Shown here piece after piece: positions 1 to 64,000 of a DNA stretch of 64,000 nucleotides. The notes beneath the pieces are model-generated. The model saw only the letters and a program-made list of their open reading frames with translations, was not told where the DNA came from and ran no database searches. This DNA comes from Synechococcus sp. C9 (GTDB lineage Bacteria; Cyanobacteriota; Cyanobacteriia; Gloeomargaritales; Gloeomargaritaceae). How positions within the stretch are numbered: the first letter of the stretch is position 1; each line of letters begins with the position of its first letter. The translations under genes were made by a program, and so were the position numbers. The stretch is taken from the NCBI RefSeq assembly GCF_022984075.1, contig NZ_JALAAD010000001.1:1468455-1532454 (forward strand). The letters run 5' to 3'.

Positions 1-1
1 G

Positions 2-49
2 GCTTTAGCCGGTTTTGGACTGGTCGGCTTCAGGGGACGAGCTTTATGA
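2..49 (+). CDS. Possible 3' end of an upstream gene (PEP-CTERM-like tail), partial
   Basis: The window opens in a frame coding 15 residues and then TGA at 47-49. The tail is hydrophobic (ALAGFGLVGF) and ends in RGRAL. This resembles the C-terminal membrane helix plus basic tail of PEP-CTERM sorted exoproteins, which are common in cyanobacteria. The PEP motif itself would lie outside the window, so the call rests on composition only. It could equally be a chance open frame. Confidence 0.25.
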   Translation, partial: ALAGFGLVGFRGRAL

Positions 50-238
50 TGAGCCGCCATAGACTCTCGATGGAACCACTTTCCATACTGTAACGGTAAA
101 ACGCCCCAGATGCCAGCAACCGTGACGGGAACTTGGCTGTGATATACTTAGTCATACGCTTGGATGCTAAATTTGTAAATCTTTGATATGCGCTGACCTC
201 ACATAACATCAATTTCGTCATTATTGAGGTTCCAGCCC

Positions 239-1006
239 ATGAAATACACCCATCTATTGTTAGCTTTAGGCATCGGCATGATCCCCCATTTATTCAAACC
301 GGATGTAACGTGGGCGGGGGGATTTACTCAGCCGGAGGGTGCCGCTTTTGTGAGTACCACTTTTCGCACTTTAGAAAGTCGTACTTTTGAAAAATTAGAA
401 GTAGAAGCCTATGCAGAATATGGCTTAAAAGATAATCTCACGCTCATTTTCAAAGTACCGTACCAATGGATTAGCGACGATCAATTTAATCCTAAACGCA
501 CCAACAGTGGTTTTTTTGATGGTGAAATCGGCATTCGTTGGCGGTTTACCCAAGACCCCCTACTGGCGGCATCTTTGCAAGTGACACCCATTATTCCCTT
601 GGGTTATGACCCCAATGCTCCTCTGCCCTTGTCCCGAGGCGGTGTTGGTTTGGATATTCGGGTGCCGGTGAGCCGCTCCTTTCCGGTGGGGAATCGCTGG
701 GGATATTGGACAGTAGAAGTAGCTTATCGCCCCTATTTTAGTGAACGTTCTGATGAATTTCGTACTTTTGCCGAAGTGGCAATTCCGGTTACCGACCGGC
801 TCGATATGGCGGCGCAAATTGATAGCATCATCGGCACCCAAGACCCAGAGGCAAATTTCACCAAAGTGGTGGGTCAATTTCGCATCAAAGCAACGGATTT
901 GATCCGAGTTGTTCCCGGAGCCTATAAACAAATTGATGGACCAGGTTATGGATTTGAATTAGGTTTGTGGTTTACTTTTGGCGGTGCTGTAGCAACAGGA
1001 AAATAA
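239..1006 (+). CDS. Outer-membrane beta-barrel-like exported protein
   Basis: Predicted protein of 255 aa. The ATG at 239 is chosen over the in-frame TTG at 224 because a GAGG lies about 9 nt upstream of the ATG and a signal peptide begins there (MKYTHLLLALGIGM, cleaved near TWAGG). The mature part has alternating polar and aromatic strands such as AEYGLKDNLTLIFKVPYQW, and ends in a strand finishing LGLWFTFGG. This is the pattern of small outer-membrane barrels or transporter-like proteins. The stop overlaps the start of the next gene by one base (TAATG), so the two are probably translationally coupled and may work on the same glycan or cell-surface process. No specific substrate can be read from the sequence. 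Confidence 0.6.
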   Translation: MKYTHLLLALGIGMIPHLFKPDVTWAGGFTQPEGAAFVSTTFRTLESRTFEKLEVEAYAEYGLKDNLTLIFKVPYQWISDDQFNPKRTNSGFFDGEIGIRWRFTQDPLLAASLQVTPIIPLGYDPNAPLPLSRGGVGLDIRVPVSRSFPVGNRWGYWTVEVAYRPYFSERSDEFRTFAEVAIPVTDRLDMAAQIDSIIGTQDPEANFTKVVGQFRIKATDLIRVVPGAYKQIDGPGYGFELGLWFTFGGAVATGK

Positions 1007-2349
1007 TGCGTATTCCAATTTCACGAAGGGCTTTATTATCAGGGGCAATTTCCCTATCTGTAACGGCACAATTATCCCCCAAAGTGCGGGCGCAATTTCC
1101 ACGATTGTATGGCATTAATGCCTATTACCTGCTGGTAGAAAGCTATCGTAAGGTACAACAGCAACCACAACGCCCTGTTCAAGATGTGGTTAGGGACTAC
1201 TTAACCCAGGATTTACAGTTACCCGAATTACGCCGTCGCAGTCAGATCAATGCCATCCGTTTTTGGGCATTTAATGACTATCCTGTGTCGGCTCCTGGCG
1301 TACCAGACGGAAGTTTTGATGCAGCTCTTTGGTCAGCACCGAACCAGGTCGTTCAGCCTGTTTTGAATATCCTAAATATCTTAGTTGAGCAGTTAAGTGA
1401 ACTGGATTTTTATTTAATTCCTACCCTGGGAAATTATTGGCTATCCTATGGGGGCATTTTGCGCTATTTAGAGTGGGTCAAAGCCATACCAGCGGGAACT
1501 TGGTTAAATGCTTTTATGACCCTCCAAGACCAGGATAAATATCTAAAATATGGGGCGAATTTCTATTTGAATCCCCAGGTTGAGCAGTTGTTCCAAAATC
1601 ATACCAGACAAGTTCTCAATGTGTTAAATAAATATCCTAAAGTTATTGCAATTGATATTCTCAACGAACCCAGGGGCAAGGGTGTCTATGCCCAGGAAAA
1701 TCGCCCCGTTAAACCCAATGTCCCGATGCAAAAAATTGTTGCCGATTGGCTAGACCGTCAAGCGATATTTATCCGTAAAAATATGAGTAATTCAGTTCAT
1801 ATTACTTCTGGGGAAGAAGGCTGGCTCGCCCAACCTCCTAAACTGGCTTTAACCTACTTAAAATCTGATCCGCAAACTCATGAGGGAATTGACTTAGCTA
1901 CCAATATGACCCGTCCAAATTTAACGATGGGAACCATTCACATGTACACCCATCCCGCCGCTGAATTGCAAAAAACCAGTCTAGCGGGTTTACCGTTTAC
2001 CGACCGGAGGGGGTGGGATTATCTCCTGCGTCCCGACCAGCCAGGGAGTTGGCAAAATTACAAAAAATTAGGGGATGAATGGTTGCGTTCCCGGGCGTTG
2101 GCGATGGGCAATAAACCTTGGTATTTAGGGGAATTGGGTTGGTGCCGACCCCGCAGTGATCAGGATAAACGTCCCTTATCTAACCGTGAATTGCAGGATG
2201 ACCGGATTACTTTATATCGCCACTGGACAAATTTAGCCTTCTCTTTGGGAGCAAAAGGGGTATTTTTGTGGTTATTAGATGGCTTACAACATCAGGATGA
2301 ATTTTATGGCATGACCCGGGAGCAAATTCAACAGATATTTCCTGCTTAA
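1006..2349 (+). CDS. Exported glycoside hydrolase family 5 enzyme (mannanase/cellulase type)
   Basis: Predicted protein of 447 aa. The N-terminus (SRRALLSG, then a hydrophobic stretch and VRAQ) looks like a twin-arginine signal peptide, so the enzyme probably acts in the periplasm or outside. The (beta/alpha)8 GH5 signatures are visible: LNEPRG with the acid/base Glu near residue 221, and LGELGW with the nucleophile Glu near residue 376. The FWAFND segment and an extended N-terminal region resemble the beta-mannanase-like GH5 branch more than classic endoglucanases. The substrate (mannan, glucan or the cell's own sheath polysaccharide) is inference. It starts inside the stop codon of the barrel gene and likely forms a two-gene operon with it. 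Confidence 0.8.
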   Translation: MRIPISRRALLSGAISLSVTAQLSPKVRAQFPRLYGINAYYLLVESYRKVQQQPQRPVQDVVRDYLTQDLQLPELRRRSQINAIRFWAFNDYPVSAPGVPDGSFDAALWSAPNQVVQPVLNILNILVEQLSELDFYLIPTLGNYWLSYGGILRYLEWVKAIPAGTWLNAFMTLQDQDKYLKYGANFYLNPQVEQLFQNHTRQVLNVLNKYPKVIAIDILNEPRGKGVYAQENRPVKPNVPMQKIVADWLDRQAIFIRKNMSNSVHITSGEEGWLAQPPKLALTYLKSDPQTHEGIDLATNMTRPNLTMGTIHMYTHPAAELQKTSLAGLPFTDRRGWDYLLRPDQPGSWQNYKKLGDEWLRSRALAMGNKPWYLGELGWCRPRSDQDKRPLSNRELQDDRITLYRHWTNLAFSLGAKGVFLWLLDGLQHQDEFYGMTREQIQQIFPA

Positions 2350-2524
2350 AATGTGACCGAGAATCCTGCTATCCTAATTTTAATTGACGGTTTTTTATTA
2401 ACAGTTTTTTCCCAAGACATCAGCCCTAAATTTAGTTTTGTAACCGCCCCAGGTAGCGAAGTCATGAAATCATCACGCTAAAATATATATAGAACCTTTA
2501 AGAAACGTTTCACTATTGTTACCT

Positions 2525-2962
2525 ATGGCAGTGACATCCAGTTGGAAAATCAAGTTGCTTTACGATGGGGATTGCCCCCTGTGTCTGCGGGAAGTGGATT
2601 TTTTACGTCGTCGGGATGGGGGACGGGGGTTGATTGCGTTTGTGGATATTGCCGCCCCGGACTACGATGCGACAGCCAACGCCGGGATTGACTTTGTGAC
2701 AGCCATGCGGGAAATCCATGCCATTACCGCCGACGGGCAGGTGATCCGGGGGGTCGAGGTATTTCGGCAAATTTATGCACTGCTGGGGTTGGGATGGGTG
2801 TACCGCTGGACACGTCTGCCGGGCATCAATCGGTTGGTAAATTGGCTATACGGGCTGTGGGCAGAGCGACGGTTGGCATTGACAGGGAGACCAGATGTAC
2901 TGACACTAGCGGCACAACGCTGTCCTAATGGTCGCTGTGAACGTTCTGCGATTGAGTCTTGA
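2525..2962 (+). CDS. DCC-family (DUF393) thiol-disulfide oxidoreductase-like protein
   Basis: Predicted protein of 145 aa starting at ATG 2525; a TTG at 2516 in the same frame is less likely. The family signature DGDCPLC lies at residues 14-20, with Cys17 and Cys20 spaced as in thioredoxin-like folds. It is followed by FLRRRD and the conserved G-V-E-V-F-R segment (RGVEVFRQIYALLG). Members are small proteins thought to act in thiol-disulfide exchange; few have been characterised. An AT-rich tract with TATATAT just upstream may be the promoter. It is followed about 57 nt downstream by a dispersed repeat. Confidence 0.8.
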   Translation: MAVTSSWKIKLLYDGDCPLCLREVDFLRRRDGGRGLIAFVDIAAPDYDATANAGIDFVTAMREIHAITADGQVIRGVEVFRQIYALLGLGWVYRWTRLPGINRLVNWLYGLWAERRLALTGRPDVLTLAAQRCPNGRCERSAIES

Positions 2963-3018
2963 AGGTTCCAATAGTAATTGATAACATGGTGAACTGTGGA
3001 GTGATTAAAGAAAAATAC

Positions 3019-3110
3019 TATAGCAATCCTACTTCATTAGTGAACAGAGATTTCCCAGAACCAAGGACGGGGGCGGTGCCCCTGCGACCCCTATTCTATT
3101 CTCACTTTAG
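3019..3110. repeat. MITE-like dispersed repeat, family 1, copy with one degraded end
   Basis: Begins with TATAGCAATCCTACTT and carries the GC-rich core GGGGGCGGTGCCCCTGCGAC shared with the copies at 18598-18698 and 40940-41238. The right terminal inverted repeat is lost. The shared sequence runs into the 3' end of the leftward trpD2-like gene: its stop codon (TCA on this strand, 3102-3104) lies inside the conserved CTATTCTCA block. No transposase is encoded, as expected of a non-autonomous element. Confidence 0.75.
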
Positions 3111-4130
3111 TTTCTCAGTCATACCAGCTAATTCCTCAAGTCGTTGATGCACGGTTTGACTATCCAACAGGACGGCGGTTCGCTGAATTCCTACTTTTAG
3201 GCTGGTGACCGCTCCCAACCGCCAAAGATAAAATCCTGCATTCCAAAGTAGCGCATGGCGCAGGGGTACAGGTTCCCCCCGCAGTACAGCAACCATTTGG
3301 GTCATGCCTTCCGTGAGGGAGACATCAGCCCCGCCCAGTCCGTATTCCTGGGGTTTGAGCAGACAACGTCCCTCTGCACCCAACCCGATAATCCCTGTCC
3401 GACTTTGGGGGAGGTCACAACTGCCCTCCAAGCCTTTGACCGTGGTAAATGCCGTCACCCCCCGTGCTGTCAGTGCCTCACGCATGATCTGCTCGGTCGG
3501 CGGATGCACAAACCCGGCCATGAGGTGATAGGGACCCTGGTAGGGCACCCAGAGCAACTCCAGGGTCGCCAGCGGCGGACGTTTGCCGATTTCCCGGCGG
3601 TAGGGAACTAGGGCTTCTGCTTGCGGAAAATGCCGGGGCACATACACAAAACCCAGCCCTACGGTTGCCAAAAACTGATGCACTTGGGACAGGGAATAGG
3701 GTCGCCAGTCAATCCCCAGAGCTTGCCACACCGCCACCAGGGGTATCCCCTCTTTCGTCGGCATCCGTTCCCCCCCATGCTGGAGTACAGGGAACCCGGC
3801 ACTGGCTAAAACCAAGGCGGTCAAGGGACTCAAAGGCAAAGTGCGATCCCGACCATCGTAGGGCTGGGTCAAAACCACCACTGGCTGGGTTGTCTCTATC
3901 GCTGGCAGTTGCGGCCCCCATTCCGCGTAGGCATCCAACATTCCTGCCAATTCCTCCCCAGTGGGTCGCTTGATCCGGTGGGCAATCAAAAACGCCCCTA
4001 TCTGGGCTGGGGTTGCTTCCTGCGCCAGCATCAAGGTCATGGCTCGGCGCATTTCCGAGCGGGTCAAATCCTGATGGGTATGCACACCACTGCCAATTTT
4101 GCGGACAAATTCCCGAAATTCCTGGCTCAT
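3102..4130 (-). CDS. Anthranilate phosphoribosyltransferase-like protein (TrpD2/YbiB type)
   Basis: Predicted protein of 342 aa with the alpha-helical N domain (ATPAQIGAFLIAHRIKRPTGEE) and alpha/beta C domain of the TrpD fold. The PRPP-binding GTGGD loop of true TrpD is replaced by PYDGRDRTLPLSP, and the KHGNR motif by QHGGERMPTKEG. This is the pattern of TrpD2/YbiB proteins, which lack anthranilate phosphoribosyltransferase activity in studied cases and have been linked to nucleic-acid binding. It lies 3 nt after ntcB, so it is probably the last gene of narB-narM-ntcB-trpD2. That placement suggests a nitrogen-related role, which is inference. Its stop codon is supplied by a repeat element. 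Confidence 0.8.
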   Translation of the reverse strand: MSQEFREFVRKIGSGVHTHQDLTRSEMRRAMTLMLAQEATPAQIGAFLIAHRIKRPTGEELAGMLDAYAEWGPQLPAIETTQPVVVLTQPYDGRDRTLPLSPLTALVLASAGFPVLQHGGERMPTKEGIPLVAVWQALGIDWRPYSLSQVHQFLATVGLGFVYVPRHFPQAEALVPYRREIGKRPPLATLELLWVPYQGPYHLMAGFVHPPTEQIMREALTARGVTAFTTVKGLEGSCDLPQSRTGIIGLGAEGRCLLKPQEYGLGGADVSLTEGMTQMVAVLRGEPVPLRHALLWNAGFYLWRLGAVTSLKVGIQRTAVLLDSQTVHQRLEELAGMTEKLK

Positions 4131-4133
4131 AGA

Positions 4134-5036
4134 CTAATCAACCTGCGAGGGACAGTTGCGGAGCAATTCATAAAAATAGGCAATGGGTGGCAGGTCGAGC
4201 CGGTCTTTGCTGGTCACGGCGACTACCTTACGCCGCCATTCGTCCCCATCTGCCAACGGACGGCTGGTTAATCCGGGCACCCGTAGGGCTTCCTGGAGCA
4301 ACCGTTCCGGGAGCAAAGCCACCATCTGGGTTTGCCGAATCACCCCCACAAACGCCTCCGGCGCATTCAGTTCCAACGCCACCGACAGGCTCAACCCGTA
4401 GCGGGCAAACCCCTTTTCCACCAACCGCCGCATCCCATAGCCGTCCTTGAAAACCACCTGGGGATACTGCGCCAAAAGCTCCCAGGGCACCACCGGATAC
4501 GCCTGCAAAGGGTGACCCTCAGCCATGAGAATGCCCACCCCTTCTTCATATAAAGGGTAAGACAAGAATTCCGAATGCCCGATCAAATTGGGATTGTCCA
4601 TGACGACCGCCACATCCACCAGCCCGTCCTTGAGCACCTTCAGGGCACGGTCGCTCCCCAAAGCCGTCACCCGCAGTTGCATCTGGGGAAACCGGGCGCA
4701 CAACCGGGGCAAAAACTGGGGCAAAACATACGCCACCACCGAATGGATCGCCGCCACACACAATTCCTGCTGTTTCCCTTGGTGTAACTCCCGAAGCGCC
4801 AAACCCGCCGCCTGCCACTCCTGCCAAATTTTGCGGGCATGGGACAAAAAAGTTTCCCCCGCCAGGGTCAACTTCGCCTGCGCCGCCCGGTGGAATAGTT
4901 GCACCCCCAAATCCGCTTCCAAAGCCTGCACCTGCCGACTGACCGTAGGCTGACTCACCCCACAGACCTGCGCCGCCTTTTGAAAACTAGCGGTTTCCGC
5001 CACCACGAGAAATGCCCGTAATTCTTCCATGCGCAT
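4134..5036 (-). CDS. ntcB: LysR-type nitrogen assimilation regulator NtcB
   Basis: Predicted protein of 300 aa from the start MRMEELRAFL. The helix-turn-helix covers residues 1-60 (FQKAAQVCGVSQPTVSRQVQ, then LFHRAAQAKLTLAG), with a LysR effector-binding domain after it. In cyanobacteria NtcB boosts transcription of nitrate-assimilation genes in response to nitrite. Assignment to NtcB rather than a generic LysR protein rests on the typical N-terminus and the neighbours narM and narB. An alternative in-frame ATG at 5135 overlaps the narM stop (ATGA) and would add 33 aa not typical of the family, so the inner start is preferred. No NtcA box is seen directly upstream; it is probably co-transcribed with narB. 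Confidence 0.88.
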   Translation of the reverse strand: MRMEELRAFLVVAETASFQKAAQVCGVSQPTVSRQVQALEADLGVQLFHRAAQAKLTLAGETFLSHARKIWQEWQAAGLALRELHQGKQQELCVAAIHSVVAYVLPQFLPRLCARFPQMQLRVTALGSDRALKVLKDGLVDVAVVMDNPNLIGHSEFLSYPLYEEGVGILMAEGHPLQAYPVVPWELLAQYPQVVFKDGYGMRRLVEKGFARYGLSLSVALELNAPEAFVGVIRQTQMVALLPERLLQEALRVPGLTSRPLADGDEWRRKVVAVTSKDRLDLPPIAYFYELLRNCPSQVD

Positions 5037-5131
5037 AGAAATTGCGCCGCTTCCCCCTAATGCCTTAGGCACTTTACCGAAGGACTCCCCAGGGATGATG
5101 TCACTTGGGATACGATTTAGCCGGTTTCTCC

Positions 5132-5557
5132 TCATCCTCTGTCTAGCCCAAATTCCCGCAGCGCCAGGGGCAAATTCCGATGCTCATGTCCCGGACGGCT
5201 GAGCTTGAGTAGGGCAAAACGCTGTAATGGGGTCAACCCCTGCCACTGCTCCAGGGTGAGGACTGCCGCTAAATCCGGGGGAACCGCCGCTTCTTGTAAC
5301 CACACCGGTTCGACCGCTATCGTGCCTGCCGGTTGTCCCGTTTGCTCCGCTACCCAGGCTTGCAACTGGAGCGTGTATTGCTTTTGTAATTCCAGGGTAT
5401 CACAGGGAGTATCCACCAACCACTGGCGCTGGTGCAAAGACAGAGCGTGCCAATGGGCGAGTTTGAGTTTCATGCCGCAGGTATCCAGCCGGTAGCGCAC
5501 CACCATCGGAATACACCGCCAATTCGCCACAAAATCCTGTTCAAACTGGAAAATCAC
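5132..5557 (-). CDS. narM: Nitrate reductase-associated protein NarM
   Basis: Predicted protein of 141 aa using a GTG start at 5557, preceded by a strong GGGAGGGA; it opens with VIFQFEQDF and continues [20 protein letters not shown]. This is the conserved cyanobacterial family required for active nitrate reductase, probably for maturation or stability of NarB. It overlaps the end of narB by 17 nt, so translation is likely coupled. An in-frame ATG at 5587 lies deeper in narB and would add ten residues unlike the family. No cofactor-binding motif is evident. Confidence 0.88.
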
Positions 5558-7670
5558 TTTCTCCCTCCCGTTCCACCCGCACGGCACAGGCTTTGAGTTC
5601 CGGTTGTTTGGAAATAGGGCAACTTTGGGGATGGGTCAACTCGTTAGCCGCCTGTTGCACCCCCCACAATTCCCCCCAATGCATGGGCAGGAACACAGCA
5701 CCAGGACAGACTTGTTCCCCCACCGCCACCTTGACCCGCACCTGTCCCCGCCGGGAACGCACCCGCACCCAATTCCCACTCTGGATTCCCAGTTTTTCCG
5801 CATCTTGGGGATGCATTGCCAACAGCGGCTCCGGGTGCATTTTCTGGATTTTGGCAATCCGACCGGTGCGGGTTTGGGTATGCCAATGCCCATAGTAACG
5901 ACCCGTGGTCAGCACCAACGGAAAATCCTCATCCGGCGGTTCTGCCAGACCATGACTGCTAAGGGCGGCGAATCTCGCCTTACCGTCCGGGGTGGCAAAT
6001 TTTTTATCTAAATACAAACGCTTGACTTGCAGCGCCTCCGCATCGCTCGTGCCAGCCGGACAGGGCCAAGCCACTGGTCCCAGATGGGCAAGCCATTCAT
6101 GGCTCAAACCGCTGTAGTCACACACCCGCCCTTTAGTTAATTGGACAAATTCCCGAAAAACCTCAGCGGCAGTGGCGAAACGAAATTGCGCCGCATACCC
6201 CAGTCGTCGTCCTACTTCCGCAAAAATCTCCCAATCGGCTTTCGCTGACCCCGGTGGTGACAAAAATTGGGGGCAGAGGGTCACCTGGCGTTCCGAGTTG
6301 GTCATCGTACCGGTTTTTTCGCCCCACTGAGCCGCTGGTAGCAACAGATGGGCATAGGCGGTGGTTTCCGTTGGCGTATAGGCATCCTGCACCACCGTAA
6401 AAGGACTTTGGCGTAAAGCCGCCCGCACCCGCTCCAAATGGGGCATACTCACCAAGGGATTGGTGGCAATGATCCATACCAAATGCACCTGGTTTTGCTC
6501 CAACCCGGTAATTATGTCCCACATGGTTCGTCCCGGATGTGGATGAATACTCCCCGATGGCAAACCCCAAAACTGCTCCACCTCCTGCCGATGTTGCGGG
6601 TTTTCCACCTGCCGATAACCGGGCAGTAAATGCGCCAACCCTCCCGCTTCTCGCCCCCCCATCGCATTGGGTTGTCCTGTCAAAGAAAACGGGCCACACC
6701 CAGGTCGCCCGATCTGTCCCGTGAGCAGGTGCAAATCAATCAAACTGCGCGCCTTGGCTGTCCCCTCCGCAGACTGGTTCACCCCCATGGACCACAGGGA
6801 CAACACCCGCTCCGAGCTACCCCACCCCTGCGCCGCCTGCACCAATTGGTCAACTGCAATGCCACAGCGTTGGGCAACCCACTCCGGTGGATAGTCTTTA
6901 ATCACCTGCACATATTGGTCAAATCCCTGGGTGTGTTGCTGAATAAACCCTTCATCTATCTTTCCCCATTGCCACAACAAATGCCCCAAACCATGCAGTA
7001 AATCGATATCCGTGCCCGGTCGAATCGCCAAATGTAAATCCGCCACCGCCGCCGTCGGGGTAGAACGGGGGTCCACGACAATCAACTTCATGGGATCGTG
7101 CCGCTTGTGATGTTGCCGCAGGCGATTAAACACAATTGGATGGCATTCCGCCGTATTCGTACCCAGCAAAAAAGCACAGTCGGTTAATTCCAAATCCTCA
7201 TAACAACAGGGCGGTCCATCACTGCCCAAACTGGCTTGATAGGCTGATACCGCTGAGGACATACACATCCGGGAATTCGTATCAAAATTATTCGTTCCCA
7301 AACACCCCTTGACTAATTTTTGTACCACATAGTAATCCTCTGTTTGCAGTTGTCCTGAACCATAAAAACAAATAGCATCAGAACCATATGCTTGCCGCAC
7401 GTTGTTTAATTGTTCCACCAAAAGATTAAATGCCTGATCCCAAGAAATCAGCTGAAAATCATCGGTCAATTTACGTCGCCACTGGGGTTCCGTCAAACGA
7501 CTCACCCCCATACTTTCCAAGATGGTTGCCCCCTTGACACAAACCATCCCCAAACTCGACGGATGCGCCCGGTCTCCCCGAATTTTGTAGGTGCCATTGG
7601 TCTGGAAAACCGCTTCCAACCCACAGCCCACCCCACAGTACGGACACAAAGTACGAACGCTACGACCCAT
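5541..7670 (-). CDS. narB: Ferredoxin-nitrate reductase
   Basis: Predicted protein of 709 aa from [12 protein letters not shown]. It is a molybdopterin oxidoreductase that reduces nitrate to nitrite with electrons from ferredoxin. The N-terminal 4Fe-4S site is Cys9-x2-Cys12-x3-Cys16-x27-Cys44. The likely molybdenum ligand is Cys136 in [10 protein letters not shown], followed by the GTNTAECHP and DPRSTPTA segments of the bis-MGD fold, and a C-terminal domain with [21 protein letters not shown]. Length matches cyanobacterial NarB. It needs the molybdenum cofactor genes on the other arm of the cluster. It is transcribed divergently from nirA, sharing a 280-nt regulatory region. Confidence 0.95.
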
Positions 7671-7767
7671 GGAAACCCCTAGGTTTTTCGACCGCACCTA
7701 ACGATGCAATCCTCACTTTATACTAAATCCCTTGTCCCCTGCCACCAATAGGATCCATGCAAAAACC

Positions 7768-7781
7768 GTATCAAATAATAC
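7768..7781. promoter_or_regulatory. NtcA box GTA-N8-TAC (site 1, narB-nirA intergenic)
   Basis: Perfect palindromic core GTA-TCAAATAA-TAC. It lies about 100 nt from the narB start and 170 nt from the nirA start. It is well placed to act on the narB arm or as an additional upstream site for nirA. A narB -10 at the canonical distance is only weak (TATTGG read leftward), while TATAAA read leftward at 7717-7722 is further away, so which promoter it serves is uncertain. Confidence 0.7.
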
Positions 7782-7878
7782 ATTTTCTGCCATTTACCGA
7801 CAAAATTGCCCTGTCCCTACGGTTTTGAACATAACTCGTATAGATAAAATACCATAAGCGTATTATCCATGAATTTTT

Positions 7879-7892
7879 GTAACAAAAGCTAC
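7879..7892. promoter_or_regulatory. NtcA box of the nirA promoter (GTA-N8-TAC, site 2)
   Basis: Perfect core GTA-ACAAAAGC-TAC. A -10-like TATATT lies at about 7916-7921, which puts the box centre near -41 of a start around 7927. This is the standard class II geometry of NtcA-activated nitrogen promoters, where NtcA replaces the -35. It gives a leader of about 25 nt before the nirA ATG and probably drives the whole nirA-nrt-moe-moa run. Confidence 0.85.
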
Positions 7893-7950
7893 GATTCCAT
7901 CAGAAACGGGTTCGTTATATTAACCGAGACAAACCCAATTCTGAGCAGTT

Positions 7951-9546
7951 ATGGCTAATAAGATTGAAGCGATCAAATCCGCGAAAGATGGGTTAGCAGT
8001 TCGAGATGAACTAGCGGCATGGGCGCATCAGGGTTGGGAGCAGATTGACAAGGATGATTTAGAGCATCGGTTGAAGTGGCTCGGAATTTTTTTCCGTAAA
8101 ATTACCCCTGGCAAATTTATGTTGCGCCTGCGGATACCACACGGGATTTTAACGGCGACTCAAATGCGGGTATTGGCGCAAATTTTAGATGCCTGTGGTG
8201 CCGATGGTGTTGGGGATATTACCACCCGCCAAAATATCCAATTGAGGGGGATTGATTTTGCCACCATTCCGAACATTTTACAAGCCTTAACCGAGGTGGG
8301 TTTAACCAGTGTGCAATCCGGTATGGACAATGTGCGGAATATCACCGGTTCTCCTGTATCTGGAATTGACCCCAACGAGTTATACGACACCCGTTCCCTG
8401 GTACAAGCGGTGCAAGATATGGTGACCAACCGGGGGCGAGGCAATCCCGAATTTACCAATTTACCCCGCAAATTTAATATCGCCATTAATGGGTGTCGTG
8501 ACAATTCTACCCACGCCGAGATTAACGACCTGGCTTTTATTCCCGCCTATCAAAACGGGCATCCCCAATCCCCTTTGGGTTTCAATGTTTTAGTAGGTGG
8601 TTTTTTCTCCAGTAAACGGGTGGCGACTGCGATTCCTTTGGATGCTTGGGTTACGCCAGAACAGGTGGTGGATGTTTGTCGGGCAGTATTGTTAGTCTTT
8701 CGGGATCATGGCTTGCGGGAAAATCGCCAACAATCCCGCTTAATGTGGCTCATTGATGCCTGGGGAATCCCCCAATTTCGTGCCCAAGTGATTGACCGCC
8801 TCGGATATAATTTACCCCCTGCGGCTCTGCGGGATGAAATATGCTGGTCAAAGCGGGATCATTTAGGCTTGCATCCTCAAAAACAGGAGGGGTTATACTA
8901 TGCCGGTTTGCATATTCCGGTGGGAAGAATTACGGCTCAAGATATGTTTAACTTTGCCGATCTTGCCAACCGATACGGACAGGGTGAACTGCGGTTAACT
9001 GTGGAACAAAATTTGATTATTCCCCATATTTCTGAGGAAAAAATTGCTGATTTTCTCCAGGAGACTATTTTGCAAAAATTTCCCCTGAAGCCAACTTTAT
9101 TAATGCGAGGATTAGTTTCCTGCACAGGGAATCAATTTTGTAACTTGGCAATTATCGAAACCAAAAATCGAGCATTAAAGCTGATTCAGGAATTAGAGGA
9201 ATTACTGGAATTAAAGCAACCGGTTCGTATCCATTGGAGCGGTTGTCCCAACTCCTGTGGTCAACCCCAAGTAGGGGATATTGGGTTTATCGGGTGTAAA
9301 ACTAAGAAAAATGGCAAACCAGTGGACGGCGTAGATATTTATCTAGGGGGAAAAGTTGGGCACGGGGCAACTTTAGGTAATTGTGTGGTGAAAGGAATTC
9401 CATGTGAGGATTTGCTAGGGATTGTCGCTGATTTACTCATCCGTCATTTTGGGGCACTCCCCCGATCTCATATCGGCGTTGACTATCTAGGATTGGGTGA
9501 AGCTACCGATTCCGTAACCACTTCAGTTTCTTCTGTGCAACTTTGA
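7951..9546 (+). CDS. nirA: Ferredoxin-nitrite reductase
   Basis: Predicted protein of 531 aa that reduces nitrite to ammonium with six electrons from ferredoxin, using sirohaem and a 4Fe-4S cluster. The cluster ligands are Cys391 and Cys397 (SCTGNQFC) and Cys432 and Cys436 (SGCPNSCGQPQ), the usual C-x5-C and C-x3-C spacing. Two sulfite/nitrite reductase ferredoxin-like half domains are visible (GKFMLRLRIPHGILT and GLYYAGLHIPVGRIT), and TTRQNIQLRGI is the conserved sirohaem-domain segment. It is the first gene of the rightward arm, 59 nt after a perfect NtcA box, and nrtA follows 17 nt downstream. Confidence 0.96.
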   Translation: MANKIEAIKSAKDGLAVRDELAAWAHQGWEQIDKDDLEHRLKWLGIFFRKITPGKFMLRLRIPHGILTATQMRVLAQILDACGADGVGDITTRQNIQLRGIDFATIPNILQALTEVGLTSVQSGMDNVRNITGSPVSGIDPNELYDTRSLVQAVQDMVTNRGRGNPEFTNLPRKFNIAINGCRDNSTHAEINDLAFIPAYQNGHPQSPLGFNVLVGGFFSSKRVATAIPLDAWVTPEQVVDVCRAVLLVFRDHGLRENRQQSRLMWLIDAWGIPQFRAQVIDRLGYNLPPAALRDEICWSKRDHLGLHPQKQEGLYYAGLHIPVGRITAQDMFNFADLANRYGQGELRLTVEQNLIIPHISEEKIADFLQETILQKFPLKPTLLMRGLVSCTGNQFCNLAIIETKNRALKLIQELEELLELKQPVRIHWSGCPNSCGQPQVGDIGFIGCKTKKNGKPVDGVDIYLGGKVGHGATLGNCVVKGIPCEDLLGIVADLLIRHFGALPRSHIGVDYLGLGEATDSVTTSVSSVQL

Positions 9547-9563
9547 TTTTTTGGGAGGTGTTT

Positions 9564-10856
9564 ATGTCTTTCTCTCGGCGTACATTTTTAACCACTTCTG
9601 GTTTGACGGCTATGGGCGCTTTAGCGCTTCACGGATGCCAGCCTGGTTCAAATACCAGTAGTTCTGTCTCCAGCCCACCTACTGATTTAGAAACAACCAC
9701 CGTGAGACTAGGTTTTATTCCGCTCACCGATGCGGCACCCCTGATTATCGCTAAGGTGAAAGGCTACTTTGATAAGTATGGATTAACCGGTGCTGAAGTT
9801 ATCAAACAAGCCTCCTGGGGAACCACTCGCGATAACTTAGTTTTAGGTAGTGCCGGGGGGGGCATTGATGGGGCACATATTCTTTCACCCATGCCCTATT
9901 TAATCAGTGAAGGGATTGTCACCAATGGCAAAAAAGTACCCATGTATATCTTGGCGCGTTTGAATACCAACGGGCAAGGGATTCAGCTATCCAATGAATA
10001 TTTAGACCTAAAAGTTAGTTTGGATGCGAGTCCTTTACGGAATGTTTTTCAACGCAAAAAACGGGAAAATAAAGAAGTAAAAGCGGCCATGACTTTTCCT
10101 GGTGGCACCCATGATTTGTGGATTCGCTACTGGTTGGCGGCGGCAGGAATTGATCCCAATCAAGATGTTTCAACCATTGTGGTTCCTCCTCCCCAAATGG
10201 TAGCTAATGTGAAAGTAGGCAATATGGAAGCCTTTTGCGTGGGCGAACCCTGGCCGTTACAAACCCTTAATCAGAAGGTTGGCTATAGTGCAATTACCAC
10301 TGGAGAGTTTTGGAAAGACCATCCCGAAAAAGCCCTAGGTTTGCGCTCAGATTGGGTAGATAAACATCCCAAAGCCACCCAAGCCTTACTTCAAGCCGTC
10401 TTGGAAGCGCAAATTTGGTGTGACCAAGATAGCAACAAGCAGGAAATGTGTGAAATTCTCAGCCAACCAGAGTGGGTAAAGGCACCAGTGGCGGATATTA
10501 TTGACCGCTCCTTGGGCAAATTCAATTTGGGGGTGCGGCAATTTGAGAGCAAAGACTTGATGCAAAAGTATTGGCGAGATAACGCTTCGTATCCCTTCAA
10601 GAGCCATGACCTATGGTTTTTAACCGAAAATATTCGCTGGGGTTATCTGAAACCTGAAGTGGATACCAAAGTACTTGTTGATCGGGTCAATCGTGAGGAT
10701 TTATGGCGAGAAGCCGCTAAAGCGATTGGTCAGGAAGCAGTTATTCCCAAATCCACTTCCCGTGGGGTAGAGACGTTTTTTGACCAAGTCCAATTTGACC
10801 CAGAAAACCCTCAGGATTACCTAAATCGTCTGAAAATCAAGTCCCTTAAATCCTAA
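9564..10856 (+). CDS. nrtA: Nitrate/nitrite ABC transporter substrate-binding lipoprotein
   Basis: Predicted protein of 430 aa; the ATG at 9564 follows GGGAGGTG. The N-terminus carries a twin-arginine motif (SRRTFLTTSG) and a lipobox ending at Cys25 (LALHGC), so it should be exported and anchored by lipid to the outer face of the plasma membrane. The binding domain has the NrtA/SsuA-family segments TVRLGFIPLTDAAPLIIAK, GGTHDLWIRYWL and PPPQMVANVKVGNMEAFCVG. It captures nitrate and nitrite for NrtB. The same fold recurs as the C-terminal half of NrtC downstream. Confidence 0.95.
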   Translation: MSFSRRTFLTTSGLTAMGALALHGCQPGSNTSSSVSSPPTDLETTTVRLGFIPLTDAAPLIIAKVKGYFDKYGLTGAEVIKQASWGTTRDNLVLGSAGGGIDGAHILSPMPYLISEGIVTNGKKVPMYILARLNTNGQGIQLSNEYLDLKVSLDASPLRNVFQRKKRENKEVKAAMTFPGGTHDLWIRYWLAAAGIDPNQDVSTIVVPPPQMVANVKVGNMEAFCVGEPWPLQTLNQKVGYSAITTGEFWKDHPEKALGLRSDWVDKHPKATQALLQAVLEAQIWCDQDSNKQEMCEILSQPEWVKAPVADIIDRSLGKFNLGVRQFESKDLMQKYWRDNASYPFKSHDLWFLTENIRWGYLKPEVDTKVLVDRVNREDLWREAAKAIGQEAVIPKSTSRGVETFFDQVQFDPENPQDYLNRLKIKSLKS

Positions 10857-10867
10857 GGAGCCAACCC

Positions 10868-11677
10868 ATGACCACCACAATCCCTCTGCCCCGGCGGTAT
10901 TCCTGGCAAAAGTTTCTGCCCATCGTGCTACCACCACTGATTGTACTCGTACTTGTTTTAGTGGTTTGGCAAATTTTATGCTCTGGGTCAAATCCACGAC
11001 TGCCGGCACCGATAACAATTATCCGGGAGTCTTGGCACTTAATTGTGAATCCCTTCTTTGATAAAGGTGGGACTAACAAAGGGCTAGGCTTGCAGGTTAT
11101 TGAGAGTTTACGACGGGTGGCGATTGGCTATGTTTTGGCTTCAGTTGTAGGTGTAAGCATTGGCATTTTAGTGGGTACCAATCAGTTAATTAACCGGGGG
11201 GTTGATCCCTTCTTTCAGGTACTCAGAACCGTACCCCCATTGGCGTGGCTACCCATTGCTTTGGCTGGTTTTCGACAGGCAGAGACATCAGCTATTTTTG
11301 TGATATTTATTACAGCGATTTGGCCAATTTTGATTAACACTTCAGTCGGGGTACAGCAGGTGCCTCAGGATTACCGAAATGTGGCTCGCATTCTACGTCT
11401 AAACCGTTGGGAATACTTCTGGACCATTCTACTGCCAGCGTCAGCACCCTACATTTTCACAGGTATGCGTATCGCCGCTGGTCTTTCGTGGTTAGCTATT
11501 GTTGCCGCTGAGATGTTGACCGGTGGAGTTGGGATTGGATTCTTTATCTGGGATGCCTGGAATAGTTCTCGGATCACCGATATTATCGTTGCGCTTGTTT
11601 ATGTAGGAATGGTTGGTTTGTTGTTAGATAGACTGGTTTTTTATGCCAGCAAATTGATCGTTCAATCTGAGGAATAG
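10868..11677 (+). CDS. nrtB: Nitrate ABC transporter permease
   Basis: Predicted protein of 269 aa with a basic cytoplasmic N-terminus, a first membrane helix around LPPLIVLVLVLVVWQIL and several further helices. The BPD_transp_1 EAA loop is visible near PQDYRNVARILRLNRWEYFW. NrtB forms the membrane channel, probably as a dimer, and couples to the NrtC and NrtD ATPases. It has an AAGGAG ribosome-binding site and sits 11 nt after nrtA and 9 nt before nrtD, a tight operon. Confidence 0.93.
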   Translation: MTTTIPLPRRYSWQKFLPIVLPPLIVLVLVLVVWQILCSGSNPRLPAPITIIRESWHLIVNPFFDKGGTNKGLGLQVIESLRRVAIGYVLASVVGVSIGILVGTNQLINRGVDPFFQVLRTVPPLAWLPIALAGFRQAETSAIFVIFITAIWPILINTSVGVQQVPQDYRNVARILRLNRWEYFWTILLPASAPYIFTGMRIAAGLSWLAIVAAEMLTGGVGIGFFIWDAWNSSRITDIIVALVYVGMVGLLLDRLVFYASKLIVQSEE

Positions 11678-11686
11678 GAGAACCCC

Positions 11687-12532
11687 ATGCAAAGTTTACC
11701 CCTGCCAGCACCATTACAATCCCCAGTGGAATTACCCTTCCTGGAATTGAGGGATGTAAGCAAATATTACCCAACCTCCAAGGGGAATTACACGGTTTTA
11801 CAGGGGGTTAATTTATCAGTCAAATCAGGGGAATTTGTGAGCATTATTGGACATTCCGGTTGTGGTAAAACGACCTTACTTAATCTAGTCGCAGGATTCA
11901 TCCGTCCTAGTCATGGTCTTGTCTCATTGGAAAATCGGCGGATTACCGAACCTGGACCCGATAGAATGGTGGTCTTTCAGAACTATTCCCTGCTTCCTTG
12001 GCTGACCGCCTATGAAAACATTCATTTGGGGGTAAAGAGCGTTTATCGCCCGCAAAATGAAACGGAGCGGAGACAGGTTAGACAAATTGTAGAGGAGCAT
12101 CTGGAACTTGTGGGTTTGACTGATGCCGCCCATAAAAAACCCAAACAATTATCCGGGGGTATGAAACAACGAGTTGCCATCGCCCGGGCTTTGGCTATGC
12201 GTCCGCAAATCCTCTTACTTGATGAACCCTTCGGAGCTTTGGACCCCATTACTCGGGAGGAGTTACAAGATGAGTTGTTGGGGATTTGGGAACGTACTAA
12301 AGTGACTGTTTTGATGATTACCCATGATGTAGATGAAGCCATTTATTTAAGTGATCGGATTGTTATGATGACGAATGGACCATCCGCAACGATTGGGGAA
12401 ATTCTCACGATTCCGTTTGCCCATCCCCGGAACCGGGCAAGGTTGACTGAAGACCCCCAATTCTTTACCCTCAGAAATCAATGTCTTTCCTTCTTGTATG
12501 AACGTTTTGCCCTTGATATTGACCACGATTAA
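11687..12532 (+). CDS. nrtD: Nitrate ABC transporter ATP-binding subunit, short type (NrtD)
   Basis: Predicted protein of 281 aa, a single ABC ATPase domain: Walker A GHSGCGKTT near residues 55-63, signature LSGGMKQR, Walker B ILLLDEPFGALDP and switch His in MITHDVDEA. It has no substrate-binding-like extension, which makes it NrtD rather than NrtC. The order here is nrtA-nrtB-nrtD-nrtC, whereas the classical cyanobacterial order is nrtABCD. It works as a heterodimer with NrtC on the cytoplasmic side of NrtB. Confidence 0.9.
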   Translation: MQSLPLPAPLQSPVELPFLELRDVSKYYPTSKGNYTVLQGVNLSVKSGEFVSIIGHSGCGKTTLLNLVAGFIRPSHGLVSLENRRITEPGPDRMVVFQNYSLLPWLTAYENIHLGVKSVYRPQNETERRQVRQIVEEHLELVGLTDAAHKKPKQLSGGMKQRVAIARALAMRPQILLLDEPFGALDPITREELQDELLGIWERTKVTVLMITHDVDEAIYLSDRIVMMTNGPSATIGEILTIPFAHPRNRARLTEDPQFFTLRNQCLSFLYERFALDIDHD

Positions 12533-12549
12533 TTAGGAGTTGCTCTGCG

Positions 12550-14436
12550 ATGAATACCATGCAAACCTACTTAGAGATAGACCATGTGGATAAAATTTTT
12601 CAGACCGAAGCGGGTGCCTATCCTGTCTTGAAAAATATCCATATTGAAATTAAACAAGGTGAATTTATTGCCGTTATCGGGCATTCGGGTTGTGGCAAAT
12701 CGACCCTACTTAATATCGTCGCTGGTCTTGAGCGACCGAGTGCCGGAGGGGTGGTTTTAGAAGGAAAAGAAGTTCGCCAACCGGGTCCCAATCGGATGGT
12801 GGTGTTTCAAAACCACTCTTTACTTCCTTGGTTAACGGTGCGGCAGAACATTGCGTTGGGGGTCAATCGTGTTTTTCGTGATCGTTCGCCCCAAGAACGT
12901 AAAGCAATTATTGATGAGCATTTAGCCTTGGTTCATTTGACAGCCGCCGCAGATAAATATCCCCACCAATTATCCGGGGGAATGCGTCAACGGGTCGGTA
13001 TTGCCCGAGCCTTGGCATTACAGCCTAAAATTCTCCTTTTGGACGAACCTTTTGGGGCTTTAGATGCCCTGACCCGTGGTCGTTTGCAGGAACAATTAAT
13101 GCAGATATGTAATGAACATAAAATCACGGCATTCATGATCACCCACGATGTGGATGAGGCACTTCTCTTGGCAGACCGAATTATCATGTTAACCAATGGT
13201 CCAGGGGCACAAATTGGTCGGATTTTATCTGTTGAATTACCTCGTCCCCGCCAACGGATGGCTGTGGTTAATCATCCCAATTACTATCGGATGCGAGGGG
13301 AAATTGTAGAATTTCTGAATGAACAGAAGAAATCCAAAAAACAGCGGGAACTGAATCGAATTGCCATTGCCATCAGCCGAGGTAATATTGAAAAAGTGAA
13401 CTTGGATTTAGGCTTCATTCCCTTAACCGATGCCAGTCCACTGATTGTGGCAAAAGAAAAGCAATTATTTCAAAAATATGGCTTAGACGTAGAACTCCGG
13501 CGACAGTCAAGCTGGAACTCCCTAGCGGAACACTTAGTGAATGGGGAATTAGATGCCGCCATGATGCTCGCTGGGATGCCCTTAGCCCTTTCTGCACAAT
13601 CGAACCGGCTGATCACAACTGCCATGACGCTTAGCCGCAATGGTAACGCCATTACCCTATCAAACCAATTTAACCAGCCCAACGCTTCCCCTATAGAGCA
13701 GTTATGTGATTACATATTGACAGCTAAACAAAAACCAATTTTTGGCATTGTCCATCCTGCTTCCATGCACAACTTTTTGCTAAGGAAATGGCTGATTCAA
13801 ATCGGGATTAAACCTGATGTAGATGTAGAATTGGTTGTGATTCCGCCACCGCAAATGGTCGCTAATTTAATTGCTGGTAACATTATTGGTTTTTGTGTTG
13901 GTGAGCCTTGGAATACCCGAGCAGTTTTGGATGATGTCGGCTTTATCATCACCACAGGTATTGACCTTGATGATGGTCACATTGAAAAAGTGCTGGGAGT
14001 TAATCAAATCTGGGCACAACAATATCCTTTCACCCATTTGGCTCTAATTCGTTCCCTGTTAGAAGCCTGTGCTTGGTGTCAGCAATCTGCGAATCGAGAA
14101 GAATTAGTAGATATTCTATCTAAGCCTGACTACTTGAATATGAATCCGAAATACATTAGACCTAGCTTATGCAACCCGATTTGGCTCACTAAAGAGCAGA
14201 CCCGATATTTACCACAATTTCATCATTTTCTGGTGAAAAATAAGCCTTGTATCATAGAATATGAATGGGTACTTGATCAGCTTACCGAGTATGGAATTAT
14301 ATCTTGCCAGAACTCACAACAGTTCTTAAAACCGATTGTTCGAGATGACGTTTTCCAGGAGGCAATCGCCCTGCTAGACCCAAACTTGTTAAAGCTGGAC
14401 ACTCAAGTTTCAAATAAAATTCCAGAGGTAACTTAA
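12550..14436 (+). CDS. nrtC: Nitrate ABC transporter ATPase fused to NrtA-like regulatory domain (NrtC)
   Basis: Predicted protein of 628 aa. Residues 1-255 are an ABC ATPase (GHSGCGKSTLL, LSGGMRQRVGIARAL, ILLLDEPFGALDAL). After a charged linker (NEQKKSKKQREL), residues from about 278 on repeat the NrtA fold: LGFIPLTDASPLIVAKE, HPASMHNFLLRKWL, PPPQMVANLIAGNIIGFCVG. In cyanobacteria this C-terminal half mediates inhibition of uptake by ammonium. It follows nrtD by 17 nt. The close match of the NrtA-like half to nrtA upstream indicates an ancient duplication and fusion. Confidence 0.94.
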   Translation: MNTMQTYLEIDHVDKIFQTEAGAYPVLKNIHIEIKQGEFIAVIGHSGCGKSTLLNIVAGLERPSAGGVVLEGKEVRQPGPNRMVVFQNHSLLPWLTVRQNIALGVNRVFRDRSPQERKAIIDEHLALVHLTAAADKYPHQLSGGMRQRVGIARALALQPKILLLDEPFGALDALTRGRLQEQLMQICNEHKITAFMITHDVDEALLLADRIIMLTNGPGAQIGRILSVELPRPRQRMAVVNHPNYYRMRGEIVEFLNEQKKSKKQRELNRIAIAISRGNIEKVNLDLGFIPLTDASPLIVAKEKQLFQKYGLDVELRRQSSWNSLAEHLVNGELDAAMMLAGMPLALSAQSNRLITTAMTLSRNGNAITLSNQFNQPNASPIEQLCDYILTAKQKPIFGIVHPASMHNFLLRKWLIQIGIKPDVDVELVVIPPPQMVANLIAGNIIGFCVGEPWNTRAVLDDVGFIITTGIDLDDGHIEKVLGVNQIWAQQYPFTHLALIRSLLEACAWCQQSANREELVDILSKPDYLNMNPKYIRPSLCNPIWLTKEQTRYLPQFHHFLVKNKPCIIEYEWVLDQLTEYGIISCQNSQQFLKPIVRDDVFQEAIALLDPNLLKLDTQVSNKIPEVT

Positions 14437-14462
14437 CTTGTAAACTTCATATTTTGGAATTT

Positions 14463-15626
14463 ATGCTTACTGTAGCAGAAGCAGAACAAATTATTAAAAC
14501 CCACTGGGATGCCGCAAAATGTGAAGAGATCGCTTTAGAGTTTTGTGCAGGAAGAATCCTAGCACAATCTATCCATGCCGACCGGGATTATCCCCCCATT
14601 GATCGAGTTATGATGGATGGAATTGCCATCAGTAAACACGCCTATGACCGGGGGCTTAGAAAGTTTATCATTGCGGGTATGGCAACTGCGGGAACAGCGC
14701 CTCCTAATCTGGAAAATATCGAAACCTGTATCGAAGTGACAACGGGATGCCCTTTGCCCGATGGTGCTGATTTGGTTATTCCCTACGAAGAGCTAAACAT
14801 CCATCAGGGGGTGGCGGAAATCATAATTGACCAGAATCGAAAGGCTAAAGATTTTGTCCATCAACGAGGGAGCGACTGCCGCTTGGGTGAAGTGATCATA
14901 CCATCTGGAACAAGGTTGAAGGGGGTTCATTTAGGAATTTTGGCTAGCTTTGGCTACACAAAAGTTTTAGTAGAAAAACCTCTTAAAATCAAGGTTATTG
15001 CTACTGGTGATGAACTCATTCCCATTGACCAAAACCCACAACCTTATCAACTGCGTAGGTCGAATGTTTATGCCCTAAGAGCATCCTTACGCTCCTATGG
15101 TTACACGGATGTTGAAATAGACCATATTCCTGATATTCCAGAATTGATCCTGCCCCATTATCAACAGAATAAACAGACCTATGACTTATTAATTTACTCT
15201 GGCGGTGTTTCCCAAGGAAAACGAGACTATCTCCCCCAAATCTGGCAAGACATGGGTGTTATACCTTATATTCAAGGGGTAAGGCAAAAGCCTGGAAAAC
15301 CGATGTGGTTTGGCATGGATCACACAAATAATACGATGGTTTTAGGCTTACCTGGTAATCCAATTTCGGCATTGGTATGTTTGCACCGCTACTTCTTGAA
15401 TCGGAGTAAATCCTATGGTTATTTACAAAAATTGATCACATTTGAACCAGATTTAACCTATTTTGTGCCAGTCAAAATAAATGTCACGCATGAGCTTACG
15501 CCAATGATGCCTCAAAATTCAGGAGATTTTGTTGCCCTAGCGGATAGTGATGGTTTTGTAGAACTTCCACAAAATAAAAAACAGTTTACTCCGCAAGAGC
15601 AATTTTTTTTCTATCCTTGGTATTGA
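14463..15626 (+). CDS. moeA: Molybdopterin molybdenumtransferase MoeA
   Basis: Predicted protein of 387 aa that inserts molybdate into adenylylated molybdopterin. Family segments seen are DRDYPPIDRVMMDGIAI, TGCPLPDGADLVIPYE, RGSDCRLGEVI, ATGDEL, YSGGVSQGKRDYLP and the GLPGNPIS loop. ATG 14463 is preferred; an in-frame TTG nine bases upstream is possible. The gene is AT-richer than its upstream neighbours, as are moaA-moaE. It follows nrtC by 26 nt with no terminator, so it is likely part of the NtcA-driven transcript. Confidence 0.93.
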   Translation: MLTVAEAEQIIKTHWDAAKCEEIALEFCAGRILAQSIHADRDYPPIDRVMMDGIAISKHAYDRGLRKFIIAGMATAGTAPPNLENIETCIEVTTGCPLPDGADLVIPYEELNIHQGVAEIIIDQNRKAKDFVHQRGSDCRLGEVIIPSGTRLKGVHLGILASFGYTKVLVEKPLKIKVIATGDELIPIDQNPQPYQLRRSNVYALRASLRSYGYTDVEIDHIPDIPELILPHYQQNKQTYDLLIYSGGVSQGKRDYLPQIWQDMGVIPYIQGVRQKPGKPMWFGMDHTNNTMVLGLPGNPISALVCLHRYFLNRSKSYGYLQKLITFEPDLTYFVPVKINVTHELTPMMPQNSGDFVALADSDGFVELPQNKKQFTPQEQFFFYPWY

Positions 15627-15628
15627 AT

Positions 15629-16567
15629 ATGAAACTGGTTGACCATTGGCAACGTCAGATTCGTAAACTGAGGGTGTCATTAACTGACCGATGTAATTTG
15701 CGTTGTCGCTACTGTATGCCACTGCATCCTGATTTTATGGATAAGCATAACTATTTAACCCCCGATGAATACGTTGATATAATTCAAGAATTACTGACCT
15801 ATGGCATCCAGGAGGTTCGCATTACGGGAGGGGAGCCACTGGTACGACCAGAATTTTCTGAAATTATGTTAAAATTAAGTATGCTTAACATTCCACAATT
15901 GAGCTTGACAACCAATGGGATTTTACTCCACCAGCATTGGGAAATTCTTAAAGAATGCAATGTCAAAAAAATCAACATTAGCCTAGATAGTTTACGACCT
16001 GCAAACTTTGCATCCATCACCTATGGAAATAGTTTGTCTAGGATTTTAGAGAATATCAGCCAAGCGGTTGCTCAAGGATTTGATATTAAAATTAATGTCG
16101 TGCTACTGCGAGGAATTAACGACTGTGAGTTATTTGATTTCATAGAATATGCTCAAAAATTGTCCGTCACCGTAAGATTTTTAGAGTTAATGCGGATTGG
16201 TTATGCGAATGAGCTATATCATCATCACTTCATTTCAGCCCAAGAATGTATTAATCAATTACAAACTCGATATAAAATGAATAAAATCAACTCCGAATCC
16301 GACTCTACCGCTTTTTATTTTCAGCTTGATAGTGGGGTAAAAGTTGGCTTTATTGCTTCGGAATCCCAACCTTTTTGCAATCGTTGTTCTCGCTGGCGAT
16401 TGTCCGCTGATGGGCGTTTATTTGCTTGTTTATTTACCCAGGAAGGTATCTCCATACGAAACGCTTCACCCGAAGATAGACATTACATTTATGAACAGTT
16501 ATTAGGCATGAAGCCAATCCAACGTTCCACCCATGTTTTACGTCCGATGTATGGAATTGGAGGATAA
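15629..16567 (+). CDS. moaA: GTP 3',8-cyclase MoaA
   Basis: Predicted protein of 312 aa, a radical SAM enzyme for the first step of molybdenum cofactor synthesis (GTP to 3',8-cyclo-GTP). The SAM cluster is Cys22-x3-Cys26-x2-Cys29 (CNLRCRYC). The second, substrate-binding cluster is CNRCSRWRLSADGRLFAC near the C-terminus. VRITGGEPLVRPEF is the SAM-binding GGEP segment. The usual C-terminal GG tail is not obvious; the protein ends RPMYGIGG, so a GG is present at the very end. The start at 15629 lies 2 nt after the moeA stop. Confidence 0.94.
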   Translation: MKLVDHWQRQIRKLRVSLTDRCNLRCRYCMPLHPDFMDKHNYLTPDEYVDIIQELLTYGIQEVRITGGEPLVRPEFSEIMLKLSMLNIPQLSLTTNGILLHQHWEILKECNVKKINISLDSLRPANFASITYGNSLSRILENISQAVAQGFDIKINVVLLRGINDCELFDFIEYAQKLSVTVRFLELMRIGYANELYHHHFISAQECINQLQTRYKMNKINSESDSTAFYFQLDSGVKVGFIASESQPFCNRCSRWRLSADGRLFACLFTQEGISIRNASPEDRHYIYEQLLGMKPIQRSTHVLRPMYGIGG

Positions 16568-16571
16568 TGGT

Positions 16572-17606
16572 ATGTTCACTCATTTAGATGCTCAAAACCA
16601 GCCAAGGATGGTTGATATTAGCGGTAAAAATATTACGATAAGGAGTGCTACAGCCCAGGCGCAAGTCCAATTGCCAAAATGTTTACAGGAATATATCAGG
16701 GGTAATGAAATTTTGCTCGAAAAGGGCGCAGTTTTTCAAACAGCAGTCATCGCCGGGACAATGGCGGTAAAAAAAACGCAGGAACTCATTCCATTCTGCC
16801 ATCAAATTCCCATAGAAAGCTGTAGGTTTGAAATTGATATAGATGATAACTTTCTTGTAACGATAAACTGCACGGTTAAAGCCTCAGCTAAAACGGGTGT
16901 AGAAATGGAAGCTCTTTGTGGTGTGACAATTGCGGCACTTACAATTTATGATATGTGTAAATCCGTATCACCAGGCATAACGATCCGAGAGACTCGGTTA
17001 TTAAGGAAAACTGGCGGTAAAGCCACCCAATTGGAACACCCTTTGTATGGTTTAATCCTCACGGGGGGTCTCAGTAAACGCATGGGTCAAGACAAGGCTT
17101 TACTGGATTGTTATGGACAGCCTTGTGCTTTATATTTATATAAACTAATGCAATCCTATTGTGAACAGGTTTATCTTTCGGCTCGGTCGAACCAATGGTT
17201 GTCCACCCCTCTTGAAGCACTACCGATACTCCCAGATCAAGTCACCAGTGTCGGACCAATTAGTGGACTATTAACCGCATTTCAAACCCATCCTGATGTA
17301 AATTGGTTGGTGATTGCCTGCGATTTAATGCAAGTACAGGCTCATACGATTGAGTATCTCTTAGCTCATTATCAAGAAAAAACTCTTGCCACGTGCTACA
17401 TCAATAATGAACAGGGATTCCCGGAACCTCTGTGTGCTATCTATACCCCCCAAGCACAAGCGGTTTTTGCAGAAGCCTATCAGGCAGGTATTTATTGTCC
17501 TGTGAAAATTTTACAAAATCAATCCTGTACCCTAGTCAAGCCCCAAAATTCCCATGAATTAATGAATATCAATACGCCAGAAGACTATGCACGCATCGGC
17601 TACTAA
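16572..17606 (+). CDS. MoaC-MobA fusion protein (cPMP synthase / Mo-cofactor guanylyltransferase)
   Basis: Predicted protein of 344 aa; ATG 16572 follows a perfect GGAGG. Residues 1-150 are MoaC: MVDISGK, CHQIPIESC, KTGVEMEAL and YDMCKSV, the segments that shape the cyclic pyranopterin monophosphate active site. From about residue 158 it is MobA: LTGGLSKRMGQDKALL is the nucleotide-binding loop, then VIACDLMQV and a GFPEPLCAIY segment. The fusion joins the second step of cofactor synthesis to the final GMP attachment that NarB, a bis-MGD enzyme, requires. A frameshift artefact is unlikely because both domains are intact in one frame. It sits 4 nt after moaA and overlaps moaD. Confidence 0.92.
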   Translation: MFTHLDAQNQPRMVDISGKNITIRSATAQAQVQLPKCLQEYIRGNEILLEKGAVFQTAVIAGTMAVKKTQELIPFCHQIPIESCRFEIDIDDNFLVTINCTVKASAKTGVEMEALCGVTIAALTIYDMCKSVSPGITIRETRLLRKTGGKATQLEHPLYGLILTGGLSKRMGQDKALLDCYGQPCALYLYKLMQSYCEQVYLSARSNQWLSTPLEALPILPDQVTSVGPISGLLTAFQTHPDVNWLVIACDLMQVQAHTIEYLLAHYQEKTLATCYINNEQGFPEPLCAIYTPQAQAVFAEAYQAGIYCPVKILQNQSCTLVKPQNSHELMNINTPEDYARIGY

Positions 17607-17844
17607 GACGATTACTATTCAATATGTTGCCATGTTCAAAGACCAGGCGAACCAGTCAATCGAAAAGATTGAGACTGAGATCAAAACCTGTGCCGAATTG
17701 TATAAGTATTTACAGGAAAAATATAAATTTACGATTCCCCTATCACAAGTAAGAGTGGCTGTTAACCATGAATTTTGCTCTATGACACACCTCTTAAAAG
17801 ACCAAGATTTAGTGGTTTTTATTCCGCCGGTATGTGGGGGCTAA
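17587..17844 (+). CDS. moaD: Molybdopterin synthase small subunit MoaD
   Basis: Predicted protein of 85 aa with the ubiquitin-like fold and C-terminal VCGG, whose last Gly carries the thiocarboxylate sulfur. VAVNHEF and DLVVFIPPVCGG are typical. The annotated ATG overlaps the moaC/mobA stop by 20 nt; a later ATG (17632, at MFKDQ) would shorten the first strand and is less likely. The stop is directly followed by the moaE ATG. Confidence 0.9.
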   Translation: MHASATKTITIQYVAMFKDQANQSIEKIETEIKTCAELYKYLQEKYKFTIPLSQVRVAVNHEFCSMTHLLKDQDLVVFIPPVCGG

Positions 17845-18288
17845 ATGATTCAATTTACCCTTAGTTCTAACCCTATCTGTTCCTCGGCAATGAGCCGTCT
17901 ATTAGTCAATAGTACCGTAGGAGCATTAGTAACTTTTGAAGGTTGGGTACGCAATCATAATGATGGAAAATCTGTATTGGGTTTAGAGTATGAGGTGTAT
18001 GAAATTCTCGCCCAAAAAGAAGGTGAAAAAATTCTCCAAGAAGCCCAAGCTAAATTTAATCTTTCGGGTGCCGTCGCTTGTCATCGTCATGGTTATTTAG
18101 ATATTGGTGAAATTGCTGTTTGGGTTGGCGCGACTGGGGTACATCGTGGCTCAGCGTTTGCCGGAACTCGTTATATTATTAATGGGATTAAAAGTCGTTT
18201 ACCGATTTGGAAGAAAGAATTTTATATTGGAGAAAAACCGCAGTGGATATTATGTTCACAAAATCATAGATTTTTCAGCGAGTCTTAA
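17845..18288 (+). CDS. moaE: Molybdopterin synthase catalytic subunit MoaE
   Basis: Predicted protein of 147 aa. It converts cPMP to molybdopterin using sulfur from MoaD. Family segments seen are GALVTFEGWVRNHNDGK, LEYEVYEILAQKEGEKI, CHRHGYLDIGE, VWVGATGVHRG and the lysine-rich LPIWKKEFY near the C-terminus. The start abuts the moaD stop (TAAATG). It is the last gene of the nitrate/Moco run; no hairpin terminator is visible, and a dispersed repeat begins at its stop codon. Confidence 0.92.
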   Translation: MIQFTLSSNPICSSAMSRLLVNSTVGALVTFEGWVRNHNDGKSVLGLEYEVYEILAQKEGEKILQEAQAKFNLSGAVACHRHGYLDIGEIAVWVGATGVHRGSAFAGTRYIINGIKSRLPIWKKEFYIGEKPQWILCSQNHRFFSES

Positions 18289-18386
18289 GGGCGCCTCTAT
18301 TCATTGATTTTTGTACTTACACAGCAGGTCTGATAGCGTAGCCATAAGTCCTATTCCTTCCTTGGAATTATCAGTAACCATTGTGA
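18286..18386. repeat. MITE-like dispersed repeat, family 2, left part
   Basis: Starts at the moaE stop codon with TAAGGGCGCCTCTATT and then CATTGATTTTT, and aligns over about 100 nt with the element at 24904-25021 (shared CTACAC/TTACAC, GTAGC, CCT-GGAAT blocks). The matching right inverted terminus was not found, so this is a truncated copy. The boundary coincides exactly with the gene end. Confidence 0.55.
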
Positions 18387-18429
18387 ATTATAGTGTGTTT
18401 CAAATGACTTCGCTCTCAGTGCTATCAAT

Positions 18430-18479
18430 GTACAGTCTTTTAAGTGCTTATAGAATACAGTTGAACCCCACTTGCCGTG
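18430..18479. repeat. Short dispersed repeat, family 3 (copy 1 of 2)
   Basis: About 50 nt with the cores TACAGTCTTTTAAGT, CTTAT and ATACAGTTG, then CCACTT-CCGT. It matches 54645-54694 with a few substitutions. The function is unknown; it may be part of a longer decayed mobile element. Confidence 0.5.
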
Positions 18480-18597
18480 AGTCAATTATTATTCTGAGCC
18501 TTTAGAATGAAGGAGGTTTTTTGTATCCTTTAATTGATAAATAGACTGTAACCATCTGGTTGACATTTGCGGGTGACTTCTTTAACTTCAATTAAAC

Positions 18598-18698
18598 TAT
18601 AGCAATCCTACTTGATTAGTGAACAGAGATTTCCCAGAACCAAGGACGGGGGCGGTGCCCCTGCGACCCCTATGCTATTCTCATTTAGGATTGCTATA
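18598..18698. repeat. MITE-like dispersed repeat, family 1, full-length copy (101 bp)
   Basis: Bounded by inverted termini TATAGCAATCCTA and TAGGATTGCTATA, with the GC-rich core GGGGGCGGTGCCCCTGCGAC. The termini begin and end in TATA, compatible with a TA target duplication. It carries no open frame. This copy defines the element ends used to read the other copies in the window. Confidence 0.85.
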
Positions 18699-18699
18699 T

Positions 18700-19130
18700 G
18701 ACAATTTCACGAAATACACCCTAAAGTGCAGAGCGGGGAAGGACTTACGGCGGGCGTTTAGATTCGTTGGGCGCAGTCACAGGTGATGAGCTTGTGGCGG
18801 AACAGAAAACGTAGGGGAGTGTTGCAACCAGCCCAACTGACCATGTTGAAAAGCCTTCGCCGTACTTGTTCTCAGTACTGGTTCGGGTTTATTTTCACTG
18901 GGGACTAGCAAAGAATGGGTTCTTAAATCAACTTATGAGAATGGCACTTCTCAAAAAACTAAATCCCGATACTGCCCAAAGAACCTGCCTCTAAAATGCT
19001 CAGGAAGGCTGGTTTTATGAATTGCCCTTATGATTGTAAGTAAATGGTAAATCTTAGCTCATTTGCCCCTAAAATCCTCTAGAATCGGTGGTGGAGATTA
19101 GGGGTATTAAAATCGGAATTAAATGTCTCA
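18700..19130. other. Gene-free stretch, possibly a decayed transposase tail
   Basis: No intact frame is present. Around 18740-18860 short broken frames, for example AVTGDELVAEQKT and an ACGG-like segment, hint at the zinc-ribbon tail of a TnpB-like protein of IS200/IS605 elements, but stops and frame changes interrupt it. The resemblance is weak and could be chance. Beyond 18870 nothing is recognised. Confidence 0.25.
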
Positions 19131-19651
19131 AAAATTGCTACGGCAACGGAGTTATCAGTTTTTTTAGTAATAATTTTATAGTTTGTTCATTCGCAAAATT
19201 ACAATTTACTGTAAGTGAAATATTTGCGGCGACTGAGTTTTTCGGTTTTTTTATTATTTTTTACTTGCTAATTGTCACGTCAGGGCAAATAACACCGAAA
19301 TTCGCTAAAATCCTTATGGCGACGGGGTTTAAGGCTTATTGAGGTGATTCTACAGGGTTCATTCTCGGACTTTTGGGATGGCTCAAGCGCAATTAATGCC
19401 CGAAACACTCCCTTGATTTTCTACTTCAATACACAGGCTTATAAAATTATCTGGACAAATTACAAAATTGTTACGGTGAGACATTTACAAGACTTTTTTA
19501 TTAACTTAAATTCTGTTCTTTTGAGTAAAATTTTTAATTATTTATCAGCAAAAATTAGCCCTTTTTACTAAATGGGTGATTTTGTTTAACATTCTTGAAA
19601 AATTATTTGCATAATTTTTACGGCGACAGCTTTTCAAGGTTTATTTACTAC
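19131..19651. repeat. Five diverged copies of a TACGGCGAC-centred motif in AT-rich DNA
   Basis: Related segments lie around 19131-19164, 19217-19255, 19304-19340, 19461-19500 and 19608-19651. Each has an A/T-rich lead, then a core like (T)ACGGCGAC(GG), then a T-rich run with AGG or CGG and TTTAT. Core starts are spaced roughly 85, 91, 155 and 148 nt apart. Two short open frames here (19088-19342, 19344-19571) follow no known protein and are not accepted as genes. The motif could be a set of binding sites or a decayed repeat array upstream of trpB. Confidence 0.4.
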
Positions 19652-19694
19652 TTTGTAATACTTGTAGAATAGGGATCACCTGACCGAAAAGGGG

Positions 19695-19700
19695 TATAAT
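19695..19700 (+). promoter_or_regulatory. Probable -10 element of trpB
   Basis: A perfect TATAAT lies 28 nt before the trpB start codon; no good -35 is seen at 16-18 nt. GAGCGAGGA between it and the GTG serves as ribosome-binding site. Confidence 0.5.
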
Positions 19701-19728
19701 TACTAATTATCTGAGCGAGGAAACGGCG

Positions 19729-20922
19729 GTGACAGTGGCGACGGTACCGGATGCGTTGGGGCGGTTTGGGCAGTTTGGGGGGAAATACGTCCCGGAAACC
19801 CTGATGCCTGCTCTGGCGGAACTGGAGCAAATGTATTACCAATGTAAAGATGACCCCTCGTTTCAATCGGAATTACAATTTTTGTACAAAACCTATGTGG
19901 GGCGACCTACCCCCTTGTATTTTGCCGAGCGTTTGAGTGCCCATTACGGCAATGTGCTCATCTATTTGAAGCGGGAGGATTTGAACCACACCGGGGCGCA
20001 CAAAATTAACAATGCGTTGGGGCAGGTACTCCTAGCGCAACGGATGGGCAAACGGCGGATCATTGCCGAAACGGGGGCGGGACAGCATGGGGTGGCGACG
20101 GCGACGGTGTGTGCCCGCTTTGGGCTGGAATGCGTGATCTATATGGGTGTGCAGGACATGGAGCGCCAAGCCCTGAATGTGTTTCGGATGCGGTTGCTGG
20201 GGGCGACGGTACAACCGGTGAGCAGTGGGACGGGCACGCTCAAGGATGCGACCTCGGAGGCGATTCGGGATTGGGTGACGCATGTGGAAACCACCCATTA
20301 CATTCTGGGTTCGGTGGCGGGACCCCATCCCTACCCGATGCTGGTGCGGGATTTTCAGAGTGTGATTGGCAGAGAAACCCGGGCGCAGTGTGCGGAATTG
20401 TGGCAAGGTCTGCCGGATATTCTCCTGGCGTGTGTGGGGGGCGGGTCGAATGCGATGGGCTTGTTCTATGAATTTATCCCGGAGCCGACGGTGCGCCTGA
20501 TGGGGGTGGAAGCTGCTGGCGAGGGTATTCACACGGGCAAACACGCCGCTACCTTGACCCAGGGGCGGGTGGGGGTACTGCACGGGGCGATGAGCTATCT
20601 TCTGCAAGACGACCAGGGGCAGGTGGTGGAACCCCATTCCATCAGTGCTGGGCTGGACTATCCGGGGGTGGGACCGGAGCATAGCTATCTCATGGAAACC
20701 GGGCGGGCGACCTACGTCAGCGTGACGGATCAGGAAGCTTTGGCGGCTTTGCAACGGGTGAGCCGGTTAGAGGGGATCATTCCCGCTTTGGAAACCGCCC
20801 ACGCCTTCGCCTATTTGGAAACCCTCGCTCCCCAATGCGCTCCCGGCACCCGGATTGTCATCAACTGTTCTGGGCGGGGCGACAAGGATGTGCAAACGGT
20901 GATGAAACATTTGTCCGTTTAA
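19729..20922 (+). CDS. trpB: Tryptophan synthase beta chain
   Basis: Predicted protein of 397 aa with a GTG start. It condenses indole and serine to tryptophan using pyridoxal phosphate. The PLP lysine lies in [13 protein letters not shown], and the phosphate-binding glycine loop is [24 protein letters not shown] and [11 protein letters not shown] are characteristic of the TrpB1 type that pairs with TrpA. No trpA is adjacent, which is usual in cyanobacteria. It converges with the TRAP permease gene, leaving only 9 nt between them. Confidence 0.96.
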
Positions 20923-20931
20923 TGCAACCAA

Positions 20932-22242
20932 TTAATTTAACCAAACAGTGACCAACTGGGGAAACCAAATCAGGAGCAACACCAACACCAATTGCAAGCC
21001 AATAAAGGGAATCACCCCCCGATAAATCTGCCCGGTAGTGACGGTGGGGGGAGCCACACTTTTGAGATAAAACAGGGCAAACCCAAAGGGTGGGGTTAGG
21101 AAAGAAGTCTGCAAATTCGCCCCCAACAACACCCCAAACCAAACCAAATCTGTTCCCAATTGTTGCGCCGCTGGGATGAGCAAAGGCACGACAATAAAGG
21201 CAATTTCAAAAAAATCAATAAAAAATCCCAGCAGAAACACCAAGCCCATGCTAAATAACAAAAAACCCGCCCGTCCCCCCGGCAAATTCAACAGCAATTC
21301 ATACACAAACTGATCCCCATTCAGTCCCCGAAACACCAAACTAAACGCCGTGGAACCAATCAAAATCATCATCACCAAACTGGTCGTCCGCACCGTCGCT
21401 TCACAAGCCCGCCACCCCATCGCCCAGGACAATTTTCCTTCCCAACCCGCCAACAGTAATGCCCCCAAACAGCCCACCGCCCCGGCTTCCGTCGGTGTGG
21501 CAATGCCAAAAAAAATGCTCCCCAACACCAACAGCACCAGCCCCAGGGGGGGAACCACCGCCCGCAGGACACTTAGCAACGGTTCTTTGGGTAAATCCGT
21601 TAGAGCCGGAGCCAGATGGGGACGGAAATAAGCGAGAACAACCGTATAAATAACGTACATAGCTGTCAGGGTCAACCCCGGCAGGAGCGAACCCACAAAC
21701 AAATCCCCCACCGACACCCCCAACTGGTCGCCCAGCACCACCAGCACCACACTCGGCGGGATGATCTGCCCCAGCGTCCCGGAAGCGGCAATCACCCCCG
21801 TTGCCAACTCGGTTTGATAGCCATAGCGCAACATCACCGGCAGGGAAATCAGCCCCATCGCCACCACCGTCGCCGCCACCACCCCCGTCGTTGCCGCCAG
21901 CAATGCCCCCACCACAATCACCGCCACCCCCAGCCCCCCCCGCAGGCGACCGAACCAGCCCCCCATCACCGTCAGCAGGCGTTCCGCCACCCCCGACTGC
22001 TCCAGCAGGGAACCCAGCAGGATGAAATAGGGAATTGCCAGCAGGGTGTAATTCGACATGATGCCGAAAATCCGGTAGGGCAACGCGGTGAGAAACAAGG
22101 GGTCAAACACCCCCAACGCCACCCCCACCAGGGCAAACAAAATCGCCACCCCCCCCAGGGCAAACGCCACCGGATACCCCGTCGCCAGGAAAATCAACGC
22201 CCCCACAAACATGAGCGGACCCAACCAGGCTCCCTCATCCAT
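20932..22242 (-). CDS. TRAP transporter large permease subunit (DctM type)
   Basis: Predicted protein of 436 aa from MDEGAWLGPL, highly hydrophobic with about twelve membrane segments. Typical DctM segments are FLATGYPVAFALGG, ILLGSLLEQSGVAERLL, ATTGVVAATVVAMGLISLP and IIPPSVVLVVLGDQLG. It is the sodium-coupled translocation subunit of a tripartite carboxylate transporter; in Synechocystis a homologue (GtrB) carries glutamate. Neither the small DctQ subunit nor the binding protein is adjacent, so the partners must be encoded elsewhere. The substrate cannot be told from the sequence. Confidence 0.9.
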   Translation of the reverse strand: MDEGAWLGPLMFVGALIFLATGYPVAFALGGVAILFALVGVALGVFDPLFLTALPYRIFGIMSNYTLLAIPYFILLGSLLEQSGVAERLLTVMGGWFGRLRGGLGVAVIVVGALLAATTGVVAATVVAMGLISLPVMLRYGYQTELATGVIAASGTLGQIIPPSVVLVVLGDQLGVSVGDLFVGSLLPGLTLTAMYVIYTVVLAYFRPHLAPALTDLPKEPLLSVLRAVVPPLGLVLLVLGSIFFGIATPTEAGAVGCLGALLLAGWEGKLSWAMGWRACEATVRTTSLVMMILIGSTAFSLVFRGLNGDQFVYELLLNLPGGRAGFLLFSMGLVFLLGFFIDFFEIAFIVVPLLIPAAQQLGTDLVWFGVLLGANLQTSFLTPPFGFALFYLKSVAPPTVTTGQIYRGVIPFIGLQLVLVLLLIWFPQLVTVWLN

Positions 22243-22290
22243 CGCACCGCCGCCACCCACAACCTCTGATTATCCGTTGCCGGGGGACGC

Positions 22291-23151
22291 TTAGCCAATC
22301 GGGGGAATGACCATGCCCAACAACAACAAAAACCCGGTGATCACCTGCTCCCGAAACATCCGGCTATAGACGGACAGGGGTTGCCTTTGCCGCAACTGCC
22401 ACACCTGTTTGCCCCAGACCGCCGCCGTCACCGCCACCATCAGATAATAAAAACCGCCCAATCCCGTCGCCATGCCCACACCGGTTAACAAAATTAACGT
22501 TATTGCCAATAAAATCCCCACCGCTAAAGGGGTATGCCGACCAAAAAACCGGGCACTGGAATAAATCCCCAAACGGGCGTCATCCTCCCGATCCGGCAAG
22601 GCATAAATCGTGTCAAACCCCAGCGTCCAGCACCAGACCGCCCCCCACAGCAACCAGGTCACCCCCGTCACCGTGCCCGTCACCGCCGCCCAGGGGATGA
22701 GAACCGCAAACCCCCACGCCGTCGCCAATACCGCCTGGGGCACCGGACACCAGCGTTTCGCCGAAGGATAAAGCACCATCACCGGCACCGCCAGCACCGC
22801 CAGGGTAAACCCCAAGGGATTCAGATACTGCGCCAACCCATAGGCACAGGCAAACCCCACCACCGCCACTGCCCCCGCCAGCCATAGGGGCATCTGTCCC
22901 TGCGCCAAAGGTCGTTGCGCCGTCCGTTGCACCTGGGCATCCAACCGGTGATCCCACAAATCATTCACCACACAACCAGCGGCACTCGTCGCCACCGCCC
23001 CCAACACCACCACGACCAGCAAATCCCAGGGCGGACAGCCCCCACTCGCCAGCACCAGCGACCACAGGGCAGGCACCAGCAAAATTAACCGTCCCGTCGG
23101 CTTATCCCAGCGCAGGAGGCGGACAATCTGGTACAGGACAGGGGCAGGCAT
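22291..23151 (-). CDS. ubiA: 4-hydroxybenzoate polyprenyltransferase (UbiA type, plastoquinone pathway)
   Basis: Predicted protein of 286 aa with 8-9 membrane helices. The two magnesium-diphosphate motifs are present: NDLWDHRLDAQVQRT in the first cytosolic loop and LPDREDDARLG in the second. In cyanobacteria this enzyme attaches the solanesyl chain to 4-hydroxybenzoate at the start of plastoquinone synthesis. DKPTGRLILLVPALW at the N-terminus is typical of the UbiA rather than the MenA or chlorophyll synthase branches. It lies upstream of the TRAP permease on the same strand with a 48-nt gap. Confidence 0.9.
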   Translation of the reverse strand: MPAPVLYQIVRLLRWDKPTGRLILLVPALWSLVLASGGCPPWDLLVVVVLGAVATSAAGCVVNDLWDHRLDAQVQRTAQRPLAQGQMPLWLAGAVAVVGFACAYGLAQYLNPLGFTLAVLAVPVMVLYPSAKRWCPVPQAVLATAWGFAVLIPWAAVTGTVTGVTWLLWGAVWCWTLGFDTIYALPDREDDARLGIYSSARFFGRHTPLAVGILLAITLILLTGVGMATGLGGFYYLMVAVTAAVWGKQVWQLRQRQPLSVYSRMFREQVITGFLLLLGMVIPPIG

Positions 23152-23279
23152 GGGCAGGATAACTCCCCCAAAGGGCGGGGTTCATGGGATAATTGTAACG
23201 CTCTCTAAAGTTCTTAATGATTTTTTTACTATGGGTTCCTCAAATGGATGCCGCCAGGGATAGGGGATAGGATACACCG

Positions 23280-24905
23280 GTGAAACTCCTACTTTTTTTA
23301 GTACAGACCTCCGGGTGGATGGTCGGTTTGGCAATTATCACCGGGTTTCTCAGCGGCGGGAGCAGTGCCGGTTTGATTGCCCTGATCAGCCGTGCCCTAG
23401 TCGAAGGGGTCACCCCCTTGGTCATCCTTGCTTTTATCGGTTTAGCCGGAATTGCCCTCGCCACCAGCATTATTTCCCAGGTGATGCTGATTCGCCTGTC
23501 CCAGCGAGCGGTTTTTGACCTCCGCCTCCATTTGAGCCGCCAAATTCTCCGTGCTGAACTCACCCATCTGGAGCAACTGGGCACCCCCCGCCTCCTGGCG
23601 ACCCTGACCGAGGATGTGCAAGCCGTCGCCAATGCGGTTTTTGCCATCCCTTTTTTGTGCATTGATGCCGCCATTGTCCTGGGCAGTCTCGTGTACATTA
23701 CTTGGCTCTCGTGGCAGGTTTTATTCATGGTGGTGGGGTTAACCACCGTTGCGATTGGCAGTTGTCAATTTTTTACCCATTTGGGCAGTCAATCCCTCGC
23801 CCGTGCCCGGGAAAAACAGGATCATTTATTCCAGGATTTCCAAGGGCTAACCCAAGGGATCAAAGAACTTAAACTTCATGCCCAAAAACAACAGGTATTT
23901 TTGCAAGAGCACTTGATGGTTCATGCCCAGGAATTTCGCCGCCATACGATCACCGGCTTAACCTATTTCGCCAGCACCTCCAGTTTGGGAAAACTAATTT
24001 TCTTTTTCGCCATCGGTTTTGTACTCTTTAGTCTGCCAAAGCTCATTACCCTCAACCCCCAAACCCTCTCCGGCTATGTGTTAATCTTCACCTATTTAAT
24101 GCTCCCAATGGAGAATTTGGTGAACAATTTACCCACCCTCAGTCGGGCAGGTGTCGCCCTAGAAAAAATCACCTCCTTGGGTTTATCCCTCTCCGGTTCT
24201 AGTGAATTGGAAACCGTAGCACAGCCGCTCCGACAATCATGGCAAAAACTGGAATTGCGGGAAGTCGTACATCAGTATCCATCCTCTCAAGATGACCAAC
24301 CGTTCTGTTTTGGTCCTGTGAGTTTAACGATTGTGCCCGGTGAAATTGTCATGATTATTGGCGGCAATGGCAGTGGCAAATCCACCCTGGCGAAGTTAAT
24401 TACGGGTTTATATACTCCCAAATCTGGGGCAATTTATTTTGACAATACCCTGATTGATGCCCAAAACCGCCATTGGTATCGCCAACATTTTGCCGTGGTT
24501 TTTTCTGATTTTTATTTATTTGAAAGTCTGTTGGGTTTGGAAGCGGATCAAGAGCTGGTTTATCAATACCTCAAACAACTACAAATCGAGCATAAAGTTA
24601 CGATTAAAAACGGGCAATTTTCCACCACCGCCCTCTCCCAAGGACAACGGAAACGCCTGGGTTTACTGATTGCCTATTTGGAAAACCGCCCCATCTATCT
24701 TTTTGACGAATGGGCTGCCGACCAAGACCCCCGGTTCAAGGAGTTTTTTTATACGGAATTTCTACCCAATTTGCGGGCACAGGGAAAAACAGTTTTAGTG
24801 ATTAGTCATGATGACCATTATTTTCATATTGCCGACCATTTGATTAAGCTAGATTATGGACGAATTGAGTATGATAAATATGTGGATACACCGGTAGGAA
24901 TTTAG
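23280..24905 (+). CDS. Cyclic-peptide-type ABC exporter (fused membrane and ATPase domains)
   Basis: Predicted protein of 541 aa with a GTG start; an upstream ATG frame is closed by TAG. Residues 1-310 hold six membrane helices, and from about 345 on there is an ABC ATPase: GGNGSGKST (Walker A), a degenerate signature LSQGQRKRLGL, Walker B IYLFDEWAAD and switch HDD. The NGSGKST loop, SQGQRKRL and DEWAADQDP are hallmarks of the SyrD/PvdE-like exporters of non-ribosomal or cyclic peptides and siderophores. No peptide synthetase or precursor gene is next to it, so its substrate is unknown. Its stop codon lies in a dispersed repeat. Confidence 0.88.
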   Translation: MKLLLFLVQTSGWMVGLAIITGFLSGGSSAGLIALISRALVEGVTPLVILAFIGLAGIALATSIISQVMLIRLSQRAVFDLRLHLSRQILRAELTHLEQLGTPRLLATLTEDVQAVANAVFAIPFLCIDAAIVLGSLVYITWLSWQVLFMVVGLTTVAIGSCQFFTHLGSQSLARAREKQDHLFQDFQGLTQGIKELKLHAQKQQVFLQEHLMVHAQEFRRHTITGLTYFASTSSLGKLIFFFAIGFVLFSLPKLITLNPQTLSGYVLIFTYLMLPMENLVNNLPTLSRAGVALEKITSLGLSLSGSSELETVAQPLRQSWQKLELREVVHQYPSSQDDQPFCFGPVSLTIVPGEIVMIIGGNGSGKSTLAKLITGLYTPKSGAIYFDNTLIDAQNRHWYRQHFAVVFSDFYLFESLLGLEADQELVYQYLKQLQIEHKVTIKNGQFSTTALSQGQRKRLGLLIAYLENRPIYLFDEWAADQDPRFKEFFYTEFLPNLRAQGKTVLVISHDDHYFHIADHLIKLDYGRIEYDKYVDTPVGI

Positions 24906-25021
24906 GGATGCCTCTGTTTACTGATTTTTATAGCTACACGATAGGTATAGTAGGGTAGCGATGAGTACATTGACCTGGGAATATCCTCAATGGCTGTAAA
25001 TCAATAGAGGAGAGGTGCCCT
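24904..25021. repeat. MITE-like dispersed repeat, family 2, near-complete copy
   Basis: About 118 nt with imperfect inverted ends: AGGGATGCCTCTGTTTACTG at the left and TAAATCAATAGAGGAGAGGT at the right, followed by GCCCT. The left end starts within the stop codon (TAG, 24903-24905) of the ABC exporter. The right end is 82 nt before the methyltransferase gene, so it separates GC-rich core DNA from the AT-rich restriction-modification pair. Confidence 0.7.
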
Positions 25022-25103
25022 TGAATCTAAATTTTAGGAGGTTTATATTATAAGAAGATAATAGTAGCAAAATGAACCCATACAATCTACTTCAAACCCT
25101 AGG

Positions 25104-26249
25104 ATGAAAAAGATAACCTACCGCTTAGGTGAATTATTTTGTGGGGCAGGAGGTCTCGCTTTAGGTGCAAAATCTGCTCATATATTAAATCATGAATTTG
25201 ATTGTTCAATTTCTCATGTATGGGCTACGGATTATGATATGTCAGCCTGTGAGACATACCGCCGTAACATCTGTCCAGACAATCCTGAGTCTGTTATCTG
25301 TTGTGATATTAGGCAATTAAGTTTTGAAAAATTACAGAGTATTTCACCAATTGATGGATTAGCATTTGGCTTCCCATGTAACGATTTTAGTATAGTAGGT
25401 GAACAACAAGGTATTAATGGGACGTATGGACCACTTTATAAATATGGCGTAACAGCATTAAACTTTTTCAATCCCCAATGGTTCCTGGCTGAAAATGTAA
25501 GCGGTCTTAAAAATTCCAATGATGGTCGAGCTTTTGATATAATCTTAGAAGAATTAAGAAATGCTGGTGATGGTTATGAAATCACTCCTCATTTGTATAA
25601 ATTTGAATGTTATGGTATTCCGCAGGCAAGGCATAGAATTATTATTGTTGGAATCAGAAAAGATTTAGATAAAATTTTTAGAGTTCCTTCGCCAGAACCA
25701 TATAAAAATGTGGATGTATCCTGTCGAAAAGCGATAGAGAATCCACCAATTCCACGTTTTGCATACAATCATGAATTTACAAAGCAATCTCAAGTTGTGA
25801 TTGAACGACTCAAGTACATTAAACCCGGTGAAAATGCTTTTACTGCCAAGATTCCCACTCAGCTACAACTTAATGTTCGTGGTGCAAAAATCAGTCAAAT
25901 ATACAAGCGCCTTGACCCGACCAAACCAGCTTACACGATAACCGGGAGTGGTGGTGGCGGCACCCATGTTTATCACTGGTCGGAAAACCGTTCATTAACT
26001 AATAGGGAAAGGGCTCGATTGCAGACTTTTCCTGATAATTTTATCTTCTATGGTTCTAAAGAAAGCGTCAGAAAACAAATTGGTATGGCGGTTCCCCCAA
26101 GGGCGGCTGAAATTGTATTCAATGCACTTTTATCTAGTTTATTAGATATTCAGTATCCATTTATACCTTCAAATATAATAGCGGTTAAAAGTCTTTTTGA
26201 AGGTACACACTATACATTCAATGAAAGTAATGGAGAATATCAAGTATGA
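25104..26249 (+). CDS. DNA (cytosine-5-)-methyltransferase of a restriction-modification pair
   Basis: Predicted protein of 381 aa. The C5-methylase motifs are in order: I LFCGAGGLALG (residues 11-21), IV GFPCNDFS with catalytic Cys92, VI ENV with Glu130, VIII QARHRIIIVG near 174, a target-recognition region around 185-290, IX RLDPTKPAYTI and X GMAVPPRAAEIV. Motif IV reads PCN, where most family members have PCQ. The gene is AT-rich against its GC-rich flanks and is preceded by a repeat, which suggests recent acquisition. The stop overlaps the next gene (ATGA). The recognition sequence cannot be deduced. Confidence 0.92.
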   Translation: MKKITYRLGELFCGAGGLALGAKSAHILNHEFDCSISHVWATDYDMSACETYRRNICPDNPESVICCDIRQLSFEKLQSISPIDGLAFGFPCNDFSIVGEQQGINGTYGPLYKYGVTALNFFNPQWFLAENVSGLKNSNDGRAFDIILEELRNAGDGYEITPHLYKFECYGIPQARHRIIIVGIRKDLDKIFRVPSPEPYKNVDVSCRKAIENPPIPRFAYNHEFTKQSQVVIERLKYIKPGENAFTAKIPTQLQLNVRGAKISQIYKRLDPTKPAYTITGSGGGGTHVYHWSENRSLTNRERARLQTFPDNFIFYGSKESVRKQIGMAVPPRAAEIVFNALLSSLLDIQYPFIPSNIIAVKSLFEGTHYTFNESNGEYQV

Positions 26250-27301
26250 ATAAAAACGAACAGGAAATTTTTAAATTTAGAGTCAATCAAATTAAAGAGT
26301 ATTTAGCTCGACAAATTTCTGTCGACAATGCAGTTGAACTAGCAAAACAAATTGTAACAGGTGCAGAGGGGGGGAATGAGTTTGGTAAAAATAATTTTGA
26401 TTCTTGGTTAAGTGACCGTTTTATCCCTCAATTAGTCTGGCTTTCAAGTGATGATTATACCAGGGGAATTACACGAGCATTACCTCAAGCTTTACGATTC
26501 ACAGGTTCAGATTTTGGTAGTGCTAAACAGAGAGATTTTGGACAATTATGGATGGATACGACCAGAGGTTTATTAGGTGAAATAGCGGTTCAAAAATTCT
26601 TTAAAGACAAACTCAATACAGAGATAGAGCTGGATACTAGCATTGATCAGAATTTAGATGATTACATTACCACTGACATAAAGTTTGTCAAAGAATCCTC
26701 TGGTGCCTATCGCAATGCAAGAATCAATACCAGTATTAAAACAGGTAAGTTTAATGCCCGTTGGTTGGATGAATATAGTGCAACTAAAATTAACAAAATC
26801 GATGTTTTTATTTTTGTCCGATTAGGAATGCCAAAAGAACATTTTATTGCTTATCTCAAAAATATAAGTTTTTTACGAGATAAACTAATTCCCAGAGCAA
26901 TAGAGATTGGTGAAATTACAAATGAGCTGAGTTTAGGATTGTGGAATGCAATTCCAAATTTTGAACTCATTCCTGCCTATGTAGTCGGATTCTTAGCTAA
27001 GCAAAATTTACAACAGCCTATTCATTCGATTACCTTAGAAATCAAAGGAAAACCAGATTACCAACGAGGAGATACTACAAAAGATACCAGAAAAATCTAC
27101 ATCAAAAAAGGCATAGGTATATTTACTAAAAACAATGTATGTGCTCGACCAGAGTTCCAGCAACTTAATGTACCAGACAGTTTACCAATTTTAATTGCTG
27201 GTATTGAAAAACAGATTGATAACAAAGAACATTTCTACGCCAATACCGGCTCTTTTGATTATGGGATGGAAAAATGGCAATGCTTTGCACATATATTGTA
27301 A
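26246..27301 (+). CDS. Putative type II restriction endonuclease partner of the methylase
   Basis: Predicted protein of 351 aa with no family I can name with certainty. The call rests on tight coupling to the methylase (4-nt overlap), similar AT-rich composition and a plausible PD-(D/E)XK core: ...DDYITTDIKFV (Asp, spacer, Asp-x-Lys, near residues 138-148), followed by INTSIKTGKFNARWLD, a basic/aromatic segment often seen after the core strand in such enzymes. An upstream glutamate (GLLGEIAVQKFF) could be the extra acidic residue. It could also be a stability factor or another methylase-linked protein. Confidence 0.65.
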   Translation: MNKNEQEIFKFRVNQIKEYLARQISVDNAVELAKQIVTGAEGGNEFGKNNFDSWLSDRFIPQLVWLSSDDYTRGITRALPQALRFTGSDFGSAKQRDFGQLWMDTTRGLLGEIAVQKFFKDKLNTEIELDTSIDQNLDDYITTDIKFVKESSGAYRNARINTSIKTGKFNARWLDEYSATKINKIDVFIFVRLGMPKEHFIAYLKNISFLRDKLIPRAIEIGEITNELSLGLWNAIPNFELIPAYVVGFLAKQNLQQPIHSITLEIKGKPDYQRGDTTKDTRKIYIKKGIGIFTKNNVCARPEFQQLNVPDSLPILIAGIEKQIDNKEHFYANTGSFDYGMEKWQCFAHIL

Positions 27302-27316
27302 TGAACAATTTCCGAT

Positions 27317-28276
27317 ATGCCTAATGTCCTCTGCTACGGGCTTGCCCTCTGGGATATGCTGGCGGATCAAACCGGCATCCCCCGCAACCAGGTGCGTTCC
27401 TGGACAGCCTATGCCGGCGGGGCGGGGTTGAATGTCGCCTGTGGGTTGGGCGCATTGGGCGTGTCGGGGGCATTGATCGCTGGGGTGGGGCAGGATGAAC
27501 GGGGAAGCCAATTACTCCAGGTTTTGCAATCCTACCAAGTTTGTACAGATTACATACAAAAACTACCCTATCTGACCCGGTTGGTGGAGGTCATCCGCAG
27601 TCAGGAAGGGGAACGGGAATTTGTAGGATTCTATCCGCCCGATTGCCAGGAATTTGCCGATGGTTATATCACCTTTTTGGAACCTAATTTTATACCTAAA
27701 TGCGTGTATATTGAAGCCCTGATGTTAGCCTTTCCCCAGGCAAGAAAAACCGGTTGGCAATTGGTGCATTGGGCTTTAGAAAAGGGTTTAATGATTCTGG
27801 TAGATGTGAATTGGCGACCTGTATTTTGGTCAGATCACAAATTAGCGAAATCTCTAACTTTAGAATTACTTAAAAAAGTGCAAGCGGTAAAATTGACTAG
27901 TGAAGAAGCCCAATGGTTATTTAATAGTGATGATCTTAATAGCATTCACCAACAATGCCCGCATTTAACCCATATCTTCCTAACCCAGGGTGCCCAGGGC
28001 TGTGATTATCAGATCGGCGAATACCAAGGTCATTATCCCGCATTTGTAGTAAATACCATAGATACCACTGGGGCAGGGGATGCGTTTGTAGCAGGATGGC
28101 TACATCAATGGCTAACCTATGGGGAAACTTTAATAAGTAATGCAAATTTACTTAATCAAGCATTACGTTGGGCGAGTGCGGTTGCCGCTTTATCCACTAC
28201 CGCTCTGGGAGCCATTACCCAAGCCCCAACGGTGAATACAGTGCAGGCATTCCTGTCCGCCCAGCCCCTGGAGTGA
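27317..28276 (+). CDS. PfkB-family sugar kinase
   Basis: Predicted protein of 319 aa. It has the ribokinase-like fold, with the N-terminal substrate region AGGAGLNVACGLGALG and the C-terminal signature DTTGAGDAFVAGWL, which holds the anion hole and catalytic Asp near residues 249-256. It resembles fructokinase or ribokinase-type enzymes; the sugar cannot be named. Base composition returns to the genomic norm here, marking the end of the AT-rich restriction-modification insert. It starts 15 nt after that pair. Confidence 0.88.
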   Translation: MPNVLCYGLALWDMLADQTGIPRNQVRSWTAYAGGAGLNVACGLGALGVSGALIAGVGQDERGSQLLQVLQSYQVCTDYIQKLPYLTRLVEVIRSQEGEREFVGFYPPDCQEFADGYITFLEPNFIPKCVYIEALMLAFPQARKTGWQLVHWALEKGLMILVDVNWRPVFWSDHKLAKSLTLELLKKVQAVKLTSEEAQWLFNSDDLNSIHQQCPHLTHIFLTQGAQGCDYQIGEYQGHYPAFVVNTIDTTGAGDAFVAGWLHQWLTYGETLISNANLLNQALRWASAVAALSTTALGAITQAPTVNTVQAFLSAQPLE

Positions 28277-28337
28277 ACCACCCCCACGCCACCGCCGTCT
28301 AAAAGGATGAAACCCTTTGGATGGGAGATGAGATTTT

Positions 28338-28946
28338 ATGGGAGTAATGCGTTGCTTCGTTCCGGCTTTGGCCGCTACCTTGGCACTCGCTGGGGTGGCT
28401 CAAGCTGGAGAAGTCACCCTCACTGGGGAAAACGGTAAAACCGGCACCATCAATAGCCAACGCAACCGCACGGAAACCGGTTGGACGGTGGAACGCCTCT
28501 ACACCAACCCCCAGGGGCAGACCAAATCCGTGAATAAAACCGTTACCCCCACGGGCAATGGCACCGTCACCACGACCCGAAGCACCATCGGTCGCCAAGG
28601 GGATACCACCTTCAGCACGGGCATTTGGACAACGGATGGTAATGGGAATTACACCGGCACCGTCGAGCGCACCAACCGCCAAGGGCAAACCAACCCATAC
28701 CAGGTGAATGGTCAGCGGAGTCGCACGGAAACCGGGCGCACCAACCATGCCACCGTCACCGGCCCCAATGGGAACACCCGCTCCTATAGCCGGGTCGGAA
28801 GTTGTAACGGCGGAGTTTGCACCGGCACCACCACGTTTGACAACGGCAGTACCCGCACCGGCACCTTCGACCGTAACAACAACACCTTTGCGATTACCGG
28901 TCGCCAAGGCCGCACCCGCACCGGCACCTACCAACGCACTCGTTAA
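28338..28946 (+). CDS. Small secreted Thr/Gly/Asn-rich repeat protein
   Basis: Predicted protein of 202 aa. A signal peptide is clear (CFVPALAATLALAGVAQA, cleaved before GEV). The mature part is almost entirely Thr, Gly, Asn, Arg and Gln, with loose repeats such as TNRQGQTN, GRQGDT, GRQGRTRTGT and NGNTRS, and two Cys (SCNGGVC) that may form a disulfide. No enzyme motif is seen; a cell-surface or periplasmic structural role is a guess. It is followed 11 nt later by a Spy/CpxP-like gene, so the two probably form an operon. A GAGATGAGA sequence lies upstream of the start. Confidence 0.75.
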   Translation: MGVMRCFVPALAATLALAGVAQAGEVTLTGENGKTGTINSQRNRTETGWTVERLYTNPQGQTKSVNKTVTPTGNGTVTTTRSTIGRQGDTTFSTGIWTTDGNGNYTGTVERTNRQGQTNPYQVNGQRSRTETGRTNHATVTGPNGNTRSYSRVGSCNGGVCTGTTTFDNGSTRTGTFDRNNNTFAITGRQGRTRTGTYQRTR

Positions 28947-28957
28947 GGAGAATCTGC

Positions 28958-29401
28958 ATGAAACGGATGTTATTACCGGCTTTGTTGGGGTTAATGTTGA
29001 CCGCCCCTGTGGTCACCGCCACCCCCGCTCAAGCCCAATTTGAAGTGGCGCAACAGACTAAACGCAGAGGCCCGCTTGCGGATTTGAACCTCACCCCGGA
29101 GCAACAACAACGGATACAACAAATTCGCCAAAATTCCCGGAACCAAATGCAACAAATTTTGACCCCCGAACAGCGGCAACAACTCAGCCAACTGCCAGGT
29201 CAAACCCCGGAACAACGGCGAGCCACCATGAAAAGTCTCAACCTCACCGATGCCCAAAAACAGCAAATGAAGCAAATTCGCACCAGTACCCGTCAGCAAA
29301 TTGAAGCCATTCTCACCCCGGAGCAACGGCAACAACTCGAAGCCCGTCGGCAACAATGGCAACAACGGCGGGGTCAGCCCAACAACCCGAACAACCTCTA
29401 A
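28958..29401 (+). CDS. Spy/CpxP-like periplasmic protein with LTxxQ motifs
   Basis: Predicted protein of 147 aa with a signal peptide (MKRMLLPALLGLMLTAPVVT, cleaved after AQA). The mature part is helical and Gln/Arg-rich, with the family motif LTPEQ/LTDAQ four times (LNLTPEQQQRIQQI, ILTPEQRQQL, LNLTDAQKQQMKQI, ILTPEQRQQL), so it is a duplicated unit of about 60 residues. Spy and CpxP act as envelope chaperones or stress sensors in other bacteria. A terminator follows at 29448. Confidence 0.85.
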   Translation: MKRMLLPALLGLMLTAPVVTATPAQAQFEVAQQTKRRGPLADLNLTPEQQQRIQQIRQNSRNQMQQILTPEQRQQLSQLPGQTPEQRRATMKSLNLTDAQKQQMKQIRTSTRQQIEAILTPEQRQQLEARRQQWQQRRGQPNNPNNL

Positions 29402-29447
29402 TCCTCATCAGAACCAGGATTAAAAATCTAATGACAATGAAGCAAAA

Positions 29448-29475
29448 GCCCCCCGGATTTGGGGGCAATTTTTTT
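29448..29475 (+). terminator. Rho-independent terminator after the Spy/CpxP-like gene
   Basis: Perfect six-base stem GCCCCC/GGGGGC with a seven-base loop, followed by AATTTTTTTG. It lies 47 nt after the stop codon and ends the 28338-29401 operon. The convergent hpnH gene ends about 20 nt further on. Confidence 0.85.
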
Positions 29476-29496
29476 GCGTTTTTTGGGTGGAGTAAG

Positions 29497-30519
29497 CTAG
29501 CGACCAATGCCCAAGACCGTTGCTAAGGAGCGGGCCGCATTCCCCGGTTCCATCGCATCAATTGCTGCCGTGGGTTCATAACCACAATGCACCATACAGT
29601 CCCGACATTTGGGATTGCCGCTGGCACGTCCGTAGTTTTCCCACTCGGTGGTTTCCAATAATTCTTGATAGCTTTGGCAATGTCCTTCATTGAGTAAATA
29701 GCAGGGTTTTTGCCACCCCAAAACACTGTAACTGGGCATTCCCCAAGGGGTACATTCGTAGTCCTTTTCCCCCACTAAAAAGTCAATAAATAAGGGGTTA
29801 TGGTTAAAATTCCACTTGACCTTGCCCTGGCGATAGGGAGCCATAATTTCCCGGAATAACGCCCGGGTTTGTTCCCGTTTTAAGAAATGCTCCTGATCCG
29901 GTGCCCATTCATAGCTATAGCCGGGAGAAACCATCATCCCATCCACCCCCAATTCCGTGAGAAAATCAAATAATTCTTGTATATCTTCCGGCTTGGTGCC
30001 ATCAAAAACAGTGGTATTGGTGGTGACTCGAAAACCCGCTTTTTTCGCCGCTTTAATCGCACTGATGGCTATATCAAATACCCCCTTGCGATCCACACAT
30101 TTATCATGCAATTCCCGCATTCCGTCTAAATGCACGCTGAAGGAAAAGTAGGGAGATGGGGTAAATTTTGACAAACTTTTTTCTAACAAAATCCCATTGG
30201 TACAAAGGTAAACAAATTTGCGCCGTGCCACCAAACCCGCCACAATTTCATCAATTTGGGGATGCAGTAGGGGTTCACCGCCGGGAATTGCGACCACGGG
30301 TGCCCCACATTCTTCTACTGCCCGGAAACACTCCTCCGGGGTGAGATTGCGTTTGAGAATATCCACCGGATGCTGAATTTTGCCACAGCCCGAGCAGGCT
30401 AAATTGCAACGAAATAGGGGTTCCAACATCAAGGTCAGGGCGTACCGTTTGCGCCCCAACATCCGTTGCGTTACCAAGTATTTGCCCACTTCCAGAGCTT
30501 GCAACCAATGAATTGACAT
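29497..30519 (-). CDS. hpnH: Adenosyl-hopene transferase (radical SAM)
   Basis: Predicted protein of 340 aa from [12 protein letters not shown]. The radical SAM cluster is C-x3-C-x2-C in [11 protein letters not shown], with [10 protein letters not shown] as the SAM-binding segment and a C-terminal SPASM/DUF3463-like region containing several Cys ([12 protein letters not shown]). HpnH attaches the 5'-deoxyadenosyl group to hopene, opening the route to C35 extended hopanoids in the membranes. No squalene-hopene cyclase or other hpn gene is nearby. An in-frame ATG nine bases upstream is an alternative start. Confidence 0.92.
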
Positions 30520-30646
30520 CAGAACCACTCCTCAAAAAACACAGGGTTAAGCAATCTTAACGCTTTCTACCCCGATACTGTAAGGGATTTCCCCAGGACT
30601 GGCAAGGGAAAAGTTAAAATTCCAGCATGGTCAGCCCAGGTGTGTT

Positions 30647-31240
30647 ATGCAAACGGCGATGCCCATTTTCATCCCGCCTACATTACGTTGTACTGAAGAA
30701 CAGTTCAGGGAATTGGTGAAATTCAATCCCGATTTGCGCTGGGAATTAACTGCTCAAGGGGAAGTGATTGTCATGGCACCAACGGGGAGTGAAACGGGGA
30801 ATTATAACTTTGAATTAAATACGGATTTAGGAACTTGGAACCGTCAGCAAAAAATGGGGAAAGCCTTTGATTCCTCAGCAGGGTTTCGCTTACCGAATGG
30901 GGCGATTCGTTCTCCTGATTTAGCCTGGATTGCTCAGGAACGTTGGGAACAGTTATCTCCTGAACAGCGGCGACAATTTGCCCCAATTTGCCCTGATTTT
31001 GTCCTGGAATTAGTCTCCCCTGCGGATGATTTAGCCACTGTGCAAGCTAAGATGCAGGAGTATTTGAAAAATGGCTGTCGGTTGGGTTGGTTGGTCAATC
31101 CTGAAACCCGCAGTGTTACGATTTATCGCCCTAATGTTGCCCCTGAAATTGTCACTTTTGATGTGGTTCTTTCTGGGGAAGATGTTTTACCGGGGTTTAC
31201 TGTGGATTTACGGCACATTTTTGGAAGTGATGAACTGTAG
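30647..31240 (+). CDS. Uma2-family (DUF820) endonuclease-like protein
   Basis: Predicted protein of 197 aa. The PD-(D/E)XK-like core of the family is visible: RWELTAQGEVIVMAPTG, SPDLAWI and PDFVLELVSPAD, then MQEYLKNGCRLGWLVNPE. These proteins are extremely numerous in cyanobacteria and often lie near transposable DNA; the biological function is not settled. The last codon is directly followed by a dispersed repeat that supplies the TAG stop. Confidence 0.88.
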   Translation: MQTAMPIFIPPTLRCTEEQFRELVKFNPDLRWELTAQGEVIVMAPTGSETGNYNFELNTDLGTWNRQQKMGKAFDSSAGFRLPNGAIRSPDLAWIAQERWEQLSPEQRRQFAPICPDFVLELVSPADDLATVQAKMQEYLKNGCRLGWLVNPETRSVTIYRPNVAPEIVTFDVVLSGEDVLPGFTVDLRHIFGSDEL

Positions 31241-31338
31241 GGCACCCCTATCAATTCCAAGTTAGTGGTCACAGGGACACCCCCGCCCTTGGTTCTGGGT
31301 AATTATTGATGATTGGTTCAAATAAATAGAGGTTCCCT
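31239..31338. repeat. MITE-like dispersed repeat, family 2/1 hybrid copy
   Basis: Inverted ends AGGGCACCCCTATCAATT and AATAAATAGAGGTTCCCT match the family 2 termini. The inside holds CCCCCGCCCTTGGTTCTGG, resembling the core of family 1 (CCGTACTTGGTTCTGG). The left end lies inside the stop codon of the Uma2 gene (31238-31240); the right end is 20 nt from the end of the leftward dihydroorotase-like gene. Confidence 0.6.
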
Positions 31339-31357
31339 GTTTTTGAAATCGCTAACG

Positions 31358-32644
31358 CTACGCTATCAAAACCCAACGCACCCGTCCTTGGGCAACGCCA
31401 GGGAGAGGCAGTTCATCCGGGGGGACATCCTCCGGGGCAAACAGGGTTAATGCCATCCTTTGCCCAGGGGTCAACGTTACGGGCGGTTCCCCCAGACAAT
31501 GTAATGCTTTAGTACTTAGGGATGACCACAGTTCCCCGGCGGTGAGATGTCCCGGCGTTACCAATCCCGCCCAGAGATAACTTAATGCCACTCCCAACCC
31601 CGCTAACCGGGGGGGAGCCAGCCCAAAGGGCACCATTTTTTCCTCGTAGGTGTACGCCTGGTGGTCAATGGCAATGGCATCAATCACCCCGGTTTTTACC
31701 CCTTGAATTAATGCCAAACGGTCGGCGGGATTACCGAGCGGGGGGTCAAAGCGCAGATAGGGATTGTAATCCCCCAGGTGACTGCTATCCCACAGCAGGT
31801 GGGTCCAGGGGGTACTGGCGGTAATGGGTAACTCCGCATCCTTGGCTTGGGCAATCAATGCCACGCCCCGCTGGGTGGAAATCCGCATGAAATGCACGGG
31901 GGGAGCCATGTCTAGCTCGGTCAGGAGTTCCAAAATTGCTGTCAGCGCCGAGGTTTCTGCGGCAACCGGCACATCGGGTAACCCCCAGGTCAGGCTATGG
32001 GTTCCAGAGCGGGCAACCCCAGCCGGGTTGAGGTGAGGGTTGTGCGGCATGAGGGCGATGGGTTTTCCCAATGGTTGGGCGTAGATCAGCAATTGTTGCA
32101 GTAAACCCAGGTGAGTTAAGGGTCGTCCATCGCTGAACCCCGCCACCCCCGCCCGATGCAGTTCCGCCAATTCCGCCATCCGTTCCCCCCGCAACCCCTG
32201 GGTCAGTGCCCCCCAAAGCCGCCATTTCAGGGGTATTTGGGCGTGTTGTTCCTGCCACCCAGTGACCACCGCTGCCCGATCCACCACCGGTTGGGTTCCC
32301 GGCAAAAGGGTTAACCGGGTAAAGCCCCCCTGCACCGCCTGGGCGACCAACTGGCTGAGGGTTTCGCGCCCCTCGTAGCCTGGTTCACTACTTTGGCTGT
32401 ACACATCCACCAACCCTGACCCCAAAATGCACCCCTGCGCTGGGTATGCTGGCACCCCCTCTTCAACCGGTAACTGCGGTGCAATCCCCCGAATCCTGCC
32501 CTGTTCCAACCACACATCGGCGATTTCTTCCCGTTGTCCCACCGGGTCCAGCCAGCGCACCTGCCGGAGAATCAGGTTAGTCTGGGGACTCAGGACTCCA
32601 GTCGGTAGCCCAAATCCCGCAGGAGATGAGGGGTCTGTCGCCAT
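31358..32644 (-). CDS. Dihydroorotase-like protein with degenerate metal site
   Basis: Predicted protein of up to 428 aa of the amidohydrolase superfamily, closest to dihydroorotase (LILRQVRWLDPVGQRE, GSGLVDVYSQSSEPGYEGRE, GGFTRLTLLPGTQPVVD). The metal-binding HxH after PG(L/F)IDxH is replaced by YSQ, while His in HFMRIST and Asp in IAIDHQAY remain. It is therefore probably not a normal dihydroorotase; non-catalytic homologues are known as partners of aspartate transcarbamoylase. The start is uncertain: the only ATG (32644) lies 55 nt inside era, while similarity begins near the era stop, where only CTG codons occur. The open frame further upstream is a shadow of era. Confidence 0.75.
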   Translation of the reverse strand: MATDPSSPAGFGLPTGVLSPQTNLILRQVRWLDPVGQREEIADVWLEQGRIRGIAPQLPVEEGVPAYPAQGCILGSGLVDVYSQSSEPGYEGRETLSQLVAQAVQGGFTRLTLLPGTQPVVDRAAVVTGWQEQHAQIPLKWRLWGALTQGLRGERMAELAELHRAGVAGFSDGRPLTHLGLLQQLLIYAQPLGKPIALMPHNPHLNPAGVARSGTHSLTWGLPDVPVAAETSALTAILELLTELDMAPPVHFMRISTQRGVALIAQAKDAELPITASTPWTHLLWDSSHLGDYNPYLRFDPPLGNPADRLALIQGVKTGVIDAIAIDHQAYTYEEKMVPFGLAPPRLAGLGVALSYLWAGLVTPGHLTAGELWSSLSTKALHCLGEPPVTLTPGQRMALTLFAPEDVPPDELPLPGVAQGRVRWVLIA

Positions 32645-33507
32645 TTCGGTTCCACTTTCACAAACAGTTCCAGGTACACCGGTCCGCTGACCAATTTTTG
32701 CATCTCTTGGCGGGCGTGACTGCCAATGGTTTTCAGCATTTGCCCCTGATGACCGATGATAATCGCTTTCTGGGAGGGGCGTTCTACCACAATCGTGGCG
32801 AAAATGCGGGTGATTTGCGGGGTTTCCTCCACCCGGTCCACCACCACCGCCACCGCATGGGGCACTTCCTCCCGGGTGAGATGTAAGATTTGCTCCCGGA
32901 TCAATTCCGCCATGATGAACCGCTCCGGCTGATCCGTGACCATCTCCGGCGGGTAATAACAGGGACCAGGGGGCAACATCTGCAACAGTTGGGCGTGCAA
33001 TTCGGGAATCCCCTGCCCGGTGACGGCGGAAAAACGCAGTAAGGGTGCCGATGGAAGCAGAGCCTGATAACTGGCGGTGATCTGATCTATCTGATCTAAT
33101 TGAGCCGCTGGAACCAAATCCCGTTTGTTTAAGCCCAGCACTACCGGCGTTGGATGGCGCGCCAACCACTCGGCGATAAACTGATCCCCCGTGCCCGCCG
33201 GTTGGGAACCATCCACCAAAAACAACACCACATCCACCGCCCGCACCAGGGTTTGGGCATTTTTCACCAAAATTTCCCCCAGGCGATGGTGGGGTTTGTG
33301 AATGCCAGGGCTATCCACGAGGATAATTTGCCCCTGGGGTAGGGTGAGAATCCCCCGCAGGCGGTTACGGGTGGTCTGGGCGACTGGGGACGTAATGGCA
33401 ATTTTCTGCCCCACTAAAGCGTTCAACAGGGTGGATTTGCCCACATTGGGTCGCCCGAGGAGTGCCACAAACCCGGAGCGAAATTCCTGGGCAGGTTCGC
33501 CGCTCAC
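32590..33507 (-). CDS. era: GTPase Era
   Basis: Predicted protein of 305 aa. The G motifs are G1 GRPNVGKSTLLN near residue 18, G3 DSPGIH, G4 NKRD and G5 SAVTG, followed by the C-terminal KH domain (IIVGHQGQMLKTIG-like segment, read here as IIIGHQGQMLKTIGSHAR). Era binds the 3' end of 16S rRNA during small-subunit assembly. The start overlaps the cphA stop by 4 nt (ATGA), and the 3' end overlaps the presumed start of the dihydroorotase-like gene, so the three are probably co-transcribed. Confidence 0.96.
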   Translation of the reverse strand: MSGEPAQEFRSGFVALLGRPNVGKSTLLNALVGQKIAITSPVAQTTRNRLRGILTLPQGQIILVDSPGIHKPHHRLGEILVKNAQTLVRAVDVVLFLVDGSQPAGTGDQFIAEWLARHPTPVVLGLNKRDLVPAAQLDQIDQITASYQALLPSAPLLRFSAVTGQGIPELHAQLLQMLPPGPCYYPPEMVTDQPERFIMAELIREQILHLTREEVPHAVAVVVDRVEETPQITRIFATIVVERPSQKAIIIGHQGQMLKTIGSHARQEMQKLVSGPVYLELFVKVEPKWRQTPHLLRDLGYRLES

Positions 33508-36125
33508 CAGCTTTGCGCCTCGTGTACCAGGCGGAGCGTCCGGGACACACGTTCCGGGAAAATCACAATCAAATCGCCGGGTTTCCCCTGTTTGAGTGCC
33601 GTTTGGATCGCCGTCGTTTCCTCCAAAATCACCTGAAATATCCTGGTAGCCACGGTTTCCGACACCCCCAGTTGCAACCAGTTGGCGGCATCACCCCGAG
33701 GTCGCCCCCGGGTGTCATCGTCCTCTTTGATAATCACCCGGTCAAACAATTCGGCGGCAATCCGCCCCATTTCCCGCAAATCCTCGTCTCGGCGGTCCCC
33801 CGGTGCCCCGATCACCCCGACCCGTTCCCCCTTGTCCCACCGGCGCACAAATTCCCCGACCGCCCGATACCCATGCGGATTGTGGGCGTAGTCAATCAAC
33901 ACATGGAAATCCCGCACCGCCAGCAAATTCATCCGCCCCGGTGTCTGCGCCACCCCCGCCGCAAAGGTGCGTAACCCCTGGGCTAATTGCGCCACCGTCA
34001 CCCCCACCCGGTACGCCGCCAAGGTCGCCGCCAGGGCATTTGCCGTCATAAACCCCACCGTCCCCCCCAGGGTCAAGGGCACCTCCGCCACCGGCACCAC
34101 CGGCATGGTTTGCTCCCCCTGCAAAAGAGTAATTTCCCCCTGGATCACCGTCGCCCCCAAGCCCCCCCGTTGCTGATGCGCCCGCAACACCGGATGCTCC
34201 GGGTTCAAACTGAAATACGCCACCGCCCCCTTCACCCGCTGAGCCATCGGCGCCACCAACCCGTCCTCCGCATTCAGCACCGCCAACCCATCCGGCGCCA
34301 CCACCTCCGCCACCACACTTTTGACCGAAGCCATCTGCTCTAGGGTGTCAATGTCGTAGCTCCCCAGGTGGTCGTCGGAAACGTTCAACACCACCCCCAC
34401 ATCACACTGGGCAAACGCCAACCCGGAGCGCAAAATCCCCCCCCGGGCACTTTCCAGCACCGCCAATTCCACCGTCGGGTCATTCAAAATCAAGCGGGCA
34501 CTCTGGGGTCCCGTATTGTCCCCCGGCTCCGCTAGATAATCGCCAATATACGTCCCATCCGTCGTGGTAAATCCCACCACTTTTCCCATCTGCTTACACA
34601 AATGCGCCGTCAAACGGGTGGTCGTGGTTTTCCCATTGGTGCCCGTGATTGCCACGATGGGAATCAACCCCCGGCTGTCCCCCGGAAACAACTGGTCTAA
34701 AATCGGCGCACAGACATTCCGGGGCGTGCCCTCACTCGGTTGCAAATGCATCCGCAACCCCGGGGCGGCATTCACCTCCACCACCACCCCGTCCACCTGC
34801 CGCAACGGTTGGGTAATATCCGGGGTAATCAGGTCAATTCCAGCAATGTCCAACCCCACCCACTGCGCCGCCCGCTCGCACAGCCACTGGTTTTCCGGGT
34901 GAATGGTATCTGTACAGTCAATCGCCATCCCCCCCGTACTGAGATTGGCGGTATTTTTTAAGTAACACACCTCCCCGGGGCGTAAAATGCTATCCAGGCT
35001 ATAGCCCTGTTGCCGCAGTACCCACTCCGTGGTTTGGTTCACCACCACCCGGGTCAGTACATTATCATGCCCTTCGCCCCGCCGGGGGTCTTGGTTCAGG
35101 CGTTCCACCAGTTCGGCAATCGTACTGCGCCCATCCCCCACCACCTGTGCCGGTAAGCGTTGCGCCGCCGCCACCACCCGTCCTCCCACCACCAGCACCC
35201 GGTAATCGCCCCCCCGATGGTACCGTTCCACGATCACTGCGCCGCTTTTGGACTCCTGTTTGGCGAGGTCGTAGGCGGTTTCCGCATCGGGATAGGTGCC
35301 AATGTTCAGGGTAATCCCCCGCCCATGATTCCCATCCAGGGGTTTGATCACCACCGGAAAGCCCCCGGCTCGGTCAATCGCCTCCGCCAAGTCATCAAAG
35401 CGGCGGATCACATCCCCCTTGGGCACCGGGATTCCGGCTGTTTCCAGTAATAATTTTGTACTGTCTTTATCCCCCGCCAATTCCACGCCCAAAATGCTGG
35501 TGGCATCGGTTTGCGCTGCCTGGATGCGCCGTTGCTGTACCCCGTAACCCAACTGGATCACATCCCGCACCGGCAGACGTACCCAGGGAATCCCCCGCCG
35601 TTCCGCCTCCTGCACCAGGGCATCGGTGGTGAGTCCCAGGGAAGCGGCTTGTTTCAGTGCCCGCAGTTCCTCCAGGTCGGCGGCGAGTTCACTTTGGGGG
35701 TAGCGTTCCCCCCGCGCCAGGGTTTCACAAATCCGCACCGCGGCTCGCCCCGCAAACCGTCCCGCCCGTTCGTGCTGGTATTCATAGACCACGTTGTACA
35801 CCCCGCGAGTGCTGGTTTCCCGGGTGCGGCCAAAATTGAGGGGCATCCCGGCGAGGGTTTGCAATTCCAGTGCCACGTGTTCCACCACATGACCTAGGAG
35901 CGTGCCCTCCCGCAGGCGTTGCAAAAAACCGCCCCGGCAACCAGGGGAGCAAAAATGTTCCTCCAAGGAGGGCAGGAGCGTCACCAACGCCTCATAAAAT
36001 CCCCGCAATTCATCGGTGAACCGTTCATCCCAATCCTCCAAATCCAGACGCAACACGATCAGGCGATGGCGGCGAATACTCCAATAATTCGGTCCCCGCA
36101 ACGTCAACACTTGGAGAATTTTCAT
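33504..36125 (-). CDS. cphA: Cyanophycin synthetase
   Basis: Predicted protein of 873 aa from MKILQVLTLRGPNYWSIRRH. It builds the nitrogen store cyanophycin (poly-Asp backbone with Arg side chains). Three parts are visible: the N-terminal domain (1-160), an ATP-grasp domain (GVELAGDKDSTKLLLETAG, VIKPLDGNHGRGITLNI) that adds Asp, and a Mur-ligase-like domain (TGTNGKTTTTRLTAHL from about 490) that adds Arg. Length is normal for CphA1. No cyanophycinase (cphB) gene is adjacent, which is common but not universal. It is expected to peak when nitrogen is in excess, linking it to the nitrate cluster. Confidence 0.96.
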   Translation of the reverse strand: MKILQVLTLRGPNYWSIRRHRLIVLRLDLEDWDERFTDELRGFYEALVTLLPSLEEHFCSPGCRGGFLQRLREGTLLGHVVEHVALELQTLAGMPLNFGRTRETSTRGVYNVVYEYQHERAGRFAGRAAVRICETLARGERYPQSELAADLEELRALKQAASLGLTTDALVQEAERRGIPWVRLPVRDVIQLGYGVQQRRIQAAQTDATSILGVELAGDKDSTKLLLETAGIPVPKGDVIRRFDDLAEAIDRAGGFPVVIKPLDGNHGRGITLNIGTYPDAETAYDLAKQESKSGAVIVERYHRGGDYRVLVVGGRVVAAAQRLPAQVVGDGRSTIAELVERLNQDPRRGEGHDNVLTRVVVNQTTEWVLRQQGYSLDSILRPGEVCYLKNTANLSTGGMAIDCTDTIHPENQWLCERAAQWVGLDIAGIDLITPDITQPLRQVDGVVVEVNAAPGLRMHLQPSEGTPRNVCAPILDQLFPGDSRGLIPIVAITGTNGKTTTTRLTAHLCKQMGKVVGFTTTDGTYIGDYLAEPGDNTGPQSARLILNDPTVELAVLESARGGILRSGLAFAQCDVGVVLNVSDDHLGSYDIDTLEQMASVKSVVAEVVAPDGLAVLNAEDGLVAPMAQRVKGAVAYFSLNPEHPVLRAHQQRGGLGATVIQGEITLLQGEQTMPVVPVAEVPLTLGGTVGFMTANALAATLAAYRVGVTVAQLAQGLRTFAAGVAQTPGRMNLLAVRDFHVLIDYAHNPHGYRAVGEFVRRWDKGERVGVIGAPGDRRDEDLREMGRIAAELFDRVIIKEDDDTRGRPRGDAANWLQLGVSETVATRIFQVILEETTAIQTALKQGKPGDLIVIFPERVSRTLRLVHEAQSW

Positions 36126-36205
36126 GGTCACCTAGGAACTTTGTGTCCATTCTAAAAGGGAATGTCCTGCCGACTTGGCTCCCTAGGTTACATTTTGCCA
36201 GGTTG

Positions 36206-37792
36206 TTAGGCGGCCAAATCCTGAATCGGTGCCAACCCCCACTGTTCTCCCTGAATCACCGTGTGCGCCTGAAACGCCGGGAGCGGTTCTGGGTAATCCA
36301 AGCGGTAGTGACTCCCCCGGGATTCCTGCCGGTACAGGGCACTGCGAAGCAGAAGGTACGCCCCATCCAATAAATTGCGGGTTTCCGCCCACAGGCGCAT
36401 CTGGGCAAAATCCGTCTCCACCGGCGGCAAAGCAGGTACTTGGGAGCGCCATTTCTGCACCTGGTGCAAAGCTAGGGTCAACCCCGCCGCTTCCCGGGCA
36501 ATCCCCACCCGTTGCCCCATGAGTACGGGTAACTCCTTGCGTATCTGCGCCAACCCCGGCCAGTCCACCGGCTTTACCCACACCGGGACAATCCCCACCG
36601 GCGGCGAGGGGAGCAAACTGATCCCCTGCAACTGCGCCCCAAACACCAAACATTCCAACAGGGAATTGCTCGCCAACCGATTCGCCCCATGCACCCCCGT
36701 ACTCGCCACTTCCCCAATCGCATACAGACCGGGCAGGCTGGTGCGTGCCTGTAAATCCGTCACCACCCCCCCCATCCAGTAATGGGCCGCCGGGGCCACC
36801 GGCACCAACTCCCGCAGGGGGTCAATCCCCCACTGGCGACAGGTGTGCAGAATGTTGGGAAACCGCCGCTCCACCCGGCTGGGTTCGATGGGACGCAGGT
36901 CGAGCCAGACATGGGACTGGTGATGCTGTTGTAATTCCTGAAAAATCGCCCGGCTGACCACATACCGGGGAGCCAGTTCCCCGTCCGGGTGGTAGTGGTA
37001 CATAAACCGCTCCCCCCGCTGGTTCAACAGATGCGCCCCCTCCCCCCGCACCGCCTCGGAAATTAACAAAGCTGGTGCCCCGGTCACCGCCAGCGCCGTC
37101 GGGTGAAACTGAACAAACTCCACATCCCGCAGGGTCGCCCCCGCCCGCCACGCCATCGCCACCCCGTCCCCCGTACTGGCTGGGGGATTGGTCGTCGGGT
37201 GAAACAACTGCCCGCCCCCCCCCGTTGCCAACACCACCGCCCCCGCCCGCCAGGTATGCAGTTGCCCCTGATGCCACACCCGCACCCCGTGACAATGCCC
37301 TTCCTGCACCCACAGGTCAAACACCAGGGTTTGGTCAAGCACCTGGATATGGGGTTGCCGGAGCACCTGATCCGCCAAGGTACTCACCAACTCCCGCCCC
37401 GTCCGGTCCGCGGCGTGCAAAATCCGGGGGCGAGAATGAGCCGCCTCCAGGGTCAACGCCAACCCCTCCCCGTAGCGGTCAAAAGCCACCCCCAAGTCCA
37501 CCAGCCGTTGGATGCACGCCCCCCCCTGGGAGACCAAAAAATGCACCGCCTGGGGGTCACACAACCCCGCCCCCGCCCGCAGGGTATCCTCCCAATGCAA
37601 AGCGCAGGAATCCTCCGGATCCGTCACAGCGGCAATGCCCCCCTGCGCCCACCCACTGGCGGAACCCTCCACCGGGTCCTTGGTGAGCAAACCCACCCGC
37701 AGGTCTTTTGGGAGAGACAGGGCACCGTACAGCCCAGCGGCTCCCCCCCCGACCACCAACACATCAAAATCCGGGGGCGTAGGGGTCATCAT
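36206..37792 (-). CDS. nadB: L-aspartate oxidase
   Basis: Predicted protein of 528 aa, FAD-dependent, making iminoaspartate for NAD synthesis. The FAD-binding motif VLVVGGGAAGLYGAL starts near residue 9, and GSASGWAQGGIAAV and the capping-domain segment HPTALAV are typical. GEVASTGVHGANRLASNSLLECLVFG is the conserved C-terminal FAD segment. Two adjacent Met codons make the exact start uncertain by a few residues. It lies 80 nt upstream of cphA in the same direction. Confidence 0.94.
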   Translation of the reverse strand: MMTPTPPDFDVLVVGGGAAGLYGALSLPKDLRVGLLTKDPVEGSASGWAQGGIAAVTDPEDSCALHWEDTLRAGAGLCDPQAVHFLVSQGGACIQRLVDLGVAFDRYGEGLALTLEAAHSRPRILHAADRTGRELVSTLADQVLRQPHIQVLDQTLVFDLWVQEGHCHGVRVWHQGQLHTWRAGAVVLATGGGGQLFHPTTNPPASTGDGVAMAWRAGATLRDVEFVQFHPTALAVTGAPALLISEAVRGEGAHLLNQRGERFMYHYHPDGELAPRYVVSRAIFQELQQHHQSHVWLDLRPIEPSRVERRFPNILHTCRQWGIDPLRELVPVAPAAHYWMGGVVTDLQARTSLPGLYAIGEVASTGVHGANRLASNSLLECLVFGAQLQGISLLPSPPVGIVPVWVKPVDWPGLAQIRKELPVLMGQRVGIAREAAGLTLALHQVQKWRSQVPALPPVETDFAQMRLWAETRNLLDGAYLLLRSALYRQESRGSHYRLDYPEPLPAFQAHTVIQGEQWGLAPIQDLAA

Positions 37793-37831
37793 CTCAGGAA
37801 CCGCAGGCAATGAAAGAACCGTTGCCCTATC

Positions 37832-38218
37832 CTAGCGATAAATCCCGTTGTTGATCCGGTCCAGCACTAGGGAAGCCTCCGGCTCCGTCAAGGTGAAATC
37901 CTCCAGGTGGGATTGGAGAATTTCCTTTTGTTGGGGCGTTAAACCGGGAATCTTCAACACATCCTCCACCTTTTCGTAAGGGGCATTCGCCACCACCAAC
38001 TTGGCAATGGTCGGGTACATCCCCCGATATTTGCGAAAGGCACTCACATTCGTATTATTCAGGTCAATTTTTTTCCCAAAGGGGGAAGCCAACTTCGCAT
38101 CCACCTGGTTCAACCCGGAACGCTCCGTCTTTGCCATTGCCCACACCGGCTGGCTCAGCCCCAACCAGAGCGCCACCGCCACCCCGAACCAGCACAACCC
38201 TCGCCACAGACCTTTCAT
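37832..38218 (-). CDS. psbU: Photosystem II 12 kDa extrinsic protein PsbU
   Basis: Predicted protein of 128 aa with a signal peptide ([20 protein letters not shown], cleaved after VWAMA) for the thylakoid lumen. The mature region has the PsbU segment [21 protein letters not shown] and a helix-hairpin-helix-like fold ([13 protein letters not shown]). PsbU stabilises the oxygen-evolving cluster together with PsbO and PsbV. The upstream ATG at 38260 would place charged residues before the signal peptide and is rejected. It precedes nadB by 39 nt. Confidence 0.95.
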
Positions 38219-38294
38219 AACCCGCAACCTCCCAAAACACAGCGTGAAGAATTGAATCAATTTATTTCCATCTTAGGATGACCAGGGATGCACT

Positions 38295-39170
38295 TTAGCC
38301 GGAAAACCTGGGCAGTACCAATCCTTGTCGTTGGCAGTAACTTTGCACCGTATTGAGCAGTAACTGCGCCACGGTCATCGCCCCCACCCCCCCCGGCACC
38401 GGGGTTAACCAGCCCGCCACCGCCTTGACCCCCGCAAAATCCACATCCCCCACCAGCCCCGTTGGGGTGCGATTGATTCCCACATCCACCACCACCGCCC
38501 CCGGTTTAACCATCGCCGGGGTAATGAACCCCACCCGCCCCACCGCACTGATGAGAATATCCGCCTGCCGGGTCAACGCCGCCACATTCGGGGTACGGGA
38601 ATGGGCAAAGGTCACCGTCGCATCGGCGGCTAACAGCAACAAACCCAAGGGTTTCCCCACCAGGATACTGCGCCCCAGCACCACCGCCTGTTTGCCCGCC
38701 AGGGGAATTTGGTAATGCCCCAGCAACCGCATCACCCCCGCAGGTGTACAACTTTGCAGACCCGGTTCCCCCCGGAGCAATTTCCCCAAATTCACCGGAT
38801 GCAAGCCATCCACATCTTTGTCTGGATGAATGGTATGTAATAACTCTGTACTATCCAAGTGGTCTGGCAGGGGCAACTGCACCAAAATTCCATCCACCCG
38901 CTCGTCCTGGTTGAACTGGTGAATGAGTTGGGTTAACTCCTTTTGGCTGGTGCTGGCGGGAAATTGTCCCCCGAAGCTGGCGATCCCCACCTGGGCACAG
39001 GATTTTTGCTTTTGCCCCACATAGGCGGCACTGGCGGGATTCTCCCCCACCCAAATCACCGCCAACCCCGGCGGACGACCCACCTTTGGCGTTACCCCAG
39101 CGAGCCAATCCCGCAATTCTGCCTTCAGCCGTTGCGCCAGGGCTTTACCGTCGAGGATTTGGGCGGTCAT
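38295..39170 (-). CDS. folD: Methylenetetrahydrofolate dehydrogenase/cyclohydrolase
   Basis: Predicted protein of 291 aa from [16 protein letters not shown]. It interconverts methylene-, methenyl- and formyl-tetrahydrofolate with NADP. Catalytic region [12 protein letters not shown] (Tyr and Lys), [13 protein letters not shown] and the nucleotide-binding [14 protein letters not shown] are all intact, as is the C-terminal [18 protein letters not shown]. The 43-residue upstream extension in the open frame lacks family similarity and overlaps the divergent promoter region. It is divergent from the pentapeptide-repeat gene. Confidence 0.95.
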
Positions 39171-39272
39171 AGGTTTGGGGAGGGGTGGGGACGATTGTGG
39201 GGCAATGGGTTCGTTAATTTGTTCATTAAGATGGCAGATAAATGACCCAATTCGGAGGCGGCGGGCACGATC

Positions 39273-39776
39273 ATGACCAATCCCACGGATGCACAACAAC
39301 TACTGCAACAATACCAGCAGGGGGAGCGCAATTTCGCCGGGGTGGAATTGTGTAATGCGGATTTGACCGGGGCTTGGCTCTCCGGGGTCAACCTCCAAGG
39401 GGCGGTGCTCAGCGGGGCGGTCTTGGTGGGTGCCAACCTGAGCGGTCAACTCCAGGGTGCCAGTCTGACGGGGGCACTGCTCAACCGTGCCAATTTGAGC
39501 GGCGTGGATTTGCGGGGGGCTTCCCTCATTGGTGCCAATTTACAGGGGGTGAATCTCAGCGGTGCCAATTTACAGGGAGCCAATTTACAGGGAGCCAACC
39601 TCACCTTTGCCAATCTCCGGGAAGCCAATTTGACGGATGCGAATTTGAACTCTGCTAATTTAGCCGGGGCGAACCTGAAACAGGCGAATTTACGGGGTGC
39701 CGACCTCAATAAAGCCCGCATGGTCAGTGCCGATTTTAGCCAAGCCACCATGCCCGATGGCACCGTTCAGGCGTAG
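39273..39776 (+). CDS. Pentapeptide-repeat protein
   Basis: Predicted protein of 167 aa. From about residue 20 to 160 it consists of A(D/N)LxX five-residue repeats ([34 protein letters not shown]), forming a right-handed square beta-helix. There is no signal peptide, so it should be cytosolic. Such proteins are abundant in cyanobacteria and mostly uncharacterised. It ends 25 nt before the nucleotidyltransferase gene and may share its transcript. Confidence 0.9.
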
Positions 39777-39801
39777 GATAGGGAAAACCAGCATCCCACC
39801 T

Positions 39802-40944
39802 ATGGCTTACAAAGCAATGATTTTAGCCGCCGGGAAAGGCACCCGGGTACGCCCAATTACCTACACCATTCCCAAGCCCATGATTCCGATTTTGGAACGC
39901 CCGGTGATGGAATTTTTAGTGGATTTATTGCGGCGGCATGGCATCACCCAAATCATGGTGAATGTGAGTCATTTGGCACATCAAATTGAAAATTATTTCC
40001 GGGATGGGCAACGGTTTGGGGTACAGATTGCCTATTCCTTTGAGGGGCGGATTGTTGAGGGGGAATTGATCGGCGAAGCCCTGGGTTCCGCCGGGGGGAT
40101 GAAACGGATTCAAGAATTTAATCCCTTTTTTGATGACACCTTTGTCGTGCTGTGTGGGGATGCGTTGATTGATTTAGATTTAACAGCGGCAATTCGTTGG
40201 CACCATCACCGGCAATCCCTGGCGACGATTATTACCAAATCCGTACCCCTAGAGGTAGTTTCCAATTATGGGGTGGTGGTCACGGATGAACATTATCGCA
40301 TTCGTTCCTTCCAGGAAAAACCCCGCCAGGAGGAAGCCCTCAGTACGCAAATCAATACGGGAATTTATATTTTTGAGCCGGAAATTTTTGAGTATATCCC
40401 CAGTGGAGAAGTATATGATTTGGGCAGTCAATTATTTCCCCGCCTGGTGGAATTAGGCGTACCTTTTTATGCCCTACCGATGCAATTTGAATGGATTGAT
40501 ATTGGGCAAGTCCCAGACTATTGGCGCACCGTCCAGATGGTTTTGCAAGGGCAAGTTCCCCATGTACCGATTCCGGGGCAACAAATTCGTCCGGGCATTT
40601 ATACGGGGTTGAATGTCGCCGCCGATTGGACAAAAATTCATGTGCAACCCCCGGTTTACATTGGGGGGATGACCCGCATTGAACCCGGTGTGACCATTAT
40701 TGGTCCAGCCATGATTGGTCCCAATTGCCGTTTGGGGCAAAATTCCTGTGTGGAACGCAGTATTATTTTTGAATATTCTCGCCTGGGAAACGGGGTGCAT
40801 TTGAAGGATAAACTGGTATTTGGGCGGTATTGTGTGGACAAAAGCGGGGCAACCATTGATTTACAAAAAGCGGCTTTGGATTGGCTGATTACCGATGCTC
40901 GTTGCGAAGTACCGCCGGGGGTGGGGACAGGAACGCATTTATAG
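39802..40944 (+). CDS. Sugar-phosphate nucleotidyltransferase (mannose-1-P guanylyltransferase-like)
   Basis: Predicted protein of 380 aa from MAYKAMILAAGKGTRVRPIT. Residues 1-235 are the nucleotidyltransferase fold: GKGTRVRP, PKPMIPI, GDALIDLDL, and IDIGQVPDYW. Residues about 255-350 look like a left-handed beta-helix (hexapeptide repeats, PPVYIGGMTRIEPGVTIIGP). The layout fits GDP-mannose or glucose-1-phosphate nucleotidyltransferases feeding surface polysaccharide; the base and sugar cannot be fixed. The stop codon (TAG) overlaps the start of the first repeat unit at 40940. Confidence 0.88.
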   Translation: MAYKAMILAAGKGTRVRPITYTIPKPMIPILERPVMEFLVDLLRRHGITQIMVNVSHLAHQIENYFRDGQRFGVQIAYSFEGRIVEGELIGEALGSAGGMKRIQEFNPFFDDTFVVLCGDALIDLDLTAAIRWHHHRQSLATIITKSVPLEVVSNYGVVVTDEHYRIRSFQEKPRQEEALSTQINTGIYIFEPEIFEYIPSGEVYDLGSQLFPRLVELGVPFYALPMQFEWIDIGQVPDYWRTVQMVLQGQVPHVPIPGQQIRPGIYTGLNVAADWTKIHVQPPVYIGGMTRIEPGVTIIGPAMIGPNCRLGQNSCVERSIIFEYSRLGNGVHLKDKLVFGRYCVDKSGATIDLQKAALDWLITDARCEVPPGVGTGTHL

Positions 40945-41238
40945 CAATCCCAAATGAGAATAGAATAGGGGTCGCAGGGGCACCGCCCCCGTATTTGGTT
41001 CTGAAAACTTTTTGTTTATAAATCAAGTAGGATTGGTATATAGCAATCCCAAATGAGAATGGAATAGGGGTCGCAGGGGCACCGCCCCCGTACTTGGTTC
41101 TGGAAACTTCTTGTTTATAAATCAAGTAGGATTGGTATATAGCAATCCCAAATGAGAATGGAATAGGGGTCGCAGGGGCACCGCCCCCGTACTTGGTTCT
41201 GGAAACTTTTTGTTTATAAATCAAGTGGAATTGCTATA
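40940..41238. repeat. Three tandem copies of the family 1 MITE-like repeat (99-101 bp each)
   Basis: Units start at 40940, 41039 and 41138, each beginning TATAGCAATCCCAAATGAGA and containing AGGGGCACCGCCCCCGTA and TTTATAAATCAAGT. The units differ by only a few bases, so the amplification is recent. The outer ends form inverted repeats (TATAGCAATCCC against GGAATTGCTATA). The core is a GC-rich hairpin (GGGGC-ACC-GCCCC). No spacers of different sequence separate the units, so this is not a CRISPR array. The stop codon of the preceding gene overlaps the first unit, and TATAAAAT at the far end may serve as a -10 for argS. Confidence 0.9.
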
Positions 41239-41300
41239 AAATAAGTTCATCTAAAATCAATCCTGAATTTCTAAAGGAAATCATCACTTGAGGTGCGGTC

Positions 41301-43055
41301 ATGCTCACTCCGGGGAAACAACTCAATCAACATTTAACGGCGGTCATTCGCACTTTTTTAAGCCAGCCAGAGTGGCATCCCAGTGAACCCTTGATTGTCC
41401 CCGCCAGCCATCCGCAATTTGGGGATTTTCAGTCCAATATAGCTCTGACTTTAGCGAAAAAACTCAACCAAAAACCCCGGGATTTAGCCGCCCAATTACT
41501 CCAAAATGTTCACCTAGAAGAACTGTGTGAACCGCCCACGATTGCGGGACCAGGATTTATGAATTTCACCCTGAAACCCACCTACATCCAATCCTGGTTG
41601 ACCCAACAGATTCAAGACCCCCGGTGCGGTGTACCCCTGGTGGATGAACCGGAAACGATTATTGTGGATTTTTCCAGCCCCAATATTGCCAAAGAAATGC
41701 ACGTAGGACATCTGCGTTCCACGATTATTGGAGATTGCCTCGCCCGGTTATTTGAATTTCAAGGACATCGGGTGTTGCGTCTCAATCATGTGGGGGATTG
41801 GGGCACCCAATTTGGGATGTTGATTGCCTACCTACGGGAAGCCTACCCGGAATTTTTTACCCAAAACCAGGAGATTGATTTAGGGGATTTGGTGAGTTTT
41901 TATCGGCAGGCAAAACAACGCTTTGATGGGGATGAAACTTTTCAGGAACAGGCTCGCCAGATTGTGGTCAAATTGCAAGCCGGTGACCCGGAATTGCTCA
42001 GTGCTTGGCGATTTTTGTGTGATCTATCCCGCCGGGAGTTTCAGCAGATTTATGACCTTTTAGATGTGCAATTAACCGAGCGGGGGGAATCGTTTTATAA
42101 TCCGTTTTTACCGGAAATTGTCCAGGAGTTAAAAGAAAAAAATTTAGCGGTTTTAGACCAGGGGGCATGGTGTGTCTTTTTGGAGGGGTTTGTGAATACG
42201 GATGGCAGTCCTTTGCCGTTAATTATTCAAAAATCGGATGGGGGTTACAACTACGCCACGACGGATTTAGCCGCCCTGCGTTACCGGGTGCAACAGGACG
42301 GGGCACAGCGGATTATTTACGTGACGGATGTGGGGCAAAGTCAGCATTTTGCTCAGGTGTTTCAGGTGGCGAAAAAAGCGGGTTGGGTAACCGAAAAGGT
42401 GCAATGTATTCATGTGCCGTTTGGATTAGTTTTAGGGGAAGATGGCAAAAAATTTCGCACTCGCTCTGGGGAAACGGTGCGCTTAAAAGATTTACTAGAA
42501 GAAGCGATCCGCAGGGCAGAACAGGATATGCAAGCCCGTTTACAGGCGGAACAACGGCAGGAATCCCCGGAATTTATGCACAATTTGGCACGGGTGATCG
42601 GCATTAGTGCGGTGAAGTATGCGGATTTGAGCCAAAATCGCTTGAGTAATTACAGTTTTAGCTACGATAAAATGCTGGCGTTACAGGGGAATACGGCACC
42701 CTATTTGCTCTATGCCTATGTGCGGGTGCAGGGGATTGCCCGCAAGGGAGCGATTGATTTTGAGCAATTTGTCCCGGAATTTGTTTTATCTACCCAACCC
42801 GAATTCATGTTAGCCAAACATTTGATGCAATTTCCCGATGGCGTGGAACAACTCGGGCAGGATTTATTCCCCAATCGCCTGAGCAATTATTTATTTGAAC
42901 TCAGCCAAAAATTCAATCAATTCTACGACCAATGCCCGATTTTATCCGCCCCTGACCCGGAACGCACCTCCCGCTTGGGGTTAGCCCATCTGACCGCCAA
43001 GGTGTTGAAATTGGGTTTATCCTTATTAGGGATTCCGGTGGTGGAACGGATGTGA
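41301..43055 (+). CDS. argS: Arginyl-tRNA synthetase
   Basis: Predicted protein of 584 aa. The N-terminal tRNA-binding domain ([20 protein letters not shown]) is followed by the class I Rossmann domain with the HIGH-type motif HVGHLRST, the AMP segment [15 protein letters not shown] in place of a canonical KMSKS, as is common in ArgRS, and the all-helical anticodon-binding domain at the end. The gene lies 62 nt after the tandem repeat array. TTGAGGTG near the start is the ribosome-binding site. Confidence 0.96.
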
Positions 43056-43107
43056 GGGGAACCTTTGGGGCATGGGAACGACAAGGACAAAAACGGAGGT
43101 GACGCAG

Positions 43108-43749
43108 ATGAAACGGCACAATTACTTACTTTGGGGCATCGGTTTGGGTTTGGGGATCGGACTCATCCTGACCCCGGCGGCGTTTGCCCAGACAGCTAAT
43201 CCAGCCAATGTGGAAACCCTACTGCAAAGAGCGGTGGAGCGGGGACAGCGGGGGGATTTTGAGGCGGCGATTTTTGAATTAAATCAGGCAATTAAATTAG
43301 CCCCCAATAATGCTACAGCCTTTACTTTGCGGGGGGTGGCGTACACCAATTTGGGCAATGCCAAACAGGCGTTGGAGGACTTTACCAAAGCGATTCAATT
43401 GGCACCCAAATCGGCGGCTTCCTATGGCTATCGGGGCATTGTGCGGCGGCAATTGCAGGATTTACCAGGGGCGCTGGCGGATGTGAATGAGGCGATTAAA
43501 TTAGAGGGCAAAAATCCGGGTCTTTATTCCTTCCGGGGGGCCCTCCATGCGGACAGCGGCGACCGAGCCAAGGCGATCAGTGATTTTCAACAGGCGGCGA
43601 AATTATTCAGCGAACGGGGGGACACGGAAGGGGTGAAGGAAATGCAGGAATTTATTGCCATTTTGGAAAAACAACCCGCCACACCCACGCCTGCTCCCCA
43701 AAAACCCGCTACCCAAGCGGCTCCCCTCAAGCCCACCCAACCCAAGTAG
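43108..43749 (+). CDS. Exported TPR-repeat protein
   Basis: Predicted protein of 213 aa. ATG 43108 is preceded by GGAGGTGACG, a stronger site than the in-frame ATG at 43072. A signal peptide (LLWGIGLGLGIGLILTPAA, then AFAQ) is followed by three to four TPR units (FEAAIFELNQAIKLAPNNAT, AKQALEDFTKAIQLAPKSA, LPGALADVNEAIKLEGKNP) and a Pro/Ala-rich tail. It probably serves as a periplasmic scaffold. It is followed 3 nt later by plsC. Confidence 0.9.
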   Translation: MKRHNYLLWGIGLGLGIGLILTPAAFAQTANPANVETLLQRAVERGQRGDFEAAIFELNQAIKLAPNNATAFTLRGVAYTNLGNAKQALEDFTKAIQLAPKSAASYGYRGIVRRQLQDLPGALADVNEAIKLEGKNPGLYSFRGALHADSGDRAKAISDFQQAAKLFSERGDTEGVKEMQEFIAILEKQPATPTPAPQKPATQAAPLKPTQPK

Positions 43750-43752
43750 GCC

Positions 43753-44388
43753 GTGCCCGCCCGGGAACCTTGGCCAGGGCTGGTGCTGTACCACCTGTTC
43801 AAGTGGCCGGTGGTGGCTCCCACCTTTTGGTGGTATCTGCGGGGGCGGGTGGAGGGATTCGAGTATGTGCCCCGGCGGGGGGCTTTTGTGGCCGTATGTA
43901 ATCACGCCAGCGATTTTGACCCCCCCCTCGTCTCCTGCGCCCTGGGTCGTCCGGTAGCCTACATGGCCAAGGCGGAACTTTTTCAGGTGCCAGTGCTGGC
44001 GACCCTCATTCGTTGGTACGGGGCGTTTCCTGTCCAGCGGGGCACTTCCGACCGACAGGCGATCCAGGCGGCCTTGACCGCTCTGCGCCAGGGCTGGGCA
44101 ACGGGCATTTTTTTATCCGGCACCCGCACCCCCGATGGCCGGGTCACGGAACCCAAATTGGGAGCAGCCCTGATTGCGGCCAAAGCCCAGGTTCCCCTCC
44201 TGCCGGTGATGCTCTGGGGCACCCAACACATTCGCCCCCCCGGTTGCCGTTGGCCCCGCTCCACCCCCGTCACCATCCGCATTGCCCCCCCGGTGGCTCC
44301 CCCAGCCGATACCCAGCGGGAACACCTCACCCAAGTCACCTGGGACTGTTGCCGGATTTTGAACCAACTGCACGACCAGGGACGTTAA
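43753..44388 (+). CDS. 1-acyl-glycerol-3-phosphate acyltransferase-like protein (PlsC family)
   Basis: Predicted protein of 211 aa with a GTG start 3 nt after the TPR gene. Motif I NHASDFDP (HX4D) and motif II (VQRGTSDRQAI) are present. Motif III, normally FPEGTRS, reads FLSGTRTPDG, losing the Glu that contacts the phosphate substrate. The LPVMLWGTQ segment is motif IV-like. It therefore belongs to the family, but its acceptor may differ from lysophosphatidate. Its last 4 bases overlap a convergent small membrane-protein gene. Confidence 0.85.
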   Translation: MPAREPWPGLVLYHLFKWPVVAPTFWWYLRGRVEGFEYVPRRGAFVAVCNHASDFDPPLVSCALGRPVAYMAKAELFQVPVLATLIRWYGAFPVQRGTSDRQAIQAALTALRQGWATGIFLSGTRTPDGRVTEPKLGAALIAAKAQVPLLPVMLWGTQHIRPPGCRWPRSTPVTIRIAPPVAPPADTQREHLTQVTWDCCRILNQLHDQGR

Positions 44389-44621
44389 TCCTGCCGCCGG
44401 TTCTGCCACCAATTCCGGGCCCCCGTGACCAACGCCCCCAGCATCAACAGCCCAATCGCCGGTTGCCACAGGGGTTGCCAGAGCCACAGCCAGCCCTGCC
44501 ACAGCCCCGGCCAGGTGTCCCGGCTCAACAGAGCCACCCCAAACCCGGCAAACCCCACCAATACCAGGAAAAAATTCAGCATCAGCAGGGTATTCAGCCA
44601 CCCCTGGGAACGCTCAAGCAT
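44385..44621 (-). CDS. Small two-helix membrane protein, unknown function
   Basis: Predicted protein of 78 aa with two hydrophobic segments ([20 protein letters not shown] and [17 protein letters not shown]) around a Trp-rich loop ([17 protein letters not shown]) and a basic tail ([10 protein letters not shown]). It overlaps the end of glgB by 8 nt on the same strand and plsC by 4 nt convergently. The tight packing supports a real gene, probably translated together with glgB. No function is known to me. Confidence 0.65.
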
Positions 44622-46896
44622 CCCCGGACACCCCCTGGGACTTCTGCCGGTCGAGCTTGAAGACCATCACCCCCAAGGGCGGCAAACACAAATCCAGAGA
44701 ACAGGGTCGCCCGTGATAGCCCCATTCATCCGTCCATTTGCCCCCCAAATTCCCCATATTAGAGCCGCCAAATTCCCGGGCATCGCTGTTAAATAACTCC
44801 CGATAAAAACCCGGTTCCGGCACCCCAATCCGGTAGTGGGCGTGGGGTTGGGGCGTGAAATTGCACACCACAATTAAATAATTGCTCCGGTCTTTGTCGT
44901 AGCGAATATAGGACACCACACTATGGCGATTGTCCGCACAATCAATCCACTCAAATCCATCCAAGGTGAAATCCTGCGTGTAAAGTGCCGGCTCCTGGCG
45001 GTATAAATGGATTAAACTCGTGAGATAGTGCTTCAAGGTTTGATGGCGTTCATACTGGAGCAAATGCCACTCCAAATCCCCCCACACATTCCATTCCTGC
45101 CACTGCCCAAACTCCATGCCCATAAATAGGGTTTTCTTCCCCGGATGGGTGAACATATAGGCAAATAAAGCCCGCATATTGGCAAATTTTTGCCACTCAT
45201 CCCCCGGCATTTTGGACAACAAACTGGCCTTGCCATGCACTACCTCATCGTGGGAAAGGGCCAGCATAAAATTCTCGCTAAACGCATACCAAATGCCAAA
45301 GGTGATATTGTTTTGGTGGAATTGACGAAACCAGGGGTCCATGCGGAAATAATCCAGGGTATCGTGCATCCAACCCATGTTCCATTTCAGATTAAAACCC
45401 AATCCCCCCACATAGGTCGGCCAGGACACCATCGGCCAAGCCGTAGATTCTTCGGCAATGGATAAAATGCCAGGGAAATAACTAAAAATCACGTGGTTTA
45501 CCTGGCGCAAAAAATCCACCGCTTCAATGTGTTCCCTGCCCCCATATTGATTGGTGACCCATTCCCCTTCCCGGCGACCGTAGTCCAAATAAATCATCGA
45601 AGCCACCGCATCCACCCGAATCCCATCAATGTGGTATTTATCAAACCAAAATAGGGCATTGGCGACCAGGAAATTTCGCACCTCCGGGCGGCCATAATCA
45701 AAGACCAAGGTGCCCCATTCCTTGTGTTCGCCCTTGCGGGGGTCGCTGTATTCGTAGAGGTGCGTCCCATCAAAAAAGGCCAACCCATGCCCATCTTTCG
45801 GGAAGTGCCCCGGCACCCAATCCACAATCACCCCAATGCCATTTTGGTGACATTGATCCACAAAATACATGAAATCCTGGGGAGAACCATAACGGGATGT
45901 CGCCGCATAATAACTCACCACCTGATAGCCCCAGGAACCATCAAAAGGATAGTCCGCCACCGGCAGTAATTCCACATGGGTAAAACCCATTGCTTTCACA
46001 TAGGGAATCAGTTCATGGGCCAATTCCCGATAGGTCAAATAACGGGCACCTGGGTTCCATTCAGAAACAGCCACAGGCTCGGTTTGATCCGGTGTCGGTG
46101 TATCAAACGCCCGGTGTAACCAGGAACCCAAATGCACCTCATAAACCGCAATCGGTTGGGTCAAGGCATCCTGGTGCCGCCGCTGTTCCAACCAGTCCTG
46201 ATCCCCCCAGGTGTAGCGGTCTAAATCCGTGACAATGGAAGCGGTTTTCGGGCGGACTTCCTGCCGGAAACTAAAGGGGTCGGATTTTTCGTAAATATGC
46301 CCTTCCCAATTTTTGATTTCGTATTTATAAGCCGTGCCTTCATGCAACTCCGGGATGAACAATTCCCAAATGCCCGTATGGCCTTTCCGCATCTGGTGGA
46401 GCCGCCCATCCCAACCATTAAAATCCCCAATCACGGAAACGTTGCGAGCATTGGGTGCCCAGACCGCAAAATACACCCCACTCACCCCATCCATGACCGT
46501 CAGATGGCTCCCCAACTTTTCATAAATCCGGTGATGATTGCCCTCCCCAAATAGGTGCAGGTCAAAATCCGTCAATTTCGGGGTTTTGAAACAGTAGGGG
46601 TCATAGAAAACCCGCTCCCGTTCCCCCTCCTTCACCCGGAGTTGGTAATTGGGCAAATCCGCCATTGGCAACAAACATTCAAACAGATGGGGGTCCTGCT
46701 TGGGGGTCATGGGAAATTCCTGCCGCAGGGTCGGGCAAACCACCCAAGCCGCCTCCGCATGGGGCAGATAGGCCCGGATATGCCATTGGGTCTGCCCGTC
46801 GCACTCCACCGGATGGGGGCCGAGCACCGCAAAGGGGTCATGGTGCTGGTTGCGGACCAACAAATCCACTTGCTCTTGACTCAGAAGTAGGGTCAT
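44614..46896 (-). CDS. glgB: 1,4-alpha-glucan branching enzyme
   Basis: Predicted protein of 760 aa, introducing alpha-1,6 branches into glycogen. It has the N-terminal carbohydrate-binding part (DPFAVLGPH), a CBM48 domain around [20 protein letters not shown], and the GH13 barrel: [29 protein letters not shown] with the nucleophile Asp, IAEESTAWP with the acid/base Glu, and [10 protein letters not shown] with the transition-state Asp. Length is typical. It is divergent from the COP23 gene, with 215 nt between them. Confidence 0.96.
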
Positions 46897-47111
46897 GTAA
46901 AAGCCAACGCCTCAAAATCGGGTTTAAATCCATAGAAACTTGGGAAATGCTACCAAATCCCCGCCCTTTCAGGGTACCGGAACTGTTCCCCTGGTGATCC
47001 GTCTGGGGGAGTAGGGGTGATCCACCGCCCCCAGGGCAAGGGCATCCTGCCTTTAGAATAGGGTCAGCGGTGCCACAGTTGACGATCAAAACCGTTGGAG
47101 GTCTGAAATTT

Positions 47112-47633
47112 ATGTGGAGTACACACCATTTACGGGGTGGGTTGGTCGGTTTGGCTTTGTTGGTCGGGACAGCGAGTTTTGCCCCTGGGGCACAGGCCAA
47201 CCCCAAAAAACTGAGTTTTTACTGCGGCACCAGCCAAGGTTCCCCGGCGACTTTGGCCAAATCCGGCAGTCGGGTCGTGCCGATCATCCGTTGGAGTTCC
47301 GATGCCTTTAGCGACAGCGGCTTTTCCCCCGAACGCCGGTGCCAAGAGGTGTCCAAACGCTTCCAAACCTACTACGACGATGGCAGTTTGAGTTTCATTA
47401 CCACCGGGCGGATGAACGGCCAGAACGTGGTCTGTGTGGCCCGGAGCCATGGGGGTCCCTGCGCGGGGTTACTCTTTACCCTCAAACCTGGCGCCAACCC
47501 CACCCAAGCCATCAACCAGTTGTTCAACATCCGCACCCGTGCCTCCGGCCCGCTCAACGAAACCACCGCCCGTCCCTACATTGACTTCGAGGAATTTCTC
47601 ACCGGCGACGACACCCCCGAACCCACCCCGTAA
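47112..47633 (+). CDS. COP23-domain secreted protein
   Basis: Predicted protein of 173 aa. ATG 47112 follows TTGGAGG; the longer frame from 47070 is less likely. The signal peptide ends near GAQA. The COP23 pattern (circadian oscillating polypeptide, first described in Cyanothece) is visible: FYCGTSQGSPATL, VPIIRWSS, ERRCQEVSKRFQTYYDDGSL, VVCVARSHGGPCAGLLFTL, with conserved cysteines. The role is unknown. It lies 3 nt before a trypsin-like protease gene, a pairing that suggests joint function. Confidence 0.88.
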   Translation: MWSTHHLRGGLVGLALLVGTASFAPGAQANPKKLSFYCGTSQGSPATLAKSGSRVVPIIRWSSDAFSDSGFSPERRCQEVSKRFQTYYDDGSLSFITTGRMNGQNVVCVARSHGGPCAGLLFTLKPGANPTQAINQLFNIRTRASGPLNETTARPYIDFEEFLTGDDTPEPTP

Positions 47634-47636
47634 CCC

Positions 47637-48422
47637 TTGAAATTTTCCATCCGCTGGCTGGGACTGTTGGGGGTCGCCCTCCTGGCAGGTCTCGGGCTGT
47701 GGGAATGGTACCTGGCCCGTCCCCGTCGCCCAGCCGTACCCCAGTTGTCAGAAGCCCTGCTCAACCGCCTCGCCCGTAGCGTCACCGTCAAGGTACTGGT
47801 GGGACAAAATTGGGGTTCCGGGGTATTAGTCGCTCGGCAAGGGCAAACCTACACCCTGGTCACCAATCACCATGTCCTGGAGGGGGACAGCCGGGCCACC
47901 ACCTACCAAGTGCGTACCCCCGATGGCCGCCTGCACCCCGTCCAAACCCCCGCCCGCATTGCCCCCAACGGAGCGGATGTGGCCGCCCTGCGCTTCACCA
48001 GCGACCAGCCCTATCCCGTCCTCTGTAGCCAACCCCAACTACCGGCGGTGGGTGACCCGGTATTTGCCGCAGGGTTCCCCTTTCCCACCGAGGGACAAGC
48101 CGACCCTGGTTTGGTCTTTACCACGGGACAGGTACAGCTGATTTTGCCCCAATCCCTGGAGGGCGGCTACCGGCTGGGCTACACCAACCCGATTGAGAAA
48201 GGCATGAGCGGCGGCCCGGTTTTGAATCGCCATGGCCGTTTGGTGGGCTTGAATGGGGTACACCAAAACCCCCTCTGGGGCGACCCCTACCGTTACGCCA
48301 GCGGTGCGGTGCCCCCCCCGGAACTGCGCGCGCAACTGGGGGATTACAGTTGGGCCATCCCCGTCCTGCAGGTGTGGCAAGGCTTGGGAATGACCGCTCC
48401 CCCCTGCCCAGAAACGCCATGA
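47637..48422 (+). CDS. Membrane-anchored trypsin-like serine protease
   Basis: Predicted protein of 261 aa with a TTG start (no nearby ATG or GTG fits), an N-terminal membrane anchor (WLGLLGVALLAGLGLWEW) and a chymotrypsin-fold domain. The catalytic triad is visible: His in VTNHHVLEGD, Asp in NGADVAALRF and Ser in EKGMSGGPVLNRHGRLVG. There is no PDZ domain. It should face the periplasm or lumen. It is probably co-translated with the COP23 gene, and psbO follows 58 nt later. Confidence 0.85.
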   Translation: MKFSIRWLGLLGVALLAGLGLWEWYLARPRRPAVPQLSEALLNRLARSVTVKVLVGQNWGSGVLVARQGQTYTLVTNHHVLEGDSRATTYQVRTPDGRLHPVQTPARIAPNGADVAALRFTSDQPYPVLCSQPQLPAVGDPVFAAGFPFPTEGQADPGLVFTTGQVQLILPQSLEGGYRLGYTNPIEKGMSGGPVLNRHGRLVGLNGVHQNPLWGDPYRYASGAVPPPELRAQLGDYSWAIPVLQVWQGLGMTAPPCPETP

Positions 48423-48480
48423 CCCCCCCCCGTTCACGGTAAAATAAGGTGCCACGTCTGTTGTGTTGTTGAGGTTGGTT

Positions 48481-49332
48481 ATGGGGTATCGTGCATTACT
48501 CGCTGTATTGCTCATGTGCTGTCTGACTCTGGTTACTGCCTGTGCCCCAGCCGTGGGCACCACCGCCGAAGGGCTGACCTATGACCAGATCAAGAGTCTC
48601 TCCTACGACCAGGTGAAGGGAACGGGTTTAGCCAACAAATGTCCCCAGCTCAGTGATTTCGCCCGAGGCTCCCTCAGCCTCAACCCGGAGCAAAAGTATC
48701 GGATCACCGATTTGTGTTTGGAACCCACCAGTTATTTCGTTAAGGAAGAACCGGTCAATAAACGTCAGGAAGCCACCTTTGTCCCCGCCAAACTCCTGAC
48801 CCGCGCCACCTCCTCGATTGATGCGGTGGAGGCGGATTTGGAAGTTGCCCCGGATGGGGTGCTGACCCTGAAGGAAAAAGATGGCATTGATTTCCAAGCC
48901 ATCACTGTGCAGTTGCCCGGGGGGGAGCGGGTGCCCTTCCTGTTCACCATCAAGGAATTGGTGGCGAAAACCCCACCCGGCCCAACGGTGATCAACACCT
49001 CCACGGATTTTTCCGGTACCTTCCAGGTACCCTCCTACCGCTCGGCCCTGTTTCTGGACCCCAAGGGACGGGGGTTAGCCACGGGCTATGACAATGCGGT
49101 GGCTTTGCCTGCCCAAGCGGACGATGCCCGGTTGGGGGGTGCCAATGTCAAGACCGTAGAAATCGAGGCAGGCCATTTATCCCTCCAGGTCGCCCAGGTG
49201 GACGGCAGTACGGGGGAAATCGCTGGCACCTTTGAGAGTGAACAACCCTCGGATACGGATTTGGGTGCCCGGGAACCCCTGGATGTGAAAATTCGGGGCA
49301 TCTTCTACGCCCGGGTACGCCCCGCCGCCTGA
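48481..49332 (+). CDS. psbO: Photosystem II manganese-stabilizing protein PsbO
   Basis: Predicted protein of 283 aa from MGYRALLAVLLMCC, with a lumenal signal peptide that carries Cys at LVTACAPA. The mature part has the PsbO signature LTYDQIKSLSYDQVKGTGLANKCP, the disulfide-forming Cys pair (NKCP and TDLCLEP), and the beta-barrel segments FQVPSYRSALFLDPKGRGLATGYDNA. It stabilises the oxygen-evolving manganese cluster. TAAAAT about 40 nt upstream may be the -10. An in-frame TTG start at 48463 is not favoured. Confidence 0.96.
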   Translation: MGYRALLAVLLMCCLTLVTACAPAVGTTAEGLTYDQIKSLSYDQVKGTGLANKCPQLSDFARGSLSLNPEQKYRITDLCLEPTSYFVKEEPVNKRQEATFVPAKLLTRATSSIDAVEADLEVAPDGVLTLKEKDGIDFQAITVQLPGGERVPFLFTIKELVAKTPPGPTVINTSTDFSGTFQVPSYRSALFLDPKGRGLATGYDNAVALPAQADDARLGGANVKTVEIEAGHLSLQVAQVDGSTGEIAGTFESEQPSDTDLGAREPLDVKIRGIFYARVRPAA

Positions 49333-49414
49333 CCCCGGCTACCCCTTCTCGGTGACAATACGGTTGCCAACCGGGAGGGGGCTTGCTATGTTTAGATTTG
49401 GTAATTAATCGGTC

Positions 49415-50248
49415 ATGGCTCCTGTTCCATCCTCCCCCAAACCTATGCCTCTGATGGTCAATCCGCCTTCGGAACGCCGTGATGGTCAGGTGAATGACCT
49501 CAAACACCAGTCCCTTGCCTGGTTAAAATCCTATCGAGCCACGGGTGATATTGAGTTGCGGAACCGTCTGGTTCAGTCCAATTTAGGGTTGGTACGGCAG
49601 GAAGCCCATCGTTGCCACCACTGCTCTGGGGAGCCTTTTGAGGACTTGATGCAGGTGGGGACTTTGGGGCTGATTCAGGCGATTGAGCGGTTTGATCTGG
49701 AGCGGGGGGTGGCCTTCAGTAGTTTTGCCCTGCCCTATGTGCGGGGTGCCATGCAACACTACCTGCGGGATCAATCCCCTACCGTGCGTTTACCCCGGCG
49801 GTGGCAGGAATTGTACCAACGGGCGACCCAGTGGATCAGCCAGTGGCGGCAGACCCAGGGGCGGGAACCCACCACCCAGGAATTGGCCGCCGGGTTAGGG
49901 ATTTCGGTACAGGAATGCCAGGAAGCCCAGCTGGCGTGGCAAAACCAGTCCCTGGTCAGTTTGGATATGTGCGTGGGGGATGAGGAAGGCCGTCCCCTGT
50001 CCCTGGGCGAGCAGATTTGTGACCCAGAGTACCGCAGTTTCCAACTGGCGCAGGAAGACCGCCTGCATCTGGAACAGTGTTTACTGCGTTTGGAAAGCCG
50101 CACCCGGGAAATTTTGGAGTTTGTGTTTCTCCACGAATTTACCCAAAAAGAGGTGGCGGATTCCCTGAAAGTCAGCGTGGTGACCGTTTCCCGGCACCTG
50201 AAAAAAGGGCTGAAACGACTCCAGGAATTATTAACAGAAGCAGGGTGA
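49415..50248 (+). CDS. sigF: RNA polymerase group 3 sigma factor (SigF type)
   Basis: Predicted protein of 277 aa. Region 2 reads NRLVQSNLGLVRQEAHR, EDLMQVGTLGLIQAIERFD and FSSFALPYVRGAMQHYLRD. Region 3 reads PTTQELAAGLGISVQECQ, and region 4 RTREILEFVFLHEFTQKEVADSLKVSVVTVSRH. Similarity to SigB/SigF-type factors and its presence in a cyanobacterium indicate SigF, which in Synechocystis controls pilus and surface genes. The first 25 residues are Pro-rich and could be a start-site over-extension. The stop overlaps the ROK start. Confidence 0.9.
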   Translation: MAPVPSSPKPMPLMVNPPSERRDGQVNDLKHQSLAWLKSYRATGDIELRNRLVQSNLGLVRQEAHRCHHCSGEPFEDLMQVGTLGLIQAIERFDLERGVAFSSFALPYVRGAMQHYLRDQSPTVRLPRRWQELYQRATQWISQWRQTQGREPTTQELAAGLGISVQECQEAQLAWQNQSLVSLDMCVGDEEGRPLSLGEQICDPEYRSFQLAQEDRLHLEQCLLRLESRTREILEFVFLHEFTQKEVADSLKVSVVTVSRHLKKGLKRLQELLTEAG

Positions 50249-51222
50249 CTGACCCGGATAGCTGGGTTTTGGCGGTGGATTTAGGCGGCACTCGCCTCCG
50301 TATGGCTGTGGTGACCCCTAGCGGAGAGTTTCTTTACCAGGAACAACACCCCACCCCCAAGACCCGCCCGGACATTTTGGCGCAGATGTGGGCATTGCTT
50401 GACCGGGCTAAGGACTGGGCAACGGCGCAGGGCAAAGGGTTAAGGGGAATTGGCATCAGCACCGGCGGCCGGGTGGACTTTGAACGGGGGGAAGTGGTGG
50501 ATGCGACCGCCCTCCTCCCGGATTGGCGCAGGGTACCCCTACGGGATTTGACCGTGCGGCACCTAGGTCTGCCCACCTGGGTGGATAACGATGGCAACTG
50601 CGCCGCCCTGGGGGAATTGTGGTTTGGAGCGGGGCGGGATTGTCGGCATTTTCTCAGCGTGGTGGTGGGCACGGGCATCGGCGGGGGGGTGGTCCTCGAC
50701 CGGCAAGTGCTCCGGGGTGTCGCTGGCATCGCCGGAGAACTGGGGCATATCAGCGTGGATTACCAAGGGCCGGTATGCACCTGCGGCAACTGGGGTTGTG
50801 TGGAACTGTTTGCTTCCGGGTCAGGCTTGGCGAATTTGGCGCAAACCCTCTGGGAAGCGGGTGTATTACAATTTACGCATAAAACCATTACATCAGCAAC
50901 GGACATTACCGCCCGGGAGGTGGGGGAAGCGGCTCGGTTGGGGAATCCGGTGGCGCAGGATTTGATCCAGCGGGCGGGGCGGATTTTGGGCACGGCGTTG
51001 ACCAGTCTGCTCCACACCCTCAACCCGGAGCGGGTGATTGTGGGCGGCACGGTTTTAGACCTGGGGGAGGACTACTGGCAACCCCTGGTCAGCACGGTGA
51101 GGTCACGGGCGATGGCTCCGGTGCCCCTGGTGCGTTCCCCCTTGCGGGAAGCGGGGTTACTGGGAGCGGCGGCGTTGGTGTGGCAAAACGGTGTATCTGC
51201 GGGCATCCAACCGCCCCAATGA
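50245..51222 (+). CDS. ROK-family sugar kinase (glucokinase-like)
   Basis: Predicted protein of 325 aa starting at GTG 50245, which overlaps the sigF stop (GTGA). It has the actin-like ATPase fold: phosphate loop LAVDLGGTRLRMA, GIGISTGGRVDFERG, catalytic Asp in WVDNDGNCAALGE and VVGTGIGGGVVLD, and the ROK zinc motif CTCGNWGCVE. The long overlap of the wider open frame with sigF is a reading-frame shadow. The likely role is cytosolic glucose or N-acetylsugar phosphorylation; the substrate is not fixed. Confidence 0.88.
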   Translation: MTDPDSWVLAVDLGGTRLRMAVVTPSGEFLYQEQHPTPKTRPDILAQMWALLDRAKDWATAQGKGLRGIGISTGGRVDFERGEVVDATALLPDWRRVPLRDLTVRHLGLPTWVDNDGNCAALGELWFGAGRDCRHFLSVVVGTGIGGGVVLDRQVLRGVAGIAGELGHISVDYQGPVCTCGNWGCVELFASGSGLANLAQTLWEAGVLQFTHKTITSATDITAREVGEAARLGNPVAQDLIQRAGRILGTALTSLLHTLNPERVIVGGTVLDLGEDYWQPLVSTVRSRAMAPVPLVRSPLREAGLLGAAALVWQNGVSAGIQPPQ

Positions 51223-51236
51223 TCATAAAAAGAGGT

Positions 51237-51268
51237 ACAAAAAAAGCTGCACCCTAAGGATGCAGCCG
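51237..51268 (-). terminator. Rho-independent terminator for the 59-aa gene (leftward)
   Basis: Stem GCTGCA/TGCAGC (51246-51251 with 51261-51266), flanked on the left by a run of seven A, which is a U run in the leftward transcript. It lies 20 nt past the stop of the small gene at 51287 and directly after the convergent ROK gene. Confidence 0.75.
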
Positions 51269-51286
51269 ACGGCTCGGATGGTTGAC

Positions 51287-51466
51287 TTAGGCTTCCCCAA
51301 ACACTTCCAGATCGTCCGGGTCCACAAAGTGGCAAATGGCATCATCAATACAGATGACCGCCCAGCCAGCGGCATTGATATTCACCAGGGTATAGGGGGC
51401 TTCATCCACGAAAAACCCCTTGTGATTGCGGGTTCCGGGCTTGACTTGCACAGCTTTTCCTTGCAT
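51287..51466 (-). CDS. Small cytosolic protein of 59 aa, unknown function
   Basis: Predicted start ATG 51466, preceded by GGAGGTG, with a terminator directly after the stop: a complete small transcription unit. Sequence begins MQGKAVQVKPGTRNHKGFF and is rich in beta-forming residues (AAGWAVICIDDAICHFVDP), compatible with an SH3- or KOW-like barrel. A longer open frame runs upstream to 51766, but the segment has no gene-like features. On the leftward strand TTGACA is present at 51523-51528 as a possible -35. I do not recognise the family. Confidence 0.7.
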   Translation of the reverse strand: MQGKAVQVKPGTRNHKGFFVDEAPYTLVNINAAGWAVICIDDAICHFVDPDDLEVFGEA

Positions 51467-51711
51467 GGGGCACCTCCAGGAAATAAAAATAAATCGGTTG
51501 AATGTGAGTCCAAGATTAGCATTGTCAATGAAAATCTGGGAATAAAGTTTTCCAAAAAAATCTGACGGATTATCACAGCCCACCCGCCGGTTGTAACGAG
51601 ATTGCAAGGAATACATGAAATTCCCAGCATTTATACCTAAATAAAATCCCGATTTTTGTCCCAATCCCCGGCTGATCCCGGAAATTTTGTCATATTTTTT
51701 AATAAACGCTC

Positions 51712-53094
51712 TCAGGATTCTTTCACCCACACGGTTTTGAGGTTGACAAATTCCAGCAGTCCCCATTCCCCCAATTCCCGCCCGTAGCCGGACTGTTTGA
51801 TGCCGCCGAAGGGGAGGCGGGGGTCGGAGCGCACCATGCCGTTGATAAACACCGAGCCGCTGGCCAGTTCGGTCACCAGCCGTTGTTGTTCCTGGGGGTC
51901 ACGGGTCCAGGCGCTGGCTCCCAATCCGAAGGGGCAGTCGTTCGCCACTTGAATCGCCTGATCTAAATCGGCAACCTCATAAATCAGACCGACGGGGCCA
52001 AAAAATTCGATATGGCGGGCACTGGGGGGCAGGTGGGTGAGCAGGGTGGGGGGGTAGCAATTGCCCTGGCCCGGTGGGATTTGACCACCGCAGAGGAGTT
52101 GGGCACCCTGGTGGAGCATCTCGGTCACCTGGCGATGCAGTTCGTCCCGGAGGGCGGGGGTGGCGAGGGGGCCGAGTTCGGTGGCGGGGTCCAGGGGGTC
52201 GCCGATTGTGAGGGCTTGGAACCGCTCGACCAATTGGGCGGTAAACGTCGGGGCAATGGCCGTATGGAGGATAAACCGTTTGGCGGCAATGCAGGACTGG
52301 CCGTTGTTTAACATACGAGCGGTTACTGCCGTGGTGACAGCGGTTTCCAGGTCGGCACTGGGGAGGACCAGGAAGGGGTCACTGCCCCCCAATTCCAGCA
52401 CGGTTTTTTTCAACGCCCGCCCGGCGGCTGACGCAAAGGCCATCCCCGCCGCTTCGCTCCCCGTCAGGGTGGCGGCCTGGATGCGGGAATCGGCCAACAG
52501 GGGTGCGACCCGGTGTGCCTCGATCAGCAGGGTCTGCATCACCCCCGCAGGAAATCCGGCTTGGGTGACCAATTGTTCAATACCCAGGGCACTTTGGGGC
52601 ACATTCGAGGCGTGTTTGAGCAAAAACCCATTCCCCGCCATCAGGGCCGGTGCCAGCGCACGAAACACCTGCCAAAAGGGAAAATTCCAGGGCATGACCG
52701 CCAGGATCACCCCCAGGGGTTCCCGACGCACCCAGGTTTGGGCCACCGTGCCATCGGGAAGCGTATCCAAGGGCCCAGCCTGATCCTGCAAGAATGCCGC
52801 CCCCTGCTCAGCGTAATACCGACAGACCCAGGCACTTTTGTCCACCTCCGCCAACGCCGCCCGGATGGGTTTGCCCATTTCCAGGGTCATGGTGCGGGCC
52901 CAGGTCTCCCGCTGTTGATGTAATAGGGTTGCCAAACGGTTTAACCCCGCCGCCCGCTGTGGGATTGACCATTGGCGATAGGTGGTAAAGCCCGTTGCCG
53001 CCAGACCGAGTTTTGCCTCTAGTTCCTCGTCGGTCAAGGGCGTAAAGGTTTGTAAAACGCTCCCGTCCCAGGGATTGATACTGGCAATGGCCAT
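51712..53094 (-). CDS. gabD: NAD(P)-dependent succinate-semialdehyde dehydrogenase
   Basis: Predicted protein of 460 aa from MAIASINPWDGSVLQTF. Aldehyde dehydrogenase features are MPWNFPFWQVFRALAPALMAGN, the catalytic Glu in LELGGSDPF and the catalytic Cys in NNGQSCIAAKR. FINGMVRSDPRLPFGGIKQSGYGRELG is typical of the SSADH branch. In cyanobacteria it oxidises succinic semialdehyde in the 2-oxoglutarate/GABA bypasses that complete the TCA cycle. The frame extends 46 codons further upstream, but that part overlaps the gene before it. The substrate call is by family. Confidence 0.88.
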   Translation of the reverse strand: MAIASINPWDGSVLQTFTPLTDEELEAKLGLAATGFTTYRQWSIPQRAAGLNRLATLLHQQRETWARTMTLEMGKPIRAALAEVDKSAWVCRYYAEQGAAFLQDQAGPLDTLPDGTVAQTWVRREPLGVILAVMPWNFPFWQVFRALAPALMAGNGFLLKHASNVPQSALGIEQLVTQAGFPAGVMQTLLIEAHRVAPLLADSRIQAATLTGSEAAGMAFASAAGRALKKTVLELGGSDPFLVLPSADLETAVTTAVTARMLNNGQSCIAAKRFILHTAIAPTFTAQLVERFQALTIGDPLDPATELGPLATPALRDELHRQVTEMLHQGAQLLCGGQIPPGQGNCYPPTLLTHLPPSARHIEFFGPVGLIYEVADLDQAIQVANDCPFGLGASAWTRDPQEQQRLVTELASGSVFINGMVRSDPRLPFGGIKQSGYGRELGEWGLLEFVNLKTVWVKES

Positions 53095-53120
53095 AGCGCC
53101 CCCATCTGTTATGGGTTTCA

Positions 53121-53903
53121 CTATATCAGAGGGCGGAGAATCCAGGCTCCCAAACCACTGACCGCCGCCCCCACCAGGGTATTGATGCCATTCGCCCATT
53201 CGTTGGTCAACCAAGGCCATTGCCCCTGCCACGTGGCTCCCACCCAGCTTTCCACCAGGTTGGCGAGGAACGCCGCCCCCACGCAGATGGGAATTCCCAT
53301 GAACGGTACCATGCCTACGCCATAGCCCACCAGGGTCAACCCCAGCCCCCCCCCCAACCCCGCTAGGGTACCTTCCAAGCTGACCGCCCCTTCCGTGCCA
53401 GGGGGAACCGCTTGGAGCGTCGTCAACAAAATCGTGCGGCGACCATAGGCTTTACCAATTTCGCTGGAGACGGTGTCAGTGAGTTTGGCGGCGAAACTGC
53501 CCACAAAGGCCATCTGTAAAGCGAATGTCCAGCTACTGTCCCCAAAAGCGACCCCCAGGGCACACAGGGCACCCACCGCCGCAGAACCCCAGACATTTTC
53601 CGGCCCCCGTGCCCCGCCCCGCTTCTCGGCAATGCCTTTGGTCGCTTTCACCTGGTAGCCCACTTTCGTCACCAGCGACCCCACCCCGAAGTACACCAGC
53701 ACCACCAGATACCCCCGCCAGCCCAGCGTACCCCAGAGGATCACCCCCAAAATCCAGGCATGGACGGCTCCCCAACGGGTCAGGAGGGTCGGGGGCAGAA
53801 GGAACAAGGGGGTAATCAGCACCGTATTCACCAGCACCCCCATGCCCCAGGGGTGGGTGGCAACGGCCAGGAAAATCGCTGGCAATTCAGGGGACAAAGC
53901 CAT
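53121..53903 (-). CDS. DUF92 membrane protein, phytyl-phosphate kinase-like (VTE6 type)
   Basis: Predicted protein of 260 aa with about seven hydrophobic segments. The family core GSFAAKLTDTVSSEIGKAYGRRT and VPPGTEGAVSLEGTLAGLGGG are visible. Plant and cyanobacterial members phosphorylate phytyl phosphate for tocopherol and phytol salvage. It lies 26 nt upstream of the SSADH gene on the same strand, so the two are likely co-transcribed, though no metabolic link is obvious. Confidence 0.87.
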   Translation of the reverse strand: MALSPELPAIFLAVATHPWGMGVLVNTVLITPLFLLPPTLLTRWGAVHAWILGVILWGTLGWRGYLVVLVYFGVGSLVTKVGYQVKATKGIAEKRGGARGPENVWGSAAVGALCALGVAFGDSSWTFALQMAFVGSFAAKLTDTVSSEIGKAYGRRTILLTTLQAVPPGTEGAVSLEGTLAGLGGGLGLTLVGYGVGMVPFMGIPICVGAAFLANLVESWVGATWQGQWPWLTNEWANGINTLVGAAVSGLGAWILRPLI

Positions 53904-54071
53904 ACACAGTCACAGGTTGAGGCTGGGGAAATATTAACCTGGGAAAAACGATTCATTCTAGATTTGCTCCCCATTGTAGGCAAGAATGGCAGGGGAATTC
54001 CCATAGTCTAAGACTGAGTATTAACTCCTTAGAGGGATCAAGGCACTGGGGTCTGCTGGTCAAAGGTAAAT

Positions 54072-54100
54072 TTAACCGTTATTTGGCTATAGGTTATAAT
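54072..54100 (+). promoter_or_regulatory. Sigma-70-type promoter upstream of the small secreted-protein gene
   Basis: TTAACC (54072-54077) and TATAAT (54095-54100) are spaced by 17 nt, with a leader of about 48 nt to the ATG at 54155. The -10 is perfect and the -35 matches four of six. Confidence 0.6.
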
Positions 54101-54154
54101 TATGTTTTGAAAACGGAGACGTGTACATTTTATCAATGGAAATGAAATAGGCGT

Positions 54155-54577
54155 ATGTTCAAATATAGCTCGTTGCTAATTGCAGTGTTCTGTGCGGGAT
54201 GCCTATGGGTACCGGTGAACATTGCCGCTGAAACTGATTTTAATACATTTTGGAAAAAATTTAAAACTGCGGTGGTCAATAGTGATAAGGCCACAGTTGC
54301 GAACCTGACAAAATTTCCGCTTTCCATGCCCTTTGGAGTAAACAGCGTAAAAACGAAAGCTGAATTTGTGAAAGACTATGATAGAATTTTGAATATGGAA
54401 GCCAACGCCAAGAGATGTTTTCAAGCAACTAAACCGGAACAAGAGGGAAAGGGTTATGCCATTTACTGCACCTTCAAAACCCTGCCAGAATCCAGCAATA
54501 ATCGTCCGATTAAATATTATTTTGAAAGGACAAAAATGGGTTGGAAATTTACGGGTTTAGACAATATCAACGAGTAG
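54155..54577 (+). CDS. Small secreted protein, unknown function
   Basis: Predicted protein of 140 aa with a signal peptide (SSLLIAVFCAGCLWVPVNI, cleaved near AAE). The mature region starts DFNTFWKKFKTAVVNSDK and ends FERTKMGWKFTGLDNINE, a pattern seen in small NTF2-like periplasmic proteins whose last strand reads Trp-x-Phe-x-G. Two Cys residues (RCFQ and YCTF) could form a disulfide. It is AT-rich compared with its neighbours and stands alone, followed by repeats and decayed DNA, so it may have been acquired. Confidence 0.7.
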   Translation: MFKYSSLLIAVFCAGCLWVPVNIAAETDFNTFWKKFKTAVVNSDKATVANLTKFPLSMPFGVNSVKTKAEFVKDYDRILNMEANAKRCFQATKPEQEGKGYAIYCTFKTLPESSNNRPIKYYFERTKMGWKFTGLDNINE

Positions 54578-54644
54578 AAACGAGACACTTTTTAGCCATT
54601 CTTAACTTCTCTTACCCCTTTTGGAAAAGCATTTGGGAGTTGAG

Positions 54645-54694
54645 ATACAGTCTTTTAAGTACTTATGGGATACAGTTGCAAGCCCACTTACCGT
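54645..54694. repeat. Short dispersed repeat, family 3 (copy 2 of 2)
   Basis: Contains ATACAGTCTTTTAAGT, ACTTAT and GATACAGTTG, then CCCACTTACCGT, matching 18430-18479. It lies in gene-poor DNA just upstream of the cysK relic. Confidence 0.5.
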
Positions 54695-54802
54695 AGGGTA
54701 ATCACCTAAGAAGCCGTGTAAAAAGAAATGTGAAAGCGAATGGGTCTGAGCGAGTACTTGATGGAGTGGATTCAGCAATACCCAGAAGTTAGGGAACGGC
54801 TG

Positions 54803-54912
54803 GGAACCGTCCTGTCCAGGGGGGTACCGGAGCCCCACAAAATCCAAGGCATTGGGGCGGGGTTTGTGCCGGAGGTCTTGCAGATCGACTTGATTGATGA
54901 AGTGATTCCGGT
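54803..54912 (+). pseudogene. Fragment of a cysteine synthase gene (cysK relic)
   Basis: The frame encodes [20 protein letters not shown] followed by [16 protein letters not shown]. This matches the conserved internal segment of O-acetylserine sulfhydrylase ([12 protein letters not shown]-x-L and DEV) but lacks the PLP lysine domain and everything after it. The surrounding open frame (54740-55180) has no cysK similarity at either side, so this is an isolated remnant left by rearrangement or deletion. Confidence 0.7.
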
Positions 54913-55180
54913 CGTTGGTTTTGATGAAAAGCAGTATTTTTCCGTAATTATCCTGAGCATGGCATATTTCATTAAACGTAATAGGTTGACTACTGTGAAA
55001 AAATTAGCTTTAACTGTCCATCAAAATCATCGAACTGATCCGACTGCTGGTGTGCCTGATCCGATTGAAAGCAGGACGAACCCTGACTTTTTAGGCATAG
55101 GATTCATTACAATGTCAAAGCAACCCTATGATTTCATTTCCGTAAGTATATATCTCAATTACAACGCTACAAGTGTTTAG

Positions 55181-55621
55181 AAGCGTATCTCGTTCAAAAG
55201 TTATGTTAAGCACTATCCGTAAAAGTATCTCCATGTAAGGATTTTATTACAGAAGTGGGAAAGGCTTTTTTTATATTTTATTTATTTTTCTTGTACCACA
55301 AAAATCAAATGATTTATGAGTAAAAATATGATTACAAACCCTTTGTAAACGCTATTTTGAGATAGATTTTCTTCCGAGTGATGTGAAATTGCCATGTGGT
55401 TTTGCATTTCTGGGTGAATAATTGTAGTTAATAACACATTTCAATTGAGCATCAGTGACGGTAATCCCTAAGCATTTGTAAATAAATTCTAAAAAGACAA
55501 TTTTGGGGCAAGTGTCCGTAGGATCACCGTTTACAATTCCCTAAAAGTTCACCTAGCATAAATCTAGTCGAAAGCACTCTATTGGATAATAGTTTGTCCT
55601 TGAACATGAGGTGAGCAAAGT
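55181..55621. other. AT-rich intergenic region upstream of the globin cassette
   Basis: 440 nt with no credible gene or hairpin terminator. The last 20 nt hold an AGGTGAG ribosome-binding site for the globin gene. Candidate -10 sequences (GATAAT near 55585, TAAATCT near 55559) are present without a clear -35, so the promoter of the cassette is not fixed. Confidence 0.4.
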
Positions 55622-56170
55622 ATGGAACCATTAGGCTTTATGGAAACAATCATGCGACGGGTTCAATTAAGTGCGGAGGATAAGGATTTGCTGGTTAAGG
55701 AAGCAGATTGGGGTAAAAATGTTGCCCCCCAAATGGCAGATATTTTTTACGATTATTTAGGGCGAGATGAGGAGATGAATGCCATTCTCAATGCCAAAGA
55801 AGGACGCATCCATCGCCTGAGAGAAACGTTTACTGAATGGTTTCATGAGATGTTTACGGGTATTGATGGCTGGAGCAAAGCCTATGCGGATTCCCGTTGG
55901 AAAATTGGTTTAGTACACGTGCGAATTGGTATTGGGCCTCAGCACGTTGTTCCGGCAATGGCAGTGGTGGTCACGGCGGTCAGGCAACAGTTACGTCGGG
56001 ATCAGAAATCAGAAGCCCTGAGTGATGCCCTGAGCAAAATTTGCATGATTGATTTGGCCTTTATAGAGCAGGCCCATGCCCAGGTATTGTCAGAAGCCTT
56101 GTTCAAAGAAACGGGCTGGACACAAGCGCTGTTTCAACGCTTAATTGCGAAGGGAGCAGAGACGGTATAG
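55622..56170 (+). CDS. Protoglobin/globin-coupled-sensor-type globin
   Basis: Predicted protein of 182 aa, a single haem-globin domain without an output domain. Family signs are the pre-helix VQLSAEDKDLLVKEADW, the RDEEMNAILNAKEGRIHRLRETFTEWF helices, and the proximal-His segment WKIGLVHVRIGIGPQHVVP. Globins of this class bind oxygen, nitric oxide or carbon monoxide and usually control a linked output; here the output must come from another protein. It is the first gene of a cassette with roadblock, GTPase, DUF4388 and hemerythrin proteins, and follows an AGGTGAG site. Confidence 0.88.
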   Translation: MEPLGFMETIMRRVQLSAEDKDLLVKEADWGKNVAPQMADIFYDYLGRDEEMNAILNAKEGRIHRLRETFTEWFHEMFTGIDGWSKAYADSRWKIGLVHVRIGIGPQHVVPAMAVVVTAVRQQLRRDQKSEALSDALSKICMIDLAFIEQAHAQVLSEALFKETGWTQALFQRLIAKGAETV

Positions 56171-56231
56171 CCGGGGTTTAGGTATTGATTAACTACTGAT
56201 TCATGCTGTTTTTTTCGTTGAGGTTTTTCCT

Positions 56232-56627
56232 ATGGCGATTAATGTAACCAAGTTGGAAATGACACTGCAAGAGTTTGTGGCCAATGTCGGCAATGTGCAA
56301 GGGGCGGCGATTGTCTCTCCCGATGGGTTGTCCCTAGCCAGCAGTTTGGCACCAGGGATGGATGATGAACGGGTGGCGGCCATGTCGGCGGCGATGTTGT
56401 CTCTGGGGGAACGCATCGGTCGGGAACTGAATCGTGGGGAAATTGAGCGAATTTTGGTGGAAGGACAAAAAGGTTACGGGATTCTCACCAGTTGCACTGA
56501 AGAATCGGTGTTTTTGGTGCTCACGGACCGCAATGCCAAGTTGGGGATTATCAATTTAGAAATTAAAAATGTGATCGAAGAACTCCGCAAACAACTGCTG
56601 GGATTGGCTCAACCTATTGGTCTTTAA
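56232..56627 (+). CDS. Roadblock/LC7-domain protein (MglB-like)
   Basis: Predicted protein of 131 aa, a single roadblock domain: VGNVQGAAIVSPDGLSLASS, the MDDERVAAMSAAMLSLGERI helix and GYGILTSCTEESVFLVLTDRNAKLG. Such proteins dimerise and act as GTPase-activating or scaffold partners of MglA-type small GTPases. The adjacent downstream gene is such a GTPase (18 nt away), so the two very likely form a functional pair. Confidence 0.92.
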   Translation: MAINVTKLEMTLQEFVANVGNVQGAAIVSPDGLSLASSLAPGMDDERVAAMSAAMLSLGERIGRELNRGEIERILVEGQKGYGILTSCTEESVFLVLTDRNAKLGIINLEIKNVIEELRKQLLGLAQPIGL

Positions 56628-56645
56628 TAGGGGGCACTATCAGTT

Positions 56646-57218
56646 ATGGAAATTATGCGGATTGTGGTTACAGGGCCGGTGGGGGCGGGTAAATCGAGCT
56701 TTATCCGTACCATTAGTGAAATTGAAGCGGTGGATACGGATCGCAAGGCCACGGATGAAACTGCAACTTTGAAAGCCAAAACAACCGTAGCAATGGATTT
56801 TGGCCGGTTGCAGTTTGGGCAAAACGTAGCACTGCATTTATATGGCACGCCGGGGCAGGAACGGTTTGATTTTATGTGGGATATTCTCATTCGCAAAGCC
56901 CATGCGTTTATTTTGCTCGTGAGTTCTCACCGTCCGCAGGATTTTCGTGCCGCTCGCCGGATTTTGGCGTTTATGCGTCATCGGGCGAAAATTCCCATGT
57001 TGATTGGCTTGAGTCATGCGGATAACCCGGCGGCTTGGCCAATGGAGGAAATTCTTGTGGCCCTGGGGTATCTGAGTCCCTACAATCGTCCCCCGACGGT
57101 GACGGTCAATGCCTTAGAAATCCCCTCGGTTGCTCAGGCACTCACAGCATTAATTGAAGCCTACGCCCAGGAGCAGATGGCGGAATTAAATCGCTTAAAC
57201 AAAGATGCTTTCATTTGA
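56646..57218 (+). CDS. Small Ras-like GTPase (MglA/Rup-like)
   Basis: Predicted protein of 190 aa. The P-loop VVTGPVGAGKSSFIRTI starts near residue 7, and the switch II region is GTPGQERFDFMWDI. The G4 motif NKxD is absent; the matching position reads GLSHADN, so guanine specificity may be altered. ATG 56646 or the ATG nine bases later could be used. It is paired with the roadblock protein upstream, with DUF4388 28 nt downstream. Confidence 0.9.
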   Translation: MEIMRIVVTGPVGAGKSSFIRTISEIEAVDTDRKATDETATLKAKTTVAMDFGRLQFGQNVALHLYGTPGQERFDFMWDILIRKAHAFILLVSSHRPQDFRAARRILAFMRHRAKIPMLIGLSHADNPAAWPMEEILVALGYLSPYNRPPTVTVNALEIPSVAQALTALIEAYAQEQMAELNRLNKDAFI

Positions 57219-57245
57219 TGTCCATGAGTTATTTAGGAGCTAGTC

Positions 57246-58106
57246 ATGAAAATTACCGGGTATCTTTCCGAATTTTCCCTCGGGGAAATTTTTCGGTTTC
57301 TCTCCCAAGGTCAAAAAACTGGCCGTTTAACTATTAGGCCAATGGACATGGGTGATGAGATTTCTTCCCTGCCCCTCGCCTCGGAATACTATACTTTTTT
57401 TCATCATGGCAACATTGTGACCTCCACTACTACCCTTGACCAGCAGGAGTTACAACAACTGATTGCCAAACGGGGGTGGTTGCGGATTCCAACGATTCAG
57501 AAAATCTCTCAATTATGTCCGTCGAAGGGCACTTTAGGATTGTGTTTGAAAACCCAGGGTGCTTTGGATGGGGAACAGCTAAAATTACTGTTTAAGCAAC
57601 AGGTACTGACCCCAATTCCCCAGTTATTTAGTATTAAAGAAGCTTGGTTTGAATTTGATGCCAATTATCCCTTACCCTATGAGGAAATGACGGGTCTCAA
57701 GGCAGAACCGATGGAAATTGCTCTAGCGGGTTTGCGGTCTCTGCGGAACTGGACACCCCTACTGGATAAACTGCCTTTACCTAGTTCAACGGTAATCAGC
57801 TTGATCAATCGGGAATTGCCCTATCACTTGAATCAGATTGAGTGGCAGGTATGGGAGCATATTGGGGATACCCTTTCCATTGAACAAATTGCTACCACCT
57901 TGGGACGGCCGGTTGTAGAAATTCAAAAAATTTGTTTCCGTTTTATGGTGATTGGTATTGCTGAGGAGGTAGCGGCGATCACCACCACTTCCGATGAGCA
58001 ACCAACGCTTCGTCAAGAAGTAGAAACCGTTCCGATGACAGGCGTTAGCCATTCATTTTTGCAAGGGTTGTTGACCTTTTTGAAAGGCAAAAAGAATGTC
58101 GCCTAA
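57246..58106 (+). CDS. DUF4388 (PATAN) domain protein
   Basis: Predicted protein of 286 aa. Residues 1-100 form the DUF4388 domain: ITGYLSEFSLGEIFRFLSQG, KTGRLTI and EYYTFFHHGNIV. The rest is helical, with a winged-helix-like part near 200-240 (WQVWEHIGDTLSIEQIATTL) that could bind DNA or protein. DUF4388 occurs in cyanobacterial response regulators such as PatA-type proteins and in gliding-motility modules. Here it is a free-standing likely effector of the GTPase-roadblock pair. Confidence 0.88.
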   Translation: MKITGYLSEFSLGEIFRFLSQGQKTGRLTIRPMDMGDEISSLPLASEYYTFFHHGNIVTSTTTLDQQELQQLIAKRGWLRIPTIQKISQLCPSKGTLGLCLKTQGALDGEQLKLLFKQQVLTPIPQLFSIKEAWFEFDANYPLPYEEMTGLKAEPMEIALAGLRSLRNWTPLLDKLPLPSSTVISLINRELPYHLNQIEWQVWEHIGDTLSIEQIATTLGRPVVEIQKICFRFMVIGIAEEVAAITTTSDEQPTLRQEVETVPMTGVSHSFLQGLLTFLKGKKNVA

Positions 58107-58149
58107 ATAGCGATTGAAAATTTTTTTATGGTTTTTAGGAGGCGTTCAA

Positions 58150-58581
58150 ATGTCTAATTTACCCCGTTTTGAGTGGAATGAATCCCTAAAAGTGGGCGTT
58201 GCCAGCATTGATACCCAACATCGGGAATTGGTGCAGGCGGTGAATGACCTGGCGGATGCGATTGAAATGGGTCAGGGCACGAGAGCGATTAAACAACTCC
58301 TTTCTTTTATGAAATACTACGCCGAGTGGCACTTTGCTCACGAAGAAACGGTGGCGGCACAACACCAATGTCCTGTGGCAGAGGTCAACCAGCGGGCGCA
58401 TCTACAATTTGTCCAGATTTTTCAAGATTTACAACAGCGTTACCGTGCCAGCCAAGCTGATGAAAAAGTCGCACTAGAAATTCACCAGCAGTTAGCCAAT
58501 TGGCTTGTGGGTCACATTCTGCGGGTGGATAAACAAATCGGGGATCACGTCTGCCTGCAAAAATGCCAATCTGCTTCCTAA
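58150..58581 (+). CDS. Bacteriohemerythrin
   Basis: Predicted protein of 143 aa; ATG 58150 follows AGGAGG. Iron-ligand motifs of the four-helix bundle are all present: IDTQHRELV, the HFAHEE segment (H-x3-E), a His in HLQFVQ, and HILRVDKQIGDHV at the end. It binds oxygen at a di-iron site and may act as oxygen carrier or sensor. It closes the five-gene cassette, 43 nt after the DUF4388 gene, and converges with dnaE. Confidence 0.92.
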   Translation: MSNLPRFEWNESLKVGVASIDTQHRELVQAVNDLADAIEMGQGTRAIKQLLSFMKYYAEWHFAHEETVAAQHQCPVAEVNQRAHLQFVQIFQDLQQRYRASQADEKVALEIHQQLANWLVGHILRVDKQIGDHVCLQKCQSAS

Positions 58582-58633
58582 ATTTGCCCACATTTTTGGA
58601 ACTCAGATTTCCCAAATTGACTAGCGTGGTCAT

Positions 58634-61600
58634 TCAACATACCAAGGCTTGACATTCCGCCGGAAAACCTGCCTGGGTCAACGCCTGAGCGGTTTCAACC
58701 CCGTTTTGCACCCGAAATTGGGAGCCAAAGCGCACCTGGATGGGTCGCAAGGGATGGCTGACCGTCGCCACCACTGGTATTTTCGCCATTTCCCCACACC
58801 AGGGTTTCAGAATCTCCCGCAGTTGGGACTGCTTTTGGATGTCTCCCGCCTGCTCCACGGTCAAGGTGAGGCTGAGAATCCGAGCCTCCTGCGCCAGCTG
58901 CACATCCTCCAAAATCAGTTGCATCTGTTCATCCCGTTGATCCAGCCGACCCCAGAGGACGAGGGGCTGTTCTGGGAGCAACAAATCCCCAATTTGGGCA
59001 AATACACTGGGGAACGCCACCGCTTCACAACTGCCGCTCAAATCCTCCAACATAACCACCGCCATCCGGTCGCCTTTTTTGGTGGTAATCGGCTTGATTT
59101 GGGTAATCAAAGCGAGGGCAATAATCGGGCGATTGACCTCTACCTGTTCCAACTGACCTAAACTAATGGGAGCCAAAACCTGTGCCCGTTGTACTAAGGG
59201 TTTTAACGGGTGGTCAGAGATATAAAAACCCAGCAATTCTTTTTCCAATTTGAGTTTTTCTGGAGACGAATAATCCGCCACCGGTGGGGCTTTGGGAGCC
59301 GATAAAATAGGGGTCTCATTGACACTATCCCCCAATAAACTAAAAATGTCCGCCTGCCCCATCGCTCGGTCTTTGGCACGACTATTTGCCCAGTCAAAAA
59401 GCAATTCTAAATCCATCATCATTTGATGACGATTGGGGTGCAATTTATCCAACGCCCCCGACTGGATTAACGCTTCTAATGCCCGCCGGTTCACTACCCC
59501 GGTGTCCACCCGGTCACAGACATCCGCCAAAGATGAAAACTTACCCGTTTGTCGCACCTGTAAAATATGTTCTACCGCCCCCTGTCCCACATTTCGTACC
59601 GCTGTTAAACCAAAGAGAATTTTCCGGCTATCTTTCAGGGGGGTAAAATCCATATCGGATCGGTTAATATCTGGGGGTTCTACTTCGATCCCCATCGTTT
59701 GACAGGTGGCAATATAGCGTTGAATTTTATCCTGATTGCCAATTTGGGAAGACAACAAAGCCGCCATATATTCCACCGGGAAATGGGCTTTCAGATAGGC
59801 GGTTTGATAGGTGACATAGGCATAGGCGGTGGAGTGGGATTTATTAAAACAATACTCAGCGAATAAAAGCATCTGTTCAAATAAATCTAAAGCAATGGCT
59901 TTGGGGATACCATTTTTGGCGGCACCTTCTAAAAATACCTGCCGTTGTTTTTCCATCTCCTCAGGTTTCTTTTTCCCCATTGCCCGCCGTAATAAATCCG
60001 CCTGTCCCAGGGAATACCCCGCCATATCCTGGGCAATTTTCATGATTTGTTCTTGGTAAATAATTAACCCGTAGGTTTCCTTGAGGATTTGCTCTAGCAT
60101 GGGATGGGAGTATTCGACCTTTTCCCGCCCGTGTTTTCGGTCAATGAATTTGGGAATTAGACCTGCATCCAAAGGTCCCGGACGATAGAGAGCTAAAATA
60201 GAGGAAATATCCTCAATATTAGAAGGTTTCAAATCCCGGACAATCTGCCGCATCCCCGCTGATTCTAATTGGAAAATCCCCTCCAATTCCCCCTGGGATA
60301 ATAACTCGTAGGGTTTAGGGTCATCTAAAGGTAAATGATCCAAATCAATCTGAATCCCATGATTTTTTTGAATGAGTTTAATTGCCTGTTGAATTAAGGT
60401 TAGATTGCGCAACCCCAGGAAATCCATTTTCAGTAACCCCAGGGATTCAATGTCCTCCATTGGATATTGGGTAATAATCGCCCCGTCATTATTCCGTTGT
60501 AGGGGCACCAATTCATCCAAGGGTTGGGGGGCAATCACCACCCCAGCGGCGTGCACGCCAAAGGTTTTATTCACCCCCTCAATCCGCATGGCTAAATCCA
60601 GCCAATGGCGCACTTTTTCTTCCTGTTCATACCGGGTTTTGAATTCCGGGGCGGGGGTTTCATCCCCAATCATTTCCCGTAGGCGGGCAGGTTTGCCCCG
60701 AAATACCGGAATATATTTCGCCATCTGATCCGCTTCCCGATGGCTGATGCCTTCCAAAACCCGTGCCACATCCTTCAAAACTGCCTTGGAAGTCATCCGG
60801 TTAAAGGTAATAATTTGTGCCACCCGTTCTTCTCCATAATGTTGGGTGACATATTCAATTAACCGGTCCCGATTATCAATGCAAAAATCCGTATCAATAT
60901 CGGGCATGGATTTGCGTTCCGGGTTCAAAAATCGTTCAAATAATAGCCCGTGATGTACCGGATCAATGTTGGTAATTCTCAGGGCATACGCCACCAGAGA
61001 ACCCGCCGCCGAACCCCGTCCTGGTCCCACCGGAATTTGATGGTCTCGGGCATATTTCACGTAGTCCCACACGACTAAAAAATAACCGGAAAATCCCCGT
61101 TGCTGAATAATTCTCAATTCATAAACCAATCGGTCTTTATAATTAGCCGGAATTTGGTCTCGTTTCACCCCCAAGCGGTCAGCTAAACCCTGCCAAGCCA
61201 TTTGCTCTAAATAGGTATCCACCGTATGACCCACAGGGACATCGTATTCCGGCAAACGGGACTCGCCTAAAATGTTATAGGGTTCGATTTTTTGGGCGAT
61301 TTCTAAAGTGGTTTTCAGGGCAGTTTGAATCACCTCATCTTCTAAATGATCCCGAAAGAGATGCTCCATTTCCTGCAGGGATTTTAGGTATTCGGTGCCG
61401 CTGTAACGCAGGCGTTTGGTTTCCGTAATCAGTTTGCCGGTTTGAATACACAAAAGGGCATCGTGGGCTTCCACGTCGTAACAGGAAATGTAGTGGGAAT
61501 CATTCGTGGCAATATACTTAATCCCCAGTTCTTGGGCGATGTTAATAATTTCCACATTCACCAGCCGGTCTTCTGGGGAACCGTGGTCTTGAATTTCTAA

Positions 61601-62116
61601 ATAAAAATCATCCCCAAAGGTCTTTTGATACCATTGGGCAACTTCCCGGGCTTCCTGATATTTCCCCTGGAGAATTTTTTGGGGTATTTCTCCCCCTAAA
61701 CAGGCGCTGGTGACAATCAATCCCTGCCGATATTCCGCCAGCAGTTCTTTATTGATACAAGGACGGGAAAAAATGCCTTTGCCCTGCACCCCTCGCAGGT
61801 GGGAAATGGTAGTCAGTTTGACCAAATTTTTATAACCTTCCGTATTTTTAGCCAGGACAATTTGGTGATAACGGGGACGACGTTCCTGTTTGGTAATATC
61901 CCCATTAATCACATACATTTCGTTGCCGATAATCGGTTTAATCCCCCGTTCTCGACATTGTTTAATCAATTCAATTGCCCCATACATCACCCCATGATCG
62001 GTAATCGCAATGGCAGGCATATTCAGCGCCACCGCCCGTTCCACCAACTGGGGAATTTGACTGGCACCATCGAGCAAACTGTATTCCGTATGGACATGGA
62101 GACCGACAAAGGACAT
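58634..62116 (-). CDS. dnaE: DNA polymerase III alpha subunit, unsplit
   Basis: Predicted protein of 1160 aa from [20 protein letters not shown]. The N-terminal PHP domain (HVHTEYS, AITDHG), polymerase palm motif ([19 protein letters not shown]), fingers and C-terminal OB-fold ([14 protein letters not shown]) are all on one frame. The site where the cyanobacterial split intein normally sits reads [16 protein letters not shown] without interruption. The protein is complete and active-looking. The start at 62116 is the family-typical one; 19 extra codons upstream are ignored. Confidence 0.96.
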
Positions 62117-62297
62117 GGGCGCCACCTGGAATGGGGGGTACTTGATTTTGATGCTAATGATACAAAATGGCATTTTAAGACAGAACGAGCGGGTTTGGGG
62201 GGTTCCCTGATCCTGAAATTTTCCTGCATTTTTGGGCGGAATTCCTGGGGAGTTGTGTCACACTGAGTTATCAATTTTTTTGGGAGCGGCACGTCCT

Positions 62298-63440
62298 ATG
62301 CGGGTAGCAGTGATGAAAGAGCGTGAGGTGGGGGAATCCCGGGTGGCTTTGGTTCCCGAAACCGTGGGACGACTGGTGCAAAAGGGGTTGACCGTATTGG
62401 TAGAAAAAGGAGCCGGGGAGGGAGCGTTCTTCCCTGACCATGCCTACGAGGAGGCGGGGGCGCAGGTGGTCAGTGACCCCTTGGCGTTGTTGGCGGAGGC
62501 GGAGGTGGTGCTCAAGGTGGCTCCCCCCCAGGAAACGGAGGTGCATTTGCTCCATCCGGGGGCGGTTTTGATTAGTTTTATTGACCCGCTTGGTCGTCCC
62601 CTCTTGGTCAAGGATTTGGCAAAACGGGGGGTCACGACCTTCAGCATGGAGATGATTCCCCGCACGTCCCGGGCGCAAGGAATGGATGCCCTCTCTTCCC
62701 AAGCCTCCCTGGCGGGTTACAAGGCGGTACTGATTGCGGCGGCAAATTTACCCAAATTTTTCCCCATGCTGACCACGGCGGCGGGGACGATTCCCCCAGC
62801 TAAGGTGTTTATCATCGGTGCGGGGGTGGCGGGGTTGCAGGCGATTGCCACTGCCCGGCGGTTGGGCGCAGTGGTGGAAGCCTTTGATATTCGCCCCCAG
62901 GTGAAGGAGGAGGTGCAAAGTCTGGGAGCCAAGTTCGTGGAGGTGGTGCTGGACGAATCGGCGGAAGCCGCTGGGGGGTACGCCCGGGAGGTCTCGGAAG
63001 CGAGCAAGGAAAAATCCCGCCAACTGATTCATGACCATGTGGTGCGGGCGGATGTGGTGATCACGACGGCGCAAGTGCCGGGGAAACGGGCACCCCTGTT
63101 GGTCACGGAAGAGATGGTGGCGCAGATGAAACCCGGCAGTGTGATCATTGACCTGGCGGCACCCCAGGGGGGGAATTGTGCTGGTACGGAGCCGGGACAT
63201 CAGGTCGTCAAAGGGGGGGTAACCCTGATTGGTCCGGTGAATTTACCTGCTTCCATGCCGATTCATGCCAGCCAAATGTACAGCAAAAATATATTCAATC
63301 TACTGAATTTGCTCATCCAAGATCATCACCTGAATCTGGATTTTGCCGACGATATTATCCAGAGTGCCTGTGTGACGCACGGGGGGGAAATCCGTTCGCA
63401 ACGGGTCAAGGATGCCCTGGCTCAAGAGTTAGTGACTTAG
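62298..63440 (+). CDS. pntA: Proton-translocating NAD(P) transhydrogenase alpha subunit, part 1
   Basis: Predicted protein of 380 aa, the NAD-binding domain I only. MRVAVMKEREVGESRVALVP and MDALSSQASLAGYKAVL are family signatures, and the Rossmann motif GAGVAGLQAIATARRLG and EAFDIRPQVKEE bind NAD. No membrane segments are present, as in the split alpha1 form, so it needs alpha2 and beta subunits. Neither follows here; a convergent DUF2459 gene overlaps its end instead. The enzyme couples NADPH formation to the proton gradient. Confidence 0.93.
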   Translation: MRVAVMKEREVGESRVALVPETVGRLVQKGLTVLVEKGAGEGAFFPDHAYEEAGAQVVSDPLALLAEAEVVLKVAPPQETEVHLLHPGAVLISFIDPLGRPLLVKDLAKRGVTTFSMEMIPRTSRAQGMDALSSQASLAGYKAVLIAAANLPKFFPMLTTAAGTIPPAKVFIIGAGVAGLQAIATARRLGAVVEAFDIRPQVKEEVQSLGAKFVEVVLDESAEAAGGYAREVSEASKEKSRQLIHDHVVRADVVITTAQVPGKRAPLLVTEEMVAQMKPGSVIIDLAAPQGGNCAGTEPGHQVVKGGVTLIGPVNLPASMPIHASQMYSKNIFNLLNLLIQDHHLNLDFADDIIQSACVTHGGEIRSQRVKDALAQELVT

Positions 63441-64000
63441 GACAGGGACAGGCGCTCCGGCTGTGCCAGAGGATGCTTTGGCTCAAGAGGGGTAAAAGTG
63501 GGGTCGCCACCCCCGCCCGATCCAGCCCTGCCGCCGTCCAATGGTTGCAGGTAAACAGCAGGGAGTACCTTGGCTGTCCCTGGAAAAATTGCCCAGTGGG
63601 TTGGAACCCCCGCCCCAGGGGGATCAATTCCCCTTGAGGATTGCGCCGGAAGGAACTTTCAATGTACTGCACCAATTCCCTATATTGGGAAGCGGTCAAG
63701 CCAATGCACTGGGCAGTGGCGGGTATCTCTTCGATGGGATTGACAAACAGGATGCTGGAATTTGCCCAAAGCAATGCCCGCAGTCCATCCGGCCAGCGCA
63801 CCAGCAGGGAACCCGGTTCCCCCATGTAAAAATGCTGTTCCCCAAACCCAAAACTTAAATACGCCGTGGCTTGGGCACCAATTTTTGCTAAAGGCAAACG
63901 TTCCCCCCAATCCACATAGGCATTGCGGCGGGGCACAATCACATCCGTGTGAATCGCTCCCCCCTGGAGATAAATGGGAATCGGGCAATTGGTCACTTCA
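63406..64000 (-). CDS. DUF2459 protein, N-terminus cut by the window edge
   Basis: At least 197 aa. Visible segments are IYLQGGAIHTDVIVPRRN with the conserved His, AYLSFGFGEQHFYMGEP, a middle region around NPIEEIPATAQCIGLT, and the family C-terminal LLFTCNHWTAAGLDRAGV. DUF2459/TIGR02117 members are exported or membrane-bound with unknown activity; the conserved His and Cys suggest a hydrolase-like site. The frame is open to the window end, so the signal or anchor region is missing. Its last 35 nt overlap the end of pntA in antisense. Confidence 0.75.
   Translation of the reverse strand, partial: EVTNCPIPIYLQGGAIHTDVIVPRRNAYVDWGERLPLAKIGAQATAYLSFGFGEQHFYMGEPGSLLVRWPDGLRALLWANSSILFVNPIEEIPATAQCIGLTASQYRELVQYIESSFRRNPQGELIPLGRGFQPTGQFFQGQPRYSLLFTCNHWTAAGLDRAGVATPLLPLLSQSILWHSRSACPCPKSLTLEPGHP

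Follow-up and report, generated by a model that had tools for sequence, protein, structure and literature searches.

Stop-codon junctions of a cyanobacterial MITE family are probably explained by a TTAA-like IS5-type target and selection

In the window (the whole 64,000-nucleotide stretch of Synechococcus sp. C9 DNA analyzed here) short repeats begin exactly on the stop codons of three genes. We found that these repeats, called family 2, are non-autonomous transposons (MITEs) that are non-coding and present in high copy, and we consider it very probable that IS5-mobilized MITEs with a TTAA-like target, together with selection, explain the stop-codon junctions. In the mechanism we propose, an IS5-family transposase would move the MITEs in trans with duplication of a 4-bp A+T-rich target (consensus TTAA). 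Targets such as TTAA, TTAG, ATAA, and TTTA would frequently include a stop codon or lie next to one, and insertions deeper inside genes would be purged by selection. Hence, the stop codon would be the most gene-ward place at which an insertion survives. The reading frame would be unharmed: a target containing TAA, TAG, or TGA would remain upstream of the element and, upon a cut after TA, the invariant first G of the element would make TAG. The transposase would not have to recognize stop codons or the ends of genes. The directly observed components of this proposal are the ends, the duplication, the empty sites, the autonomous relative, and the enrichment numbers. Stop codons can be occupied exactly by a transposon that has a TTAA-like target but does not recognize stops, and caution is warranted when interpreting junctions at gene ends. 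The lineage that hosts this MITE family is generally placed nearest to plastids among the cyanobacteria.

The genome of the window (2.96 Mb; G000, below C9) was compared with that of its sister species, Gloeomargaritales cyanobacterium VI4D9 (OV696605.1, 3,162,419 bp; G002, below VI4D9), the closest relative compared. Other genomes are given by number.

Three junctions at stop codons

Direct reading of the sequence and its open reading frames confirmed the preliminary description of the window, in which elements were said to start within the stop codons of moaE, an ABC exporter gene, and a Uma2-family gene (Table 1). Although the junctions are real, the element start given there, (T)AGGG, includes one or two leading bases that are target: the element proper begins at GGG and the TA or TAA ahead of it is target DNA. 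At the ABC gene the third base of the TAG stop is the first G of the MITE (24905). The loose motif proposed for these elements, (T)AGGG-x2-(G/C)CC, fared less well, with 15 matches in the window versus 25 expected by chance, whereas AGGGCACCTCTAT exceeds its control genome-wide.

Table 1 Genes, targets, and MITEs at the three junctions (window coordinates)
Feature	Position	Strand	Details
moaE (molybdopterin synthase large subunit)	17845..18288	+	stop TAA 18286-18288; ORF; Pfam MoaE 6.4e-31
4-bp target TTAA, includes moaE stop	18285..18288	+	sequence; consensus target TTAA
Family-2 MITE at moaE	18289..18407 (approximate)	+	left end GGGCGCCTCTAT at 18289; right end degenerate
Cyclic-peptide-export-type ABC transporter	23280..24905	+	stop TAG 24903-24905; ORF; TIGR01194 1.1e-139
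ABC target, left copy TTTA	24901..24904	+	right copy TTGA at 25021-25024
Family-2 MITE at ABC exporter, 116 bp	24905..25020	+	right end GGGCACCTCT on - strand at 25020
Uma2-family gene	30647..31240	+	stop TAG 31238-31240; ORF; Pfam Uma2 6.5e-45
Uma2 target, left copy TGTA	31236..31239	+	right copy TGTT at 31338-31341
Family-2 MITE at Uma2, 98 bp	31240..31337	+	both inverted ends recognizable

The three copies are relatives rather than near-identical sequences. Those at moaE and the ABC gene have one interior (TTGATTTTTGTACTTACAC in the moaE MITE is common to related copies and the ABC copy at 24905 is similar), and that at Uma2 has another. Only these three copies were recognized in the window and all three lie on stop codons, a proportion unrepresentative of the 2.4-Mb sample analyzed below (15 of ~396). 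A nucleotide search with the 24.9-kb (ABC) copy gave only weak matches owing to divergence of the copies, and the element ends were used as the query instead. For none of the three window copies was an empty site found in the relatives examined. The VI4D9 orthologue of the ABC gene has its own element copy 11 bp past its TGA, and the best-matching Uma2 copies in VI4D9 and G004 have different downstream neighbors. The C-terminus encoded by moaE differs from those of the VI4D9 and G004 orthologues, and comparison of these sequences suggests that part of the moaE end may have been altered.

At the moaE gene end VI4D9 has a decayed IS and the window has a MITE; the former is a decayed autonomous IS5-type copy (G002:1859316-1861063) shortly downstream of the VI4D9 moaE orthologue. 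Right after the moaE copy the window contains a third repeat type (ACAGTCTTTTAAGTG...GTATCCTTTAATTGATAAATAGACTGT, 18440-18552), and similar sequence also follows the VI4D9 moaE and ABC orthologues.

Family-2 repeats are MITEs

Family-2 repeats are MITEs in that they are short, lack a transposase, have inverted ends and a duplication of fixed length, occur in high copy, have counterparts in related DNA that are empty sites, and share their ends with an IS. The inverted ends (GGGCACCTCTAT/ATAGAGGTGCCC) are bordered by a 4-bp target duplication of consensus TTAA, the paired ends face each other, and complete copies are mostly 75-150 bp. Across the whole C9 genome the end motif AGGGCACCTCTAT gave 431 matches at ≤2 mismatches and 227 at ≤1 mismatch, versus 51 and 2, respectively, for the reversed motif that served as the control for genome-wide end counts. 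At ≤1 mismatch 160-340 ends were found in VI4D9, G004, and G005, where the family is abundant; it is also present in G007 and G015, and the end-motif search found it absent from G001, G003, and G006.

Exact 4-bp duplications flank 37 of the 134 complete copies taken from sampled stretches, versus 6.3 in shuffles (maximum 14). For the same copies lengths of 5-9 bp gave 0-1 exact duplications, and no peak besides 4 bp was seen. Duplications of TA, of 3 bp, and of 8-9 bp were considered and only 4 bp fits. The target profile is T68 T52 A53 A62 (%). Several interior types exist, and the combination of ends varies from copy to copy.

The window also contains another repeat family (TATAGCAATCC...GGATTGCTATA), present as three head-to-tail copies of 99 bp each that are 94-96% identical (40940-41236). 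Its interior module GGTCGCAGGGGCACCGCCCCCG is common to some family-2 copies.

An IS5-family relative with the MITE ends

VI4D9 contains 1243-bp elements that have the MITE ends (GGGCACCTCTATTTATT), 4-bp duplications (some being TTAA), and a gene for a 343-residue transposase. The transposase is of the IS5 family (NF033581, 270.5 bits with a cut-off of 140; Pfam DDE_Tnp_1 plus DUF772), and the full-length element is IS5-like in its NF033581-type transposase, its inverted ends starting with GGG, and its 4-bp duplications. Exact duplications flank seven of eight intact copies (AAAA, AAAT, TCAA, TTAT, CCCT, and TTAA twice), one of which adjoins the stop codon of a 448-residue frame. The duplication length is thus 4 bp and TTAA fits YTAR, yet AAAA, TTAT, and CCCT occur too. 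From these shared features we infer that the MITEs would be moved in trans by the transposase of the 1243-bp IS.

About 20 full-length IS copies are present in VI4D9 and G005 has a remnant only. Searches of C9 and G004 gave no match to an intact transposase of the VI4D9 type; C9 holds short relics of the IS ends. In G005, G007, and G015 the MITE ends are abundant (57-218) and the VI4D9 transposase is absent or present only as a remnant. Hence, the MITEs of these three genomes must have been spread by another or a lost transposase.

Escherichia coli IS5 also makes a 4-bp duplication, with consensus C(A/T)A(G/A), and favors intergenic A+T-rich DNA (PMC11677980). In contrast, the target consensus here is TTAA, the window copies lack a transposase, and no intact IS of this type was found in C9. 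The available text on the bacterial MITEs RUP, Correia, MITEAba12, and Nezha describes short, non-coding elements with the ends and duplication length of an IS that are of high copy and mostly intergenic (PMC6382973, PMC2229807, PMC10969869). Family 2 resembles these, as there described, in size, inverted ends, copy number, and intergenic location, but differs in sequence, host, and parent IS. Its overlap with stop codons, which the target site explains quantitatively, is not reported for those four families in the same text.

The stop-codon excess matches a general 3′ excess

The statistics on stop codons are from a 2.4-Mb sample composed of 1.6 of the 2.96 Mb of C9 (54%) and 0.8 Mb of VI4D9 (25%), with gene ends taken from an ad hoc caller (codon-pair model). 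Copies were detected by ≤3 mismatches in the 12-base end, a threshold that decayed copies escape; one such is the ABC left end, which has a 1-base insertion in the repeat and is outside the ~396 counted ends. For target-weighted expectations each site was given a weight from the 4-bp target profile.

Called genes contained only 12 of the 408 ends versus 77% expected upon target weighting, and six of the 12 were the IS transposase itself, several others were chance matches, and few were real-looking copies. Selection against insertion inside genes is strongly supported, and we infer purifying selection as the cause. Fifteen of the 396 non-genic ends were on a stop codon, either at offset 0 (stop just before GGG) or at offset -1 (TA|G). 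If ends were spread uniformly over non-coding DNA 1.7 would be expected (9-fold excess), and thus the preference for stop codons first put forward held against a naive null. It was mostly lost against the target-weighted expectation of 6.1 (2.5-fold, P = 0.0016), and the remainder was accounted for by adding the general 3′ bias (14.6 expected, P = 0.49): stops were not hit more often than equal 4-mers in similar positions. Ends 5-25 bp downstream of stops were 2.7-fold above the target-weighted expectation and those at 26-50 bp were 2.0-fold above it, whereas ends close upstream of gene starts were depleted. As the excess at stops equals the general 3′ excess (2.5-fold versus 2.7-fold), no separate targeting of stop codons is needed. 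Close to the stop the profile is somewhat uneven, because positions 1-4 bp past the stop were not enriched (three seen, 4.1 expected upon target weighting, and ~10 with the 3′ bias). The excess at stop codons is real, and two things add up to it: the resemblance of the target to a stop and a bias toward survival at gene ends in general.

The same counts bear on the possibility that gene ends or stop codons (e.g., terminator DNA or ribosome-free 3′ DNA) are true destinations toward which the transposase is steered, either on its own or by a bound host factor. The two- to threefold enrichment of copies 5-50 bp downstream of genes and the ninefold excess over uniform at stops would fit steering, as would the over-representation of convergent gene pairs (104 ends versus 75 expected) and under-representation of divergent pairs (85 versus 110). 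However, given the TTAA preference the excess at stops is no larger than that at neighboring 3′ positions, and the depletion upstream of genes fits promoter selection equally well. We consider steering very unlikely.

Two insertions entered pre-existing stop codons

The proposal that a TTAA-like target already holds the stop codon can be compared with empty sites. In VI4D9 the copy at G002:794351 is flanked by duplicated TTAG (CGTCTTAG, element, TTAGGTTAATC), and the uninterrupted C9 orthologue (GAGTCTTAGGTTAATC) ends in an identical TAG stop. The copy at G002:774610 has a TTTA duplication and contributes its first G to the TAG stop; the C9 orthologue reads GCGTTTTAATTAG and has a natural TAA stop at the same codon. 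Both VI4D9 insertions entered a pre-existing stop and left the protein unchanged, and these are the only two empty sites found for copies at offset 0 or -1. Clean empty sites away from stops were found for G002_400:267956 (TATA) and G000_2300000:50076 (TTTA). Reconstruction of the ABC site by removal of the element and one target copy gave GGA ATT TAA, which restores a stop, whereas that of Uma2, the duplication of which is imperfect, gave none (TGTA^TTT).

The preliminary description had also suggested that the elements bring their own stop. This applies at offset -1 to the extent that the G of the element completes TAG, but the original stop is proven to be TAA in one case and the ABC (TAA) and G000:2395902 (TAG) sites reconstruct to stops; at offset 0 the stop pre-existed in the target. 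A stronger version would have insertions occur anywhere in the last codons, with the survivors being those in which the element at once builds an in-frame stop. Three called VI4D9 genes run 15-33 bp into a copy, and their stop is within the element. One of these copies, 1844571, took the place of the last codons of the gene that it ends, the C9 orthologue of which runs past the junction. Hence, element-supplied stops exist, but as a minority. The divergent moaE C-terminus could be read in the same manner. However, at offset 0 the stop is entirely target DNA, the two empty sites prove that the stop pre-existed, and no C9 copy has a stop further inside the element. Thus, as the general explanation of the junctions, stop building by the element seems very unlikely.

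Retention of copies at gene ends as transcription terminators or mRNA 3′ structures is the least probable reading, since although the RNA fold of the ABC copy is better than those of shuffled sequences (z -2.3), the other two window copies do not (z 0.2 and 0.3), so that no general structure was found among the three, and interiors vary between copies.

Element-bearing intergenic regions and gene order

Many aligned blocks of C9 and VI4D9 show 92-96% identity, yet the order of genes has been scrambled between them. VI4D9 retains 75 of 132 testable adjacencies (57%) that span C9 intergenic regions of 150-800 bp lacking a family-2 element, versus 4 of 59 (7%) for regions having one (Fisher P = 6e-12). 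Family-2 elements, along with those of the other repeat family, sit at nearly all places where gene order breaks between the two species. When a gene flank has an element in C9, the orthologous VI4D9 flank has one in 36 of 67 cases, versus 23 of 257 otherwise, and the neighbor differs at 32 of the 36 flanks that have an element in both genomes. Between the two genomes a few copies agree to the base at the insertion boundary but differ in interior from just inside the end (e.g., G000_500000 gene 222 and G002_400 gene 159), as expected if copies had recombined. All three window copies are at breakpoints, with moaE and the gene that follows it mapping to different places in VI4D9.

Dispersed MITEs could be the main engine of Gloeomargarita gene-order scrambling, with repeat recombination or transposase breakage occurring almost only at element-bearing intergenic regions and the stop-codon junctions marking block boundaries with switched partners. 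We put this forward tentatively, as somewhat short of an even chance. A similar pattern is seen with the window's other repeat family (4 of 24 adjacencies kept) and exact duplications are present in 16 of the 60 copies at broken adjacencies; hence, causation by the elements is not separated from permissiveness of the regions. According to the available text of an earlier study, IS copies occupy the endpoints of large-scale rearrangements, sometimes without matching duplications (mBio 2024, PMC11708052). The family-2 elements likewise sit at rearrangement junctions but, unlike the cases described in that text, they do so between two species and at almost every element-bearing intergenic region. 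Copies that mark most breakpoints between two species make repeat-driven genome scrambling testable in the Gloeomargarita lineage.

The ABC and Uma2 copies bound a 6-kb block that contains a type II restriction-modification pair; no orthologue of this block turned up in the VI4D9 sample. In the pair a cytosine-5 methyltransferase gene precedes that of a type II restriction enzyme (25104-27298; PADLOC REase_II 2.7e-44), and the methyltransferase has relatives of only 58-60% identity elsewhere in the genus.
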